Shown here: positions 1 through 64,000 of the stretch, in pieces
Position numbering within the stretch: position 1 is the first letter of the stretch
How the letters are laid out: every line of letters starts with the position of its first letter
From: Neptuniibacter marinus
Lineage (GTDB): Bacteria; Pseudomonadota; Gammaproteobacteria; Pseudomonadales; Balneatricaceae
DNA length: 64,000 nucleotides
Direction of reading: 5' to 3'
Assembly (NCBI RefSeq): GCF_001597725.1
Contig: NZ_LUTR01000019.1
Span: 1-64,000 of the forward strand
Position numbers and translations under genes: made by a program
Notes under the pieces: model-generated
Databases searched by the model: none
What the model saw: only the letters and a program-made list of their open reading frames with translations
What the model was told of the DNA's origin: nothing

Positions 1-76
1 TCAGTGAAACGCCCTGTGCGGATCCGCATGCAGGGTGTTGTGGGGGCTGAGGGTTAGAGACCCTCGGCTACCCGAT
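1..76 (+). mobile_element. 3' end of a group II intron (domains V and VI), partial
   Basis: Bases 8-39 fold as a domain V: a 9-bp lower helix (8-16 with 31-39), a 2-nt TG bulge on the 3' side (29-30), and a 4-bp upper helix closed by a GATC tetraloop. Positions 10-12 read CGC with a G-T wobble at 11/36, the position of the catalytic triad; CGC is the triad described for group IIC introns. Bases 42-73 fold as a domain VI: an 8-bp stem 47-54/60-67 and a basal G-rich/CCC helix with an unpaired A near 70. The element ends CTACCCGAT, matching the usual AY 3' terminus. Any reverse transcriptase ORF would lie to the left, outside the window. The fold is read by eye; the assignment to group II, and to class C, is inference. 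Confidence 0.6.
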
Positions 77-1233
77 TACATGCTGTTTTCGTGAACGATA
101 TTGTACGCCCATTCGGTGAATAGCCGCTCAGCGGCATATCGTTTTTGCATATCGTCACTTGAGGATTTGATGTCGTCAGATTTATTTCTTACTTTAAGAA
201 AATCATCATAGTTATCAACTAACTTTTTGCAGACCATTTTTAAGCTTTCTTCTGAATCGAAAATTAAAAAGGGTAGTTCAATGATTCGAGGTTTTATTTG
301 CGTCTCTATCGGCGTAGAGAATGATTTGCTCGTTACCTCAGAAACCTCCAGAGCTCTAATGTGTTTAAACAAGCTATACTCTATTGTATTTTCCAGGTAG
401 TAAAACAGGTCACAATATACCCCTGTTTCACAACCATCGTTCTTTTCCGGATGATTTATAAATTCAATATTTGGAAACGGTATTTTGAGATTTTCACTTC
501 TAAATCTCACTACAAGTATTTTATGTAGCTCAACGCCCTTATACTTGAGGTAGTAGTAGAACCGGTCAGGCTTTTCAAACAACCCCTCTTCCCACCAGAA
601 TTTTCCTCCAGAGCCTTCGTTACCACCTATCTCTATCGTGTAATCTGGATCAATATCGTAGAATGCCTTACTAACACCATCATATTTCCAATTTTTGAAA
701 TCGACCAACACATTAATAAAACGTTCGGATGCCTTCTTATCCAAGCCGAACCGTTGACGCCACATGGCTTCAACCTCATAGGGGTTTGCACTTCCATCCT
801 TTGGTGTATTTGAATCGCCCATGCGAGAGTATATTGTGCCAGCGCGTACTGTAGCTCCTTGCTTGGTCTCATCTCTGGTCAAGAAATAAGGCTTATATTC
901 TTCATTTCTTATTGTAAGAACATCGAGCTCTTTCCCATCAATTAGAAGTGATTGCAATTTTACATTTGGTATTTTGTGGTATGCAAAACTCTTAGTTCTC
1001 AAGAAATTTAAAATATCCGCCTGTGTATAGCGCACATCGTTTTCGCTGAGGCCAGTTATCTCATAATCATCACTAACTCCAAATATGATAAAACGGTCGC
1101 CGTCATAGATGATATTTGCCAAACACAAAAGATCATGAAGAAGATCATGAAGGTTTGAATGGTGTTGTTTTTTAAAGTCCCACCAGTCACCCTCTCTCTT
1201 TTGCTTCACTAAATGTTCAACTAATTCTTTCAT
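76..1233 (-). CDS. Schlafen/AlbA_2-domain (divergent AAA-4) putative DNA- or nucleotide-binding protein
   Basis: A 385-residue protein. The N-terminal ~130 residues resemble the AlbA_2/Schlafen fold: the EGDWWDFKKQ segment (residues 14-23), the D-RFIIFGVSDD strand near residue 50, and a QAD-LNFLR segment near 71. The remaining ~230 residues match nothing I recognise. Proteins with this domain are often transcription or defence factors in accessory DNA; no precise role can be given. The gene runs leftward and its last codon abuts the 3' end of the antisense-oriented group II intron at 76, so the third base of the TAA stop may come from the intron and the original C-terminus may have been altered. 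The start is the ATG at 1233, with only a weak GAGAT-type ribosome site. Confidence 0.65.
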   Translation of the reverse strand: MKELVEHLVKQKREGDWWDFKKQHHSNLHDLLHDLLCLANIIYDGDRFIIFGVSDDYEITGLSENDVRYTQADILNFLRTKSFAYHKIPNVKLQSLLIDGKELDVLTIRNEEYKPYFLTRDETKQGATVRAGTIYSRMGDSNTPKDGSANPYEVEAMWRQRFGLDKKASERFINVLVDFKNWKYDGVSKAFYDIDPDYTIEIGGNEGSGGKFWWEEGLFEKPDRFYYYLKYKGVELHKILVVRFRSENLKIPFPNIEFINHPEKNDGCETGVYCDLFYYLENTIEYSLFKHIRALEVSEVTSKSFSTPIETQIKPRIIELPFLIFDSEESLKMVCKKLVDNYDDFLKVRNKSDDIKSSSDDMQKRYAAERLFTEWAYNIVHENSM

Positions 1234-1597
1234 ATAATCTCAGAGCTAGGCATGTAACATTTATATACACGGGGGTCCGTATATCTACCCACAGCGTTAT
1301 CCGTTACAAACAGATGGTGTGATTTGAAAAGGAAGGAGAAACTAAAGAATTAAATCGTACTCTTCCATGACAAAACGAGCATGCGTATTAACAATTGATA
1401 GACATTGAACCTGCTAAAAGCGGCTCTGCATATCGACCCATGCCAGACATCCATCTGTCTGATTGATCACTATTTTTAACCTAAGCGGGCAGGCAATACA
1501 ATTATCATTTTGGACAGGCAAGACTGTAAATCCGCTGGGAAAGCGTTTATGTGAAAATAGACTGCCTAAACAGCAATAGAAGAGGGAAAATCTTGAA
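1234..1597. other. intergenic stretch with no recognised gene
   Basis: About 360 bp between the Schlafen-like gene and the first REP-like element. I see no convincing ORF, tRNA or riboswitch. It must hold the promoter of the leftward gene ending at 76. Confidence 0.4.
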
Positions 1598-1637
1598 CGA
1601 GGCTTGCTCCGAATTCGCTCAGGGGCTGAGCTCCTAC
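1598..1637 (-). repeat. REP-like palindromic element, copy 1
   Basis: On the minus strand this reads GTAGGAGCTCAGCCCCTGAG followed by CGAATTCGG. It has a GTAG-type head and a perfect hairpin GCTCAG-CCC-CTGAGC (plus strand 1617-1631). A GTAG/GGAG head plus a short palindrome is the described layout of gammaproteobacterial REP elements associated with RAYT transposases. A second copy in the same orientation lies at 2791-2877, so the two bracket the toxin-antitoxin pair. No RAYT gene is in the window. Confidence 0.6.
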
Positions 1638-1683
1638 GGGGTTTTGACCACGTTGTTTCTTTCTATCTTTGTATGCCTGTTTA

Positions 1684-1729
1684 GCACACATTATTGACAA
1701 TTTAGGCTTGTGTGCCATAATAGCACACA
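1684..1729 (+). promoter_or_regulatory. toxin-antitoxin promoter and palindromic operator
   Basis: A -35 TTGACA (1694-1699) and a -10 ATAATA (1717-1722) are separated by 17 bp. The -10 lies inside a perfect inverted repeat, TGTGTGC (1709-1715) - 7 bp - GCACACA (1723-1729), and a further GCACACA half-site sits at 1684-1690, upstream of the -35. Blocking of the promoter by the antitoxin or toxin-antitoxin complex is the usual arrangement in DUF1778/GNAT modules and is inferred here. Confidence 0.75.
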
Positions 1730-1814
1730 GTACTGATCTGTATGATTAACCTTAGTGAGTGGCCGCATTCGCTACTTATGGCGAAAAACTAAGACTAAAA
1801 ATTTGGAGAGAACA

Positions 1815-2120
1815 ATGACCGTTGTAGCACCAAAGGACGCAAGGCTCGTTGCACGTGTTCCGCAGGATGTTCAGGAATTTGTAAAAAATGCTGCGGATCT
1901 ATCGGGTTCAACGCTGTCTCAATTTATCGTAGAGGCCGTAACAACCAAGGCCCGATCGGTTTATGAAAGCGAGCAAAGCATTCGCCTCTCAATGCAAGGG
2001 GCAGAAGCTGTTTTTGCCGCTCTAGACAATCCGCCGCCGATCAATAACAAACTTTTGACTGCTGCCAAAACGTTTAACGAAGAAGGTGGATTTAAATATG
2101 CTGGAGACAGTTCAACTTGA
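1815..2120 (+). CDS. DUF1778-family (TacA-like) antitoxin
   Basis: The 101-residue protein has an N-terminal ribbon-helix-helix-like segment (ARLVARVPQDVQEFVKNAAD, residues ~9-28, then GSTLSQFIVEAV), typical of DUF1778 antitoxins. These bind their own operator through the N-terminus and wrap the GNAT toxin with the C-terminal tail (here EAVFAALDNPPPINNKLLTAA, split by the family's FxxLdnPP-like motif). The start is the ATG at 1815 because GGAGAG lies 5 bp upstream; the frame is open back to 1755 but that start has no ribosome site. The last 23 bases overlap the toxin gene, so the two are translationally linked. Repression through the palindrome at 1709-1729 is inferred. Confidence 0.85.
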   Translation: MTVVAPKDARLVARVPQDVQEFVKNAADLSGSTLSQFIVEAVTTKARSVYESEQSIRLSMQGAEAVFAALDNPPPINNKLLTAAKTFNEEGGFKYAGDSST

Positions 2121-2619
2121 TAAGAAGCAACACGACCGCAAAGGTTTTGATTGCGGTGTTGATGTTTTAAACGACTATCTAGCAAAGTATGCAAGCAGTT
2201 CAGATCAACGTTCATTGACTAAAACGTTTGTGCTCGTTGATTCTGAACAGCCCAAGAAAATCATCGGTTTTTATACACTGGCCTATGCAACTGTATCTGT
2301 GCCAGATGGTTTTCCTCGGCTCGCAAACTATCCTTACCCCGCACCGGCCCTGACGTTAGCTCGTATGGCTATAGATAAAAGCTTCAAGAATCATCGCTTC
2401 GGTGAACAGCTACTACTTGAATGTATTAGAAAAACAGCATTGGCTGCTCAACCTGAGAACCCTGCCGCAGTAATAGGGCTCTTTGTTGATGCAAAAGAAG
2501 ATGCTGTTGGTTTTTATAAACAATATGGCTTTATCGAAGTTAGCTGCGAAAATACACGCAAGCTTTACCTCCCCATAACGACTTGCAAGAAGGTCGCTTT
2601 AGCCATGGAAAACGGTTAA
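2098..2619 (+). CDS. GNAT acetyltransferase toxin (TacT/AtaT-like)
   Basis: A 173-residue Gcn5-related N-acetyltransferase. The N-terminal FDCGVDVLNDYLAKYA segment is the hallmark of GNAT toxins that acetylate the amino group of aminoacyl-tRNA and stop translation. LARMAIDKSFKNHRFGEQLL is the acetyl-CoA-binding strand and loop, and the C-terminal FYKQYGF carries the expected catalytic Tyr. I take the ATG at 2098, with AGGTGG 7-8 bp upstream, over the in-frame GTG at 2086. It overlaps the antitoxin by 23 bp. The tRNA-acetylating role is family knowledge; the specific tRNA target is unknown. Confidence 0.85.
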   Translation: MLETVQLDKKQHDRKGFDCGVDVLNDYLAKYASSSDQRSLTKTFVLVDSEQPKKIIGFYTLAYATVSVPDGFPRLANYPYPAPALTLARMAIDKSFKNHRFGEQLLLECIRKTALAAQPENPAAVIGLFVDAKEDAVGFYKQYGFIEVSCENTRKLYLPITTCKKVALAMENG

Positions 2620-2649
2620 ACGTGAAAATGGATCAGAGTTATGATCCCG

Positions 2650-2697
2650 CTAATCAACTTTTACTTTAACCAAACGATGGGATTAGGTCTTTTTTTG
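2650..2697 (+). terminator. possible terminator after the toxin gene
   Basis: CTAATC (2650-2655) and GATTAG (2681-2686) can pair across a long 25-nt loop, and a run of seven T follows. The short stem makes this a weak candidate. Confidence 0.35.
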
Positions 2698-2790
2698 TAG
2701 AACATCCCATGCTTCTTTCTTCGCGAACACCTTCTTTCTATAAACGCGCACCGGCGCTTAGCATTAACTTAACCGAGGAAAATATCTGCC

Positions 2791-2877
2791 CGAGGCTTGG
2801 TCAGATATTTGCTCAGTACTCGCTCAGTCATTCGCTCAGTCATTCGCTCAGTCATTCGCTCAGGGGCTGAGTTCCTA
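2791..2877 (-). repeat. REP-like element, copy 2, enlarged by 12-bp tandem units
   Basis: It begins with CGAGGCTTG as in copy 1 and ends with GCTCAGGGGCTGAGTTCCTA, one base different from copy 1. Between these lie extra units: GCTCAG recurs at 2811, 2822, 2834, 2846 and 2858, with the three 12-bp units GCTCAGTCATTC (2822-2857) identical. This looks like slippage or unequal exchange within the palindrome stem. Confidence 0.65.
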
Positions 2878-2941
2878 TCTTACTAAGTGAGCGCATATTT
2901 TTGGAGCGGAGCTAGTTTATATCCTTGCTTTAGAGAGCCAT

Positions 2942-2975
2942 AAAAAAAGCCCCGACATTGCTGTTAGGGCTTTTT
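2942..2975 (-). terminator. rho-independent terminator just outside the island's left end
   Basis: AAAAAGCCC (2944-2952) pairs with GGGCTTTTT (2967-2975). The longer T run (seven) appears when it is read leftward. No leftward gene lies close to it on the right. Since the nearest leftward core gene beyond the island is gyrB, this may be the original gyrB terminator, separated from it by the island (inference). Confidence 0.7.
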
Positions 2976-2992
2976 AGAGTAAGTAAATGCTT

Positions 2993-3126
2993 TGTCGTTT
3001 CTCATTTGTAGTGAAATGAGGAAGCCTCATAACAAAGGCTATTTCACTCTATATGAGAATAGGACTGCACCTTAAATTCTCACATAGAATGAAATATATA
3101 GACGCTAATCTCACTTAGCTTGAAAT
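2993..3126 (+). repeat. left end array: terminal repeat plus four TCTCA-N7-TGAAAT sites
   Basis: Sites lie at 3000-3017 (plus), 3041-3058 (minus), 3078-3095 (plus) and 3109-3126 (plus). Each has exactly TCTCA, 7 variable bases and TGAAAT. The motif is itself a rough dyad (TYTCA...TGARA), so strand calls are tentative. Confidence 0.7.
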
Positions 3127-3350
3127 GCCAGTTAACCGTCACAACCCACAATAGATTACTCAATGCGACATAAATCAATGTGTATAGAGCTTAGTAGACC
3201 ACTACTGTGTAGTGAAATCCGAACTCTATTACAGATAATCATTAGCCGATCACATGGATCAGGTTAGATTCCAATATAGGCAGATGGTACTGGGTAAATC
3301 AAAAGGGTGGGGAGTGCTATTTGAACGATTATAGCGAGTAACGAGAGCTG

Positions 3351-3614
3351 CTAATTCTTAACTAGTCTAGAGTGCACTTTAGGTAGCTCAGCACCCCATT
3401 TATTTTCCTTATCCATGATTATGTATTTTATATCCGTCTCGTATAGCTCCATACTGCTAGCAAGCTGAATATCTCTGCCACAGTCTACATCAGGTTCAAG
3501 AGTGCCACTAGTAAAGCTATATACTATAAGTTCACCATTACACTCTATAGACATACCATCCTCTATTCGAACCACTCTTACTAACTCATTTGAACAAAAC
3601 GGACTGTACAGCAT
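3351..3614 (-). CDS. hypothetical protein, 87 residues
   Basis: I recognise no family. The start ATG at 3614 has TGAGGT 6 bp upstream, a good ribosome site, and this supports a real gene. The protein is soluble and acidic in its middle part (TLEPDVDCGRDIQ), with three cysteines and no membrane segment. It is the first gene inside the left end of the island and runs leftward, alone. About 220 bp between the end array and its stop, and about 330 bp upstream of it (3615-3948), hold nothing else I can name. Confidence 0.5.
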   Translation of the reverse strand: MLYSPFCSNELVRVVRIEDGMSIECNGELIVYSFTSGTLEPDVDCGRDIQLASSMELYETDIKYIIMDKENKWGAELPKVHSRLVKN

Positions 3615-3948
3615 GATAATAACCTCATTTTTTGATGTGAATGATCATCATTACATGCTTCTGAAAAACCGTAAACTCATTTTTTTTTTGCTATAGACTG
3701 TCACTAGATCACTTAGCCTATGAGATGAATAGTAGCTCCTAGAGGGGCTACTATTCCTGTAGTCATATCAGCATTGATAGTATAGGCAGAGTAGGGCTTA
3801 CTCATTTATACTGCCTGTATAGACATCAACTGAAGCCTAGTCAGCCCAAAGAGTAGTCGGAAAATGCCTAGTGAAGTCTGGGCAGTCCAATCTAACACAA
3901 TAAGGTGTCTACTAAAGGCTGGTCGATTCAGCTGATCGCTTCAAGTGC

Positions 3949-4911
3949 TTACCTTTTACCTGGATAGAAAGTGCCATAATCAGTATTACAGCGCGTTACT
4001 TTGACCTTATCCTGTCTACGTACAATACTGTTCAACTCACGCTTAAACTTGCTTACAGGTAGCTCAGATCCAACTTTTAAGTTTTTATACGACTCAAACC
4101 CCTCAATTGAACATACCCAAGTGAAGTGATCATGGATGTAGCTGGAAAGATAGTCTTGCGCTCTATCTTTCGAGAGCCATCTAAGCAATTCAACAATTCT
4201 CTGATGCTTTAAATTCAACATAGCTATTGCACCTGCAGTATCAGTCGGTGCCGCTATATCAATAGTCAGAGGGGGTGAGTTTTGTGTTCTTCTTCGCTCT
4301 TCAATCAAGTTCCCTTGTTTCCAAACAGGTTCAAAGTGAGCAATGCGGTTACGTATTTTATTAACCATATCCAAACGCGCCCAAAGTACCCCTCTATTAT
4401 GAGTACTGTTCCAATGAGCGTATGTCTTATAGCGATGATATGGAACGATATTAGGTAACACATTTCCCCAATTAACTATTGATTGTTGATTCAACAAAGC
4501 AGGCCAGAAACCAAAGGTCATTTGAGATACAACATCATTAGAAGTAGGCAAAGGGTGCTTGGGGGTCCAACCACCATTAGCCCATCTATGTGTTACCTTC
4601 TGAATTTTACTTGCTGACTTACTATTTAAGCTAATGTAGTTATACCAATCATTTGCGGTCGGAGCCCCTATAGATTGAGGATTAGAAACCTCTTGGCTAA
4701 AAGCCTCATGAAAACGATTGCGAAGAACGACCTCTGTGATAGAAATCAGCCGGAAGAGTGCAGATGACAATGCTTCATTCCAACAATAGAGCCCATAAGC
4801 TTCTTGTTGACTAATATTAGAAAAGAAGGAGTGATATGAGGACATTCTTGCAATCGATATATCATCAATTGTTTGATTTATATTTGCTGGCAGCAAAGCC
4901 TTACTCCACAA
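3949..4911 (-). CDS. Abi-like protein with a HEPN-type motif (abortive-infection family candidate)
   Basis: The 320-residue protein resembles the Abi_2/AbiD-F group. It has an N-terminal helical region with the segment LFRLISITEVVLRNRFHEAF, a central FGFWPALLN segment, and then KIRNRIAHFEPVW at about 185-197. The R187-x4-H192 pair there matches the HEPN RxxxxH motif, the active site of many toxin-type RNases. Members of this family block phage growth by killing or arresting the infected cell; activity here is inferred. The first codon is TTG at 4911 with a poor ribosome site; an internal ATG at residue 23 (MSSYHSFF) is an alternative start. It runs leftward within the defence island. Confidence 0.65.
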   Translation of the reverse strand: MWSKALLPANINQTIDDISIARMSSYHSFFSNISQQEAYGLYCWNEALSSALFRLISITEVVLRNRFHEAFSQEVSNPQSIGAPTANDWYNYISLNSKSASKIQKVTHRWANGGWTPKHPLPTSNDVVSQMTFGFWPALLNQQSIVNWGNVLPNIVPYHRYKTYAHWNSTHNRGVLWARLDMVNKIRNRIAHFEPVWKQGNLIEERRRTQNSPPLTIDIAAPTDTAGAIAMLNLKHQRIVELLRWLSKDRAQDYLSSYIHDHFTWVCSIEGFESYKNLKVGSELPVSKFKRELNSIVRRQDKVKVTRCNTDYGTFYPGKR

Positions 4912-5059
4912 TCCGTTAACGTTATCATTAAAATTAATAGTGACATCCTAAAATCACTTAGGCTATACTTTGTTCCGTAAGCACTCGGGCTTATATCTTA
5001 TTTGAGTTCACTTAGGTCAACCTTATGAGATCCGAGATGCAAAGATACCAAATGCTTTA

Positions 5060-5093
5060 CCAAAAAGGCTTTCCTTACGGGAGGCCTTTTTGG
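5060..5093. terminator. bidirectional terminator
   Basis: CCAAAAAGGC (5060-5069) and GCCTTTTTGG (5084-5093) form a perfect 10-bp stem, extended inside by TCC/GGG pairing. It lies downstream of the leftward gene ending at 5218 and upstream of the Abi-like gene. Confidence 0.8.
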
Positions 5094-5217
5094 CTTCTAA
5101 GCTTTCTCTCTTATACATCATTTTCTTCTGAACAGATTCTTTATCGATAAGTGCACTAACGTCTTAAAATGAATAGACCAGCTTTTCGTAGGCCCTTTAC
5201 TGCGTGTTGATCTGCTT

Positions 5218-6153
5218 TTACAAAAACTTTTCAGCTAAAGCCCGCTTGCCCAAAGGTTCGGTATATGTAGGTCGGCCTTCTCGTAGATAGAAAAACCCCG
5301 AGACATATAAATCGTGATCGCCAATTACAACTTGAACTGACAATTCCTGACCATCGCCCCACGTATCACGAATATTAACCTTGCAAGTTTCACCACGTAA
5401 TTCAAAATCAAACTTTTCGCTATGCTTATCCCAACTGGTCACAGCACTTCGAATGAGAATCTCACAAATTGTGTCTCTCTTCTTTTTTGATAACATTTCG
5501 AGTGAAGATTCTTTGATAGGGCCAAACATACCGCTGTTATTGAAAGCTTCTAGAATTTTTCGCATATGAGCACCTGAGTGCTGATTCACAAATAAAGAAG
5601 AGCGAGATCCATGGGGGTGACCCAAAATCAGAGAACGAATATTCCACCAAGTTTCGGCAACTTGGAAATTCCACGCATCTTTAAGTAAGTGCTGTGAAAA
5701 CCAAATTAAAGCATCGCGGCTACGAATAGTTCCATCTGCTTCTAACTCAACGGTATATGCTTCTACCACCACAGGGTAAGCACTATCAGCATATAAAGAT
5801 TGATCTAGCCGGTAAGCACGAAGCCCATCTAACTGCTCGACCGCTACCACTAGTCGATCAGCTTTATCTTCACTATAAGGACAAGTCACAAATCCACGAA
5901 CAAACATCACGGTGTGGTCTATAGTTTTATAAGCATCCAATTCTTTCATCGAATAAGTTTCTTTAGTTGAGCCTTTCGCAGGTACCGTCAATATTGGATG
6001 CCAATCTGGAAAGCTCTCTACGACGCTTCCTAACTCACTAATAAGAGTATCTAGAACGGCTACCCCTGCATTTGGATCTTCAAGGTTTTTCGTGAGGTAC
6101 TTTGCAGCACGCGCGTTTTGTTCTGTTGCAACTGAAGGTGCTCGAAACTCCAT
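5218..6153 (-). CDS. hypothetical protein, 311 residues, in the defence island
   Basis: No family is recognised. The protein looks like a soluble globular protein without signal peptide or membrane segment. Visible segments are EFRAPSVATEQNARAAKYL at the N-terminus, DHTVMFVRGFVTCPYSEDKADRLVVAVEQLDGLRAY-type beta-rich sequence near 80-115 (broken here into recognisable pieces), and a C-terminal half with DTWGDGQELSVQVVIGDHDL. The start ATG at 6153 has AGGA 7 bp upstream. It diverges from the Gabija operon across 260 bp and ends before a strong terminator, so it is a single-gene unit. Position next to Gabija and an Abi-like gene makes a defence or regulatory role possible, but nothing in the sequence proves it. 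Confidence 0.6.
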   Translation of the reverse strand: MEFRAPSVATEQNARAAKYLTKNLEDPNAGVAVLDTLISELGSVVESFPDWHPILTVPAKGSTKETYSMKELDAYKTIDHTVMFVRGFVTCPYSEDKADRLVVAVEQLDGLRAYRLDQSLYADSAYPVVVEAYTVELEADGTIRSRDALIWFSQHLLKDAWNFQVAETWWNIRSLILGHPHGSRSSLFVNQHSGAHMRKILEAFNNSGMFGPIKESSLEMLSKKKRDTICEILIRSAVTSWDKHSEKFDFELRGETCKVNIRDTWGDGQELSVQVVIGDHDLYVSGFFYLREGRPTYTEPLGKRALAEKFL

Positions 6154-6412
6154 TAAAAATCCTCATGAGTAAGATATACGAATATTAAAACTTTACGTAA
6201 AATCTAAACTTACGTCAATAAAGACTTCATGTTTGATCAAATTAGCTTCCGATAACTGTCCTCATTCCACTCATTAGTTCTGCCATCTATGTAAAAAAAT
6301 AGTCTTAAAGTCTCTATTGAAATGGGATCAGCCCTGACATTGTGAGATATTGCATCAGATAGCTTAGGGACCAGTGACATATGTGCGTTTCAGCACACTA
6401 AGGGATTTTTTT

Positions 6413-8104
6413 ATGTATATAAAGAAAGTAACAATTCACAACTATCGTAGTTTTCGTACTTTTGAGGCCGAACTGCAAAAACTGACTGTTGTTATTGGTG
6501 AAAACGATACCGGTAAAACGAACTTCTTCACCGCTCTTTCGCTACCACTCAGTGGCAACCAGATAGACTTCAGCCAGAAGCGTTTAAGTATTTCAGATAT
6601 CAACAAAGACACCGTCATTGACTTCTTAACGTCAGTAATTAATGACGATGCCGATCAACTTCAGAAAACCCCAAAAGTATCAGTTACTGTTGAGTTCGCA
6701 GATCCACAAGATAGCTATGAGACTGTACTACTAGCTAAATGGCTTGTTTCTGATGGTGATAAAGAAACATACAAAATCAGATATGATTTTAAACCCAAAG
6801 ACGATACGGATTTGCTTGAAGCAGTAAAAAAATCACTTGTAGGAAAAACTATCGACGATATTAACTGGTTTACATTACCCATCGAACTATATGAGTACCA
6901 AATCGTATCAGTAAATAACGAAAAGCCTATCGCATATAGTGACCTAAGACACGTTAGCATCCATAGTATTAATGCTGAGCGAGATGATTTTTCCGAAAGC
7001 AGTTCAATGAAGTCTAATAGCATTTTTACAAAACTTCTTATGAACACTCTAAACGATGATGACAAGAGCCAAATCAACACTGCGTATTCTGAGTTCTTCA
7101 ACGCTATCGAAGAAACAGAAACATTCAACAAAATCATCGGAACCAATCCGGACTTTGACAACTACGATAGTATTATCCAACAGCTAGAATGTACTCCTAA
7201 CCTGCCTAACCTAAAGAATATCTTATCTAACATCACTCTCAAGTACGGCAATGAATTCCTTTACCAAAAAGGCTTGGGACAAAGAAACCTTATTTACATA
7301 CTGATCCTTTTCGCTTACTACAAATCCTGCGGCGATACTTTCAACTTTTGCTGCATAGAGGAGCCAGAAGCACACCTAAGTGTAAACAATCTGCGGTTCG
7401 TGCGAGATTTCATTGAGAAGAGTTCAAGTAACAGCGGTTCGCTCGTGCAAACCATCATTTCGACTCACAACCCATCAATAATCAACAAACTCAAAATTTC
7501 AAATGTGCTGGCTTTTACAGGAGAGAACGCGATAAGTTTGTCAAACACTCCAATTAAGCTAGTTGATTACCTGAGAAAAAGACCGAACTTCGACATCCTT
7601 AAACTCCTATTCGCAAACAAAGTCATTCTTGTCGAAGGTCCAACAGAAGAAATGTTGATTAGCACATACCTGTCGAAACAGGCCGCTCTTAACGACATTG
7701 ATATTATTGCTATTGGTCAACGTGGTTACGCTACATTCCTAGATATATGGCTTGAACTAAACAAGGGTAATCCGAACAAGAAAATCGGCATTATTCGTGA
7801 CTACGACAACTCAGATGCCTCAAAAGCAAGACATGATGCTTATGATACTGCTCACGAGAATGTCACTGTAAGAACAACTACGAATTACACACTTGAGATT
7901 GATTTGGTTGAAGCAGAAGACAACTTAGCTTTACTAAATAGTTTGTTTGGAATGACAGGAGACGTAAAAGAAGTATCGGAGCACATGATCAATGGTAAAA
8001 CAGCAAGAATGCTAGATGTATGTGATGCAATGATTCAAGACAAAGACCCATTAGACATCAAGCTACCGGCTCACATTGCTCAGGTCATCGAGGCTGTAAC
8101 ATGA
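6413..8104 (+). CDS. gajA: GajA: OLD-family ATPase/TOPRIM endonuclease of a Gabija anti-phage system
   Basis: The 563-residue protein begins with an ABC-type ATPase: Walker A GENDTGKT (residues 29-36), a signature region GLGQRNLIYILILFAYY, Walker B FCCIEEPEAHLS, and an H-loop TIISTHNP. The C-terminal TOPRIM nuclease shows VILVEGPTEEM near residue 405 (the metal-binding Glu) and IIRDYDNSD near 462 (the DxD pair). Length, domain order and a directly downstream UvrD-like helicase fit Gabija, in which GajA nicks DNA when phage replication depletes nucleotides. The ATG at 6413 is chosen because AAGGGA lies 7-8 bp upstream; the frame is open to a GTG at 6374. The stop overlaps the start of gajB (ATGA), indicating coupled translation. 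Confidence 0.85.
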   Translation: MYIKKVTIHNYRSFRTFEAELQKLTVVIGENDTGKTNFFTALSLPLSGNQIDFSQKRLSISDINKDTVIDFLTSVINDDADQLQKTPKVSVTVEFADPQDSYETVLLAKWLVSDGDKETYKIRYDFKPKDDTDLLEAVKKSLVGKTIDDINWFTLPIELYEYQIVSVNNEKPIAYSDLRHVSIHSINAERDDFSESSSMKSNSIFTKLLMNTLNDDDKSQINTAYSEFFNAIEETETFNKIIGTNPDFDNYDSIIQQLECTPNLPNLKNILSNITLKYGNEFLYQKGLGQRNLIYILILFAYYKSCGDTFNFCCIEEPEAHLSVNNLRFVRDFIEKSSSNSGSLVQTIISTHNPSIINKLKISNVLAFTGENAISLSNTPIKLVDYLRKRPNFDILKLLFANKVILVEGPTEEMLISTYLSKQAALNDIDIIAIGQRGYATFLDIWLELNKGNPNKKIGIIRDYDNSDASKARHDAYDTAHENVTVRTTTNYTLEIDLVEAEDNLALLNSLFGMTGDVKEVSEHMINGKTARMLDVCDAMIQDKDPLDIKLPAHIAQVIEAVT

Positions 8105-9477
8105 TTGAAGTGCAGATTGCTGGGGCTGGCGCTGGTAAAACTTACGGATTAGCTGAATCTTTGGTACAGCACATCAAAGCTTATACTAACCATAAAAAAA
8201 CATTTGCTTTAACGTACACAAACACGGCAACAGCTAAAATCGAACAAGAAATAATCAAACAACATGGGTTTATCCCTAAAAATCTTTGCATTCAAACAGT
8301 GCATAGCTTTTTGCTGAATGAAATTATCTACCCGTTTTCATCGTTCACTCTCGGTGATGTCTATAATGACGCTTCGATTATGATACTACCAAGTAACCCT
8401 AGGTATAAACATAGCCTTTTTGCACGACTGCGAGAGCGAAATGTCATTCACGCTGAAAACGTTTATAACATCGCCAAACTAATTATTGATGAAAAAGTTA
8501 GCAGGCACAGAACCAGAGCTAATAAAGCTAAGGTTCAACGACTCCTGGCTATTCTTGAAAACTGCTTTGACAAAATATTTATTGATGAAGTCCAAGACTT
8601 AGATAGCGATGCGTTGCGAATATTCGAGGTATTTGGTTGCAACGGCATTGACGTATACATGATCGGAGACCCAAAGCAAGCTATCAAGTACCCCAAAGCA
8701 CTTGATACATTCGTTGATAAAATATCAGCACAAGAATACGCAACAATATTAAAGATCAATAATCAAACTAGACGAGTACCTAAGGAAATCTTAGCGATCT
8801 CAAACAGCTTTTGTTATGAAAATCAGCAACAGGAGTCATTATCAGAAATCGTTGGAGAGTTATGGTATATCGAATCCATCGATGCTAGATACGACGAACT
8901 GCTAAGTGGTTATATAGAAACAAAAGAGATTGTTTGCATCGACAAGAAAGCCGGTCGCTATTCGACATCATCAAAACATAAGCATTCATTTCCTAGAGAG
9001 ATCGAGGACATGATTCGGGAATCAAAGCACAAGAAAGACAAGATATTGTTTGTTAAAGCAGCTTTTACCGACTTCATGAATAATGTTACTGAAATTGGTG
9101 CGAGAGCCGCTATTAATAGGCTAAAAGCCAGACATTCATTAACCTTAGAAAAATATCATTTTGCTCAGCTATATGAACTATGCGACAAGTGCAAAGAAGA
9201 TAATGTGCAGTTTACTATCCAAAGCATTGACTCAGTTAAAGGTCTCGATGCTGATACATGCGTAATTGTCCTAAGCACCAACACACTGAAATACTTAACT
9301 GGAAATAATCTCAGTAAAGCCGATCATTTTAATAAAGAATGGAAGAAAGTCTACGTTGCTTTAACGCGGGCAAAAAAGAAGCTGGTACTGGCCCTGGATC
9401 ATGACCTGCTCTCCGGTTCTAACATGGAGGTAGTGAAAGATGCCATTGAAGCATTAGGTTTTGCTTCTCATGAGTAA
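8101..9477 (+). CDS. gajB: GajB: UvrD/Rep-like helicase of the Gabija system
   Basis: A 458-residue superfamily 1 helicase. Walker A is GAGAGKT near the N-terminus, motif Ia is TYTNTATAKIE, Walker B is FIDEVQDLD, motif III is MIGDPKQAIK, motif IV is NNQTRRVP, motif V is QSIDSVKGLDADTCVIV, and motif VI is VYVALTRAKKKL. It is shorter than UvrD (about 720 residues), as known for GajB (about 490). It overlaps gajA by 4 bp. In the characterised system GajB binds the GajA tetramer and senses DNA ends or ssDNA; that role is family knowledge. No further gene follows closely; 9478-9884 has no convincing CDS. Confidence 0.85.
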   Translation: MIEVQIAGAGAGKTYGLAESLVQHIKAYTNHKKTFALTYTNTATAKIEQEIIKQHGFIPKNLCIQTVHSFLLNEIIYPFSSFTLGDVYNDASIMILPSNPRYKHSLFARLRERNVIHAENVYNIAKLIIDEKVSRHRTRANKAKVQRLLAILENCFDKIFIDEVQDLDSDALRIFEVFGCNGIDVYMIGDPKQAIKYPKALDTFVDKISAQEYATILKINNQTRRVPKEILAISNSFCYENQQQESLSEIVGELWYIESIDARYDELLSGYIETKEIVCIDKKAGRYSTSSKHKHSFPREIEDMIRESKHKKDKILFVKAAFTDFMNNVTEIGARAAINRLKARHSLTLEKYHFAQLYELCDKCKEDNVQFTIQSIDSVKGLDADTCVIVLSTNTLKYLTGNNLSKADHFNKEWKKVYVALTRAKKKLVLALDHDLLSGSNMEVVKDAIEALGFASHE

Positions 9478-9884
9478 CTTGATGTTGTTCTTTATCACCA
9501 CCTGCTCTTTAGGCATAAAAATGTATAGTGGTTTTACTCCGATTCTTCGTTTGGTCAATTTAGAGCTATGGACTTACGGTTCTAGGTATTACCGCTTAAC
9601 TACTGCTATATCAGCTAGGAACTAATCCAATGACTGAAGAAGTAACGATTTACAGTTAACTAAATACTCTATATTCACAAATAGAGAAAACTATTTGGAT
9701 AGGTGAAAAAACAGCCACTAGCGGATTAAACAAACTAAAATAATAACGTCTTAACCATTCAAAGTGCCTAACTCATGGAATCGTCCATACGTAAGACCCT
9801 CACAATAAATAGCTCTGTAACTGACAAGCTACAGAGGATAAATGACTATCTTCTCAAACATAAAATTCAACACATCCTATTCGT
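9478..9884 (+). other. stretch after gajB without a convincing gene; possible broken N-terminus of the next ORF
   Basis: An ORF at 9775-9957 (60 codons) and a short one starting at 9842 behind a good AGAGGA site (MTIFSNIKFN, stop after 17 codons) both run into the next gene in other frames. This might be the frameshifted beginning of the following membrane protein gene, or chance. No terminator is evident after gajB. Confidence 0.3.
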
Positions 9885-10298
9885 ATGCACTGTAAACTTG
9901 GTACGGTCTTGTTATCTGGGCGCTTTCATAAATTCAGATTCAAGTATCATCACTTAGAGCACACTAAATTGAAGCTTGAAATCGAAAAATTAAAGAGAGA
10001 GCTAGGAAGTGAACCGCAAGACATAATGGTAGAGATCGAAAATCCGACCCACAATCCTAATACTGCTTGGCAAAAAACCACCTTTAAGCTTCGTTTTAGA
10101 GCTTTACAAGTCATTAAGCTCTTAATGTTCCCTTTTGGGGTAATGGCAATTGTCTTAACCGGAACAGCACTGGTTGCAGTAGGTGAGGATAAGGCAGCAA
10201 CAGGAATAATCATGCCATTTCTGCTTTTGGATGTAATTCTTTACGGATCTTATGTTTATGTAGATGAGTGGTTGAAATACAACCAAGAAAAGATATAA
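9885..10298 (+). CDS. hypothetical small membrane protein with two membrane segments; start uncertain
   Basis: The open frame covers 137 residues. From about residue 26 it has a charged helix (LKLEIEKLKRELG), then two hydrophobic segments, roughly VIKLLMFPFGVMAIVLTGTA and IIMPFLLLDVILYGSYVYV, separated by a short charged loop. The topology predicted is two passes with both ends cytoplasmic. No ribosome site precedes the ATG at 9885, and the first 25 residues look unlike real protein, so the true start may be internal or the gene may be frameshifted (see 9478-9884). It is followed after about 80 bp by the Cys-His-Asp protein gene, suggesting an operon. Confidence 0.45.
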   Translation: MHCKLGTVLLSGRFHKFRFKYHHLEHTKLKLEIEKLKRELGSEPQDIMVEIENPTHNPNTAWQKTTFKLRFRALQVIKLLMFPFGVMAIVLTGTALVAVGEDKAATGIIMPFLLLDVILYGSYVYVDEWLKYNQEKI

Positions 10299-10379
10299 GG
10301 AAAAATTCAATCGCCTCGATTGGACGCTCTTTGCGCATTTACTGAGGCGTTATACGCTATTGATCGAAAGGATATAAAA

Positions 10380-10961
10380 ATGGAATTAAGGGAAATATCT
10401 CCAGCTGAAAACATGTCTTCTGATGAATTTCTTCAGTTCGCACATCCTGAACAAATAAAAATAGTAAATATTATCAGGCAGCAAAAACTCAATGGTGAGC
10501 GAACATCTCCATCTGAACTGCTTATAGATGACTCAAAAATATTAAATGAAGAATTTCGAAAAGCATTAATCGATAAAGTAGCTTCTCTTGTCGATGAGAA
10601 TTTATTTGGCCGTTCTGAAATGTGCCAACAGTTTGCCATGCTTCTTAGTCTCTCATTGAACCACTTAGGTATTTACTCAAAAGTTGTGTTAGGGAAAGCA
10701 ACATACAGCAACGGTTTCTCATGGATACATTGTTGGGTTTGCACAAAAGAAGAAATCATAGACGCAAACGCTGATAGCATGTTGGAGAATCCAGCAATCC
10801 CAAGTGATTTAGCTCCTAAGCCATTTTGGGGATCTAAGGCCAATTTACCAAAAGACCGGAAATTTAAGCCAAAACCTAATGCAAAGGTCCCAAAGGATAC
10901 AGACGTTAATAATATTTGGTGGCCAGAATTAAAAATTTGGATTTCTCAATATAATAAGTAG
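10380..10961 (+). CDS. putative transglutaminase/papain-like fold protein with a Cys-His-Asp triad
   Basis: The 193-residue protein contains SEMCQQFAMLLSL (Cys82), FSWIHCWV (His117) and EIIDANADSM (Asp128). This order and spacing (Cys at a helix start, His in a beta strand followed by an aromatic residue, Asp 11 residues later) matches transglutaminase-like and related cysteine-protease folds. The substrate is unknown. The start ATG at 10380 has AAGGA 7 bp upstream; the frame is open to a TTG at 10320. It sits between a small membrane protein and an unknown gene in the island, reading the same way, which suggests a three-gene unit of unknown, possibly defensive, function. Family assignment is from the motif pattern only. 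Confidence 0.55.
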   Translation: MELREISPAENMSSDEFLQFAHPEQIKIVNIIRQQKLNGERTSPSELLIDDSKILNEEFRKALIDKVASLVDENLFGRSEMCQQFAMLLSLSLNHLGIYSKVVLGKATYSNGFSWIHCWVCTKEEIIDANADSMLENPAIPSDLAPKPFWGSKANLPKDRKFKPKPNAKVPKDTDVNNIWWPELKIWISQYNK

Positions 10962-11023
10962 CTGTAGCGAATCGTCGCTGCACGACTTCCTCTTAGATAG
11001 GCATTAGCAGTAAAGGATAGTAA

Positions 11024-11635
11024 ATGAGCATTACCAATTGTCGTGGGGATAAAGCTAAATTAGACATAGTATCGAACTACGATATAAAACCAGTAGTTTA
11101 CGTAAGACTATTGAGCGGGCAAAAAATAAACGGATGCTGTGGCCCAATAACGGATAAATATTATCTATTTGAGGCAGAAAACAAACAGACCAAAGATATT
11201 GACACTTTCTGCGTTGGTTACGATTGCGGCGATCAGCTTCTCCAATTAATAAATCATAATCCTCTTCAACTGTTTGACCCCTTTCAAGCTCAATATGGAG
11301 GTCAAGGAGGTGGGAATGGAGGTGAAGCACAGCAGCTACATCCACTAAATAAAGAGCTAAGAAACGCAATTCACATATTGTGCTCAGCTTGGGGAGGAAA
11401 AGCCCCTAAAGCTGGACTAAGGAAGTTTCTTGAATATATTAATAAGAACCCATCACGTCCTACAAACTCTTTTGCAATTACAAGTTTCAATCGAATTGTT
11501 AGTAAAGACGCAAAAGGCAGAACGTTAACACAGATAATTGGTGATATTCGTCTAAAAAATCCAAACTTAAGAAACTTCTCGTTCCCTTTGATGGAACAGG
11601 TTCTTAAAGATGAAAAACAAACCAGCAATCTATAA
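11024..11635 (+). CDS. hypothetical protein, 203 residues, with a Gly/Gln-rich linker
   Basis: No family is recognised. AAAGGA lies 6 bp before the ATG, supporting the start. The protein has a Cys-rich beta-like N-terminal domain (CRGDKAKLDI near residue 6, GCCGP near 37, FCVGYDCGDQLL near 62), then a linker YGGQGGGNGGEAQQ at about 90-103, then a helical, basic C-terminal domain. Two domains joined by a flexible linker suggest a binding module plus an effector or adaptor module (inference). It is last in the rightward run of island genes and precedes a terminator. Confidence 0.55.
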   Translation: MSITNCRGDKAKLDIVSNYDIKPVVYVRLLSGQKINGCCGPITDKYYLFEAENKQTKDIDTFCVGYDCGDQLLQLINHNPLQLFDPFQAQYGGQGGGNGGEAQQLHPLNKELRNAIHILCSAWGGKAPKAGLRKFLEYINKNPSRPTNSFAITSFNRIVSKDAKGRTLTQIIGDIRLKNPNLRNFSFPLMEQVLKDEKQTSNL

Positions 11636-11709
11636 AGCTGCTAAGTCAACTGATGCTTGCTGTGCAAATGCATGGTTTAAAACAGACCTGCTAATGCATT
11701 AACTCCAAT

Positions 11710-11738
11710 AAAAAAGCAGCCTATTCGGCTGCTTTTTT
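11710..11738. terminator. bidirectional terminator inside the island's right end
   Basis: AAAAAAGCAGCC (11710-11721) pairs with GGCTGCTTTTTT (11727-11738). It can stop transcripts from the rightward island genes and also leftward transcripts from gyrB that have crossed the island's right end. Confidence 0.85.
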
Positions 11739-11744
11739 CCCCTA

Positions 11745-11812
11745 ATTTCATTTTAAATGAGACGTTATTTCACTATGCTGAGACGCCATTTCATTTCAAA
11801 TGAGATTTGACA
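11745..11812 (-). repeat. right end array: terminal repeat plus three TCTCA-N7-TGAAAT sites
   Basis: Read leftward, the sites are 11805-11788 and 11762-11745 (7-bp spacers) and 11783-11767 (6-bp spacer). They repeat every 21-22 bp, two helical turns, all in one orientation. An additional TGTCATTT at 11820-11813 resembles the first 8 bases of the left end, so the exact terminus could be 11812 or 11820. Confidence 0.7.
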
Positions 11813-11822
11813 AAATGACAAA

Positions 11823-14252
<2,430 letters not shown>

Positions 14253-14282
14253 TCAAGTCTCCTAACGCTTCCGTACAGTGAG

Positions 14283-15365
14283 TTAGCAAAGGCTACCTTC
14301 TGCTATACGAAAAGTGGCTATTTCCGTTTGTGGACTCCAGTAGGCCTTTAGGGCGCTGTCATCGACACAAGTTATAAAACACTGGTTAGAGCTTTGCTCT
14401 AACACTTTACAGAACAGTTCTCCATGTACCTGATCTAACTCTGAAGGTAGATCATCGATCAGATAGATACAGGGGCGGCTGTTCATCCGCTGAAACAGTG
14501 CGCCTTGAGCTAACTTAAGGGCACTGACCACTAATTTTTTTTGGCCTCGGGATAGACGCTCAGCCGCATTATGGCCATCTACTTTTAAACGCAGATCGGC
14601 ACGTTGAGGCCCGCTGCCGGTAAAGCCTTGACGAAGGTCGCGTTCAAAGTTGCTTGCTAACACTTCATCTAACTGTCGTTTTTTATCCCAACCATAGCTA
14701 AAACCCAACTCGATTTTGATACCCTCAAGTAGCTGTGAAACTACCGAATCAAACTCCGGTTTTAGCAAGCTGAGGTACTCTTTTCTCAAGCGAGTTAGCT
14801 GGTCTGAAAAGGCGATAAATTCACTATCCCAAACCCGACGTAACTGATTGTCAATCTTACCACATTTAAGCAGTGTGTTCCGCTGTTTTAATACTCTTCT
14901 GAAGCCTCTCCAGAGCTGAATAAAGGCTTTATCTGCATGAAAAACGCCCCAGTCTAAAAACTGTCGCCGAATAGCAGGCGATCCTTCCAATAATAGGAAT
15001 GTATCGGAGTTAATAACTTGCAGTGGAATTAGCTCTGCAAGGGTAGAAAGACCTATATCTGAGCCTTCAAAACGAATTTTTGCTTCACCTTCACTTGGGC
15101 GCTCAACACCAAGGGATTGTTTTAAACCTTGCATCATCGGATCGATAGAACCAAACACAACGGAAGCGCGCTGATCATTCTGCACTACATGATGGGCTTT
15201 ATTGGTTCGGAAGGAGCGAGTAAGACCCAAAATATTGATCGATTCGAGAATACTGGTTTTACCGCTACCGTTTTCACCACAAATGATGTTGATAGCAGGG
15301 GATGGCTCAAGATTAATTGAGCTGATATTACGCACAGATTTAATCTGGAGCTTAGAAATGGACAT
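14283..15365 (-). CDS. recF: DNA replication and repair protein RecF
   Basis: A 360-residue SMC-like ATPase that helps RecOR load RecA at gapped DNA. Walker A is CGENGSGKTSILE (residues ~30-42); the signature LSRGQKKLVVSALKLAQ and Walker B CIYLIDDLPSELD are near the C-terminus. It sits between dnaN (92 bp upstream) and gyrB (30 bp downstream), the standard order. The start is the ATG at 15365 preceded by GGAGGG-like sequence (read leftward, CCCTCCTG on the plus strand just right of it). Confidence 0.97.
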   Translation of the reverse strand: MSISKLQIKSVRNISSINLEPSPAINIICGENGSGKTSILESINILGLTRSFRTNKAHHVVQNDQRASVVFGSIDPMMQGLKQSLGVERPSEGEAKIRFEGSDIGLSTLAELIPLQVINSDTFLLLEGSPAIRRQFLDWGVFHADKAFIQLWRGFRRVLKQRNTLLKCGKIDNQLRRVWDSEFIAFSDQLTRLRKEYLSLLKPEFDSVVSQLLEGIKIELGFSYGWDKKRQLDEVLASNFERDLRQGFTGSGPQRADLRLKVDGHNAAERLSRGQKKLVVSALKLAQGALFQRMNSRPCIYLIDDLPSELDQVHGELFCKVLEQSSNQCFITCVDDSALKAYWSPQTEIATFRIAEGSLC

Positions 15366-15457
15366 CAGGAGGGAGTAAAGTATGGGAGCTGGTCACAGCT
15401 CCCAAGGATAAAAATATCACTATGTAATTCAGTACTTATCACAAGATATACTGTTAA

Positions 15458-16561
15458 TTACATACGCATTGGCATAACAACGTATAGGTTTCCTTCCTCA
15501 TCAAACCCTTCAACCAGCGCACTGGAGTTAGAATCCGATAAAGTTAAACGCACAACGTCAGAGTTAAGAATAGATAAGCAATCCAGTAGATAGTTAACGT
15601 TAAAGCCAACCTCTAAACTATCGCCATCATAATCAACCGCCAATGTTTCTTCCGCTTCTTCCTGCTCTGGGTTATTAGCCATAACCTGTAGATAACCGGG
15701 AGAAAGAGCAAGACGCACACCACGATACTTTTCATTAGAAAGAATCGCGATACGGCTTAGAACTTGACGTAGTTCCATACGATCACTTAACAGAATCTTG
15801 TCGCCATTTTTCGGGATAACGCGCTCATAATCCGGGAATTTGCCATCAACAAGTTTAGATGTGAAGGTAAAGTCACCCACATGGGCACGAATATGACTGG
15901 CACCAATGACTAAACGTAACTCATCCTCACCACTTTGCAGTAGACGGGCAAGCTCAAGAATACCTTTACGCGGCACAATGATCTGATGCTGAAGACCTTC
16001 TTGCGCTTCAACATTGGTCACACTGGTTGCTAAACGGTGTCCATCTGTAGATACGGCGCGAAGCTGACCATCTGCGATCTCTAACAACATACCGTTAAGG
16101 TAGTATCGCACATCCTGTTGAGCCATTGAGAAACCCGTCTTATCGATCAGGTTACGCAACTGCTGCTGCACCATAGATAGCTCTAGAGTTTCTGGACTGT
16201 CTTCAACATTTGGAAATTCTGCAGCAGGCAGAGTTGATAAACTAAAGCGACTACGACCCGCTTTAATCACCATTTTCTGACCGGTAAGCGTCAGCTCGAT
16301 TCTTGCAGAATCAGGCAAGGATTTACAGATATCCATCAGCTTACGTGCTGGCACTGTCACTGAACCTGCTTCAGCAGGCTCGTCCAGTGTCACACGTCCA
16401 ACCAGTTCGACCTCTAGGTCTGTACCGGTCATGGACAGCTGATCTCCTTCAGCCACCAATAAAATATTGGATAGCACTGGCAATGTCTGTCGGCGCTCAA
16501 CCACACCTGCAACTAGTTGCAGAGGCTTAATCAGCGCTTCACGTGAGATGACAAATTTCAT
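15458..16561 (-). CDS. dnaN: DNA polymerase III beta subunit (sliding clamp)
   Basis: The 367-residue clamp matches E. coli DnaN in length (366). It starts MKFVISREALIKPLQLVAGV and ends with VVMPMRM, the conserved clamp terminus. Three clamp domains follow each other without a membrane or signal segment. The protein encircles DNA as a dimer and tethers polymerases, mismatch and ligase factors. It lies 47 bp downstream of dnaA, so the two are probably co-transcribed. Confidence 0.98.
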   Translation of the reverse strand: MKFVISREALIKPLQLVAGVVERRQTLPVLSNILLVAEGDQLSMTGTDLEVELVGRVTLDEPAEAGSVTVPARKLMDICKSLPDSARIELTLTGQKMVIKAGRSRFSLSTLPAAEFPNVEDSPETLELSMVQQQLRNLIDKTGFSMAQQDVRYYLNGMLLEIADGQLRAVSTDGHRLATSVTNVEAQEGLQHQIIVPRKGILELARLLQSGEDELRLVIGASHIRAHVGDFTFTSKLVDGKFPDYERVIPKNGDKILLSDRMELRQVLSRIAILSNEKYRGVRLALSPGYLQVMANNPEQEEAEETLAVDYDGDSLEVGFNVNYLLDCLSILNSDVVRLTLSDSNSSALVEGFDEEGNLYVVMPMRM

Positions 16562-16608
16562 CGTTTACCCACCTACCTTTATATATGGCCGGATTAAGAC
16601 CGGTATAT

Positions 16609-18159
16609 TTACGCCGTTAGATGGCGCAGTAAATTCTTATAATCTTCTCTGATATCCGCATCACTCTCGCGCAACTCCTTTATCTTACGACAAGCGTGGA
16701 GCACAGTAGTGTGATCACGACCACCAAAAGCGTCACCAATTTCTGGCAAACTATGGTTAGTCAGCTCTTTTGATAGACTCATCGCTACTTGGCGTGGTCT
16801 AGCAACAGAACGGCTGCGTCTTTTCGACAACAGATCAGAAACCTTAATTTTATAATAATCAGCTACAACTCGTTGAATATTATCAATACTAACCTGTTTA
16901 TCCTGCAATGCCAGTAGGTCTTTTAGAGATTCTTTAATAAAAGGTGTTGTTATTGCACTACCTGTGAAATGAGCATTGGCAATTACACGCTTTAAAGCAC
17001 CCTCTAATTCACGGACATTGGACCTGATTTTTTGAGCAAGGAAGAAAGCGGCATCATCCGGTAAGCGGACACGGGCTTCGTCAGCTTTCTTCATTAATAT
17101 AGCAACGCGCGTTTCTAATTCGGGTGGTTCAATGGCAACGGTTAAACCCCAACCAAATCGGGATTTAAGACGCTCTTCAACACCGTTAATCTCTTTTGGA
17201 TAGCGGTCACTGGTCAGAATCATCTGTTGACCACCCTCTAACAGGGCATTAAATGTGTGGAAAAACTCTTCCTGTGAACGCTCTTTACCGGCAAAGAACT
17301 GAATATCATCAATCAATAACGCGTCAACAGATCGATAGTAACGCTTAAAATCATTGATCGCGTTGAGCTGTAGGGCTTTAACCATGTCTGCAACAAAACG
17401 TTCAGAGTGAAGATAAACGATCTTCGCATTTGGGTTGCGCTTCAACATCTCGTTACCCACCGCATGCATCAAGTGGGTTTTACCTAAACCAACACCACCG
17501 TAAATAAAGAGTGGGTTATAAGAAACACCAGGATTATCGCCGACCTGTCGTGCAGCGGCTAAAGCTAGCTGGTTAGATTTACCTTGAACAAAACTTTCAA
17601 AGGTAAAAGACTGGTTTAATTTAGATTGTGGATGCTTAAGTCCGCCTTCAACATTAACCATACGCTCAGCCATCGGCTGTTGTTGTGGTGGAGGCGTTGG
17701 CATATGCATCGGCATTTGAATCTGAGATGGCTCAGGCTCCAGACCCGGCTGAAATATATTTTCTCTAGGAGATTCAGCAGGAGGAGAGGTAGTAGCAGCT
17801 TCAAAACTGTTATGTTGTTCTGGATTAAAAATTGTTTCAGCAGGGCGTGCAGGTGGAGCAGGGCGACGTGCAGCTATAGCAGCAGTCCGTGGCCGAGGAG
17901 CAGCAACGCCGCGATTGTTAGCAACGTCTAGTGCAACTTCTGTGGATATATCACCGCTAACATCACACACCACTTGGCGGATGCGCGAAAGGAACTTGTC
18001 ATTCACCCAATCACGTACAAAACGGTTGGGGGCTACCAGAACTAACCGATCAGCACTTTCAGGCGCGACTTTTAAAGGTCGAATCCATGTATTGTATTGC
18101 TGAGTCGGAAACTCATCCTGAAGGCTATGTAAACAACGCGCCCATAGTTCCGTCGACAT
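16609..18159 (-). CDS. dnaA: chromosomal replication initiator DnaA
   Basis: The 516-residue initiator has an N-terminal DnaB-interaction domain (residues 1-~80), a long Pro/Gln/Met-rich linker (~90-180, with [13 protein letters not shown]), an AAA+ domain (Walker [14 protein letters not shown], Walker [17 protein letters not shown]), and a helix-turn-helix domain ending in the DnaA signature [15 protein letters not shown]. The linker makes it longer than E. coli DnaA (467). Perfect DnaA boxes 125 and 314 bp upstream suggest autoregulation. Confidence 0.98.
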
Positions 18160-18743
18160 AAGGGAGAGGCCCTTCTCTATCCTGTAATTATGATTATTAG
18201 TATTTTACTCTGGCAAGCAGATGTACTGCATATGTATAGAGATACACCAAAGTATAGAAGGATTCTAACTACTTCTGCTTCACTTATCCACAAAGCAGGG
18301 GCCTTTTTTGTAATTCTTTTTATATTTTTTCCATTTCTCAAAAGCCCTATAAATAGGGACGTTGGTGATTGTTTATTAAAAGAAATTCATGCTTATAATC
18401 ACAACTAACCCACTTTTAATCCCCAAAGTTATACAGTAAACAAGGGGTATATTTTTCAAGCGCTCGCAGGAGTTATCCACACAACTAACAGAGTTAGTAA
18501 CAAAAACAATCAAATACTAAATTTACCGTCTTTAAAAGGGCCGAATATAGTGTTTATCGCTTACATATAAATTTAAAAGCCAACAATAAAATTTAAAGAC
18601 CGATAGCTAAAGTTAGCGAGTATTAAAAATTTCAAAAACCTCTATTTAAAGATTTTGCTCCTATACTCTAGCTCAGATAAGGCCTTAAAATGGCAATAAA
18701 TGGCTCTGTTTGTTAAAAAACAGTGATTATTAGTAAAAATAGA
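18160..18743. promoter_or_regulatory. dnaA-rpmH intergenic region with two perfect DnaA boxes
   Basis: TTATCCACA occurs at 18284-18292 and 18473-18481, both on the plus strand, in an AT-rich divergent promoter region of about 580 bp. This is where Pseudomonas origins lie, but box density is lower than in the mnmE-mnmG gap. It likely holds the dnaA promoter and its autoregulatory boxes. I see no ORF of substance. Confidence 0.6.
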
Positions 18744-18772
18744 TTGAACCCTCCCGACAAATTCACTAGAAT
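18744..18772 (+). promoter_or_regulatory. sigma-70-type promoter of rpmH-rnpA
   Basis: TTGAAC (18744-18749), a 17-bp spacer and TAGAAT (18767-18772), about 73 bp before the rpmH start. Confidence 0.6.
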
Positions 18773-18845
18773 TCCGCCTCTATTTTTTCGCGTAGTCAAT
18801 TTGGCTGCGTATTTCATTCATCAAATGCGTTGGCAGGATTGACCG

Positions 18846-18980
18846 ATGAAAAGAACATTTCAACCAAGCGTACTAAAACGTAAACGCACTCACGGATTTC
18901 GTTCACGTATGGCTACTAAAGCTGGACGTGCGGTTATTAACCGCCGCCGTGCTAAAGGCCGTAAACGCCTGTCAGCTTAA
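18846..18980 (+). CDS. rpmH: 50S ribosomal protein L34
   Basis: A 44-residue highly basic protein, [18 protein letters not shown] at the N-terminus and [12 protein letters not shown] at the C-terminus: a full-length L34 (E. coli 46). It is a late-assembling protein of the large ribosomal subunit. It precedes rnpA by 29 bp in the conserved rpmH-rnpA pair, divergent from dnaA. Confidence 0.98.
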
Positions 18981-19009
18981 TGGCTGACAAAAAGGTCTGG
19001 TTTATTTGA

Positions 19010-19381
19010 ATGACCGAATTCAGTTACCCACGCCGGTTACGTTTGTTGACCGGCCGGGACTTTCAAAGTGTGTTTGACGACGTACAGTTGAAGGTACCAG
19101 ACCAGCCTCTCCTCATACTTTCTCGCCCCAATAATCTTGACCAAGCTCGAATTGGTTTCGTTATTTCTAAAAAAAATGTTCGTCTAGCGGTGAAACGTAA
19201 CCGTGTTCGGCGTATCATTCGCGAATCATTTCGTCTGAATCAACATAATTTGCCTGCTGTGGACATCATTATCCTTGCTCGAAAGGGCCTAGGAGAGATG
19301 GAAAATCAAGACGTCCACAAGCTGATGAAGAAATGCTGGTCCCGATTAAATAATAAATCGAGAAAGTTAAAGAAAACCTGA
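19010..19381 (+). CDS. rnpA: ribonuclease P protein component
   Basis: The 123-residue basic protein partners the RnpB RNA to cut 5' leaders from pre-tRNAs. The RNR motif VKRNRVRRIIRESFR, at about residues 62-76, is the family signature, preceded by IGFVISKKNVRLAV. The next gene, yidC, starts only 15 bp after the stop. The small gene yidD, normally between rnpA and yidC and often overlapping rnpA, is absent here. Confidence 0.96.
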   Translation: MTEFSYPRRLRLLTGRDFQSVFDDVQLKVPDQPLLILSRPNNLDQARIGFVISKKNVRLAVKRNRVRRIIRESFRLNQHNLPAVDIIILARKGLGEMENQDVHKLMKKCWSRLNNKSRKLKKT

Positions 19382-19396
19382 TTTGGTCCCTAACCC

Positions 19397-21046
19397 ATGG
19401 ATGTACAGCGCATTATTCTTATTGGAGCACTTTGCCTGATCAGCTACATGCTGGTGCTACAATGGAACCAAGATTACGGTCAGCAACCTCAAGCTGAGCA
19501 AGTAACAACCTCTGTTTCTGCTTATGAAACACAACCCGCAGTGTCTGATCTGCCGGCGGCAGTAGAGGCAACAGCTCAAGCTGGTGATCTACCAGCAACA
19601 GCAGCTCAAGCTCAGAAAGCATCTCTAGTTGAGGTGAAAACTGACGTATTGAATGTAACTATAGATACTAAAGGCGGCGATATTATTCAGGTATCTTTAC
19701 CTGAATATAAAGCGGTACTAGGTTCTGAGCTTCCATTCGTATTACTTGAGCAAACAGCAGAACGTACTTACGTTTCTCAGAGTGGTCTAGTTGGTAAAAA
19801 TGGTCCAGATGCCAGTGCAAATGGTCGCCCAACTTACGCTATATCTCAGAGTGAATTTATCTTAGACGATCAAGATTCTCTCTCTGTTGATTTAACTTAC
19901 GTTACTGAGAATGCTGTTCAGATCACTAAGCGTTATACCTTTAATAAAGGTTCTTACGAAATCGGCCTTGAATTCATCGTTAACAACCAGTCTGAAGAAA
20001 GCTGGTCAGCTAACCTGTTTGGTCAGATTAAACGTGATAATAGTGCAGACCCTACATCAACAACTGATATGGGTATGCAATCTTATTTAGGTCCGGTTTT
20101 CTCTACACAAGAGAACAACTACACTAAATATGACTTTGATGATATCGACGAAAAGCAGTTTAAAGAGAAAAGCCTAGATGGCTGGGTAGCTATGTCCCAG
20201 CACTATTTCTTAAGTGCTTGGATTCCAGAGAAAGGTGCCGAATATAACTACCAAACTCGTAAGTTGAACGGTAATTATATTGCAGGTTTCCTATCTCCTG
20301 ATTTTACTGTAACTGCAGGCGATAGCAAAACAGTAAGTGCTAACTTCTACGCAGGTCCTAAAGATCAGGACATTATGGAAATGGCCGATGAAAACCTTAA
20401 GCTAACGGTAGATTACGGTGTGCTTTGGTGGATCGCTTCTCCTCTATATATGTTGCTAAAATGGATCCACGGTATAGTTGGTAACTGGGGTCTTGCGATC
20501 ATCGGTATCACTATTATTGTGAAAGCTGCTTTATTCCAACTAAACGCAAAAGCCTTCAAGTCTATGGCTAAAATGCGTAAATTTGGCCCTGAGATGACTC
20601 GTCTTAAAGAACTTTATGGTGATGATCGCCAGAAGATGTCTTCCGAGATGATGAAGCTTTACCAAAAGGAAAAGATCAATCCTTTAGGTGGTTGTTTACC
20701 TATTGTTGCTCAGATGCCGATCTTCATTGCGCTATACTGGGTATTGATGGAATCCGTTGACCTTAGACATGCAGAGTTCCTATACCTAGCGGATCTATCG
20801 GTTAAAGATCCATACTTCATCCTACCGATTATTATGGGTGCAAGTATGTTTATCCAGCAGATGTTGAACCCAACACCTCCAGATCCAATGCAGGCGAAGA
20901 TCATGAAGATGCTACCCATTATGTTCACCTTCTTCTTCCTTTGGTTCCCAGCAGGTCTAACCCTTTACTGGGTGGTGAACAACATACTGTCTATAGCTCA
21001 ACAATATGTGATCAATAAACAGATTGAAGCGGGAACCGATAAGTAG
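19397..21046 (+). CDS. yidC: membrane protein insertase YidC
   Basis: The 549-residue insertase places proteins into the inner membrane alone or with SecYEG. It has an N-terminal signal-anchor (IILIGALCLISYMLVLQW), a large periplasmic domain (~60-340), and a C-terminal five-helix core beginning near LWWIASPLYMLLKWIHG, with the conserved region PLGGCLPIVAQMPIFIALYW. This is the long Gram-negative form (E. coli 548). It shares a transcript with rpmH and rnpA and ends before a strong terminator. Confidence 0.98.
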   Translation: MDVQRIILIGALCLISYMLVLQWNQDYGQQPQAEQVTTSVSAYETQPAVSDLPAAVEATAQAGDLPATAAQAQKASLVEVKTDVLNVTIDTKGGDIIQVSLPEYKAVLGSELPFVLLEQTAERTYVSQSGLVGKNGPDASANGRPTYAISQSEFILDDQDSLSVDLTYVTENAVQITKRYTFNKGSYEIGLEFIVNNQSEESWSANLFGQIKRDNSADPTSTTDMGMQSYLGPVFSTQENNYTKYDFDDIDEKQFKEKSLDGWVAMSQHYFLSAWIPEKGAEYNYQTRKLNGNYIAGFLSPDFTVTAGDSKTVSANFYAGPKDQDIMEMADENLKLTVDYGVLWWIASPLYMLLKWIHGIVGNWGLAIIGITIIVKAALFQLNAKAFKSMAKMRKFGPEMTRLKELYGDDRQKMSSEMMKLYQKEKINPLGGCLPIVAQMPIFIALYWVLMESVDLRHAEFLYLADLSVKDPYFILPIIMGASMFIQQMLNPTPPDPMQAKIMKMLPIMFTFFFLWFPAGLTLYWVVNNILSIAQQYVINKQIEAGTDK

Positions 21047-21071
21047 ATATTACTTAGATAAATCCGCTCAT

Positions 21072-21101
21072 AAAAAGCCGCTAACAATTAGCGGCTTTTT
21101 T
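21072..21101 (+). terminator. terminator after yidC
   Basis: AAAAAGCCGCTAA pairs with TTAGCGGCTTTTTT, a stem of about 12 bp with a short loop. Confidence 0.9.
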
Positions 21102-21178
21102 GTGCCTGATCGTTCTATCTTAAAGTGATAGACTGCGCACACTTAGGATTGATTAGAAATAATCTGTAGAGAGACACT

Positions 21179-22546
21179 ATGACACTTACCGCCAAAGATA
21201 CGATTACCGCTCAAGCTACCCCTCCCGGTCGTGGTGGTGTTGGTATCGTCCGAATTTCAGGCCCTTTGGCCAAAGAGATTGCGACACAGGTTCTTAAAAC
21301 AGAACTTAAGCCCCGTTATGCCTATTATGGCCCTTTTTTTGATGACAACGGGTTAGAAATAGACCAGGGGATTGCTCTCTATTTTCCCGGACCTAATTCA
21401 TTTACCGGAGAAGATATATTAGAGCTACAAGGTCACGGCGGCCCAGTGATAGTCGATTTAATCTTAAGGCGCGCGATAGAATTGGGTGCGCGTTTAGCTA
21501 AACCAGGTGAATTTTCAGAACGAGCTTTCCTAAACGATAAGTTAGATCTTGCTCAAGCAGAGGCGATAGCTGATCTGATAGATAGCTCATCTGAACAAGC
21601 CGCTCGCTGCGCTATCCGCTCCCTACAAGGTGAATTTTCAAACCGAATACATGATTTGGTAGAAGCTTTAATCCAGTTGCGCATCTATGTAGAAGCCGCT
21701 ATTGATTTCCCCGAAGAGGAGATCGACTTTCTGGCCGATGGCAAAGTGCTCAAAGACCTTAATACCATCCTAGAGAAAATTGCCGACGTTCAAGTCGAGG
21801 CAAAACAGGGGAGTTTACTACGTGAGGGAATGAACGTAGTGATTGCCGGTAGACCGAATGCGGGTAAATCTAGCCTACTTAATGCCTTAGCCGGACGGGA
21901 AACCGCTATAGTCACAGATATCGCGGGGACAACTCGAGATGTACTAAGGGAGCATATTCATATTGATGGTATGCCACTTCATATTATTGATACAGCAGGC
22001 CTACGCGATGCACCTGATGAAGTTGAACGTATAGGTATCGACCGCGCATGGCAGGAGATAAAAAAGGCCGATCTTGTATTATTGATGGTTGATAGCCAAT
22101 CAACAGAAACAGATAATCCAGAAAAAATATGGCCTGAATTTGTTCACCAATTACCGGATTCAAGCAAAATTACCGTCATCAGAAATAAAGCTGATCTTAG
22201 CGGTGAAACAATCGGTATTATCGAAGCACAAGATCATACAACCATCACCTTATCCGCTAAATCTCAAATCGGTGTAGATCTACTGCGTGAGCACTTAAAA
22301 CAGTGCATGGGCTTTAGTGCAACGACGGAAGGCGGTTTTATGGCAAGACGACGCCATCTTGATGCACTAGAACGGGCCCATGCATTACTACGTATTGGAC
22401 AAACACAGTTAGAAGTCAATGGAGCAGGGGAGCTGCTTGCTGAAGATCTCCGTCAAGCTCAACACACTTTAAACGAAATTACCGGCGCCTTTTCATCTGA
22501 TGATTTACTAGGTCGAATATTTAGCTCTTTCTGTATCGGGAAGTGA
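21179..22546 (+). CDS. mnmE: tRNA modification GTPase MnmE
   Basis: The 455-residue GTPase works with MnmG to place cmnm5 on wobble U34 of certain tRNAs. The N-terminal folate-binding domain starts [22 protein letters not shown]. The G domain has [33 protein letters not shown] and RNKADL, and the C-terminus is the conserved FSSFCIGK with the catalytic Cys. It has its own 77-bp leader after the yidC terminator. Its partner mnmG lies beyond the 1.2-kb origin-like gap. Confidence 0.98.
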
Positions 22547-22614
22547 TTAATTACTTACACTATATAACCTATAGATATAGTATGAAAAATAGTTTAACAA
22601 ATAACCAATTCAAT

Positions 22615-22642
22615 AAAAAAGGCCGCTAATAGCGGCCTTTTT
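22615..22642 (+). terminator. terminator after mnmE
   Basis: AAAAAAGGCCGCT pairs with AGCGGCCTTTTT. It shields the following origin-like region from readthrough. Confidence 0.9.
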
Positions 22643-23089
22643 AGTAGCTAACTAACGTTATTTAATAAAATAATTAAGTGATTTTTTATATGTTTTAAAA
22701 TTAGCAACAACGGATTCTAATTGCTCTATATCTGTATGCACATTACCGTCGCAATTTTCCAATTCGGAACTAGAAATTACGCATTACTCGCTTCAAAATA
22801 AATCTAACCGCTCAACAGATCAGCAACCATTGCTATCTACTGATTCATATCGATAATTTGCACATAATAAGTCAGCAGCAGGTTGGCAACAACTAACACT
22901 CTCTCTAGCAGGTTGTTTATCATATTTAATCGTATTCAAAATGATAACCAATCCCTCTTTGCAAACTCTATATTTTACTTTGGACATATTTAGTTGCTGT
23001 TTCTGTACCAAAAGCCAACTTAAGCGATGAAAGCATGAACAAAACCCAGATCGCTCCACATTAGAGAAGAATTAAAGCCAATATTTAAG

Positions 23090-23640
23090 TAAAAACTTAT
23101 TTTTTGCAGATTTAGAGTAAAAAAACTTATTATCTTATTCTTAACAGGTAAATAAAAAGTTATTACCATATTATCCACAAAAAAATAGACATCAAATTTA
23201 TAAACATCACATCTAATTAAGTGTATCACTCTGCTAATAAGTATAATTTATTTATATATATCAATAGTTTATAATTAATAATTGCTTGGCCACTAAATAT
23301 ACAGTGGTGTTGATAAGTTTTTTTAAATTTTTATATACAGAAGCTGTGCACAAACTGTATGAGGATAGTTAAGTAATACAGGGATAAAGATGTGGATAAT
23401 TACCCCTGTGGATAAGAAGCCTATATATCCACAACTTACACTAAGCCTTTACAGACAATGTATCCACCTTTAGATACCTTTTATCATTGATGTAATACTT
23501 TGAAATATAAAGAAAATATAAAGTTATCACCAGAAAAGTGCCTACTTAATAGTAATCATTAAAATAAGAAAACATATATATAATCTTTAAATAATATAAT
23601 TCTTTATATAAAAAAGAGCTCTCTATGAGTTGTATAAAAA
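23090..23640. other. probable chromosomal origin of replication (oriC)
   Basis: The 1.1-kb gap between mnmE and mnmG has no credible gene. Perfect DnaA boxes are at 23171-23179 (plus), 23391-23399 and 23407-23415 (both minus). Near matches are at 23308-23316 (TGTTGATAA), 23425-23433 (ATATCCACA) and 23460-23468. Very AT-rich stretches flank them (23221-23280 and 23560-23635), suitable as unwinding elements. oriC next to mnmG (gidA) is the arrangement in enterics and Vibrio. The dnaA-rpmH gap, with two perfect boxes, is the rival location. Nothing else is identified in 22643-23089. Confidence 0.7.
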
Positions 23641-23766
23641 ACGTTCATTCCTAATAGGAAGAAGTGCAGGTATAATCAGCGTCCATTTCAAAACCCGTTT
23701 ACAACACAAGTGCTTAAAAAGTCTTAATCAGATCTAACAGCATTCTTTTTTAGAGGTAATACAACA

Positions 23767-25677
23767 GTGGATTTTCCAACCCACTTTGATGTCATTGTTA
23801 TTGGTGGTGGCCATGCAGGAACTGAAGCTGCATTAGCATCAGCACGTACTGGTGCAAAAACATTACTGTTAACCCATAACATTGAAACCTTAGGTCAAAT
23901 GTCCTGTAACCCTGCGATTGGGGGTATTGGCAAAAGTCATTTGGTTAAGGAGATTGATGCGTTAGATGGAGCTATGGCCTGTGCTACAGACAAAGGTGGA
24001 ATTCAATTTAGAACATTGAATTCACGTAAAGGACCCGCTGTTCGAGCAACAAGAGCCCAAGCTGATCGTGTACTTTACAAAGCGGCAGTAAGACAAATAC
24101 TTGAAAACCAACCGAATTTAGATATTTTTCAGCAGTCTGCTGATGATTTAATTATTGAAGGTGAATCGGTAAGAGGGGTTGTTACTCAAACAGGTATACG
24201 TTTTAAAGCTAAATCTGTAGTGCTTACTGCTGGGACCTTCCTTGGCGGTGTGATTCATATAGGTTTAGAAAATCATTCAGGTGGACGGGCAGGGGATCCT
24301 CCTTCCATCGCTTTAGCTCAACGGTTACGGGAATTACCTTTTCGAGTGGATCGTTTAAAAACAGGCACACCTCCAAGGATTGATGCGCGAAGTGTAGATT
24401 TCTCGGTTATGCAAGAACAGCCAGGTGATACCCCTACACCGGTTATGTCTTATATGGGTAAATTAAGTGATCATCCAGAGCAAATTAGTTGCTATATCAC
24501 TTATACCAATGAGCGAACCCATGAAATTTTACGTAACGGTTTAAATCGATCACCTATGTACACCGGTGTGATCGAAGGTGTGGGACCGCGCTACTGCCCA
24601 TCAATTGAAGATAAAATAATGCGTTTTGCTGATAAAGATCAGCATCAAGTTTTTGTTGAACCTGAAGGCTTAACAACTCATGAGCTTTATCCGAATGGTA
24701 TTTCAACGAGCTTACCATTTGATATTCAGTTAGCCGCTGTTCAATCGATTCGTGGCTTTGAAAACGCTCATATCGTTCGTCCGGGTTATGCTATTGAATA
24801 TGATTTTTTCAATCCTCAGGATTTAAAGCATACTCTTGAAACCAAATATATGGATGGTTTGTATTTCGCAGGCCAAATCAATGGCACAACAGGTTATGAA
24901 GAAGCCGGAGCACAAGGGCTATTAGCTGGAGCAAACGCAGCGCTAAGAGCTCTAGATAAAGATCAATGGTATCCCCGTAGGGATGAAGCTTATATTGGTG
25001 TATTAGTAGATGATCTGATCACTTTAGGTACTTCTGAACCTTATCGAATGTTTACCAGCCGTGCTGAGTACCGTCTCATTTTAAGAGAAGATAATGCAGA
25101 TCTTCGTTTAACTGAAAAAGGTAGAGAGCTTGGTTTAGTTGGTGATGAACGTTGGCAGGCCTTTTGTGAAAAACGTGAATCAATTGAACGTGAGCAACAA
25201 CGCTTAAAAGAGACTTGGGTTCAACCAGGATCAGCTGAAGCTGATCAATTAGCGCCTAAGCTTAAGTCGCCATTATCGCGAGAATATAACCTTTCTGATC
25301 TGCTAAAGCGTCCAGAACTTAGCTATGCAGATATTGCTAATTTGAAAGGTGAAGGTGTAAACAATAACCAAGTATCTGAACAGGTTGAAATTCACAATAA
25401 ATACGCAGGATATATTGATCGTCAGAAAGATGAGATCGAGCAGATGCGTCGTCAGGAGAATACATTATTACCTGAAGGTTTTGATTATGATCAGGTCGGT
25501 GGATTATCCAATGAACTTAAAGCTAAATTAAAAGATGTTCGTCCTGAAACCATTTCACAAGCTTCTCGAATTCAAGGGATGACCCCTGCAGCTATATCGT
25601 TGTTATTGGTTTATTTGAAAAAGCATCAATTGAGCAAAAAGCAAACAACGGGTAAATCAGATCAGGTTGCTAGTTAA
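23767..25677 (+). CDS. mnmG: tRNA uridine-5-carboxymethylaminomethyl modification enzyme MnmG (GidA)
   Basis: A 636-residue FAD enzyme that modifies tRNA wobble uridine with MnmE. The N-terminal FAD motif is [16 protein letters not shown], followed by [20 protein letters not shown] and [10 protein letters not shown], with [14 protein letters not shown] later. The C-terminal helical MnmE-binding domain ends near residue 620. It starts with GTG at 23767; AGAGG lies about 10 bp upstream. The stop overlaps the rsmG start by one base (TAATG). Confidence 0.97.
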
Positions 25678-26315
25678 TGAATCAGTACGCACAAGGTGAT
25701 TTAGAATCTGCCCTTAAAAAGGGCATTAAAACCTTAGGTTTAGATATTAGTGAGCAGCAAATAGACCTATTGATTAATTATTTACACCTACTTATAAAGT
25801 GGAATAAAGCGTATAACTTAACAGCGGTCAGAAAGCCGTTGGATATGGTTAACCGGCACTTATTGGATAGCTTAAGTATAGTGCCCTATATCCAAGGTAA
25901 ACGAATTATCGATGTAGGTAGTGGCCCTGGACTTCCCGGCATACCTCTTGCTATATGTTATCCGGAGTTATCAGTGACTACTTTGGATAGTAATGGCAAA
26001 AAAACACGCTTTCAGCAGCAGGTTAAAACTGAGTTAGCGCTTGAAAATTTGACGATTATTAATGATCGTGTTGAAAATTGTCAGTTTGAGCCTTTCGATC
26101 AGGTTATATCTAGGGCTTTTGCATCAATCGAAGATATGATCAACTGGACTCATCAGCTTTGTAAGAAAGAGGGTGTTTTTCTTGCAATGAAAGGACTGTA
26201 TCCTGAAGACGAACTATCAGCATTACCTGATGGTTTTGAATTAAAAACCTGTCACCGCTTACAAGTACCAGAAACAGAAGGTGAAAGGCATTTGCTAGTT
26301 TTAGGGAGACACTAG
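25677..26315 (+). CDS. rsmG: 16S rRNA (guanine-527-N7)-methyltransferase RsmG (GidB)
   Basis: The 212-residue SAM-dependent enzyme methylates G527 of 16S r[23 protein letters not shown] and the SAM-binding [17 protein letters not shown] (residues ~78-94) are diagnostic. Its ATG uses the last base of the mnmG stop. parA follows after 2 bp, so mnmG-rsmG-parA-parB look like one operon. Confidence 0.97.
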
Positions 26316-26317
26316 GC

Positions 26318-27112
26318 GTGGCAAAGATCTTAACGATCACAAACCAGAAAGGAGGGGTGGGTAAAACAACCACCTGCGTAAATCTGGCTGCTTCATTAGC
26401 TGCTACCAAAAAGCGGGTACTTTTGGTGGACTTAGATCCTCAAGGTAATGCGAGTATGGGGAGCGGAGTCGATAAACATACATTGGAAAATACAGTGTAT
26501 GAAGTATTGACGGATAAAGTTCATATTCGTGAAGCAATTGTTAAGGATACTGTTGGTGGTTACGATCTTATTGGTTCCAATGGTGATCTAACCGCAGCAG
26601 AAGTTGAGCTGCTTCAAATTCCACGTCGTGAATTTCGTCTGAAAATGGCCTTGATCGATGTCGATGATGAGTATGATTTTGTATTGATAGACAACCCTCC
26701 ATCTCTAAATTTACTGACGGTAAATGCCTTGGCATCCTCTGCGGGTGTCATTATTCCCATGCAGTGTGAATATTATGCATTGGAAGGTATATCAGCACTC
26801 ATTGGTACTATTGATAAAATTAATAAACGTTTAAATCCTGTTCTAAAAATAGAGGGGATTTTACGTACTATGTTTGATCCTCGGATGAGTCTGACAAAAG
26901 ATGTGTCATCTCACCTAGTTGAATATTTTGGTGATAAAGTTTATCGCACTGTTATACCAAGAAATATTAGGTTAGCTGAGGCACCAAGTCATGGTTTACC
27001 GGCTCTTTTGTATGATAAAAACTCCCGCGGTGCCGTTGCATATTTAGCATTGGCTGGTGAACTTATTCGCCGTACCAAATTGGAAGAAAAAGAACAATCA
27101 CAGGAAGCATAG
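26318..27112 (+). CDS. parA: chromosome partitioning ATPase ParA (Soj)
   Basis: The 264-residue Walker-type ATPase has the deviant Walker A TNQKGGVGKTTTCVNLAAS near the N-terminus, VDLDPQGNAS and VLIDNPPSLNLLTVNAL. It moves or positions ParB-bound origins on the nucleoid. One variation is DNPPS where DCPPS or DTPPS is more usual. It starts with GTG at 26318, 2 bp after rsmG, and is followed by parB after 3 bp. Confidence 0.97.
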   Translation: MAKILTITNQKGGVGKTTTCVNLAASLAATKKRVLLVDLDPQGNASMGSGVDKHTLENTVYEVLTDKVHIREAIVKDTVGGYDLIGSNGDLTAAEVELLQIPRREFRLKMALIDVDDEYDFVLIDNPPSLNLLTVNALASSAGVIIPMQCEYYALEGISALIGTIDKINKRLNPVLKIEGILRTMFDPRMSLTKDVSSHLVEYFGDKVYRTVIPRNIRLAEAPSHGLPALLYDKNSRGAVAYLALAGELIRRTKLEEKEQSQEA

Positions 27113-27115
27113 TTA

Positions 27116-27994
27116 ATGGCTAAAAAGCGTGGTCTAGGAAAAGGTCTGGATGCTCTTTTATCGAGTGTCAGTGATGTTGAAGATAATGTTTCAACTCAAG
27201 GTGCAGAATCATTAGATGGTTATCGTTTACTAGCTGTTGATCTGATTCAGCGTGGACGTTATCAGCCTAGACGCGATATTGAACCCCAAGCGCTTGAAGA
27301 GTTAGCTAATTCAATTAAAGCGCAAGGGGTTATGCAACCTATTGTTGTTCGTCCGATCGATTCTGATCGTTATGAAATTATTGCAGGTGAACGCCGCTGG
27401 CGTGCAACACAGATGGCTGGATTAGTTGAAATTCCTGCTATTGTGAAAGATGTTCCTGATGAAGCAGCGATCGCAATGGCGCTGATCGAGAATATTCAGC
27501 GTGAGAATCTAAACCCCATTGAAGAAGCGATATCTCTTCAACGTTTAAAAGATGAATTTGAATTAACTCAACAAGAAGTTGCTGATGCGGTTGGTAAATC
27601 TCGTTCAGCAGTTACAAACCTTCTTCGCTTAATGAAATTAGGTGATGAAGTTAAGAAAATGCTTGAATATGGCGACCTTGAAATGGGTCACGCACGTGCC
27701 TTACTCGCTCTTGATGGCGATCTACAATTACAGGCTGCTCAGGAAATTTCTGGTCAAGGTATGTCTGTACGTCAAACTGAAGCTTTGGTTAAGAAAATTC
27801 AACAAGGCGGCGAACCTAGTCCTGAGAAAATTAAGCCAGAGCCAAATCCCCGTTTAAGTGAATTAGCCGGTGAATTATCTATACGTTTTGCTACTAATGT
27901 TGCGGTTAGTGAAAATGCTAAAGGTAAAGGCAAAATCACTATCAATTATGATGATACTGAAACCTTAGAAACTATACTGTCTTTATTAAAATAA
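27116..27994 (+). CDS. parB: chromosome partitioning protein ParB (Spo0J)
   Basis: The 292-residue CTPase clamp loads at parS sites. The N-terminal GLGKGLDALL motif binds ParA; the central region has YQPRRDIEP, IIAGERRWRATQMAG (CTP-binding GERRxR) and ENIQRENLNPIEEA; a helix-turn-helix (TQQEVADAVGKSRSAVTN) recognises parS; and a C-terminal dimerisation domain closes the protein. It is the last gene of the mnmG operon. A parS-like sequence (13/16) is inside gyrB at 12381-12396. Confidence 0.97.
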   Translation: MAKKRGLGKGLDALLSSVSDVEDNVSTQGAESLDGYRLLAVDLIQRGRYQPRRDIEPQALEELANSIKAQGVMQPIVVRPIDSDRYEIIAGERRWRATQMAGLVEIPAIVKDVPDEAAIAMALIENIQRENLNPIEEAISLQRLKDEFELTQQEVADAVGKSRSAVTNLLRLMKLGDEVKKMLEYGDLEMGHARALLALDGDLQLQAAQEISGQGMSVRQTEALVKKIQQGGEPSPEKIKPEPNPRLSELAGELSIRFATNVAVSENAKGKGKITINYDDTETLETILSLLK

Positions 27995-28079
27995 GAGCAT
28001 AAATACTACTTTCGCACTTAATAAAACTGACTTATGGCATTATCTGTTAAGACATTAGTGCAAATGCTCAAACTGACTG

Positions 28080-28108
28080 TTGTCTCTTAAGCCTTAAGCC
28101 CATATAAT
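28080..28108 (+). promoter_or_regulatory. promoter of the atp operon
   Basis: TTGTCT (28080-28085), a 17-bp spacer and a perfect TATAAT (28103-28108). Transcription would start about 75 bp before atpI. Confidence 0.7.
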
Positions 28109-28189
28109 CGGCACGCATTTTGGGCTATATGTGCGCCAAGATAGAGCGTATTAAAAAAGCGATAAAAATAGTTTTAAAGGTTTTAATCA

Positions 28190-29489
<1,300 letters not shown>

Positions 29490-29504
29490 GGTGGTTATCG
29501 ATAA

Positions 29505-29804
<300 letters not shown>

Positions 29805-29865
29805 GTAACTACAAGTCGTAAGACTGACTTGTCGATTAACTTAATCAACCGCGAGAGGTAATGGC

Positions 29866-30336
29866 GTGAATATCAATCTAACCATCATTGGTCAGGCCAT
29901 CGCTTTCTTTATTTTTGTTGTTTTCTGCATGAAATATGTATGGCCTCCAATTACGGCCGCACTAGCAGAGCGCAAAAAGAAGATTGCAGAAGGTCTGGAC
30001 GCTGCTGATCGTGCTGAGCGTGATTTACAGTTGGCTCAAGAAAAAGCAACTGAAAATATGCGTAAAGGCAAAGAAGAAGCAGCCGCCATCATTGAACAGG
30101 CCAACAAGCGGGCTAACCAGATCGTCGAAGAAGCTAAAGAGAAAGCTGTTGAAGAAGCAGGTCGTGTTAAAGCGGCAGCAACAGCAGAACTAGAACAAGA
30201 AGTTAACCAAGCACGTGAAGCATTACGTGGTCAGGTTGCTACTCTAGCCCTATCAGGCGCAGAGAAGATTCTAGAAGCATCTATTGATGAAAAGGCACAT
30301 GCACAGCTTGTTGAAAAACTGGCCGCTGAGCTTTAA
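29866..30336 (+). CDS. atpF: ATP synthase F0 subunit b
   Basis: The 156-residue peripheral stalk subunit has one N-terminal membrane helix ([20 protein letters not shown]) and then a long charged coiled coil rich in Ala, Glu, Lys and Arg. Length equals that of E. coli b (156). The start is GTG at 29866 after GAGAGG. Confidence 0.97.
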
Positions 30337-30350
30337 AGCGAGGTTTAACG

Positions 30351-30884
30351 ATGGCTGAAGTCAACACTGTCGCTCGGCCTTATACCAAAGCTGCTTTTGA
30401 GTATGCAATGGATAAGGGTAACCTTGATCAGTGGTCCGCTACACTTTCCCTAGCTGCAGCTGCAGCTAATGATGAAAAGGTAGCGAGTGTACTGAGTAAT
30501 CCTGCTCTTACAAACACACAAAAAGCTGACGTTATGGTTAGCATTTGTGAAGATGCAGATGAGGCGGGTAAGAATTTCCTTAAGCTTCTAGCTGGGAACA
30601 AACGTTTGGCATTATTGCCTGAGATTTCTGCACAGTTTAATAAACTGAAAGCGAATCAAGAAAAGTCACTAGATATTGAAGTGACAACAGCGTTTGAACT
30701 GCTAGATGAACAGCAGGAAAAACTTGCACAGGCACTGAAAACCAAACTAGGTCGTGATGTGAAACTAACTTCTCAAATAGATAAAGCTATTTTGGGTGGT
30801 GTAGTAGTTCGTACAGACGATTTAGTGATCGACGGCTCCGTTCGTGCTCGACTTGCGAAATTGGCCGAAGCGATGAATTCCTGA
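30351..30884 (+). CDS. atpH: ATP synthase F1 subunit delta
   Basis: The 177-residue subunit (E. coli 177) joins the F1 head to the b stalk. It starts VNTVARPYTKAAFEYAMD, the family's conserved N-terminus, and ends with the ILGGVVVRTDDLVIDGSVR strand region. It lies 14 bp after atpF and 12 bp before atpA. Confidence 0.97.
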   Translation: MAEVNTVARPYTKAAFEYAMDKGNLDQWSATLSLAAAAANDEKVASVLSNPALTNTQKADVMVSICEDADEAGKNFLKLLAGNKRLALLPEISAQFNKLKANQEKSLDIEVTTAFELLDEQQEKLAQALKTKLGRDVKLTSQIDKAILGGVVVRTDDLVIDGSVRARLAKLAEAMNS

Positions 30885-30896
30885 GGGGAATAAAGC

Positions 30897-32441
30897 ATGC
30901 AGCAACTGAATCCTTCTGAGATCAGTGAGATTCTCAAGAAGCGCATTGAAAACATCGATGTGACTTCAGAAGCCCGTAATGAGGGCACTGTAGTTAGCGT
31001 TTCCGATGGTATCATTACGATCCACGGACTTGCTGACGTAATGTACGGGGAAATGATCGAATTTCCTGGCGGTATCTATGGTATGGCTCTTAACCTTGAG
31101 CGCGATTCCGTAGGTGCTGTTGTATTGGGCGACTACCAAAACCTAGTAGAGGGTGCGACTGCACGTTGTACTGGTCGTATTTTGGAAGTGCCAATTGGTC
31201 CGGAACTGCAGGGTCGCGTAGTCGACGCTCTGGGTAACCCGATCGATGGTAAAGGTCCAATCGAAACTAAATTAACTGACGCTGTAGAAAAGGTTGCACC
31301 TGGTGTAATCGAACGTCAGGGTGTTGATCAGCCAGTACAGACTGGTCTGAAAGCAATCGATTCCATGGTTCCAGTAGGCCGTGGTCAGCGTGAGTTGATC
31401 ATCGGTGACCGCCAAATTGGTAAATCTGCGATTGCTATCGACGCTATCATCAACCAGAAAAATACCGGCGTTAAATGTATTTACGTAGCCGTAGGCCAGA
31501 AACAGTCTACTATCGCTAACGTTGTACGTAAGCTTGAAGAGCACGGCGCAATGGATCACACCATTGTTGTTGCTGCCGGTGCCGCTGATCCTGCAGCAAT
31601 GCAGTTCTTGGCTCCTTATGCTGGTTGTACAATGGGTGAATACTTCCGTGACCGTGGTGAAGACGCTCTGATCGTATACGATGACCTGACTAAACAGGCA
31701 TGGGCTTACCGTCAGATCTCTCTATTGTTACGTCGTCCACCAGGACGTGAAGCATACCCAGGTGACGTATTCTACTTGCATTCTCGTCTACTAGAGCGTG
31801 CTTCGCGTGTTAACGCTGACTACGTTGAGAAATTCACCAATGGTGAAGTTAAAGGCCAAACAGGTTCTTTAACATCTCTACCTGTAATCGAAACACAGGG
31901 CGGTGACGTTTCTGCGTTCGTACCAACAAACGTAATCTCCATCACTGATGGTCAGATCTTCCTAGAATCTGATCTATTCAACTCAGGTGTACGTCCAGCA
32001 ATCAACGCTGGTCTATCGGTATCTCGAGTAGGTGGTGCAGCTCAGACTAAAATCATCAAGAAGCTAGGTGGCGGTGTTCGTCTAGCATTGGCTCAGTACC
32101 GTGAGCTAGCAGCGTTCGCACAGTTCGCTTCTGATCTTGATGATGCGACTCGTGCTCAGCTTGAGCATGGTCAGGCTGTAACTGAGCTTATGAAGCAGAA
32201 GCAGTACTCACCAATGTCAATTGCTGACATGGGTTTGAGTTTGTTCGCTGCTAACGAAGGTTACCTATCTGGTGTGGAATTGAACAAGATTCTAGACTTT
32301 GAAGCTGCATTGATCTCTTTCTTCAACAGCGAATACGCTGATCTGATGGCTGATATCAATAAGTCTGGCGGATACTCTGATGAGATCGCTGCACAGTTCA
32401 AAGCTGGCATTGAAAAGTTCAAGTCTACTCAAACTTGGTAA
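30897..32441 (+). CDS. atpA: ATP synthase F1 subunit alpha
   Basis: The 514-residue non-catalytic nucleotide-binding subunit. The P-loop is [17 protein letters not shown], Walker B ALIVYDDL, and the [19 protein letters not shown] segment carries the arginine finger region. Length matches E. coli (513). Three alpha alternate with three beta subunits in the F1 head. Confidence 0.98.
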
Positions 32442-32519
32442 GAGCTCGTTACGAGTGAGTGATCTGCATGAGTTTATTCATGCAGATCTAACACTAAGTC
32501 AAGGTTAATAGGCGGAACT

Positions 32520-33383
32520 ATGGCAGTCGGAAAAGAGATTAAGACAAAGATTGCGAGTGTGCAGAGCACGAGGAAGATTACCAGCGCTATGGAAATGGTT
32601 GCTGCTTCTAAGATGCGTAAAGCACAGGATCGCATGGAGTCATCTCGGCCGTACGCCCGGAGTATCCGTGGTGTAATTCAGCACCTAGCCGGGTCTAATC
32701 CTGAGTACAAACATCTGTACATGCAGGAGAGAGAGACTAAACGCGTTGGTTTCATTGTTGTTGCAACCGACCGTGGCTTGTGTGGTGGTTTGAACGTGAA
32801 TGCGTTCAAAGCAGCTGTTAAAAGCATGAAAGAGTTCCATGACCAAAATATCGAAATCGATATTTGTTCACTAGGCAGCAAATCTGCAACGTTCTTTAAG
32901 AACTATGGCGGAAATGTAGTTGCTGCTAAATCACACCTAGGTGACGCACCGGAAGTTGCTGATCTAATTGGTGCGGTGAAGGTCATGCTTGATGCTTACG
33001 ATGAAGGAAAACTGGATAAAGTGTTTGTTGTATCTAACGAATTCGTTAATACAATGACCCAGTCACCGGCTATCGAACAGGTGCTTCCACTTAAGGCAGA
33101 AGATGACGATGAACGTCTCAATCATCATTGGGATTACCTTTACGAACCTGATGCTAGAGAGCTTCTAAATGGCTTACTAGTACGTTACGTAGAGTCCTTG
33201 GTCTATCAGGCCGTGGTTGAGAACAATGCCTGTGAACAGGCAGCACGAATGCTAGCAATGAAAAATGCAACAGATAATGCTGGCGATATGATAAACGAGC
33301 TTGAAATGATTTATAACAAGGCTCGTCAAGCGGCGATTACTCAGGAAATATCTGAGATCGTTAGTGGTGCTGCGGCTGTTTAA
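32520..33383 (+). CDS. atpG: ATP synthase F1 subunit gamma
   Basis: The 287-residue central shaft that turns inside the alpha-beta ring. The N-terminal coiled coil ([31 protein letters not shown]) and the C-terminal helix ([17 protein letters not shown]) are conserved. Length equals the E. coli protein (287). A 78-bp gap separates it from atpA, without a terminator. Confidence 0.98.
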
Positions 33384-33407
33384 TGCAGTAAACAGGTTCA
33401 ATTTTAA

Positions 33408-34796
<1,389 letters not shown>

Positions 34797-34828
34797 ATGC
34801 TTTTAGCTAACCTTTACGAGGTATAAAT

Positions 34829-35254
34829 ATGGCTATGACTGTTCATTGCGACATCGTTAGTGCTGAGAATGAAATTTTCTCTGGCCTGATTGAATTCGTA
34901 TCCGTAACAGGTAGCCTGGGTGACTTGGGTGTTTACCCAGGTCACGCTCCGCTTCTGACGGAACTGAAACCAGGACCTGTCGAATTACGTAAACAGGGTG
35001 GCGAACAGGATATTTTTTATGTATCCGGTGGCTTCTTTGAGGTTCAACCTCATAAGGTAACTATTCTTGCAGACACAGCTTTGCATGCAGCAGACCTTAA
35101 TGAAGCAGCAGCGCAAGAAGCTCAGAAAGATGCTGAGCAAGCTATAGCGAATAAAACTTCCGAGTTTGAATACTCGAAAGCAGCTACACAGCTTGCAGAA
35201 GCAGCAGCTCAGCTTCGTACTCTACAGGAGATTCGTAAAAAGTTGGGTCGTTAA
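34829..35254 (+). CDS. atpC: ATP synthase F1 subunit epsilon
   Basis: The 141-residue regulatory subunit (E. coli 139) has the N-terminal beta barrel ([36 protein letters not shown]) and a C-terminal helical hairpin that can brake ATP hydrolysis. It is the last gene of the atp operon and lies 25 bp before the terminator. Confidence 0.97.
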
Positions 35255-35279
35255 GATCTCTTTTTACAATCTACAAGTC

Positions 35280-35307
35280 AAAAGGCAACCCTCGGGTTGC
35301 CTTTTTC
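35280..35307 (+). terminator. terminator of the atp operon
   Basis: AAAAGGCAACCC pairs with GGGTTGCCTTTTT across a CTC-type short loop. Confidence 0.92.
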
Positions 35308-35373
35308 GTTTGTGGGAGACCTGTCCCCCTGGAGCGATTATACCTAAGGTTGCATTAGCACAGAGTAGGCCTT

Positions 35374-36123
35374 CTAGAGTAATCGCCATAAGGTATCAAA
35401 GATGATTTTTTGTGCAGTCGCTACTTCCGCTGAATTAATCACTACAGCGGTCGGGTAGTTGTCTGAAGCAAGTGAGATAATTGCACATTTAGGTGGGTAG
35501 ATAGCTATATAGGCAGCATCAACTTTCCCTTCAGTTTTTATCCATTTACGTTCTGATAACTCCGCATCCTCCCCACCATCCCCTATAGCTATCACTTGTA
35601 CGCTAATACCACGTTGTATGCGTTGATTTGTGAAGTTTGGGAAGGGGCGATAAAGATGCTTCCTAATCGGTTTAGAGGAGAAGACTGAGTAACTATCTCG
35701 CTCTGAGTTGGTTACTGAGCTAAGAATATCTTTTAAAACATGCTCAATGCCTGCATCCCCTTCATAAAATTGAACATTAGCTGTATTAAAATCGGGTTTT
35801 AGGTGCTGAAGTTCGGGAATTATACTTTGCTTAAGTGTGTCTATTGCGCTTTCAATTCCAGAACGTCTTTCTTCAGCTAATTGTAGTAGGTAATCGGGAT
35901 CAACAGGAGAGAATAGACGCCTTTTCCCCTTTGGTTGATAAGTAACAATGCCTTTTCGTTGCATCTCTTTCAGGCTTTCATAGGTACTACCGCGATTAAT
36001 GCCAGATTTATCAGCAATTGATCTGATAGAACTTGCTCCAAGTGATAGAAGAGCTTTATAAATCGCTATTTCACGTGGGGTTAGGCCAAGTAATTCAAAT
36101 ATTTCATTATTCATAATTGTCAT
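35374..36123 (-). CDS. TrmB-family-like transcriptional regulator
   Basis: The 249-residue protein begins with a winged helix-turn-helix of the TrmB type (ELLGLTPREIAIYKALLSLG, then SIRSIADKSGINRGSTYESL, KGIVTYQPKGKRRLF; residues ~8-70), a coiled linker (~78-100), and a C-terminal effector-like domain with VQFYEGDAGIEHVLKDIL, as in TrmB sugar sensors. It diverges from glmU across about 110 bp containing a strong inverted repeat at 36156-36193. Control of glmUS, and so of amino-sugar supply, or of itself is inferred. TrmB regulators are better known in archaea, so its place beside glmUS is notable. The ATG at 36123 or that at 36114 may be used. Confidence 0.75.
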   Translation of the reverse strand: MTIMNNEIFELLGLTPREIAIYKALLSLGASSIRSIADKSGINRGSTYESLKEMQRKGIVTYQPKGKRRLFSPVDPDYLLQLAEERRSGIESAIDTLKQSIIPELQHLKPDFNTANVQFYEGDAGIEHVLKDILSSVTNSERDSYSVFSSKPIRKHLYRPFPNFTNQRIQRGISVQVIAIGDGGEDAELSERKWIKTEGKVDAAYIAIYPPKCAIISLASDNYPTAVVINSAEVATAQKIIFDTLWRLL

Positions 36124-36155
36124 AAAATTTGTGACAAAAGGGATTGTGTGAAACT

Positions 36156-36193
36156 ATTATTACTTTAAAGTTAAGCGATAATAAAGTAGTAAT
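36156..36193. promoter_or_regulatory. 12-bp inverted repeat, candidate operator between the TrmB-like gene and glmU
   Basis: ATTATTACTTTA (36156-36167), a 14-bp spacer and TAAAGTAGTAAT (36182-36193) match as an inverted repeat at 11 of 12 positions. The site lies 33 bp before the TrmB-like gene start and about 38 bp before glmU, where a regulator could affect both promoters. Binding is inferred. Confidence 0.55.
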
Positions 36194-36231
36194 TATCAAT
36201 AAGGCGCTAGCCACAAGGAAAGTTGGACATT

Positions 36232-37605
36232 ATGTCAGTTGACGTTGTCATTTTAGCTGCAGGTCAGGGCAGCCGTATGAAATCAAACCTGCCGAAAGTA
36301 CTTCATAAAGTAGGCGGCAAAGCGATGGTGCAGCATGTAATTGATGCGGCATCAAAAATGAAAGATGTTATCACCCATGTGGTCATCGGCCATGGGGCAG
36401 AACTGCTACGAGAATCCTTGGCAGGACAAACCCTTAATTTTGCATTACAAGCTGAGCAGAAAGGTACAGGACATGCGGTTGCTCAGGCAATGCCTTCTGT
36501 TGCTGACGATAGCGTAGTTCTTGTTCTTTATGGTGATGTTCCCTTAACACAACCGGAAACGATGAATCAGATGGTTGAGTTAGCTAAACAAGATAATTTC
36601 GCATTACTTACGGTTAATCTTAATGATCCTACAGGCTACGGACGTATTGTTCGCAATGGAGAAGGTTCTGTTACTGCGATTGTTGAGCATAAAGATGCGA
36701 CAGCGGAACAACATCTAATCAAAGAAGTGAATACTGGTATTTTAGCGGTTAAAAGTCGCTATCTTCGAGAATGGTTGCCGAAATTATCATCAGAAAATGC
36801 CCAAGGCGAATATTATCTAACGGATATTATTGCGATGGCTGCAGAGCAAGGTCTAGTTATTAAAACTATTCAGCCGGATGCCGAAGAGGAAGTTCAGGGG
36901 GTTAATAACCGTATCCAGTTGGCTGAGTTAGAGCGTTGGTACCAGTTACAACAAGCTGAACAGCTGATGTTATCGGGCGCCACTTTAGCCGACCCTAAAC
37001 GTATAGATGTGAGGGGCAATGTAAATTGTGGCCAAGATATCATTTTGGATATCAATATCGTTTTTGAAGGCGAAGTGACGCTAGGCGATCAGGTTGTTAT
37101 TGAACCAAACTGTTTTTTGAAAAACTGTACTATTGGTAAAGGTTCTTACATAAAAGCAAATACAGTGATTGAAGGTGCTATTGTTGGTGAATCCTGTGAT
37201 ATAGGTCCTTTTGCGCGTTTACGTCCAGGAACTTTATTAGCGAATAATGCCAAAGTGGGTAACTTTGTCGAAACTAAAAAAGCAATTGTTGGCGAAGGTT
37301 CTAAGATCAACCATCTCTCTTACATTGGTGATGCAATCTTAGGTGATAACGTCAATATTGGTGCTGGTACGATTACTTGTAATTATGATGGCGTCAACAA
37401 ATCGACAACAGAGATCGCTGATAATGCTTTTATCGGATCTAACACCGCACTAGTGGCACCGGTTAAGATCGGTAAGATGTCGACTATAGGCGCTGGATCA
37501 ACGATTAGCCGAGATGTTGAAGAGGATGAGCTAGCGCTTACGCGGGCAAAACAAATATCCTTCAATAACTGGAAGCGTCCTACAAAATTGAATAAAGAGA
37601 ACTAA
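36232..37605 (+). CDS. glmU: bifunctional glucosamine-1-phosphate acetyltransferase / GlcNAc-1-P uridylyltransferase
   Basis: The 457-residue enzyme makes UDP-GlcNAc, precursor of peptidoglycan and lipopolysaccharide. The N-terminal uridylyltransferase has VILAAGQGSRMKSNLPKVLH and LYGDVPLT; the C-terminal acetyltransferase is a left-handed beta helix of hexapeptide repeats (from ~250) with RPGTLLANNAKVGNFVETKK. The ATG at 36232 gives the conserved N-terminus; a TTG at 36223 in frame is nearer the AAGGA site and would add three residues. glmS follows after 3 bp. Confidence 0.97.
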   Translation: MSVDVVILAAGQGSRMKSNLPKVLHKVGGKAMVQHVIDAASKMKDVITHVVIGHGAELLRESLAGQTLNFALQAEQKGTGHAVAQAMPSVADDSVVLVLYGDVPLTQPETMNQMVELAKQDNFALLTVNLNDPTGYGRIVRNGEGSVTAIVEHKDATAEQHLIKEVNTGILAVKSRYLREWLPKLSSENAQGEYYLTDIIAMAAEQGLVIKTIQPDAEEEVQGVNNRIQLAELERWYQLQQAEQLMLSGATLADPKRIDVRGNVNCGQDIILDINIVFEGEVTLGDQVVIEPNCFLKNCTIGKGSYIKANTVIEGAIVGESCDIGPFARLRPGTLLANNAKVGNFVETKKAIVGEGSKINHLSYIGDAILGDNVNIGAGTITCNYDGVNKSTTEIADNAFIGSNTALVAPVKIGKMSTIGAGSTISRDVEEDELALTRAKQISFNNWKRPTKLNKEN

Positions 37606-37608
37606 ATT

Positions 37609-39432
37609 ATGTGTGGAATAGTAGGCGCCGTCGCTGCACGTCCTGTCCAGAATATATTGATTGAAGGCTTACGTCGGCTTGAATACCGTGGTTATGATTC
37701 TGCAGGTATTGCCCTTCATACAGAGGGTGAAATTAAACGTTGTCGTCGCAATGGTAAAGTGCAGTCTTTGGCAGATGCCCTATCTGAGAACCCATTGATT
37801 GGAACAACCGGTATTGCGCATACTCGTTGGGCGACTCACGGAGTACCCCATGAGCGTAATGCGCATCCGCATATGTCAGCCGATATTTTGGCGGTTGTAC
37901 ATAATGGTATTATCGAGAACTTTGAAGTACTTAAAGAGGAGTTACAGGAAAAAGGTTATACCTTTACCTCGGATACCGATACAGAAGTAATTGCTCACTT
38001 ACTCGCAGAGTATTTAAAAAAAGAACCTTGTTTACAACGTGCTGTCGCTCATATTATTACGAAATTAGAGGGTGCATATGCATTAGGTGTGATTCATAAA
38101 GATGCGCCTGATCAGCTTGTTACCGCCCGTAAAGGTAGCCCTTTAGTCATTGGTGTAGGTATAGGTGAAAACTTTATCGCATCAGATCAATTGGCATTAT
38201 TGCCGGTAACTGACCGTTTTATGTTTTTGGAAGATGGTGATGTAGCTGTTTTAACCGCGTCTGATATCGAGGTATACGACTCTAGTAATAAGATTGTTAC
38301 GCGTGAAGTAAGTCAGTTTGAGCATGGGATTAGTGCGGCAGATAAAGGTGAGTTTAAGCATTACATGCTTAAAGAGATCTATGAGCAACCGTCTGTTATC
38401 AAAGCCTGTATGGAAGGTCGTATTAGTGGTGATAGATTATTAGAGCAATGTTTCGGTGCTAAAGCGGCGACTATATTTGATCAAGTAAAACAGGTTCAAA
38501 TAATTGCCTGTGGTACTAGTTTCCATGCTGGCATTATTGCTAAGTACTGGATCGAAGAGTTTGTTGGTATTCCCTGCATGATCGAAGTGGCCAGTGAATA
38601 TCGTTATCGCCCGGTTGTTATTCCGCCCGGAACCTTATTTTTAACGATCTCTCAATCAGGAGAAACCGCAGATACACTAGCAGCATTGAGAGAAGTTCAA
38701 TCCCGTGTGTTAGCCTCTTTAGTTATCTGTAATGTTCCCGGAAGTTCTTTAGTACGCGAATCAGATCTATGCTTAATGACCAATGCGGGCCCTGAAATTG
38801 GGGTGGCATCAACTAAAGCGTTTACGACTCAGTTAGTGGCGTTAATGCTGACCACTATAGCCTTAGGCCGTCGTAATGATCTTACAGCTGAAGTGGAAGC
38901 TAAAATTATTCGTGCTTTAAAAGCGTTACCTGAACAGGTTGAACAAGCGCTTGCGATGGATAAAGATATTGAAGAGATGGCGCAATCTTTTGCTGAGAAG
39001 CATCATGCTCTGTTTTTAGGTCGAGGCACTTTATATCCAATTGCAAAGGAAGGGGCGCTTAAACTTAAAGAGATCTCCTATATCCATGCAGAATCATACC
39101 CAGCAGGTGAGCTTAAACATGGGCCTCTCGCGTTGGTAGATAAAGATATGCCTGTCGTTGCAGTGGCGCCTCAAAACGACATGCTTGATAAGCTAAAAGC
39201 AAATCTACAGGAAGTGAAGGCACGCGGTGGTCAGCTATTTGTTTTTGCTGGTTCTGATCGAGTGCAGGCAGAAGATGCTACTCATGTGCTTACAATGCCT
39301 GATTGTGATGAGATTATGCAGCCAGTGCTGTATACCATTCCTCTTCAGCTGCTTTCCTACCATGTGGCAGTATTAAAAGGCACTGATGTAGATCAGCCAC
39401 GAAATTTAGCTAAGTCAGTTACAGTCGAATAG
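37609..39432 (+). CDS. glmS: glutamine--fructose-6-phosphate aminotransferase
   Basis: The 607-residue enzyme makes glucosamine-6-phosphate, the first step of amino-sugar synthesis. Cys2 of MCGIVGAVAARP is the glutaminase nucleophile; the C-terminal half has two SIS sugar-isomerase domains (IIACGTSFHAGIIAKYW, TISQSGETADTLAALR, GRGTLYPIAKEGALKLKEIS). It ends QPRNLAKSVTVE, the conserved C-terminus whose codons form the Tn7 TnsD target. No Tn7-like element is present downstream. Confidence 0.98.
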   Translation: MCGIVGAVAARPVQNILIEGLRRLEYRGYDSAGIALHTEGEIKRCRRNGKVQSLADALSENPLIGTTGIAHTRWATHGVPHERNAHPHMSADILAVVHNGIIENFEVLKEELQEKGYTFTSDTDTEVIAHLLAEYLKKEPCLQRAVAHIITKLEGAYALGVIHKDAPDQLVTARKGSPLVIGVGIGENFIASDQLALLPVTDRFMFLEDGDVAVLTASDIEVYDSSNKIVTREVSQFEHGISAADKGEFKHYMLKEIYEQPSVIKACMEGRISGDRLLEQCFGAKAATIFDQVKQVQIIACGTSFHAGIIAKYWIEEFVGIPCMIEVASEYRYRPVVIPPGTLFLTISQSGETADTLAALREVQSRVLASLVICNVPGSSLVRESDLCLMTNAGPEIGVASTKAFTTQLVALMLTTIALGRRNDLTAEVEAKIIRALKALPEQVEQALAMDKDIEEMAQSFAEKHHALFLGRGTLYPIAKEGALKLKEISYIHAESYPAGELKHGPLALVDKDMPVVAVAPQNDMLDKLKANLQEVKARGGQLFVFAGSDRVQAEDATHVLTMPDCDEIMQPVLYTIPLQLLSYHVAVLKGTDVDQPRNLAKSVTVE

Positions 39433-39442
39433 CTGCCCATGA

Positions 39443-39472
39443 GCCACTACAATTCGCATCAATTGTAGTGGC
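39443..39472 (+). terminator. terminator after glmS
   Basis: GCCACTACAATT (39443-39454) pairs perfectly with AATTGTAGTGGC (39461-39472); a T-rich stretch follows at 39479-39491. Confidence 0.8.
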
Positions 39473-39542
39473 TATCTATTCCTTTTTCTTTTTAATTTAA
39501 GTGTCACTGTATAGCGCATACTAATAGTGTGGGTACTTAACT

Positions 39543-40883
39543 ATGTCTTTTGTCGATAGAGCATTAATTGGGCAGTGGATAGACAGTGATCCATTGTTTA
39601 AGCGTTTAATCGCGACTCAGCCTAGCTTCTGGCTTAATGATCAATTGATCCCTTTCTTTAAAGCTAAATCCAATCTGCCTTTAAGGGTAGAAGATATTGA
39701 TGATGCGGCTAGCAGGCTTACTCGTTTTGCTCCGTTTATAGCCCTGTGTTTTCCTGAAACTCGAGAACATGGAGGACTGATTGAGTCGCCGCTGCGTAAA
39801 ATTTCTCAATTCCAAGATCGACTAGAGCAAGAGTATGGTTTACCTATTTTAGGTCAGCTTTATTTGAAATGTGATAGCGAGTTGCCTATATCAGGATCGA
39901 TAAAAGCGCGAGGAGGTATCTATGAGGTGCTTAAGTATGCCGAAAGAGTTGCATTAACCTCAGGCTTTTTAAAACAGAGTGATTGTTACAGCAAATTAGC
40001 CTCCCCAGAATTGATAGCCTTATTCAACCAATATCAAATAGTGGTTGGTTCTACCGGCAATTTAGGGTTAAGCATAGGGATTATGGGCGCGGCTTTAGGT
40101 TTTAAGGTGAGCGTTCATATGTCGGCTGACGCTCGACAGTGGAAAAAGGATTTACTGCGACGTAAAGGTGTTGAGGTTATTGAATATGAAGAGGATTACA
40201 GTAAAGCAGTAGAGGAGGGACGTAAGCAGGCGCTGCAAACTGAGAACTGTCATTTTGTCGATGATGAAAATTCGAAGGATCTTTTTCTTGGTTATAGTGT
40301 TGCTGCTGAACGGCTTAAAATACAGTTAGACGAACAGAATATTCAGGTGGATGTTGAGCATCCTCTGTTTGTTTATCTACCTTGTGGTGTGGGTGGAGGG
40401 CCTGGAGGTGTAGCTTTCGGTTTAAAGCAGCAGTTCGGTGATAATGTGCACTGTTTCTTTGCTGAACCTACCCATTCACCTTGCATGCTCTTAGGGATGT
40501 ATACAGGTTTACAGGATAAAATTAGTGTTCAAGACATAGGTATTGATAACAAAACTTGCGCCGATGGCTTGGCGGTTGGCAGAGCATCAGGGTTTGTCGG
40601 CAAATTTATGTCACCGTTATTGAGCGGTATTTATACGGTTGAAGATCGCGAGCTTTATCGATTGTTAGCGTTGCTAAAGGATGAAGAAGCTATAGGTCTG
40701 GAGCCCTCAGCGTTAGCGGGAGCGCCTGGCGTTGTGCGTTTATTCAAGCAGCACAGTTACCTTGAGCAGCATCAGTTAGTGGGTAAGATGAAGCAAGCAA
40801 CTCATATAATATGGGCTACGGGTGGGAGTATGGTTCCGGAAGAGGAGCTGCAGGAATATTATCGTCTAGGTAAAGATGTATAG
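39543..40883 (+). CDS. dsdA: D-serine ammonia-lyase
   Basis: The 446-residue PLP enzyme splits D-serine into pyruvate and ammonia. The PLP lysine is in [16 protein letters not shown] (Lys121), the phosphate-binding region is [17 protein letters not shown], and the Gly-rich loop is [15 protein letters not shown]. Length fits DsdA (E. coli 442). It stands alone between two terminators; no dsdX or dsdC regulator is adjacent, so regulation is not evident. Confidence 0.93.
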
Positions 40884-40890
40884 CCCTGAC

Positions 40891-40918
40891 AAAAAAGGCT
40901 GCCATTGGCAGCCTTTTT
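40891..40918. terminator. bidirectional terminator between dsdA and folE2
   Basis: AAAAAAGGCTGCC and GGCAGCCTTTTT form a long stem usable from both converging genes. Confidence 0.92.
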
Positions 40919-40932
40919 AATTTAAGAAAAGG

Positions 40933-41868
40933 TTAAGTGTAATTTGCAGGGCTGTAACCACCCTCGACACCTTTAGAGGCTAAAGCAACTGCATCATGGG
41001 CGTGTAAGCTTTCGAAATGTTCCACTTTTAGCCAGAAATCGGAGTACTGTGTCTGACTGTTAAGTGCTTGCTTAAGACGGCGAGCAGAATCTTCACAGAA
41101 CATCAGGTTATGTCCATTTAAACGGGCAAACTCTTGTTCATCGGCACGTTTAACAGCTGTCTGTACAGGTGTTTTTAGTGCTCCTTCAACTAGATCAATA
41201 AGATCTGTTAATGGGAAAGCGCCCATCTCTTTATTTAGTTTAACCCAAGCGGTTGCTTGGCTGCGCTGACTATGAGGTGTAGCAAAGGAACCTTTCTCTG
41301 AGAGTAGCCATTTTTCTACATCTTCAATATTCAGAGCGCCTTTATCTGAAAAATCAGCGGTAAAGGCCTGTTGTAGCAACTGCCGAGATAGGGCAGCAGA
41401 ACATGGGCAGGTTGAGGAGTATGGTACTCGAGTTGCAAGTTCTAATACTACATCATTGCCTGTAAGTGTTGCTCTTAGCGTTGTTGAGTAGTTTTTCCAA
41501 CCGCTGTTATCGCTTTTTAGTGCATCTCTTTTAATTAAGAAATCAAACTCAAAGTTTAGAAACACTTGAGTGCTGATATCGTGGTGGCTATCGAGTAGGT
41601 GCGATAAAAACTCAGTTAAGGCAGGTACATTCAGCGTTTGGTTCTCAAAAAAGTTGCTTAACGCTAAGTAGAGACGTGACATATGAATACCTTTAACTTT
41701 GGGATTAACCAAGTTAACGTAAGTATTTACACGTGCTTCAATGTTATTGACGCCAAGTTTATTGTCTTCGAACTGCAATGGGACGGTAATCCCATTCATG
41801 CCCACCCAGTCTAGAGAACCATGGATCTCTGGATTTTGATTACTGGTTACATCAGGCAAATTGGTCAT
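40933..41868 (-). CDS. folE2: GTP cyclohydrolase I type 2 (FolE2, GCYH-IB)
   Basis: The 311-residue enzyme makes dihydroneopterin triphosphate for folate or queuosine synthesis. IHGSLDWVGMNGITVPL at the N-terminus and the active-site region RVPYSSTCPCSAALSRQ are typical of the FolE2 family. FolE2 can use metals other than zinc and in many bacteria is induced by zinc shortage through Zur. A weak Zur-like dyad (TGTTATAGATAATTACA) lies near 41985-42001, too poor to assert. The 530-bp upstream gap (41869-42405) otherwise shows nothing I can name. Confidence 0.92.
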   Translation of the reverse strand: MTNLPDVTSNQNPEIHGSLDWVGMNGITVPLQFEDNKLGVNNIEARVNTYVNLVNPKVKGIHMSRLYLALSNFFENQTLNVPALTEFLSHLLDSHHDISTQVFLNFEFDFLIKRDALKSDNSGWKNYSTTLRATLTGNDVVLELATRVPYSSTCPCSAALSRQLLQQAFTADFSDKGALNIEDVEKWLLSEKGSFATPHSQRSQATAWVKLNKEMGAFPLTDLIDLVEGALKTPVQTAVKRADEQEFARLNGHNLMFCEDSARRLKQALNSQTQYSDFWLKVEHFESLHAHDAVALASKGVEGGYSPANYT

Positions 41869-42405
41869 GAATCGGATCTTCCACTTTTTGGTTGCAACAA
41901 TCAGAGCTTATATATTGAATTTATTAATTCGGCTAAATAAAACCAATTTAGGTAGGTCTAAGTTGGTTTGTTCTGCGTTTTATCTGTTATAGATAATTAC
42001 ATGAGGGCACTTTCCTGAGAAAACAAGTATCTCTAGGGAAAATACAGAAAGCAGAACTTTATTTATTAAGGATCTTGAATTTAATATTTTCGTACAACTC
42101 TAGCCTTAAAGTATTAATAAATACGAAGAGCGACGTACCATACATCTACCCTAAGGGGTTTTGCAAATATCAGGAGAGAAAATCAATGAATTAAGCGCTT
42201 TATCGCTGAAAAAGGAAGAACTTGAAGGTTTTTGGTAATAATTTACTACATTTTGAAGGGGTATTACTTGATTCATAAAGCGGACTTCTACATTGTATAG
42301 CGATAAATTCTTAGCTGAACTATTTACTCTGAAGTTGTAACCTCATAAAAACATATAATAATGCCCATTAAGGGCTCACTGCTGTGTCTATAGGAGGCCT
42401 ATAGC

Positions 42406-43896
42406 ATGAATGACCCTATTACTAACTTTGCAATCAACTTTATTGCATTTGTTGGTATTGCCTTTTTGTCTATCTTTGTAATTCTTGCGGTTGCTGCTTT
42501 TGTGCTTTATCAGATTGATAAACACCAAACGAAACAAACTATCCGTAGGAATTATCCATTGATTGGCCGGTTCCGATATCTCTTTGAACATATAGGGGAG
42601 TTTTTCCGCCAATACTTCTTTGCGATGGACCGTGAGGAGATGCCATTCAATAGAGCGCAGCGATCGTGGGTGTATAGAGCAGCGAAAAATGTCGATAGTA
42701 CTATCGCGTTTGGTTCGACTCGTGATTTAAGAATCCCAGGTACTTATTACTTTCTGAACTGTGCTTTCCCTATGCTTCAGGAAGATGCTGTTCAGACCGA
42801 AAGCCTGCGAATAGGGCCTTATTGCGATAAACCTTATGATGCCCCTTCTTTCTTTAATATCTCGGGTATGAGCTACGGGGCTATGTCAAAACCCGCTGTG
42901 CAGGCATTGGCGCAGGGGGCGAAAAAGGCGGGTTGTTGGATGAATACCGGAGAGGGGGGGTTATCCTCCTTTCACTTAGATTCAGGCTGTGACATTGTTT
43001 ATCAGGTGGGCACTGCTAAATATGGTCTACGTGACAGCAATGGCAAACTTTCAGAAGAGAAGTTGAAAGAAAAAGCGGAGCTTCCGCAAGTTAAAATGTT
43101 TGAAATTAAGCTCAGTCAGGGAGCTAAACCGGGTAAGGGTGGAATTCTTCCTGCTGAGAAGGTAACTGCTGAGATTGCTGCTGTTCGTGGGATCCCTGTT
43201 GGTGAGGACTCACTTAGCCCTAATCGTCATCCAGACGTGGCGTCTGTTTCAGACCTTTTGGATATGATTGAACGTATTCGTTCTGTGACGGGTAAGCCAT
43301 GTGGCTTTAAAATGGTCTTAGGTAATACTGAGTGGTTGGATGAGTTTTGTGAAGCCATATTAGAGAGAGGCTTAGAATCTGCACCGGATTTTATTACTTT
43401 AGACAGTGCTGATGGGGGTACTGGGGCGGCGCCTATGCCTTTAATGGATAGCGTAGGTTTACCCTTACGGGAAAGTTTACCTATATTGGTGAATAAGTTG
43501 ATGGCCCATGATTTGCGGGATCGTGTCCGTGTTATTGCTTCAGGTAAATTAATCAACCCAACGGATGTGGCTGCTGCTTTATGTATGGGGGCTGATTTTG
43601 TGGTGACAGGGCGTGGTTTTATGTTTGCCTTAGGTTGTATACAAGCGTTGCAGTGTAATAAAAATACTTGTCCTACAGGTATTACAACTCATGATCCAGA
43701 CTTACAACGAGGCTTAGTGCCCGAAGTGAAAGCGGACCGTGTAGCTAATTATCACAATCATCTTGTGCACGAAGTAGAGATAATCGCGCACTCATGTGGT
43801 GTAACTGAACCACGCAAGCTTAAGCGTAAGCATTGTGCGATTGTTGTTGAAGGCAGCCGATCTATACCCCTGAATATTCTCTATCCAGAGTATTAA
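42406..43896 (+). CDS. membrane-anchored FMN-binding glutamate-synthase-domain protein (GltB2-like)
   Basis: The 496-residue protein has an N-terminal membrane helix (residues ~12-35, FVGIAFLSIFVILAVAAFVL) and then a glutamate synthase FMN/iron-sulfur domain: FNISGMSYGAMSKPAVQALA, MNTGEGGLSSFHL, LDSADGGTGAAPMPLMDSVG, GADFVVTGRGFMFALGC, and a QCNKNTCPTGITTHDP cluster with the cysteines that bind iron-sulfur in GltB. It lacks the glutaminase domain, so it is not a full glutamate synthase; its substrate is unknown. AGGAGG lies 13 bp before the ATG. It is monocistronic. Confidence 0.88.
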   Translation: MNDPITNFAINFIAFVGIAFLSIFVILAVAAFVLYQIDKHQTKQTIRRNYPLIGRFRYLFEHIGEFFRQYFFAMDREEMPFNRAQRSWVYRAAKNVDSTIAFGSTRDLRIPGTYYFLNCAFPMLQEDAVQTESLRIGPYCDKPYDAPSFFNISGMSYGAMSKPAVQALAQGAKKAGCWMNTGEGGLSSFHLDSGCDIVYQVGTAKYGLRDSNGKLSEEKLKEKAELPQVKMFEIKLSQGAKPGKGGILPAEKVTAEIAAVRGIPVGEDSLSPNRHPDVASVSDLLDMIERIRSVTGKPCGFKMVLGNTEWLDEFCEAILERGLESAPDFITLDSADGGTGAAPMPLMDSVGLPLRESLPILVNKLMAHDLRDRVRVIASGKLINPTDVAAALCMGADFVVTGRGFMFALGCIQALQCNKNTCPTGITTHDPDLQRGLVPEVKADRVANYHNHLVHEVEIIAHSCGVTEPRKLKRKHCAIVVEGSRSIPLNILYPEY

Positions 43897-43925
43897 GTAG
43901 CTAGAGGTAAGCGAAGCGTTAACGA

Positions 43926-43954
43926 AATACGCCAGTTCAAAGAACTGGCGTATT
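43926..43954. terminator. hairpin after the GltB2-like gene
   Basis: AATACGCCAGTTC and GAACTGGCGTATT pair over 13 bp. The T run is short, but the hairpin sits between converging genes. Confidence 0.75.
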
Positions 43955-43962
43955 AAATTCTA

Positions 43963-44160
43963 TTAACTTCCAAACCAACACTCATTAATATGTGCAGCAA
44001 GCTCTTTCTCTTCAAAACGTTGTTCAATCGCTCTGCGTGCTTTTAAAGCTCGCCTTGATGCTAGTTTTTTACGAGATAACTTTTCCTCTTCTTCAAAACC
44101 TACTAAAAGGTCGAAGACTTCGGTTTGTACTTCATTTAGGTTTTCGGTATTTCTCAACAT
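43963..44160 (-). CDS. small basic protein, PA3496-like family
   Basis: The 65-residue protein is charged throughout with a C-terminal helix SRRALKARRAIEQRFEEKEL, resembling the small PA3496-type proteins named putative envelope integrity factors. No membrane segment or signal is visible, and the function is not established. The ATG at 44160 is chosen because AGGAGC lies 6 bp upstream; the frame stays open to 44199. The upstream gap to hexR (44161-44469) holds no gene I recognise. Confidence 0.6.
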   Translation of the reverse strand: MLRNTENLNEVQTEVFDLLVGFEEEEKLSRKKLASRRALKARRAIEQRFEEKELAAHINECWFGS

Positions 44161-44469
44161 AATAGCTCCTGATCTTATCCTAACGGTCAGAAGGCCCATC
44201 GGTCGGTATTATTTACGTACCGCAATGAGGGGCACTAGTGATTGAGCATGAGATATTAATGGATCTCAAACCCTGTTTAAAAACAACCTTGAACTAGTTT
44301 TATTATAGCTGACGCTAAATTTCAAATAGTTTTAGGTTGAATGGCACATCTAAAGAGACGGCTCATAATAAAAATAGGTTGTTTCAGGGAGATGAAGGAA
44401 AGATGTAAGAAAGGTGAAAAAATGGGATAAAAGTAAGGTTATATCCCATGGATTAGTGTTATTCAGTCA

Positions 44470-45369
44470 TTACCTCTCGCTTTCCGGAAAGTTTGATGGT
44501 TTCCGTAGAAGAGGGCGTTTGTCATTTTGGCGTAAAGAGCGCAGGCTGCGTTTAATCGTTTTTAGGTGATCAATTAAACCGGGGCCTAACTTCATGGCTA
44601 CACCTACAGCTAAAACATCAATGACAACCAAATGTAATACCCGTGATGACATTAAGGTACTTAGGTCTTTATCTTCTTCTAAATCAATATGGATAGATAT
44701 GGTTGATGCCTCTGCAAGCGGAGTATTACTTGGGCAAAGGGATATAACCGTCGTTCCTGTATCTTTGACTAAGTTGACGGTATGTAGCAGGTCTTTTGTT
44801 CGCCCCGTTTGTGAAATTGCGACCACTACATCTCGTTCATCAAGAGAGACGGCAGAGATTGCTTGCATATGAGGGTCGGAATAAGAAGTGCTAGATACCT
44901 TTAAACGGTGAAACTTGTGAGCAGCATCTGTACATACAGGTGCTGATGCCCCAAAACCGTAAAACTCAACTCGGCGTGCTTTTGTTAGGCTATTTATTGC
45001 AGCTTCTACCGTTTCTGTATCGAGCTGCTCTTTAATATTAAGGAGGTTTCCGATCATGGAATCAAAGATTTTTTCTTTGAACTCCATCACTGTATCTTTG
45101 GTATTCAGTGAAAACTGCTCGTAATTGGTATTACTCGCTAAGCCTTGAGCTAAAGTTAGCTTGAAATCCTGAAAACCGTCGTAGTTGAGTGCACGGCAAA
45201 AACGGACAACAGTAGGTTCACTGACATTCGCTTCTGAAGCTAAATCAACAATACGCATATGGATAACCTCATTAGGGTTACCCAGCACAAAGTCAGCGAC
45301 TTTCTGCTCAGATTTTCTTAAGCTTCCATGCGCTTCCGCAATCGACTTAAGTAGATTAAACGAACTCAA
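44470..45369 (-). CDS. hexR: HexR-type (RpiR family) transcriptional regulator of central carbon metabolism
   Basis: The 299-residue protein has an N-terminal RpiR helix-turn-helix (LRKSEQKVADFVL, RIVDLASEANVSEPTVVRFC, residues ~17-60) and a C-terminal SIS sugar-phosphate domain (RVEFYGFGASAPVCTDAAH, VVVAISQTGRTKDLLHTV). HexR responds to KDPG and controls Entner-Doudoroff and gluconeogenic genes in gammaproteobacteria. No zwf, pgl or eda is adjacent here, so its targets lie elsewhere. The TTG start at 45369 is supported by GAGGTG 5 bp upstream. Confidence 0.88.
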   Translation of the reverse strand: MSSFNLLKSIAEAHGSLRKSEQKVADFVLGNPNEVIHMRIVDLASEANVSEPTVVRFCRALNYDGFQDFKLTLAQGLASNTNYEQFSLNTKDTVMEFKEKIFDSMIGNLLNIKEQLDTETVEAAINSLTKARRVEFYGFGASAPVCTDAAHKFHRLKVSSTSYSDPHMQAISAVSLDERDVVVAISQTGRTKDLLHTVNLVKDTGTTVISLCPSNTPLAEASTISIHIDLEEDKDLSTLMSSRVLHLVVIDVLAVGVAMKLGPGLIDHLKTIKRSLRSLRQNDKRPLLRKPSNFPESER

Positions 45370-45664
45370 CTAAACACCTCACTGTCTATCAAGATAAAGC
45401 CCCTTTCTAAAGTATAACAAGCTTATACATAACAGATCATCTTTTACTGATAATTGTCTCATTTATAAGGTTAAGACATGTTTTTTTTATAAATAATAAC
45501 GTGAAGATAAACACGGTTTTCGGTGGATTTTACAGCGACAGAATTTGTCTCTTTTTACTTAGTCTAACTAAGTAGAGAATAGAATGATTAGTAGGGTCAT
45601 ATTACGCTGCAAATAATCATAAAATCGGTACAATACACACTTTCCCATAGATCTGGTGATTTAC

Positions 45665-46261
45665 ATGTCCGAACCGCGTGTTGATAAAGAGTTTTACGAT
45701 CTTAAAGATTGGCAACTAGCTGCTTATTGCGCCGCGATGTCTGAGCGTATGTTTCCTAACTTTGCATTGTTTGCTCGTTTGATGGAGTTTGGTGAGTTAG
45801 CCAAAATGCGTCAGATTCTTGATGGAGTGTGGGATCACCTCAACAATAGCGGCGCTAAAATGAACTTTGACGTTCAGTTGGATAATGTTGAAGCCAACAT
45901 GCCCGATCTTGATAAATTCGATATGTATGGGGCATCACCAGCACTTGACGCTATCGTGGCGTTATTTTCCACATTAAATACAGTGCTTTCTGCTGATGCT
46001 GGAGAAGTATTAAATGTCTCCAATATGTCTCGTGAGTCCGTAGCAACATTTATAGAGATGAATGCGGATGATCAAATCTCAGATGAAGAGCTTGTACGTT
46101 ATATCAATACTCATGATCTTATGATTCAAGAAGATGACTTTCATGCGGATATTATCGAGATCCTACAGGACGACCTTCCTCGCAGAGAAGCACTTGCAGA
46201 ACTAAGAGAGCTGGCACATAACGGCGGATATAGTAATTTGGGTATATGCGATAGCGAGTAG
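45665..46261 (+). CDS. DUF416 (YjaG) family protein
   Basis: A 198-residue acidic cytosolic protein. KDWQLAAYCAAMSERMFPNF near residue 15, WDHLNN near 55 and YGASPALDAIVALFSTLN near 90 match the YjaG/DUF416 family, which has no assigned function. The ATG at 45665 has GGTG about 6 bp upstream; a GTG at 45656 is in frame. It is followed after 3 bp by a small membrane protein gene. Confidence 0.8.
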   Translation: MSEPRVDKEFYDLKDWQLAAYCAAMSERMFPNFALFARLMEFGELAKMRQILDGVWDHLNNSGAKMNFDVQLDNVEANMPDLDKFDMYGASPALDAIVALFSTLNTVLSADAGEVLNVSNMSRESVATFIEMNADDQISDEELVRYINTHDLMIQEDDFHADIIEILQDDLPRREALAELRELAHNGGYSNLGICDSE

Positions 46262-46264
46262 TAG

Positions 46265-46540
46265 ATGTTAAAAATAGGTCTAGTATTTCTTGTGCTCCCC
46301 GCACTTATTCTGATGACAGTATTTTTTATAGATCAGTCCACCGTTGATGCCTGTATTAAGCAAGGGGGATCATATAATTACCAAATTAGTGAATGTGATC
46401 TTCAGGAAAAACATCCATTTATTCCCTTAATGGCTCGTTACCCTTTGCTTGTCAATGGCATGATGTTGTTATCAATTATTGGCTTGCTTTTATGTATGAA
46501 AGGCCTTTTATGGCGCCCTCAAAAAGGATTTAAAAAATGA
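46265..46540 (+). CDS. small membrane protein, two segments
   Basis: A 91-residue protein with an N-terminal segment (LVFLVLPALILMTVFFI), a short loop with two cysteines (VDACIKQGGSYNYQISECDL, which could form a disulfide outside the cytoplasm), a second segment (LLVNGMMLLSIIGLLLCM) and a basic tail. I recognise no family. It overlaps the next gene by 4 bp (ATGA), so the pair is translated together. Confidence 0.65.
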   Translation: MLKIGLVFLVLPALILMTVFFIDQSTVDACIKQGGSYNYQISECDLQEKHPFIPLMARYPLLVNGMMLLSIIGLLLCMKGLLWRPQKGFKK

Positions 46541-46971
46541 TTAAAAAGTTAGTTTGGGGCATTATATTGTTGATTGTTCTAGGCATATTTGGTGCATGGT
46601 TAACACAGGATTATTGGTTGCCTGAGTGGAATAAAGAACTAGCGGAAGAAACGCAGTTGTTTCAAGAGCAGGGGGGCGCTTTTGGTAAAGAGAATGATCA
46701 ACAAGCGTGTTTAGAGCAAACATTGAGTAGTTTTGATCACTGTTCTGGCTTTGCTTGTACTGTTAAGCACGGGAAATTTTTAAATGCCTGTTTAAAGCAT
46801 GCGGCACCGAGTCCAGATTTTTGTAAAGATGTACCCGCATACAATGAAAAACGTTCAGACGATGACAAGACGTGGGCAAGAGAAAGTTGTTGGGGGAGAG
46901 ATATTCGAGGGGAAGGTTGTCGATTATTAATGAGGCAGCAGCAATTCTTTTGCTCAACGCAACCACAATAA
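46537..46971 (+). CDS. Cys-rich exported protein with N-terminal anchor
   Basis: A 144-residue protein with an N-terminal membrane anchor (LVWGIILLIVLGIFGAW, residues ~5-21) and an outside domain carrying eight cysteines (ACLEQ, DHCSGFAC, NACLKH, DFCKD, ESCWG, EGCRLL, FFCST), suggesting four disulfides. No family is recognised. It overlaps the upstream small membrane protein gene by 4 bp and ends before a strong terminator. A joint envelope role with its partner is inferred. Confidence 0.65.
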   Translation: MIKKLVWGIILLIVLGIFGAWLTQDYWLPEWNKELAEETQLFQEQGGAFGKENDQQACLEQTLSSFDHCSGFACTVKHGKFLNACLKHAAPSPDFCKDVPAYNEKRSDDDKTWARESCWGRDIRGEGCRLLMRQQQFFCSTQPQ

Positions 46972-46980
46972 ACATATAAA

Positions 46981-47006
46981 GCGAACCATTGGGTTCGCTT
47001 TTTTTT
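46981..47006 (+). terminator. terminator after the small membrane protein pair
   Basis: GCGAACC (46981-46987) and GGTTCGC (46992-46998) pair, followed by eight T. Confidence 0.9.
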
Positions 47007-47412
47007 GGCTTATTAATTTACAAAGTTTCTTTTCTCTATTAAGTTAAATAGCTGTTTAGAAATGCTTTATTTGCTTGTCTGTCTAAAAGCTGTACAGTGT
47101 AGTAAGGGCGCATAAGACGTCATTAAAAATAATAAAGAGATAATGGATGGGGCTGGCAGAAGCATAGCCGCTCGGGCGAAACAACGTTGTACTATTGGTA
47201 TTGCGTACTTATGGTAGTAGAAAATTTCAATATTAGTGCATCGGATGCACTAAGTTATAATTCTGCAGTCTTAATTAAGCCATCTCAGCATAAATTTAAT
47301 GTTGGGCTTACCTATAATAGTGCCTGCGGTTTTACCTATACCATTTCAGCCTATCGAGCTATTCACTATGATGTGAACCGACCCTCTATTACTATTAGGG
47401 TAGGGGGCTAGA
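47007..47412 (+). other. long leader of the Pil-Chp operon; contains one doubtful short ORF
   Basis: About 400 bp before the first pil gene. A GC-rich block (47148-47180, GGGGCTGGCAGAAGC then GCCGCTCGGGCGAAAC) stands out in AT-rich sequence and may be structured RNA; it does not match a riboswitch I know. An ORF at 47211-47411 (66 codons, no good ribosome site) ends 1 bp before the next ATG and is more likely chance than a gene. Confidence 0.35.
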
Positions 47413-48213
47413 ATGCAGATTGGTTCCATAGGTTTTCCTGAAGACCAGCGAATAAAGCTGGAAAAAATATTCAAACTTTCCAAACAAACACGCTATATCC
47501 TTGTTGATCCTGATTTTAATAACCTACCTGATTTAATGCTGGTATTCGGCTTTAATCTAAATGACCATCCTGAGCTTTTAAACCTTCCTTCTAGCTATCA
47601 CTCACGATTAATTTTAGTCGGTCGGGGTCGACCCGCCGATAAAAGTTATGCATACCTTGGTTATCCACTTGTCTCTTCACGTGTTCTACGAACACTAGAT
47701 AAAATGACAAGTGAAAATGAGGATATGGAATGTCCCGTTGCCGAAACGGTTGAAGAGAATAAATTCAGCAAGTATGAAAATGTGGAGACCGAAGCTGAAG
47801 AGCTTTCTTCCACTCGTAATGGCTTTCAAGTGTTGGTTGTTGATGACAATGAAATTATGCAGCAAGCGTTAGACTCAGAACTGCAACAGCTTTCTTTGCC
47901 AGTTAATGTCCACTTTGCAGCAACAGGTGAAGAGGCTTTAGAAAAAGTCGCGAATAATTCTTATGATTTTATCTTTCTGGATGTAGTAATGCCGGGTATT
48001 GATGGTTTTGAAACCTGTGCAGAAATGAGAAAACATTCAGAATTAAAGAAAACCCCAATCATTATGCTGACGTCTAAAACCTCACCTATGGATGAGGTTA
48101 AAGGAATCATGTCCGGTTGTTCCACCTATTTAACCAAGCCGATAGAGCATGACGAGTTCCAAAGGGTTATCAGCAGGGTATCTAATTGGGTTGATGAGTT
48201 TCAAAAAGCTTAA
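47413..48213 (+). CDS. PilG-like response regulator with an extra N-terminal domain
   Basis: The 266-residue protein has a C-terminal receiver domain (~137-260: VLVVDDNEIMQQAL, phospho-acceptor Asp190 in FIFLDVVMPGIDGFETC, Thr/Lys switch residues in IIMLTSK and YLTKPI). The first ~100 residues (RYILVDPDFNNLPDLMLVFG, SRLILVGRGRPADKS) look like an alpha/beta domain, perhaps a degenerate receiver, followed by an acidic linker. In Pseudomonas the first gene here is the stand-alone 135-residue PilG; the longer form is unusual. GGGGG lies about 5 bp before the ATG. pilH follows after 18 bp. Confidence 0.75.
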   Translation: MQIGSIGFPEDQRIKLEKIFKLSKQTRYILVDPDFNNLPDLMLVFGFNLNDHPELLNLPSSYHSRLILVGRGRPADKSYAYLGYPLVSSRVLRTLDKMTSENEDMECPVAETVEENKFSKYENVETEAEELSSTRNGFQVLVVDDNEIMQQALDSELQQLSLPVNVHFAATGEEALEKVANNSYDFIFLDVVMPGIDGFETCAEMRKHSELKKTPIIMLTSKTSPMDEVKGIMSGCSTYLTKPIEHDEFQRVISRVSNWVDEFQKA

Positions 48214-48231
48214 TGATATTGGAGACAGTCA

Positions 48232-48591
48232 GTGAAAAAAGTTCTTGTAGTTGAAGATGATCCTGTTCAACAGAAGCATATATGTACAGTGTTGGCAGGT
48301 TGTGGTGTTGAGGTCATTGTTGCCAGTGATGGTAAGCAGGGCTTAGATAAGGCAAAGAATGAAAAACCAGATTTGATCTTTATGGATATAGTAATGCCTG
48401 AGATGGATGGTTTCTCTGCTTGTCGGCAGATCACTACAGATGAGGCCACTAAGAATATTCCTGTTGTGCTTGTTTCGAGTAAAAAAGAGGAAGCCGATAA
48501 GGTTTGGGCTCAACTTCAAGGTGCTTCAGCAATGGTCTCTAAACCATTTTCGGATGAAGACCTGCTTGCGCAGATTAATGCACTGACTTAA
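48232..48591 (+). CDS. pilH: PilH-type stand-alone response regulator
   Basis: The 119-residue receiver has VLVVEDDPVQQKHI (acidic pocket), phospho-acceptor Asp52 in LIFMDIVMPEMDG, and VVLVSSKKEEADKVWAQLQGA with MVSKPF. PilH counters PilG in control of type IV pilus motors in Pseudomonas. It starts with GTG at 48232 after TTGGAG. Confidence 0.88.
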   Translation: MKKVLVVEDDPVQQKHICTVLAGCGVEVIVASDGKQGLDKAKNEKPDLIFMDIVMPEMDGFSACRQITTDEATKNIPVVLVSSKKEEADKVWAQLQGASAMVSKPFSDEDLLAQINALT

Positions 48592-48600
48592 CAGAGTGGA

Positions 48601-49080
48601 ATGATGGATACTCAGCAAACAAGTATTGATCAAGAAAGTAGTTCCGAGTTTCATCAAATCAGGCATGGGTTTGAAGTGGGTAGTTGCCCACTTTTAATAT
48701 CTGAACAGACACGAGCTGAGGTTGTAAAATCTCCAGCGATTTGTGCTGTACCGTCAACGCCAGATTGGTTTTCAGGCTTTATTAATCATCGCGGAGAAAC
48801 GGTGCCAGTGTATGACCTGAATAAATATTTACGGGTATTAGATGAAGAGGAAGATGCTCAAGATTGGGTTTTGTTGATAGATGACCATCCCAACACGGTA
48901 GGGATCCTTTTAAAGTCTCCGCCGCAAAGTGTTGTCGACCCTGAACGGCTAGATGAGGTGGCCATAGGGCTACCTGAAATTATAGAAAACACTGTATGTC
49001 ATGTTTACAGCGATAAAAAAAATAAATGGTTTGAAGTCGATCATCGGCTTCTATTTCTAGCCTTAAAGAAACAGTTCTAA
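48601..49080 (+). CDS. pilI: PilI: CheW-like coupling protein
   Basis: A 159-residue CheW-domain protein (FEVGSCPLLISEQTRAEVV, WFSGFINHRGETVPVYDLNK, AIGLPEIIENTVCHVY) that links the PilJ receptor to the ChpA kinase. Two ATG codons stand in tandem at 48601 and 48604 behind AGAGTGGA; the second has the better spacing. Order after pilH and before pilJ fits the Pil-Chp cluster. Confidence 0.88.
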   Translation: MMDTQQTSIDQESSSEFHQIRHGFEVGSCPLLISEQTRAEVVKSPAICAVPSTPDWFSGFINHRGETVPVYDLNKYLRVLDEEEDAQDWVLLIDDHPNTVGILLKSPPQSVVDPERLDEVAIGLPEIIENTVCHVYSDKKNKWFEVDHRLLFLALKKQF

Positions 49081-49101
49081 AAAGTACGGAGAGTTAGATC
49101 T

Positions 49102-51201
49102 ATGCAATCGTTTTGGGAGTTTAAGAACGTACGGATACCGATTAAGTTTGCCATTGCGTTGGCATTACTGTGCGCGGGCTTGATCTTTATGGGTGCTTCT
49201 TACTATCAGACAATCGTTCTGCAAGAAAAAGCACAGGCACGTTCACAGCAGTTGAATGACTTCCTACTTTTAGTTGGTCGTATTCAAACTAATGTTTCTG
49301 AAGCGCGCTATCAGGAAAAAAGTTTCCAAGCTGAAAAAGAGATGAACCAGCTAACCATGTATAACGACATCATGGGAACGGTTGATGCAGATATTCTCAG
49401 TTTAAAATCTTACTTACGTACAGATGAAGATAAAGCCCTTGTTGAGCAATTCCAGACCATTATAGATCAGTACCAAGATACTTTTTACGACGCATCTGAA
49501 GCCAGCATGCAAGTGGGGCTAGGACAAGATGAAGGAGGTTTGGCCCAAGAATTACGTGCCCTTGTGTGGGAAACCGCGCCCTTAGTGGATGTATTAAACG
49601 CGGATATGCGCGAGCAATTTAATAAAGTAAGAGTAATGATTGATGAATATATAGCAACTAATGGCAATGTTGTTGTGATTGATCAAGTTAATCAAACAAT
49701 ACAGACCCTAACAGCCGAACTTAACGAACTTCCTTTTAATACCCGACGTAATACCATAATAAAGAACATCGATACCATTGCGAGTTTGTTTGATGAGTTA
49801 AGTAAAGCGACAGAAATCGGACATGCTAAATTTGTAGAACTTCGTATCATTATTTCTCAACTCGCACCAAAAATTGATGAAGTAACCGAGTTAGCTGCTG
49901 AATATAAAGTTCAGAATGACAACTTGCAGCTAGATGATACGAAAGAGATGGCAACATACTTCTTCGTCTCAATGGGTTTGATGATCACAGCATTAGCGGT
50001 ATCAATGTCGATCGTAAAATATGGTGTAATTGATCCACTGCGTAAAATACAGAATGCGATTGACCGTGTACGTAAAGGCGAAGTCGATGCACGAAGTAAA
50101 CTAGATAGTAAAGATGAGCTTGGTCAGCTATCTGTTGTATTGGATAGCATGCTTGAAGAGAAAGAGAATGCGCTACAAGTTAAAGAGGCGGAAAACAAAC
50201 GCCTAAACGCCTCAATTATCTCTTTGATCCAAAACGTATTCCAAATTTCTCAACGAGATCTAACCGTGCGAGTACCTGTAGCTGAAGATGTGACGGGTGC
50301 GATATCTGACTCCGTTAACCAACTAGTTGAGTCGATTGAATCAGTACTGCTCGAAGTTAATGTGGTTTCCGGCCGTGTAAACACTGCATCTGTACAGGTT
50401 AAGTCACAGTCAGAAACAGTCCTTAGTTATGCCGAACGAGAGAAAGAGGAGATCGGTGAAACGCTGGATGGTCTTGATTCTGCCATTAAAGCGATGGAGT
50501 TAATCTCTAAGCTAGCGGTGATCTCAAATAACGCCTCTCAGAAAGCGATTAAAACATCAGAAACCGCCATGGATTCTGTATCTCAAACAATTGATAGTAT
50601 CAATAAAATACGGCAGACCATCCATGAGGCGGAAAAACGTATCAAACGCCTAGGTGAGCGTTCGCAAGAGATCGGCGGTATCGTAAACCTGATCAACAAC
50701 ATCTCAGAACGTACTCACGTATTGTCACTGAATGCGAGTATGCATGCGGCATCGGCTGGTGAAGCAGGCCGAGGCTTGATGGTAGTGGTAGATGAGGTAC
50801 AGCGTTTATCTGAGAACTCCCGTGAAGCAACCTCTGAAATTGAATCCCTAGTAAACAACATTCAGTTAGAGACAGCGGACACTATCAATGTAATCAATAA
50901 TGTAATTAGTGACGTTGTTGAAGGTACACGTCTTGCCGAGGAAGCGGGTGAGCGTATGGGTGAAACACGATCCACTACACAAACCTTGGTTGACTCTGTT
51001 GTGCGTATTGCACACAGCTCAGTTAAACAGGCTAAAGTGGCAGAGGAACTTCGTGAACGTGCGACAAGCATTAATGAAACGACCCAAGCGACGAATGCTG
51101 AGATGCGCCAGCAGGCTGAACTGTCTGATGAATTGGTAGATGCGGCCCAAGAACTGCAGAAATCAATCAGTGTATTTAAATTGGCCACGACTGAACACTA
51201 A
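49102..51201 (+). CDS. pilJ: PilJ: methyl-accepting chemotaxis-type receptor for type IV pili
   Basis: The 699-residue receptor has a first membrane segment (IKFAIALALLCAGLIFMGAS, residues ~14-33), a periplasmic helical domain, a second segment near 292-312 (TYFFVSMGLMITALAVSMSI), a HAMP domain and a cytoplasmic coiled coil with the hairpin tip NNISERTHVLSLNASMHAAS, in place of the usual E-RTN-LALNA-IEAA. It passes pilus or surface signals to ChpA. Length is close to Pseudomonas PilJ (682). GGAGAG lies 12 bp before the ATG. Confidence 0.92.
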   Translation: MQSFWEFKNVRIPIKFAIALALLCAGLIFMGASYYQTIVLQEKAQARSQQLNDFLLLVGRIQTNVSEARYQEKSFQAEKEMNQLTMYNDIMGTVDADILSLKSYLRTDEDKALVEQFQTIIDQYQDTFYDASEASMQVGLGQDEGGLAQELRALVWETAPLVDVLNADMREQFNKVRVMIDEYIATNGNVVVIDQVNQTIQTLTAELNELPFNTRRNTIIKNIDTIASLFDELSKATEIGHAKFVELRIIISQLAPKIDEVTELAAEYKVQNDNLQLDDTKEMATYFFVSMGLMITALAVSMSIVKYGVIDPLRKIQNAIDRVRKGEVDARSKLDSKDELGQLSVVLDSMLEEKENALQVKEAENKRLNASIISLIQNVFQISQRDLTVRVPVAEDVTGAISDSVNQLVESIESVLLEVNVVSGRVNTASVQVKSQSETVLSYAEREKEEIGETLDGLDSAIKAMELISKLAVISNNASQKAIKTSETAMDSVSQTIDSINKIRQTIHEAEKRIKRLGERSQEIGGIVNLINNISERTHVLSLNASMHAASAGEAGRGLMVVVDEVQRLSENSREATSEIESLVNNIQLETADTINVINNVISDVVEGTRLAEEAGERMGETRSTTQTLVDSVVRIAHSSVKQAKVAEELRERATSINETTQATNAEMRQQAELSDELVDAAQELQKSISVFKLATTEH

Positions 51202-51215
51202 TAGGATAGAGATCA

Positions 51216-54200
51216 ATGTTTGATCCTAAACTAGCCATCGAGTGGCTGAATGCAAAACAAAAACTCTGTCTAAAGATGGAGTTGCCGCTGACTGAGTTGA
51301 TCGTCGAGTTGTATGAATATGTTGACCAGTTCAGCGAGCACGATCTGCCAGGATTAGCCGATTTTTTAGCACTTTATGCTGAATTATTAGAATCCCAGCC
51401 TGAGGAGCATATTAAACAGGTAGACTCTGTTATTCACCGTTTAGCGGAACAGTTGGATGGAGTTTTTGATGGTAACGCATCAACAGTGGCACAAGGTTTA
51501 GTCAGCTGTTTACAGGATGTAGCTTGGGCTGAACCTTTACCCGAAGAGGACAGTGGATTTTTGCTTGAGCTGCTGGAACTTGACTGTCGGCAGTTAAATA
51601 GTGTCGATGAGCTGGATCATTCGGAGCGTGCCGATGCTGAGTTATTGGACACGCCTATCCCGTCATCGGTTGATCTAGACCTAGATATGACGCCGGATCA
51701 AACTGTTGAACAGCCATCATCCGAGTCTTCTCTTGCTCCTTCACCAGTGGTTGAAAGTGCTTTCCCTGGCCTTTTTGCTCTATTAACGGATATGGCGGCA
51801 GCGCTTCCTTACTTTAGTGAGGAACATACTGAAAAGTTTTATGAGCAGATCGATATCCATTCTGAGCATGATTGGTCAGGATTCTCAGATCTTCTGGCGC
51901 TTTATGGGGAGTTATTAGCCCAATTAAGCGATACGGATTCAGCACCTTGTGCAACCGCGCTCAATCAAGCGATTTTAGGATTATTGTCACAGCCTACAGC
52001 TGACATGATTGCACCTATACTCGCCCTTATGACCGATCAGGATTGGCCTGAGCCCGTTGCTAGTGAAGATACTGAGTTTTTAAGTGAACTCTTAGAACAA
52101 GATTTAGAACGTTTGAACTCAGGCACCTTCGTTGCGAATGAGATGGATGAGGGCGAAAGTGTTGAACCACTAGCGTTAATTAAAGAGGTGATTGAGCCGC
52201 TAGAATCTCAAAATTTAGATGGAGGGGTCGAGTCAGATCTTCCATTAGAAGCTAGCCAGCCTTTACCTGAACCACCTAGCTTTTGTTCGATTGATTTTAC
52301 GCTGTTGCAGGAAGAAGGGCCGAAAATTGAGCCGGCAGTGATTGATATGCTCTCTCAATCAGTAACCGGTTTAGCTGAGCAATGGCAAGAGAACTCACTC
52401 AACTCTAAATTGCTCGATGAGTCCCGCGATCTGTTAGCTACGGTTATTCGTGCACTAGATACGATAAACCTTATTGGTGCGAAAGTGCTGGTGGAGGGGT
52501 TAATACTCAACTTAGATTACTTGATTGAAAATACTATCCCGCTCACTGTCGAGTCGAGTGAATCTATACATGCGTGTTTGACCGGTCTACAAGAGTATTT
52601 TGTTGATATTAGTGTATATGAACGTCAACAAACCTTACTCGATCAATATGTTGATACTCAGTTACCTTGTCGACCTACAGTGGAGCAAGCTTCTTTTATC
52701 ATGGGGCTTTTAGCTTTAGCCTCATTGCAAAGTAGTGGAGATATAGAGCAAGAAACAGCGGGTGTAGATGATATAGAGTTGCAGGAATCAGAAGATATAG
52801 ATCCTCAGCTCCTTGATATGCTTCATCATGAGCTTCCAACTTTATCGGATGACTTCTTAAATAATATACAGAAAACCTTTGCCGATTCAGATAAAGAGGC
52901 TCTACGCAGTGCCCAACGTGCCGTACATACCCTAAAAGGTTTGGCAAATATGGCGGGTATTAAAGGCGTGGCAAACTTAGCGCATCGGCTTGAAGATGTA
53001 ATGGAGTACCTGACAGGGGCTGATCAGTTACCCTCAGGTTCCCTAAAAAATGATCTTTTTGAAGCGGCTGACTGTCTGGCGGCAATGTCAGAAAGTGTTA
53101 TAGAGGGGACGGCTGTACCGGATAATGCTTTGCAGGTTTTACAGTTAATAATGGATTGGGATTATCGACTCAAAACAGAAGGCTTGCCGGCCCTAGAGCA
53201 AGACAGCTCATCCATCATTGAGGGTGCCTCTATTGTTGCTGAGCAAAGACTGACGGATCAACCTCAACCCTCTGACGATAAAGCCGCAAATGAAAATGCG
53301 CTAGATGAATCGCCAGTTTTCCGTGTTCCTCGATCTATTTTGGATAACCTGTTTCGTCTGGCGGGTGAATCCAGCACTTTGAATACACAGCTTGATGAAG
53401 AGGTTACTCAACTTCGAGGATTTACACGAACTAACCGCGAGCGTCACCGTATATTACAGCGTGTACTTTTTGAGCTTGAGCAGCAGTTTCAGGAGCAGAT
53501 TAATACGCAATCGGAGCTTGATGAAAGCTCTGACGATTTTGATCCATTAGAGATGGATCGCTATAACGAAATCCATACCACCATCTCCCGTGTGCAAGAA
53601 GCGGTTGCCGATGTACGTGAGATTCAACAAGAGATGGAAGGGCGTATACAGAGTTTGAGTTCATTGCATATAGCCCAATCAGGTCTGCAGAAAGAAACCC
53701 TCGATAATGTTTTAAGTACTCGATTAGTTCCAGTTAAAACGATTGCCTCCCGTTTGCAACGAATATTACGTCAGGCGTGCCGTGCAACTGATAAAAAAGC
53801 CAACCTCATAATCCAAGGTGAAGATACACTGGTTGATAGTTTTATCTTGAACCAGTTAGCTGACCCATTACTACATATCATTCGTAATGCTGTTGATCAT
53901 GGTATTGAAACCCCTCGTTTACGGGCCCAAAGAGGGAAGCCTGAAGAGGGTTGTATTACGCTCACATTCTCACTCCAAGATGCCATGATTGATGTGAAGT
54001 GTAGGGATGATGGTGATGGGATTAATACGCAGCGCGTGTTAGCGGTTGCTGAAGAGAAAGAGTTGATTGAGGCGGGCTTAGAGCTCACCGATGATGAGAT
54101 TAATCGTTTGATTTTGATTCCCGGTTTTTCTACCCGTGGAGAGATTAGCCAGTTGTCGGGCCGTGGTATTGGCATGGATGTGGTCTATCAGCAGATCCTA

Positions 54201-55118
54201 CGTTTACAAGGCACCTTAGATATTTCTTCTCATAGCCGAGAAGGTACAGAGCTTCATTTAGCTATGCCTGCCAGCTCTTTGATGATCCGTACATTATTGG
54301 TTCGTTGCGGTAAGCAGGTTTTTGCCCTTGCTGGTCATGGGATTGAGCAGAGCTTGATCTCACTAGATGGTCAATTCAATCATCAGGGTGATGAGCTAAT
54401 GTTTCAGTATGAAGGGGATGATTATCCCGTTTATATGCTTGAGCATCTTCTTGATGAACGCGCTTATAACTACCTAGAAGCTGAGGCTATTCATCCTGTT
54501 TTGATTGTGAATCTGGCGCAAGGTGAACGGGTTGCTGTTTTAGTGAAAGAAGTGATTGCACATCGTGAGCTCGCGTTTAAACAGATGAGTGACTACCTCC
54601 CTGATCTACCTGGTTTACCCGGATTAACGATCTTGGCAAATGGACAGGCGGCTCCGATTGTCGATCTACCCGGCCGTATTCGTTATAAACGCTCAGCGTT
54701 CCATGAGCAGCCATTAATGGTTGAGATTGAGGCTGAATTAGAGCTACCAAGAATCTTAATAGTGGATGACTCCCTAAGTGCGCGTAAGACAATTGAGACA
54801 CTATTAAAAGATACTGGTTATGAGGTTATGACCGCGATCGATGGCCTAGATGCATTGAACCAGATGCGTAAACGTCAGCCGGATATGGTTATCACTGATA
54901 TGGAGATGCCGAGAATGGGTGGGGTTGAGTTAGCAACAGTGATTCGAAACCGTAATGAAACTACGCATATGCCGGTGATAATGATTACTTCTCGTTCTAC
55001 TGAAAAGCATAGAAAGGAAGCAGTTGAAGCTGGTGTCTCTGCATATTTAACAAAACCTTGGTCTGAAAACCAGTTATTGGATCAGATCGATGACCTATTG
55101 GCCGAAGTTTGTACCTGA
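51216..55118 (+). CDS. chpA: ChpA: CheA-type hybrid histidine kinase of the Pil-Chp system
   Basis: The 1300-residue kinase contains two similar acidic repeats in its first ~300 residues (each with DHDLPGLADFLALYAELL-like text, compare HDWSGFSDLLALYGELL), one clear HPt domain (phospho-His571 in AVHTLKGLANMAG), a CheA dimerisation helix pair (~700-800), an ATPase domain (HIIRNAVDHGIETP, DDGDGINTQRV, GRGIGMDVV), a CheW-like domain, and a C-terminal receiver (Asp1228 in MVITDMEMPRMGG). Pseudomonas ChpA has about 2470 residues and many Hpt-like domains, so this is a shortened form. It follows pilJ by 14 bp. Confidence 0.9.
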   Translation: MFDPKLAIEWLNAKQKLCLKMELPLTELIVELYEYVDQFSEHDLPGLADFLALYAELLESQPEEHIKQVDSVIHRLAEQLDGVFDGNASTVAQGLVSCLQDVAWAEPLPEEDSGFLLELLELDCRQLNSVDELDHSERADAELLDTPIPSSVDLDLDMTPDQTVEQPSSESSLAPSPVVESAFPGLFALLTDMAAALPYFSEEHTEKFYEQIDIHSEHDWSGFSDLLALYGELLAQLSDTDSAPCATALNQAILGLLSQPTADMIAPILALMTDQDWPEPVASEDTEFLSELLEQDLERLNSGTFVANEMDEGESVEPLALIKEVIEPLESQNLDGGVESDLPLEASQPLPEPPSFCSIDFTLLQEEGPKIEPAVIDMLSQSVTGLAEQWQENSLNSKLLDESRDLLATVIRALDTINLIGAKVLVEGLILNLDYLIENTIPLTVESSESIHACLTGLQEYFVDISVYERQQTLLDQYVDTQLPCRPTVEQASFIMGLLALASLQSSGDIEQETAGVDDIELQESEDIDPQLLDMLHHELPTLSDDFLNNIQKTFADSDKEALRSAQRAVHTLKGLANMAGIKGVANLAHRLEDVMEYLTGADQLPSGSLKNDLFEAADCLAAMSESVIEGTAVPDNALQVLQLIMDWDYRLKTEGLPALEQDSSSIIEGASIVAEQRLTDQPQPSDDKAANENALDESPVFRVPRSILDNLFRLAGESSTLNTQLDEEVTQLRGFTRTNRERHRILQRVLFELEQQFQEQINTQSELDESSDDFDPLEMDRYNEIHTTISRVQEAVADVREIQQEMEGRIQSLSSLHIAQSGLQKETLDNVLSTRLVPVKTIASRLQRILRQACRATDKKANLIIQGEDTLVDSFILNQLADPLLHIIRNAVDHGIETPRLRAQRGKPEEGCITLTFSLQDAMIDVKCRDDGDGINTQRVLAVAEEKELIEAGLELTDDEINRLILIPGFSTRGEISQLSGRGIGMDVVYQQILRLQGTLDISSHSREGTELHLAMPASSLMIRTLLVRCGKQVFALAGHGIEQSLISLDGQFNHQGDELMFQYEGDDYPVYMLEHLLDERAYNYLEAEAIHPVLIVNLAQGERVAVLVKEVIAHRELAFKQMSDYLPDLPGLPGLTILANGQAAPIVDLPGRIRYKRSAFHEQPLMVEIEAELELPRILIVDDSLSARKTIETLLKDTGYEVMTAIDGLDALNQMRKRQPDMVITDMEMPRMGGVELATVIRNRNETTHMPVIMITSRSTEKHRKEAVEAGVSAYLTKPWSENQLLDQIDDLLAEVCT

Positions 55119-55134
55119 TAAGGGGATTGCTTTT

Positions 55135-55941
55135 ATGAAGGGATTTCAATATTTAATATTGAGTTTGTTATTTATGAGCACAGTGGTTTCTGCTGAAATA
55201 ACATCTGTTGAAGCACTTATTAACTCATCCTCAAATCAAAATAGACTTAGCCAAGAGATGCTCAAAAACTATATTTTAGTGGGTATGTCTGTGCGTGCGA
55301 GAAAGGCCGAGCAGGATCTTAACGCAGCAATCGTTGAGTACGAGGCCGCAGAAACAGAGATACTTAAATATGTTAATAAGCATGCTTCTGAACAATCGCT
55401 TTCTTACAGTACACCAGATACGGTCGGTGACGCATTTAGAAAAGCGGCGGAACATTGGGACGTTGTAAAGCCTTTGTACGAAAAAGAACCAACAAAGGAG
55501 AACGTTGAGAATGTACGTGTGCAAACGGAACTGCTTTTGAAAGAGTGGATGTTAGTTACTGCTGAGATTAATGCTAAAACTGAGAGTGCATATGGAAACC
55601 TTATCAGTACAGCTGGGTTTGTACGTATGTTATCTCAGCGGGTTAGTAGTCATTATGCATTGCGTGCTTGGGGTTTCAACGACCGTTACTCAGAGCCCTT
55701 TATTGAGTCCTTACAGTTGTTTGAACAAAATAGGGATGTATTAGAGAGTAGTAAATTAAACAGTGATCAGATAAAAAATGAGCTCAACAAAATTCAGAAA
55801 GACTTTAAGCGTTTTAAAGATCTTTCTGATATGGATTTTAATAAAGCTTTATTACCGCTGATTATGCGCTCTGCGGAAAAAATCACACAAAGCATGGATA
55901 AAGTAACATCAATGTATCAGGGACTAAGTGTTAGCCCCTAA
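55135..55941 (+). CDS. exported protein with two PilJ-type (type IV pili methyl-accepting N-terminal) domains
   Basis: The 268-residue protein starts with a signal peptide (MKGFQYLILSLLFMSTVVSA) and has two helical repeats typical of the PilJ/NarX sensor domain: SSNQNRLSQEMLKNYILVG near residue 33, and TAGFVRMLSQRVSSHYALRA near 160. It has no second membrane segment or signalling domain. The ATG at 55135 has AAGGGG 9 bp upstream. It directly follows chpA (16 bp), so it may be a periplasmic partner of PilJ (inference). Confidence 0.75.
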   Translation: MKGFQYLILSLLFMSTVVSAEITSVEALINSSSNQNRLSQEMLKNYILVGMSVRARKAEQDLNAAIVEYEAAETEILKYVNKHASEQSLSYSTPDTVGDAFRKAAEHWDVVKPLYEKEPTKENVENVRVQTELLLKEWMLVTAEINAKTESAYGNLISTAGFVRMLSQRVSSHYALRAWGFNDRYSEPFIESLQLFEQNRDVLESSKLNSDQIKNELNKIQKDFKRFKDLSDMDFNKALLPLIMRSAEKITQSMDKVTSMYQGLSVSP

Positions 55942-55969
55942 GTTGGTTATCTACCTTGATTAGATTGGA

Positions 55970-56908
55970 TTAGATCGTTAAGACGATTTTCCCTTTTACT
56001 TTACCTGTCCGGCTTTCATCAAAGGCTTTTCCTACGTTTTCTAATGGGTAGGTGTTTGCTAACTGCAATTCCAGCTTTTTATCTACATACAAGCCTGCCA
56101 GTTTATCGAGTTGTTCGCTGTTAGGCTCGACACGTATTGGTTCCACCTTAACTCCAGCGGCGTTGCCAGCAGCGATAACTTCATCTTTGGTTACTGAAGG
56201 CAATGTAACTAAAGTACCGCCTGGTTTGACACAAGCAAGCGCCTCAATACCCACGTCGCCGCCCATGCAGTCAATCACTAGATCAGCATTTTCCACATGA
56301 TCAGTAATTTTCTGCGTGTGATAATCGATAACTAAATCGGCGCCTAGGGATTTCAGGAAATCGTGATTTGTACTTGAGGCGGTTGTAATGACTTTTGCGC
56401 CAGCCCAGTGGGCTAACTGAATGGCTAAATGACCTACACCTCCAGCACCGGCTAAGATAACAACTTGTTGTGATGCTTGTAGATTCCCTTTATCAAACAG
56501 AGCTTGCCAAGCAGTTAAACCGGCTAAACCTAAACCCGCCGCCGCGTGAACAGGAAGTTCTTTGGGTCGTAAGCTAATTTGATCAGTAGGTGCTGCAATA
56601 TATTCAGCAAAGCAGCCAGCACGCTCAGGAAAACGAATAAACCCAAAAACGGCGTCACCTACAGAAAATGTTGTTACATCACTGGCGACTTTCTCAACTA
56701 TGCCAGCAAACTCCCAGCCTGGGATAAAAGGTAGATCACCAATAAACGGCGCAGCACCGCCGCCGCCACAAGTTTTCCAATCAATCGGATTAACGCCCGC
56801 TGCCTGGTTTTTTATTAAAACTTCTCCAGAGTTAAGTTTTGGTTCTGTTAATTCTGTGTAGGATAAGGCTTCATTAGATCCAAACTGACTGATCTGTATT
56901 GCTTTCAT
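55970..56908 (-). CDS. medium-chain NADP-dependent oxidoreductase (quinone reductase-like)
   Basis: The 312-residue enzyme has AGVNPIDWKTCGG, the GroES-like N-terminal half, and the Rossmann motif VVILAGAGGVGHLAIQLAHW near residues 147-165, ending DESRTGKVKGKIVL. It lacks the zinc-binding cysteines of classical alcohol dehydrogenases, so it fits the quinone oxidoreductase/enoyl reductase branch. Substrate is unknown. It converges on the Pil-Chp operon and stands alone. Confidence 0.85.
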   Translation of the reverse strand: MKAIQISQFGSNEALSYTELTEPKLNSGEVLIKNQAAGVNPIDWKTCGGGGAAPFIGDLPFIPGWEFAGIVEKVASDVTTFSVGDAVFGFIRFPERAGCFAEYIAAPTDQISLRPKELPVHAAAGLGLAGLTAWQALFDKGNLQASQQVVILAGAGGVGHLAIQLAHWAGAKVITTASSTNHDFLKSLGADLVIDYHTQKITDHVENADLVIDCMGGDVGIEALACVKPGGTLVTLPSVTKDEVIAAGNAAGVKVEPIRVEPNSEQLDKLAGLYVDKKLELQLANTYPLENVGKAFDESRTGKVKGKIVLTI

Positions 56909-57070
56909 TTACAACTCCAGCGGCTGAATAAGTAACCCCTACCAAAAAGTAAGTTTTATAACCTATACAGGGCAGCCGAGAACACTGTTTTTTGGTAGGC
57001 TAGCTTTCTTAAGGGACTGATAAAATAATAACGAGTTCCTCTTTGATAGCAACAAATAAAGGCGAGAGTA

Positions 57071-57292
57071 ATGTATCTGGCAATAATAGAGCAGTTTTTG
57101 TTTTTGGGTGGGTTGTTGGTTTATCTTGTTTCTTTAGCAATGTATGCCGGTAGAACCAAAGATTACAAATCACTGATCGAGTTTTGGAAGCCAACTATAA
57201 ATATGACTAAGCGCGAATTTAATGTGAATCGCGCTGGTTTGACTATGATGGTCGCGGCAGTGGCTATCCGTATAATTAATTTTCTAATTTAA
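57071..57292 (+). CDS. small membrane protein upstream of cysZ
   Basis: A 73-residue protein with two hydrophobic segments (FLFLGGLLVYLVSLAMYAG and AGLTMMVAAVAIRIINFLI) and a charged loop between them (TKDYKSLIEFWKP). No family is recognised. GGCGAGAG lies upstream of the ATG, and the gene ends 11 bp before cysZ, suggesting one transcript. Confidence 0.6.
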   Translation: MYLAIIEQFLFLGGLLVYLVSLAMYAGRTKDYKSLIEFWKPTINMTKREFNVNRAGLTMMVAAVAIRIINFLI

Positions 57293-57303
57293 TAAAGGCG
57301 ATT

Positions 57304-58077
57304 ATGAAAGGAAATCCTATTAGAGGTGCTGGGTATCTGCTGCGAGGATTGCAGATGCTACCTGATCCGCAAATTCGGCCCTTTGTGCTAGTTCCCCTAT
57401 TAACGAATGTCGTGCTATTTATTGGTGCAATTTGGTTATTATTTAGCCAGTTTAGTGGTTGGGTCGATAAAATGATTTCAGCTTTTCTCCCCGATTGGGA
57501 GTGGCTATCGTTTCTGCACTATCTTCTTTGGCCGATCATGGCTTTATTAGTCTTTGTTATGGTTTATTACAGCTTTACTATAGTTGCGAATATCATTGCG
57601 GCTCCTTTCAATGGTTTCTTGTCTGAGAAGGTTGAGAAGCGTTTAAGAGGTAATGTGATTACTGATGAGGGCTGGAAAGCGGTGGTAGCACTTATTCCGC
57701 GATCTATTGCACGTGAGTTATCTAAACTGGCTTATTACCTTCCTCGGGTATTGTTTTTGGTAGTGCTGTCGTTTATCCCTGTGATTAATATTATTGCACC
57801 ATTTTTGTGGTTGCTGTTTGGTGCTTGGATGATGGCGATTCAATACTGCGATTATCCAATGGATAACAATAAGGTCAGCTTTAAAAATATGAAGTTGATG
57901 CTGAAATCGGATCGACTTACGTCTATTGGTTTTGGTGGCTTAATTCAACTGGGGATGATGATCCCGATCTTAAATCTGATCTTGATGCCTGCGGCGGTTG
58001 TTGGAGCAACGATTTACTGGGTTGAAGCTCATGCTGGGGTTGAGATCGATCTAGATCAGAAAAAGTTAGAGTCTTAA
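57304..58077 (+). CDS. cysZ: sulfate transporter CysZ
   Basis: The 257-residue inner-membrane protein has GAGYLLRGLQMLPDPQIRPF at the start, four or more hydrophobic segments, the NIIAAPFNGFLSEKVE motif and the AWMMAIQYCDYPMDNN motif near 180, all typical of CysZ. It takes up sulfate for cysteine synthesis. Other cys genes are not adjacent. It follows the small membrane protein gene by 11 bp. Confidence 0.9.
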   Translation: MKGNPIRGAGYLLRGLQMLPDPQIRPFVLVPLLTNVVLFIGAIWLLFSQFSGWVDKMISAFLPDWEWLSFLHYLLWPIMALLVFVMVYYSFTIVANIIAAPFNGFLSEKVEKRLRGNVITDEGWKAVVALIPRSIARELSKLAYYLPRVLFLVVLSFIPVINIIAPFLWLLFGAWMMAIQYCDYPMDNNKVSFKNMKLMLKSDRLTSIGFGGLIQLGMMIPILNLILMPAAVVGATIYWVEAHAGVEIDLDQKKLES

Positions 58078-58109
58078 GCAATTATCAGGCTATACCCAAT
58101 GATGACGAT

Positions 58110-59489
58110 TTAGGGAGTAGTCTGATTATCCTTAGAGTCTTCGACTTGCTGGAATCCCATCAATTTTTGCTCTTCGTAGGTGTTTTCTCCTGGCTCGGGG
58201 CGAACACCGACATTTTCAGCTGGGAAATGGCAAGCAAATGTACTTCCTTTACCTACTTTACTCTTAATGGTTAGCTGGCCATGGTGGCGAGCCAACACAT
58301 GCTTCACAATTGCTAGGCCTAAACCGGTTCCGCCACTGGCGGATGAGCGGCTTTCATCAACACGGTAGAAGCGTTCGGTTAGTCGAGGAAGATGAATAGA
58401 TTCTATCCCAGGGCCATTGTCTTTTACTGAAAAGTGCCCACCTTGTTCATCCACCCACCAGCTTACTTTAATATTTCCACCAGCGGGGGTGTAACGTACG
58501 GCGTTATAAACCAGATTAGAGAATGCGCTATGCAATTCGATCTCTTGACCGGAAAGATCATGTATTGGATCAATATTTAAGCTAAATTTGTGGCCTTTTT
58601 CCTGAGCTAGCTGCTCAGCCCCTTCCATAATGTGCTGAATAACATTCTGAATTTGAATAGGTTGCTCATCTGAGACCTGATGACTGGCTTCGAGTCTGGA
58701 TAGCAGTAGTAGATCAGACACGAGGTTTTCCATTCTGCGTGCTTGCTGCTGCATGGAGCCTAAACCGCGAATTAGAGGTCGAGGGAGGTCTTGGTCTAAG
58801 AAGGTTTCTAAATAGCCTCGGATGACCGTTAGAGGAGTACGTAGTTCATGGGAAGCGTTTGCTACAAAGTCCTGACGGGTTTGTTCTAGGCGAATAATTC
58901 GCGAAATATCCCGTGCAACCAGTAGCCGATCAGCGTCCCCAAAGCGCGTTATCTGATATTGAATTTTAAGATCGTTATGTGCAGGGGAGGGTAAAGTAAT
59001 TGGATCATTATATTGCCCACGTTTGTAATAGCGGACAAAACGGGGATCACGGAGTAGATTCATTATAGGCTTGCCTTGGTCCGTTTTATCGTCCAGACCA
59101 AGTAAGCGATTTGCTGATTTATTCCACCATTCAAGATTATTATTTTTATCAATAATAATGATAGCGTCTTGTAAAGCGGAGGTTGAATCTTGGAAGCGCT
59201 TAATTATGTTACCTAAGCGTGTTTCTCTCGTATGTTGGCGACGTTGTACGCGAGATAACTCATCAAACAACTCCCCCCAATGACCCGTGGTTTCCGGTAG
59301 TTCGATCTGGTCATCATTTTTATGAAACCAATCCATTAATTTATTGAATCGGTTTATTTGCAAGAGAGACCAGCCAATAAGCCCTAAGCTGGTGGCCCAG
59401 CCTGGATAGCCTAGTATTAGTCCTATAGTCAAAGAGGCACCACTCACTACCATTAAATTGGACAACATTGAGTGACGGTTCTTTTGCAT
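58110..59489 (-). CDS. phoR: phosphate regulon sensor histidine kinase PhoR
   Basis: The 459-residue kinase has N-terminal membrane segments (~10-45), a PAS domain (ALQDAIIIIDKNNNLEWWNK), a HisKA domain with His214 in FVANASHELRTPLTV, and an HATPase domain (NLVYNAVRYTPAGG, KDNGPGIESIHL, GGTGLGLAIVKHVL). It phosphorylates PhoB under phosphate limitation. It lies 32 bp after phoB in the usual phoB-phoR order; the C-terminal ~40 residues are an acidic tail. Confidence 0.93.
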   Translation of the reverse strand: MQKNRHSMLSNLMVVSGASLTIGLILGYPGWATSLGLIGWSLLQINRFNKLMDWFHKNDDQIELPETTGHWGELFDELSRVQRRQHTRETRLGNIIKRFQDSTSALQDAIIIIDKNNNLEWWNKSANRLLGLDDKTDQGKPIMNLLRDPRFVRYYKRGQYNDPITLPSPAHNDLKIQYQITRFGDADRLLVARDISRIIRLEQTRQDFVANASHELRTPLTVIRGYLETFLDQDLPRPLIRGLGSMQQQARRMENLVSDLLLLSRLEASHQVSDEQPIQIQNVIQHIMEGAEQLAQEKGHKFSLNIDPIHDLSGQEIELHSAFSNLVYNAVRYTPAGGNIKVSWWVDEQGGHFSVKDNGPGIESIHLPRLTERFYRVDESRSSASGGTGLGLAIVKHVLARHHGQLTIKSKVGKGSTFACHFPAENVGVRPEPGENTYEEQKLMGFQQVEDSKDNQTTP

Positions 59490-59521
59490 ATTACATCCTA
59501 TAAAAGCTATCGGAAAAGTCG

Positions 59522-60217
59522 TTAGGCTACATTGGCAGAGAATCGGTAACCGGTACCGCGCACTGTTTGTACCAGATAATCATGTCGAGCGCCAAGGGCT
59601 TTACGTAGACGACGGATATGCACATCCACCGTACGCTCTTCGACATATACATTGCCTCCCCAGACCATATCTAACAGCTGGCTACGGGAGTATGCGCGAT
59701 CTTGGTGTGTCATAAAAAATTGTAATAGACGAAACTCTGTAGGCCCTAGATCAATAGGATCTTGTTCTGAGGTTACGCGATGGGAGATAGGATCAAGTGT
59801 CAGGCCATCGACGCTTACCGGTTCTTCAATCCCTTTAGGTGTTGTACGACGAAGTACCGCTTTTAAACGCGCTACTAATTCGCGAGGAGAGAATGGCTTT
59901 GTGATGTAATCATCTACACCTGCTTCCAGCCCTTTGATCTTGTAATCCTCATCACCTTTAGCGGTTAGCATGATAATGGGGAGATCAGCGGTTGTTTCAT
60001 CTTTGCGTAAACGACGAGCGAATTCAATGCCGCTAGTGCCGGGCATCATCCAATCCAATAAGACCATATCCGGTTTATCGTCTACGATCAGGCTGTGCGC
60101 CTCATTAGCGTTCTCCGCTTCTAAACAGTTGTATCCAGCCATTTCTAGTGCAACTGCGATCATTTCGCGAATAGGCGCCTCATCATCTACGATAAGTACG
60201 CTTTTAGAATCAGACAT
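59522..60217 (-). CDS. phoB: phosphate regulon response regulator PhoB
   Basis: The 231-residue regulator has a receiver domain (SVLIVDDEAPIREMI, phospho-acceptor Asp55 in MVLLDWMMPGTSG, PIIMLTAKG, ITKPFSPRELVARL) and an OmpR-type winged helix (DLGPTEFRLLQFFMTHQD, then VDVHIRRLRKALG, and GTGYRFS). It activates phosphate-starvation genes. A Pho box 57 bp upstream of its start points to autoregulation. Confidence 0.95.
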   Translation of the reverse strand: MSDSKSVLIVDDEAPIREMIAVALEMAGYNCLEAENANEAHSLIVDDKPDMVLLDWMMPGTSGIEFARRLRKDETTADLPIIMLTAKGDEDYKIKGLEAGVDDYITKPFSPRELVARLKAVLRRTTPKGIEEPVSVDGLTLDPISHRVTSEQDPIDLGPTEFRLLQFFMTHQDRAYSRSQLLDMVWGGNVYVEERTVDVHIRRLRKALGARHDYLVQTVRGTGYRFSANVA

Positions 60218-60273
60218 GGTGTTATTGCCCTTTATATTTCAATTTATCGACGGGGCTATTAGAAGACAATACT

Positions 60274-60291
60274 GTTACACAAATATTACAG
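60274..60291 (-). promoter_or_regulatory. Pho box upstream of phoB
   Basis: The minus strand reads CTGTAAT-ATTT-GTGTAAC, two 7-bp direct repeats spaced by 4 AT-rich bases, close to the PhoB consensus (CTGTCAT repeated at 11 bp). It lies in the short gap between ubiA and phoB. Confidence 0.7.
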
Positions 60292-60310
60292 ACTGCATTG
60301 AATTACTAAG

Positions 60311-61222
60311 TTATAGCTTAAAAAGATCCGATTGTGCTAAGAAATAATGGCTTGCGACACCAATAAAAATCACTAAACCTGCATAATGATTATTTAAAAA
60401 CGCTTTGAAGCATAGATCACGTTCGCGATTACGGATAAGGAACTGTTGATAAATAAAGAAGCCTGCAGCGCAGATTAAACCGAGATAGTAAGGCCAATCC
60501 AAGTGAATCTGTTGACCAACTAAGGCAAGAGTAATCAGTGTTGTTAGTTGGAGAATCCCTATAATAACTTTATCTGCATCGCCAAATAGTATGGCAGTTG
60601 ATTTAACACCTATACGTAGATCATCATCTTTATCGACCATGGCATACATAGTGTCATAGGTGATAGTCCATAAAACATTGGCTATATAAATTAACCACGC
60701 ATAAATAGGTACACTTTCAGTCACTGCGGTAAAAGCCATAGGAATAGCCCAAGAAAACGCAGCGCCCAAAACTACTTGTGGTAGGTGAGTGTAGCGCTTC
60801 ATAAAAGGGTAGCAGACAGCTAATGCTAAACCTCCTAAAGATAAAATAATGGTTTCTATATTGGTAAAGAGTACCAGTACAAATGCGGCCAACATTAAGA
60901 TGGTAAAGAGAATTAAGGCTTCCCTTGGACTAACCAGGCCGGAAGGGATAGGTCGCATGGCGGTACGTTTAACATGACCATCTATCTTGCGATCTGCGTA
61001 ATCATTAATTACGCAGCCTGCTGAGCGAGTAAGAAAAACCCCAAGCGTGAAGATAATGAGGATGTCGTATGCAGGCATACCTTCCGCTGCCATCCATAGG
61101 GCCCAGTAAGCTGGCCACAGAAGGAGATAGCTGCCTATGGGCTTATTTATACGCATTATTTGTACAAATGCTCGCAGTTTAGCTGCGCTGAAAGGGGCGT
61201 TTTTTTGTGTTCCAGAGGCCAT
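60311..61222 (-). CDS. ubiA: 4-hydroxybenzoate octaprenyltransferase
   Basis: The 303-residue membrane enzyme attaches the polyprenyl tail to 4-hydroxybenzoate in ubiquinone synthesis. The first Asp motif is [20 protein letters not shown], the second is [18 protein letters not shown]; several membrane helices surround them ([15 protein letters not shown] and others). It lies downstream of ubiC, which supplies its substrate, and upstream of phoB. Confidence 0.96.
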
Positions 61223-61282
61223 AAAGTTGTCTGCGATTTAATTCGTTAATTAGACGTGCGTTTACTAAAATACTAATTAGGT

Positions 61283-61819
61283 TTAGTTTACCTGCAGAAG
61301 TTGCGGCAGGAAAACCTCTGAAACCAAAAGAGGCTTTTTCGATAGAAAAAATACAGATCGGCGCGCCCATACTTTTTCCGTACTATTAAGCGATAAACGA
61401 CATATTTGTAAGCGTCCACGCCGCATAGTTGGATCGCTGAATAGCAAACTACCTAATGACCGATTGCCTAATACTCTGAGCTGACGTTCCGCACCGCTGA
61501 GTGTTTGTGCTGGAATAATTGATCGAGCGAAGACCCAAGGTTGGCCATTGCCGATGAGTTGAACTTCTCGAATGAGTGCAACTTGGCGGTAATCCATTTT
61601 TAGCGCTTTAGCTTCTGAGCGCGTGGGTCTAAACCAACCTTGTTGTACCACTTCAACTCGAAAGTCGCCTTTACTTAGTTTTATCAAACGTTGTGTCAGA
61701 GAGCCGTGGTCAGTAAACCAAGTGCGCAATTGTTGGGGGGCGACCTGTTGATAGGGACGACGGAGTGATTTCCAACGAGTATCAAAACTTTGTCGAGTAA
61801 GGGCAGCTTTTATGGGCAC
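61283..61819 (-). CDS. ubiC: chorismate--pyruvate lyase
   Basis: The 178-residue enzyme turns chorismate into 4-hydroxybenzoate. VALIREVQLIGNGQPWVFARS, LGNRSLGSLLFSDP and WARRSVFFLSKKPLLVSEVF match the UbiC family, including the Arg and Glu near the active site. It precedes ubiA by 60 bp on the same strand, forming a ubiCA unit. Confidence 0.93.
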   Translation of the reverse strand: MPIKAALTRQSFDTRWKSLRRPYQQVAPQQLRTWFTDHGSLTQRLIKLSKGDFRVEVVQQGWFRPTRSEAKALKMDYRQVALIREVQLIGNGQPWVFARSIIPAQTLSGAERQLRVLGNRSLGSLLFSDPTMRRGRLQICRLSLNSTEKVWARRSVFFLSKKPLLVSEVFLPQLLQVN

Positions 61820-61907
61820 AGATCAGTTGTCCTGAGATTTCATCAAAACCAATATCTTAACATGTATGAGTATCTCCAGCCGATAGGCTGAGGTAGTATC
61901 CCTTTTT

Positions 61908-62489
61908 ATGAATATACAAAAATTTTCTTTTCCTGCAGAAGAGGCCGCGACTTTAACTCAGCAGTGGGTTGAATCTATAGTCGTGGGCCTTAATTTATGT
62001 CCCTTTGCGGCCCCTGAGGTGCGTAAACGAGCAATCCGATTTAGTGTGTCACATGCGACTGAGCTGGATGTTGCAATCCAAGATTTTCTAAACGAATTAC
62101 AGCATATTCAGAACTGTAAAGAATCTGAGCTATCCACTAGCTTAATCAGTTTTACTGAGACTGCCATCGACTTTTATAGCTTTCTTGATCTATTGGATAT
62201 GTGCCAAGATGCGTTAGAAGATGCCGGTCTTGATGGGGTTTTTCAGTTGGCTAGTTTTCATCCTCAATACTGCTTTGCTGGCGTTGATGCCGATCATATT
62301 AGTAACTGGACCAATCGTGCGCCGTTCCCCACTATTCATATTATCCGTGAAGGGCAGATGAGTCGTGTTTTAATGCACTATAAAACGCCAGAGGAGATCC
62401 CTGAGCGGAACATAGCGCTAATGGAAACTTTGGGACGTGAAGGTCTTATTGAACGTTTTCCACCTCTGGAAAAATACTTTGAGAAGTGA
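61908..62489 (+). CDS. DUF1415 family protein
   Basis: The 193-residue protein has WVESIVVGLNLCPFAAPEVR near residue 20, FQLASFHPQYCFAGVDADH near 115 and NRAPFPTIHIIRE near 138, the signature of DUF1415 proteins. Their function is unknown. No membrane segment or signal is visible. It diverges from ubiC and converges on the LysR gene. Confidence 0.85.
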   Translation: MNIQKFSFPAEEAATLTQQWVESIVVGLNLCPFAAPEVRKRAIRFSVSHATELDVAIQDFLNELQHIQNCKESELSTSLISFTETAIDFYSFLDLLDMCQDALEDAGLDGVFQLASFHPQYCFAGVDADHISNWTNRAPFPTIHIIREGQMSRVLMHYKTPEEIPERNIALMETLGREGLIERFPPLEKYFEK

Positions 62490-62507
62490 CTATCGCGGGA
62501 TAAACCT

Positions 62508-63413
62508 TTAGCTTTGGATTAAAGATAAGCGTGTTTTTAATCTAGGGGCTGCCCATTCAATAAAGTACCGACTCCTTGATGAAAGTAAGCGTGAGTGAGG
62601 GTAAACCAAATTCACTGGTACAGGATCGGGTTCAAAGCTCTCAAGTACTGGTGTTAGCTCTCCTGAAGCAATTCTCTGGTCGACTTGATAACTTAAAAAC
62701 TGGCAATAGCCTAACCCTTGGGCGCAAGCATCTAGCGCTGTTTCAATATGATTCGTTTTAAAAGGGCCCGATACGTTTATTTTGTGTACTTTTCCGGTCT
62801 CTTTAAATGCCCATTCAGAGTGCGATTTTAGTCCTGTAAGCCGTATACATTGGTACTCGGATAGTTCAGTGGGGGCGCTAGGTATACCTACTTTTTGAAT
62901 GTATGTAGGACTAGCACAGACCTTATAACGGATATGACCAATCTGTTTAGCAATTAAAGTTGAATCGGGGAGTTGGCCTATGCGCAAGGCTATATCCATA
63001 CCTTCTTCAATAAGATCTACAACACGATCGAGGAGTAGAAGCTCAACCTCGGTTTCAGGAAAGGTGGTTAAAAAGTCATTAATAATAGGTGCTAGGTGTA
63101 GACGCCCGAAGGTCATGGGGGCGGTAATACGTATTTTTCCACTCGGTTTAATTTGCCGTTGAGTCAGTGCATTTTCTGCGTCTTCCACCTCAAGCAGTAT
63201 TTGTCGGCAGCGCTGACAGTAATCACGCCCCTCTTCAGTGAGAGTCAGGCGTCTAGTGGTTCTATAGAGAAGTTGAACGCCTAAGGTATTTTCTAAAGCA
63301 GCAAGGGCTCTTACTACGGATGATTGTGACATCGATAGTTTATCCGCTGCGCCATTTAAACTACCGCTTTCAACAATTTTTACAAAAATAGCCATCGCTT
63401 TAAGTTTATTCAT
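62508..63413 (-). CDS. LysR-family transcriptional regulator
   Basis: The 301-residue regulator has an N-terminal helix-turn-helix (VKIVESGSLNGAADKLSMSQ, then RALAALENTLGVQLLYRTTRR) and a periplasmic-binding-type effector domain from ~90. It belongs to the branch with single-domain regulators near oxidoreductase genes. It diverges from the PNPOx-like gene across 110 bp, its likely target. The ATG at 63413 is the start. Confidence 0.9.
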   Translation of the reverse strand: MNKLKAMAIFVKIVESGSLNGAADKLSMSQSSVVRALAALENTLGVQLLYRTTRRLTLTEEGRDYCQRCRQILLEVEDAENALTQRQIKPSGKIRITAPMTFGRLHLAPIINDFLTTFPETEVELLLLDRVVDLIEEGMDIALRIGQLPDSTLIAKQIGHIRYKVCASPTYIQKVGIPSAPTELSEYQCIRLTGLKSHSEWAFKETGKVHKINVSGPFKTNHIETALDACAQGLGYCQFLSYQVDQRIASGELTPVLESFEPDPVPVNLVYPHSRLLSSRSRYFIEWAAPRLKTRLSLIQS

Positions 63414-63523
63414 ATGTTTATATTAATGCGAAAATTGCATTAGTTAAAGTCGTTTATTTTTATTTATTGCTATAAATGAATGAACAATAATGACTTTAAC
63501 CTAATAAAGTAAACGAGAGATCG

Positions 63524-64000
63524 ATGGCCCACCGTTTTAGTGAATTAACATTCACCCCCGCCGTAGAATCAATACAGCAGCATTTTGGCAGTTTTGAAAA
63601 AATGCAGCAGATGCGTGGGCGTATGCCAGACTTTGATCGTTTAAGGGAACGGGAGTGTGCTTTTATAGCGCAGCGGGATAGTTTTTATATGGCAACGGTT
63701 TCTGAAAATGATTGGCCATATATTCAACATCGAGGCGGCCCTCTCGGCTTTTTACAAATCATTAACGATCAATGCTTAGCCTTTGCTAATTATCGAGGTA
63801 ATTCTCAATATCAAACGCTTGGTAATAGCACCCATAACAATAAGGTGGCGTTGTTCTTAGTAGACTACGCTAATAAGCGCCGGTTAAAAATTTTAGGCCG
63901 AATGCGTATTCATTTTCTTGATGACCTATCCGAGCGGTTAAAGCCGGTTATGGACTATTGCAGTGAAAAGGAGCGAGTCGAATCTGTCATCGAGATTGAG
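63524..64000 (+). CDS. pyridoxamine 5'-phosphate oxidase-like flavoprotein, partial at the window edge
   Basis: The first 159 codons are present, open to the end of the window. The fragment reads ECAFIAQRDSFYMATVSEND, then IQHRGGPLGFLQIIND and NTHNNKVALFLVDY-like text (GNSTHNNKVALFLVDYANKR), the split-barrel FMN fold of the PNPOx family. GAGAGATCG lies just before the ATG. Activity is unknown. Control by the divergent LysR regulator is inferred. Confidence 0.85.
   Translation, partial: MAHRFSELTFTPAVESIQQHFGSFEKMQQMRGRMPDFDRLRERECAFIAQRDSFYMATVSENDWPYIQHRGGPLGFLQIINDQCLAFANYRGNSQYQTLGNSTHNNKVALFLVDYANKRRLKILGRMRIHFLDDLSERLKPVMDYCSEKERVESVIEIE

What the first reader, a model, noticed from the sequence alone, without database searches (positions are those of the whole stretch)
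2993..11812. Defence island with terminal inverted repeats inserted at the end of gyrB and lacking its own transposase
Both ends carry a 26-bp inverted repeat (21/26 identical) starting TGTC, plus several copies of TCTCA-N7-TGAAAT: four within 134 bp on the left, three at 21-22 bp spacing on the right. The interior is a run of defence-type and unknown genes. The right end is 10 bp past the gyrB stop, and a leftward terminator sits just beyond the left end, as if the island had separated gyrB from its terminator. Multiple binding-site-like repeats at asymmetric ends recall Tn7-type elements, but no tns genes are present. This may be a cargo element mobilised in trans, and gyrB would be an unusual target.
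Basis: partly seen in the sequence, partly recalled or inferred. Interest (0 to 1): 0.85.

Follow-up and report, generated by a model that had tools for sequence, protein, structure and literature searches.

The report
Transposase-less Tn7-like defence island behind gyrB
A stretch of phage-defence genes sits just after the essential gyrase gene gyrB between the ends of a Tn7-like mobile element; its own transposition genes are gone, but relatives in other marine bacteria carry complete elements at the same spot, so gyrB appears to be a favoured docking site for this transposon family.

Summary
Window 2993-11812 (8,820 bp) runs TGTC...GACA, with four TnsB-site-like repeats on the left (spacing 41/37/31) and three on the right (22/21); its right end lies 10 bp past the gyrB stop. 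It carries Gabija and an Abi_2 gene but no tns gene, and searches found no TnsA, TnsB, TnsC or TniQ in the genome. Related end arrays at the same place bound complete tnsA-tnsB-tnsC-tniQ elements in relatives; four elements in three same-genus genomes have exact 5-bp duplications. In 84,980 species genomes, 15 of 23 exact right-end matches lie 8-14 bp after gyrB. Elements stack there. 13 of 17 gyrB-side right ends carry a terminator-like hairpin, and the native gyrB terminator ends up beyond the left end. So this is a non-autonomous Tn7-like element of a gyrB-homing family. Trans-mobilisation is possible but not shown; the window's duplication is imperfect. No paper seen names gyrB as a Tn7-type site, but one describes a Tn7-like transposon in Pseudomonas putida whose locus numbers suggest this site; key subscription papers were unavailable.

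The parts
2993..11812 (.). Non-autonomous Tn7-like element, 8,820 bp, TGTC...GACA
2993..3126 (.). Left end: TGTC plus four TnsB-site-like repeats (3000-3017 +, 3041-3058 -, 3078-3095 +, 3109-3126 +), spacing 41/37/31
   Evidence: same spacing and orientation at two left ends in G004 (L060) and in G035 (L109)
11745..11812 (.). Right end: three repeats (11745-11762, 11767-11783 with N6, 11788-11805), spacing 22/21, ending GACA, 10 bp from the gyrB stop
11710..11738 (-). Terminator-like hairpin carried inside the right end, in gyrB sense (GCAGCC..GGCTGC + T run)
   Evidence: 13 of 17 gyrB-adjacent right ends have one by my rule; not listed
2942..2976 (-). Native gyrB terminator-like hairpin, displaced beyond the left end
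   Evidence: G003 has it directly after gyrB
11823..14252 (-). gyrB, attachment gene
6374..8104 (+). GajA (Gabija, OLD-type nuclease)
   Evidence: PDLC00078 E 2.3e-273
8101..9477 (+). GajB (Gabija, UvrD-like helicase)
   Evidence: PDLC00120 E 5.6e-202
3949..4911 (-). Abi_2 family protein, PD-T4-5-like
   Evidence: Abi_2 E 1.2e-8, PD-T4-5 E 1.6e-21
5218..6153 (-). Unknown 311-aa cargo protein; 91% nt-identical stretch inside the complete gyrB element of genome G025
9885..10298 (+). Small protein of unknown function (137 aa)
   Evidence: no family over cut-off
10320..10961 (+). Unknown protein (213 aa), weak transglutaminase-like match below cut-off
   Evidence: E 0.059
11024..11635 (+). Unknown protein (203 aa)
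   Evidence: no family
3351..3614 (-). Short ORF (87 aa) next to the left end; a 23-aa chance-level similarity to a TniQ stretch
   Evidence: E 0.042, not significant

Best explanation
The island is a Tn7-like transposon of a clade that homes to the 3' end of gyrB. Complete members encode TnsA, TnsB, TnsC and a large TniQ/TnsD-like protein (the two Marinobacterium members also a second, shorter TniQ). TniQ/TnsD presumably binds the conserved end of the gyrB coding sequence and recruits TnsC. TnsAB, bound to the arrays of about 18-bp sites at both ends, inserts the element typically 8-14 bp after the gyrB stop, with the close-spaced (right) end towards gyrB and a 5-bp duplication. The insertion separates gyrB from its terminator, and the right end usually supplies another hairpin. 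The window copy has kept both end arrays and a defence cargo (Gabija, Abi_2) but lacks the whole tns block, so it could move only if TnsABC-TniQ came from another element. Shown here: ends, site, complete relatives with duplications, tandem stacking, no TnsA/TnsB/TnsC/TniQ match in the genome. Inferred: TnsB binding to the repeats, gyrB recognition by TniQ, function of the hairpin, mobilisation in trans.
For: Complete tnsA-B-C-tniQ sets at gyrB in G003, G008 and G004 (same genus), G025, G071, G014; in G004 gyrB and tns lie on two contigs joined by matching ends and duplication. G098 has tnsC-tniQ only; G088 has a set split over two contigs. All 9 long TniQ matches (>370 bits, 8 genomes) belong to elements or stacks at gyrB; 3 of the 9 are the rows of the query alignment itself and a fourth is nearly identical to one of them. 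Pfam: TnsA, Mu-transpos_C, TniB, TniQ. Duplications AAGTA (G008), ATGGC (G003), AGTAC and TACTT (two G004 elements). Left array 44/44 in the window, 43/42 in G025/G098, 43 twice in G004. 15 of 23 exact right-end matches in 84,980 species genomes follow gyrB. Cargo stretch 5170-6162 is 91% identical to cargo of the G025 element. TnsA, TniQ, TnsB, TnsC not found in the own genome.
Against: No clean 5-bp duplication at the window copy: AAGCA touches the left end, CATTT the right end, so the two ends may come from different insertions or the flank has changed. G003's element is inserted 61 bp after gyrB, past the terminator, so site choice is not absolute. The left-array template is weak in G008 (33, shuffles up to 28) and not above or barely above shuffles in G003, G014 and G071, so left ends vary. 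Right ends also occur away from gyrB (Balneatrix; Neptunomonas antarctica twice). Nothing here measures binding or transposition.
Confidence: 0.9

Rival explanations
1. (A state of the best explanation.) Dead derivative: a formerly complete element lost tnsABC-tniQ by deletion or recombination between stacked elements and is now an immobile defence island kept for its cargo and perhaps its terminator.
For: No intact target duplication. Stacked elements that could recombine are seen in G004, G025, G098, G014 and G062. TniQ fragments lie between gyrB and a left end in G035 and beside a left end in G004. 12 of 17 family genomes with an exact right end have no TnsB match above 800 bits.
Against: All seven end sites are intact (44/44 on the left, exact pattern on the right), although decay would be expected without selection.
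Confidence: 0.5
2. (A state of the best explanation.) Trans-mobilised cargo element: the tns-less form is itself a mobile unit, moved by TnsABC-TniQ of a co-resident autonomous relative, like a minimal Tn7.
For: Complete, canonical ends. Autonomous relatives with the same left-end spacing in the same genus. A possible very short unit (about 2.3 kb) at gyrB in G062, which has no TnsB or TniQ match; its left end scores 30 against at most 28 in shuffles, so it is weak.
Against: No cognate transposase found in this genome, no clean duplication, no second copy of the same unit found.
Confidence: 0.4
3. The repeats are ordinary regulatory sites of the gyrB 3' region, inherited vertically.
For: They lie at the same place in many genomes.
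Against: No right end in the 400 bp after gyrB in five genomes of the same genus (G006, G009, G010, G002, G005); duplications, different cargo, stacked copies and copies away from gyrB.
Confidence: 0.02

Closest known systems
Tn7 (glmS-homing, TnsABCDE)
   Same: Arrayed TnsB sites at asymmetric ends, close-spaced right end towards the attachment gene, 5-bp duplication (review passages), insertion just after an essential gene
   Different: gyrB instead of glmS; TnsB profile only distantly matches Tn7 TnsB (125 bits)
Type I-F3 CRISPR-associated transposons (Tn6677, PseCAST) and their TnsD-carrying relatives such as Tn7017
   Same: Nearest solved TnsB relatives (341 and 334 bits); TnsABC-TniQ layout; Faure 2023 describes a branch with dual tniQ-tnsD mostly lacking Cascade (passage), and G014/G088 have two TniQ-like proteins
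   Different: The large TniQ/TnsD-like protein (about 626 aa) suggests protein-guided homing; an HTH_17 match is sub-threshold in 2 of 3 proteins scanned; cas genes were not profile-searched in these elements
Tn7-like defence cargo islands (Benler et al. 2021, PMC8649781)
   Same: Gabija is listed there as the next most frequent immune system after restriction-modification (passages seen)
   Different: As I read the passages, that survey delimits elements from their transposase; this one has none. gyrB does not occur in its main text
Tn7-like transposon of Pseudomonas putida HB3267 (PMC4731212)
   Same: Its locus tags B479_00025-B479_00140 (section 12) suggest a place just after gyrB in the dnaA-dnaN-recF-gyrB cluster; that is my inference from numbering, not stated there
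   Different: Metabolic and transport cargo, clade unknown; I did not examine its sequence

Membership tests
Tn7-like transposon | Asymmetric arrays of repeated transposase sites at both ends, terminal TGT..ACA | tested here: met
   TGTC/GACA, 4 sites left, 3 right (that TnsB binds them is inferred)
Tn7-like transposon | 5-bp target-site duplication | tested here: inconclusive
   Window copy: AAGCA left, CATTT right. Met in four relatives' elements
Tn7-like transposon | Fixed site and orientation beside a conserved gene | tested here: met
   Right end 8-14 bp after gyrB in 17 right ends, window included; 15 of 23 database matches; exception G003 at 61 bp
Tn7-like transposon | Encodes TnsA/TnsB/TnsC and TniQ/TnsD | tested here: not met
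   Absent in the window element and not found in the genome; present in relatives. Hence a non-autonomous derivative, not a complete member
Gabija defence system | GajA and GajB adjacent | tested here: met
   genes overlap by 4 bp
CRISPR-associated transposon | Cascade or Cas12k genes and CRISPR array | not tested
   No cas family search was run on the relatives; among the window element's genes the only Cas-named hit is a weak Cas13a-piece match of the Abi gene (E 0.0043)

The most novel reading that the evidence does not exclude
gyrB, in the dnaA-dnaN-recF-gyrB cluster, is a stackable homing site for a Tn7-like family. New elements insert between gyrB and older ones, each bringing a replacement terminator in its right end so that gyrB is not harmed. 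A large population of tns-less defence units shares these ends and is moved in trans, making a modular, growing defence island.
Probability: 0.35. Interest if true: 0.7.

Novelty: new variant of a known kind. Interest (0 to 1): 0.5.

Why it matters
It adds gyrB, not named as such in any paper I saw, to the homing sites of Tn7-like transposons, in a clade whose TnsB is nearest (among solved structures) to that of I-F3 CASTs. It shows tandem accretion at one site with nested target duplications, and suggests how an insertion behind an essential gene can be made harmless through a built-in terminator. It also gives a simple 19-base pattern with which transposase-less defence islands of this kind can be found.

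Tried and rejected
Plasmid search with the whole element by DNA (near mode): no match. TnsB of this clade in plasmids: 3,571 records match, all under 60% identity; the 15 rows listed are 25-32% identical, so no close plasmid carrier was found. Search for decayed tns genes in the window element: nothing significant (best 23 aa, E 0.042). Left ends for seven other right-end genomes (G062, G016, G091, G033, G031, G063, G105) within about 40 kb: none with an exact duplication. By array score G062 rose slightly above shuffles (30 against at most 28) and G016 marginally (29 against 28, too close to the right end to be credible); the other five did not. These may be solo right ends or elements with degenerate left ends. 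No tns set was found in those stretches; only a TnsB-like piece in G016. The idea that differing inner letters of the two ends (AAA / GTT) prove a hybrid was dropped, because G025 also differs (GAA / GTT) and keeps what reads as a duplication TGTCG, though there the next right end also begins TGTCG. A longer duplication (AAGCATTT left, CATTT right) was considered and not settled. G009's lone end beside phn-like genes was not resolved. TnsC in the own genome was searched with one protein only, and the tool warns that an empty answer without a positive genome shows little. Papers asked for by identifiers partly from memory and not held: recalled as Petassi 2020, Parks and Peters 2007, Klompe 2022, Peters 2017. 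That glmS transcription ends inside inserted Tn7 is recalled, not checked.
Full report
What is there. Window 2993-11812 is bounded by TGTC and GACA with imperfect inverted ends (28 nt, 82%). Six exact copies of TCTCA-N7-TGAAAT occur in the window, all at these ends, and a seventh has N6. The whole genome has ten exact copies. The left end has sites at 3000+, 3041-, 3078+, 3109+ (spacing 41/37/31); the right end has three at 22/21 spacing. The left array scores 44 of 44, against at most 28 in 20 shuffles (the template came from this array and G004). The right end lies 10 bp after the gyrB stop. Inside are Gabija (GajA, GajB), an Abi_2/PD-T4-5-like gene and several genes without a family over cut-off.

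Empty and filled sites. Among 11 genomes of the genus (own included), G006, G009, G010, G002, G005 and G007 show no right end in the 400 bp after gyrB; G001 is cut by a contig end. G003 shows the window's left flank (2930-2992, 94% identical) directly behind gyrB, so in the window 8,820 bp separate gyrB from its native terminator. G008, G004 and G003 carry elements with related ends behind gyrB.

Complete relatives. G008 and G003 have, inside, a small HTH gene (by eye), tnsA, tnsB, tnsC and tniQ; G004 has two such sets. Pfam confirms TnsA, Mu-transpos_C, TniB and TniQ for one G004 set and TniQ in G008 and G025. Duplications: AAGTA (G008, 20.1 kb), ATGGC (G003), AGTAC and TACTT (two G004 elements, the second 14.7 kb). 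For the first G004 element the two ends lie on different contigs (C90 and C149), paired by matching TGTCGGTTCTCAT ends and the duplication. The G004 order reads as one insertion (TACTT) followed by a second one closer to gyrB (AGTAC), pushing the first outward. Two left ends in G004 have the window's exact spacing and orientation. The left-array template is weaker in G008 (33) and not clearly above shuffles in G003, G014 and G071.

Wider occurrence. In the family, 20 of 116 genomes have any TniQ match at E 0.001, but only 8 genomes (9 proteins) have long strong ones (>370 bits). All 9 belong to elements or stacks at gyrB; three of the nine are the query rows, and G088 is inferred from two contigs. 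G014 and G088 also have a second, shorter TniQ. The 19-base right-end pattern gave 23 stretches (20 assemblies by record title) in a collection of 84,980 species genomes. 15 directly follow gyrB, in Marinobacterium, Neptunomonas, Neptuniibacter, Motiliproteus, Nitrincola, Amphritea, Pontibacterium, an uncultured Oceanospirillaceae, Microbulbifer and a Cellvibrionaceae MAG; in L125 only the last codons of gyrB are on the locus. Of the 8 others, three lie behind a left-end-like sequence (L117, L120, L124), three are elsewhere (Balneatrix; Neptunomonas antarctica twice), and two are in unrelated phyla and may be chance or distant relatives (Ktedonobacter, with TnsB/TnsC-like matches; Nocardioides). 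These records overlap with the G genomes and are not independent.

Non-autonomy. TnsA, TniQ, TnsB and TnsC searches of the own genome (99.87% complete, 117 contigs) found nothing. 17 of 116 family genomes have an exact right end; 12 of these 17 have no TnsB match above 800 bits, three of the 12 having weaker ones. The tns-less state is therefore common, but one search found no left end with an exact duplication in seven such genomes, so many may be remnants. The window stretch 5170-6162 is 91% identical over 993 bp to a stretch inside the complete G025 element, while GyrB of the two hosts is 77% identical, which speaks for transfer of cargo.

Terminator. By my own hairpin rule, a hairpin with a T run lies 60-180 bp inside 16 of 25 right ends examined, 13 of 17 at gyrB, against 17 of 1,000 random 120-base stretches of the same loci. 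The four gyrB-adjacent right ends without one are L114, L116, L119 and L123. Two of the 25 (L126, L136) are cut short. The separate consensus scan did not list the window's hairpins. That this hairpin replaces the lost gyrB terminator is inference.

Literature. Nine searches. Benler 2021, the 2024 review (PMC11406308) and Faure 2023 do not contain gyrB or gyrase in the held main text (passages seen). 15 papers hold both 'Tn7-like' and 'gyrB'; I saw passages of 10 of them, where gyrB is a marker gene, a resistance gene or otherwise unconnected with the transposon, and the other 5 only as listings. In one of the 10 (PMC4731212, section 12 read) a Tn7-like transposon of Pseudomonas putida HB3267 has locus tags B479_00025-B479_00140, which suggests a place next to gyrB, though the paper does not say so. 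Supplements and several subscription papers were not available, so the claim of novelty is limited. Gabija as frequent Tn7 cargo is known. The nearest solved TnsB chains are Tn6677 and PseCAST.

Verdict. A non-autonomous Tn7-like defence element in a gyrB-homing family. The family and site are well supported; whether this copy is mobile in trans or dead is open.

Noticed in passing
window 76-1233 (-): Schlafen/AlbA_2 protein matching PADLOC PDC-S50 (E 5.2e-87) just left of the island, another candidate defence gene.
   Followed up: no
window 1755-2619 (+): YlcI/YnfO-type match followed by an acetyltransferase-like gene (weak match); looks like a toxin-antitoxin pair. The second gene is 98% conserved at the same flank in G003.
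   Followed up: partly
L060:1-11040 and L061:5688: Stack of elements behind gyrB in one genome with nested target duplications, plus an extra left end (about 235) followed by a TniQ C-terminal fragment.
   Followed up: partly
L104 (G098:C16): Element at gyrB with tnsC and tniQ but no tnsA/tnsB found; the bases at its two ends suggest a 7-bp rather than 5-bp duplication (TACAGAT).
   Followed up: partly
L011:11724 and L012:4712-4797 (G009): Isolated right-end-like sequence beside phosphonate (phn-like, by eye) genes and a degraded left-end-like array 13 kb away; possibly a decayed element elsewhere than gyrB.
   Followed up: partly
L175:2703-5010 (G062): Possible very short unit (about 2.3 kb) between right and left ends at gyrB, followed at once by another right end, in a single-contig genome without TnsB or TniQ match.
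   Followed up: partly
Pseudomonas putida HB3267, B479_00025-B479_00140 (paper only): Published Tn7-like transposon whose locus numbers suggest insertion next to gyrB; sequence not examined.
   Followed up: no
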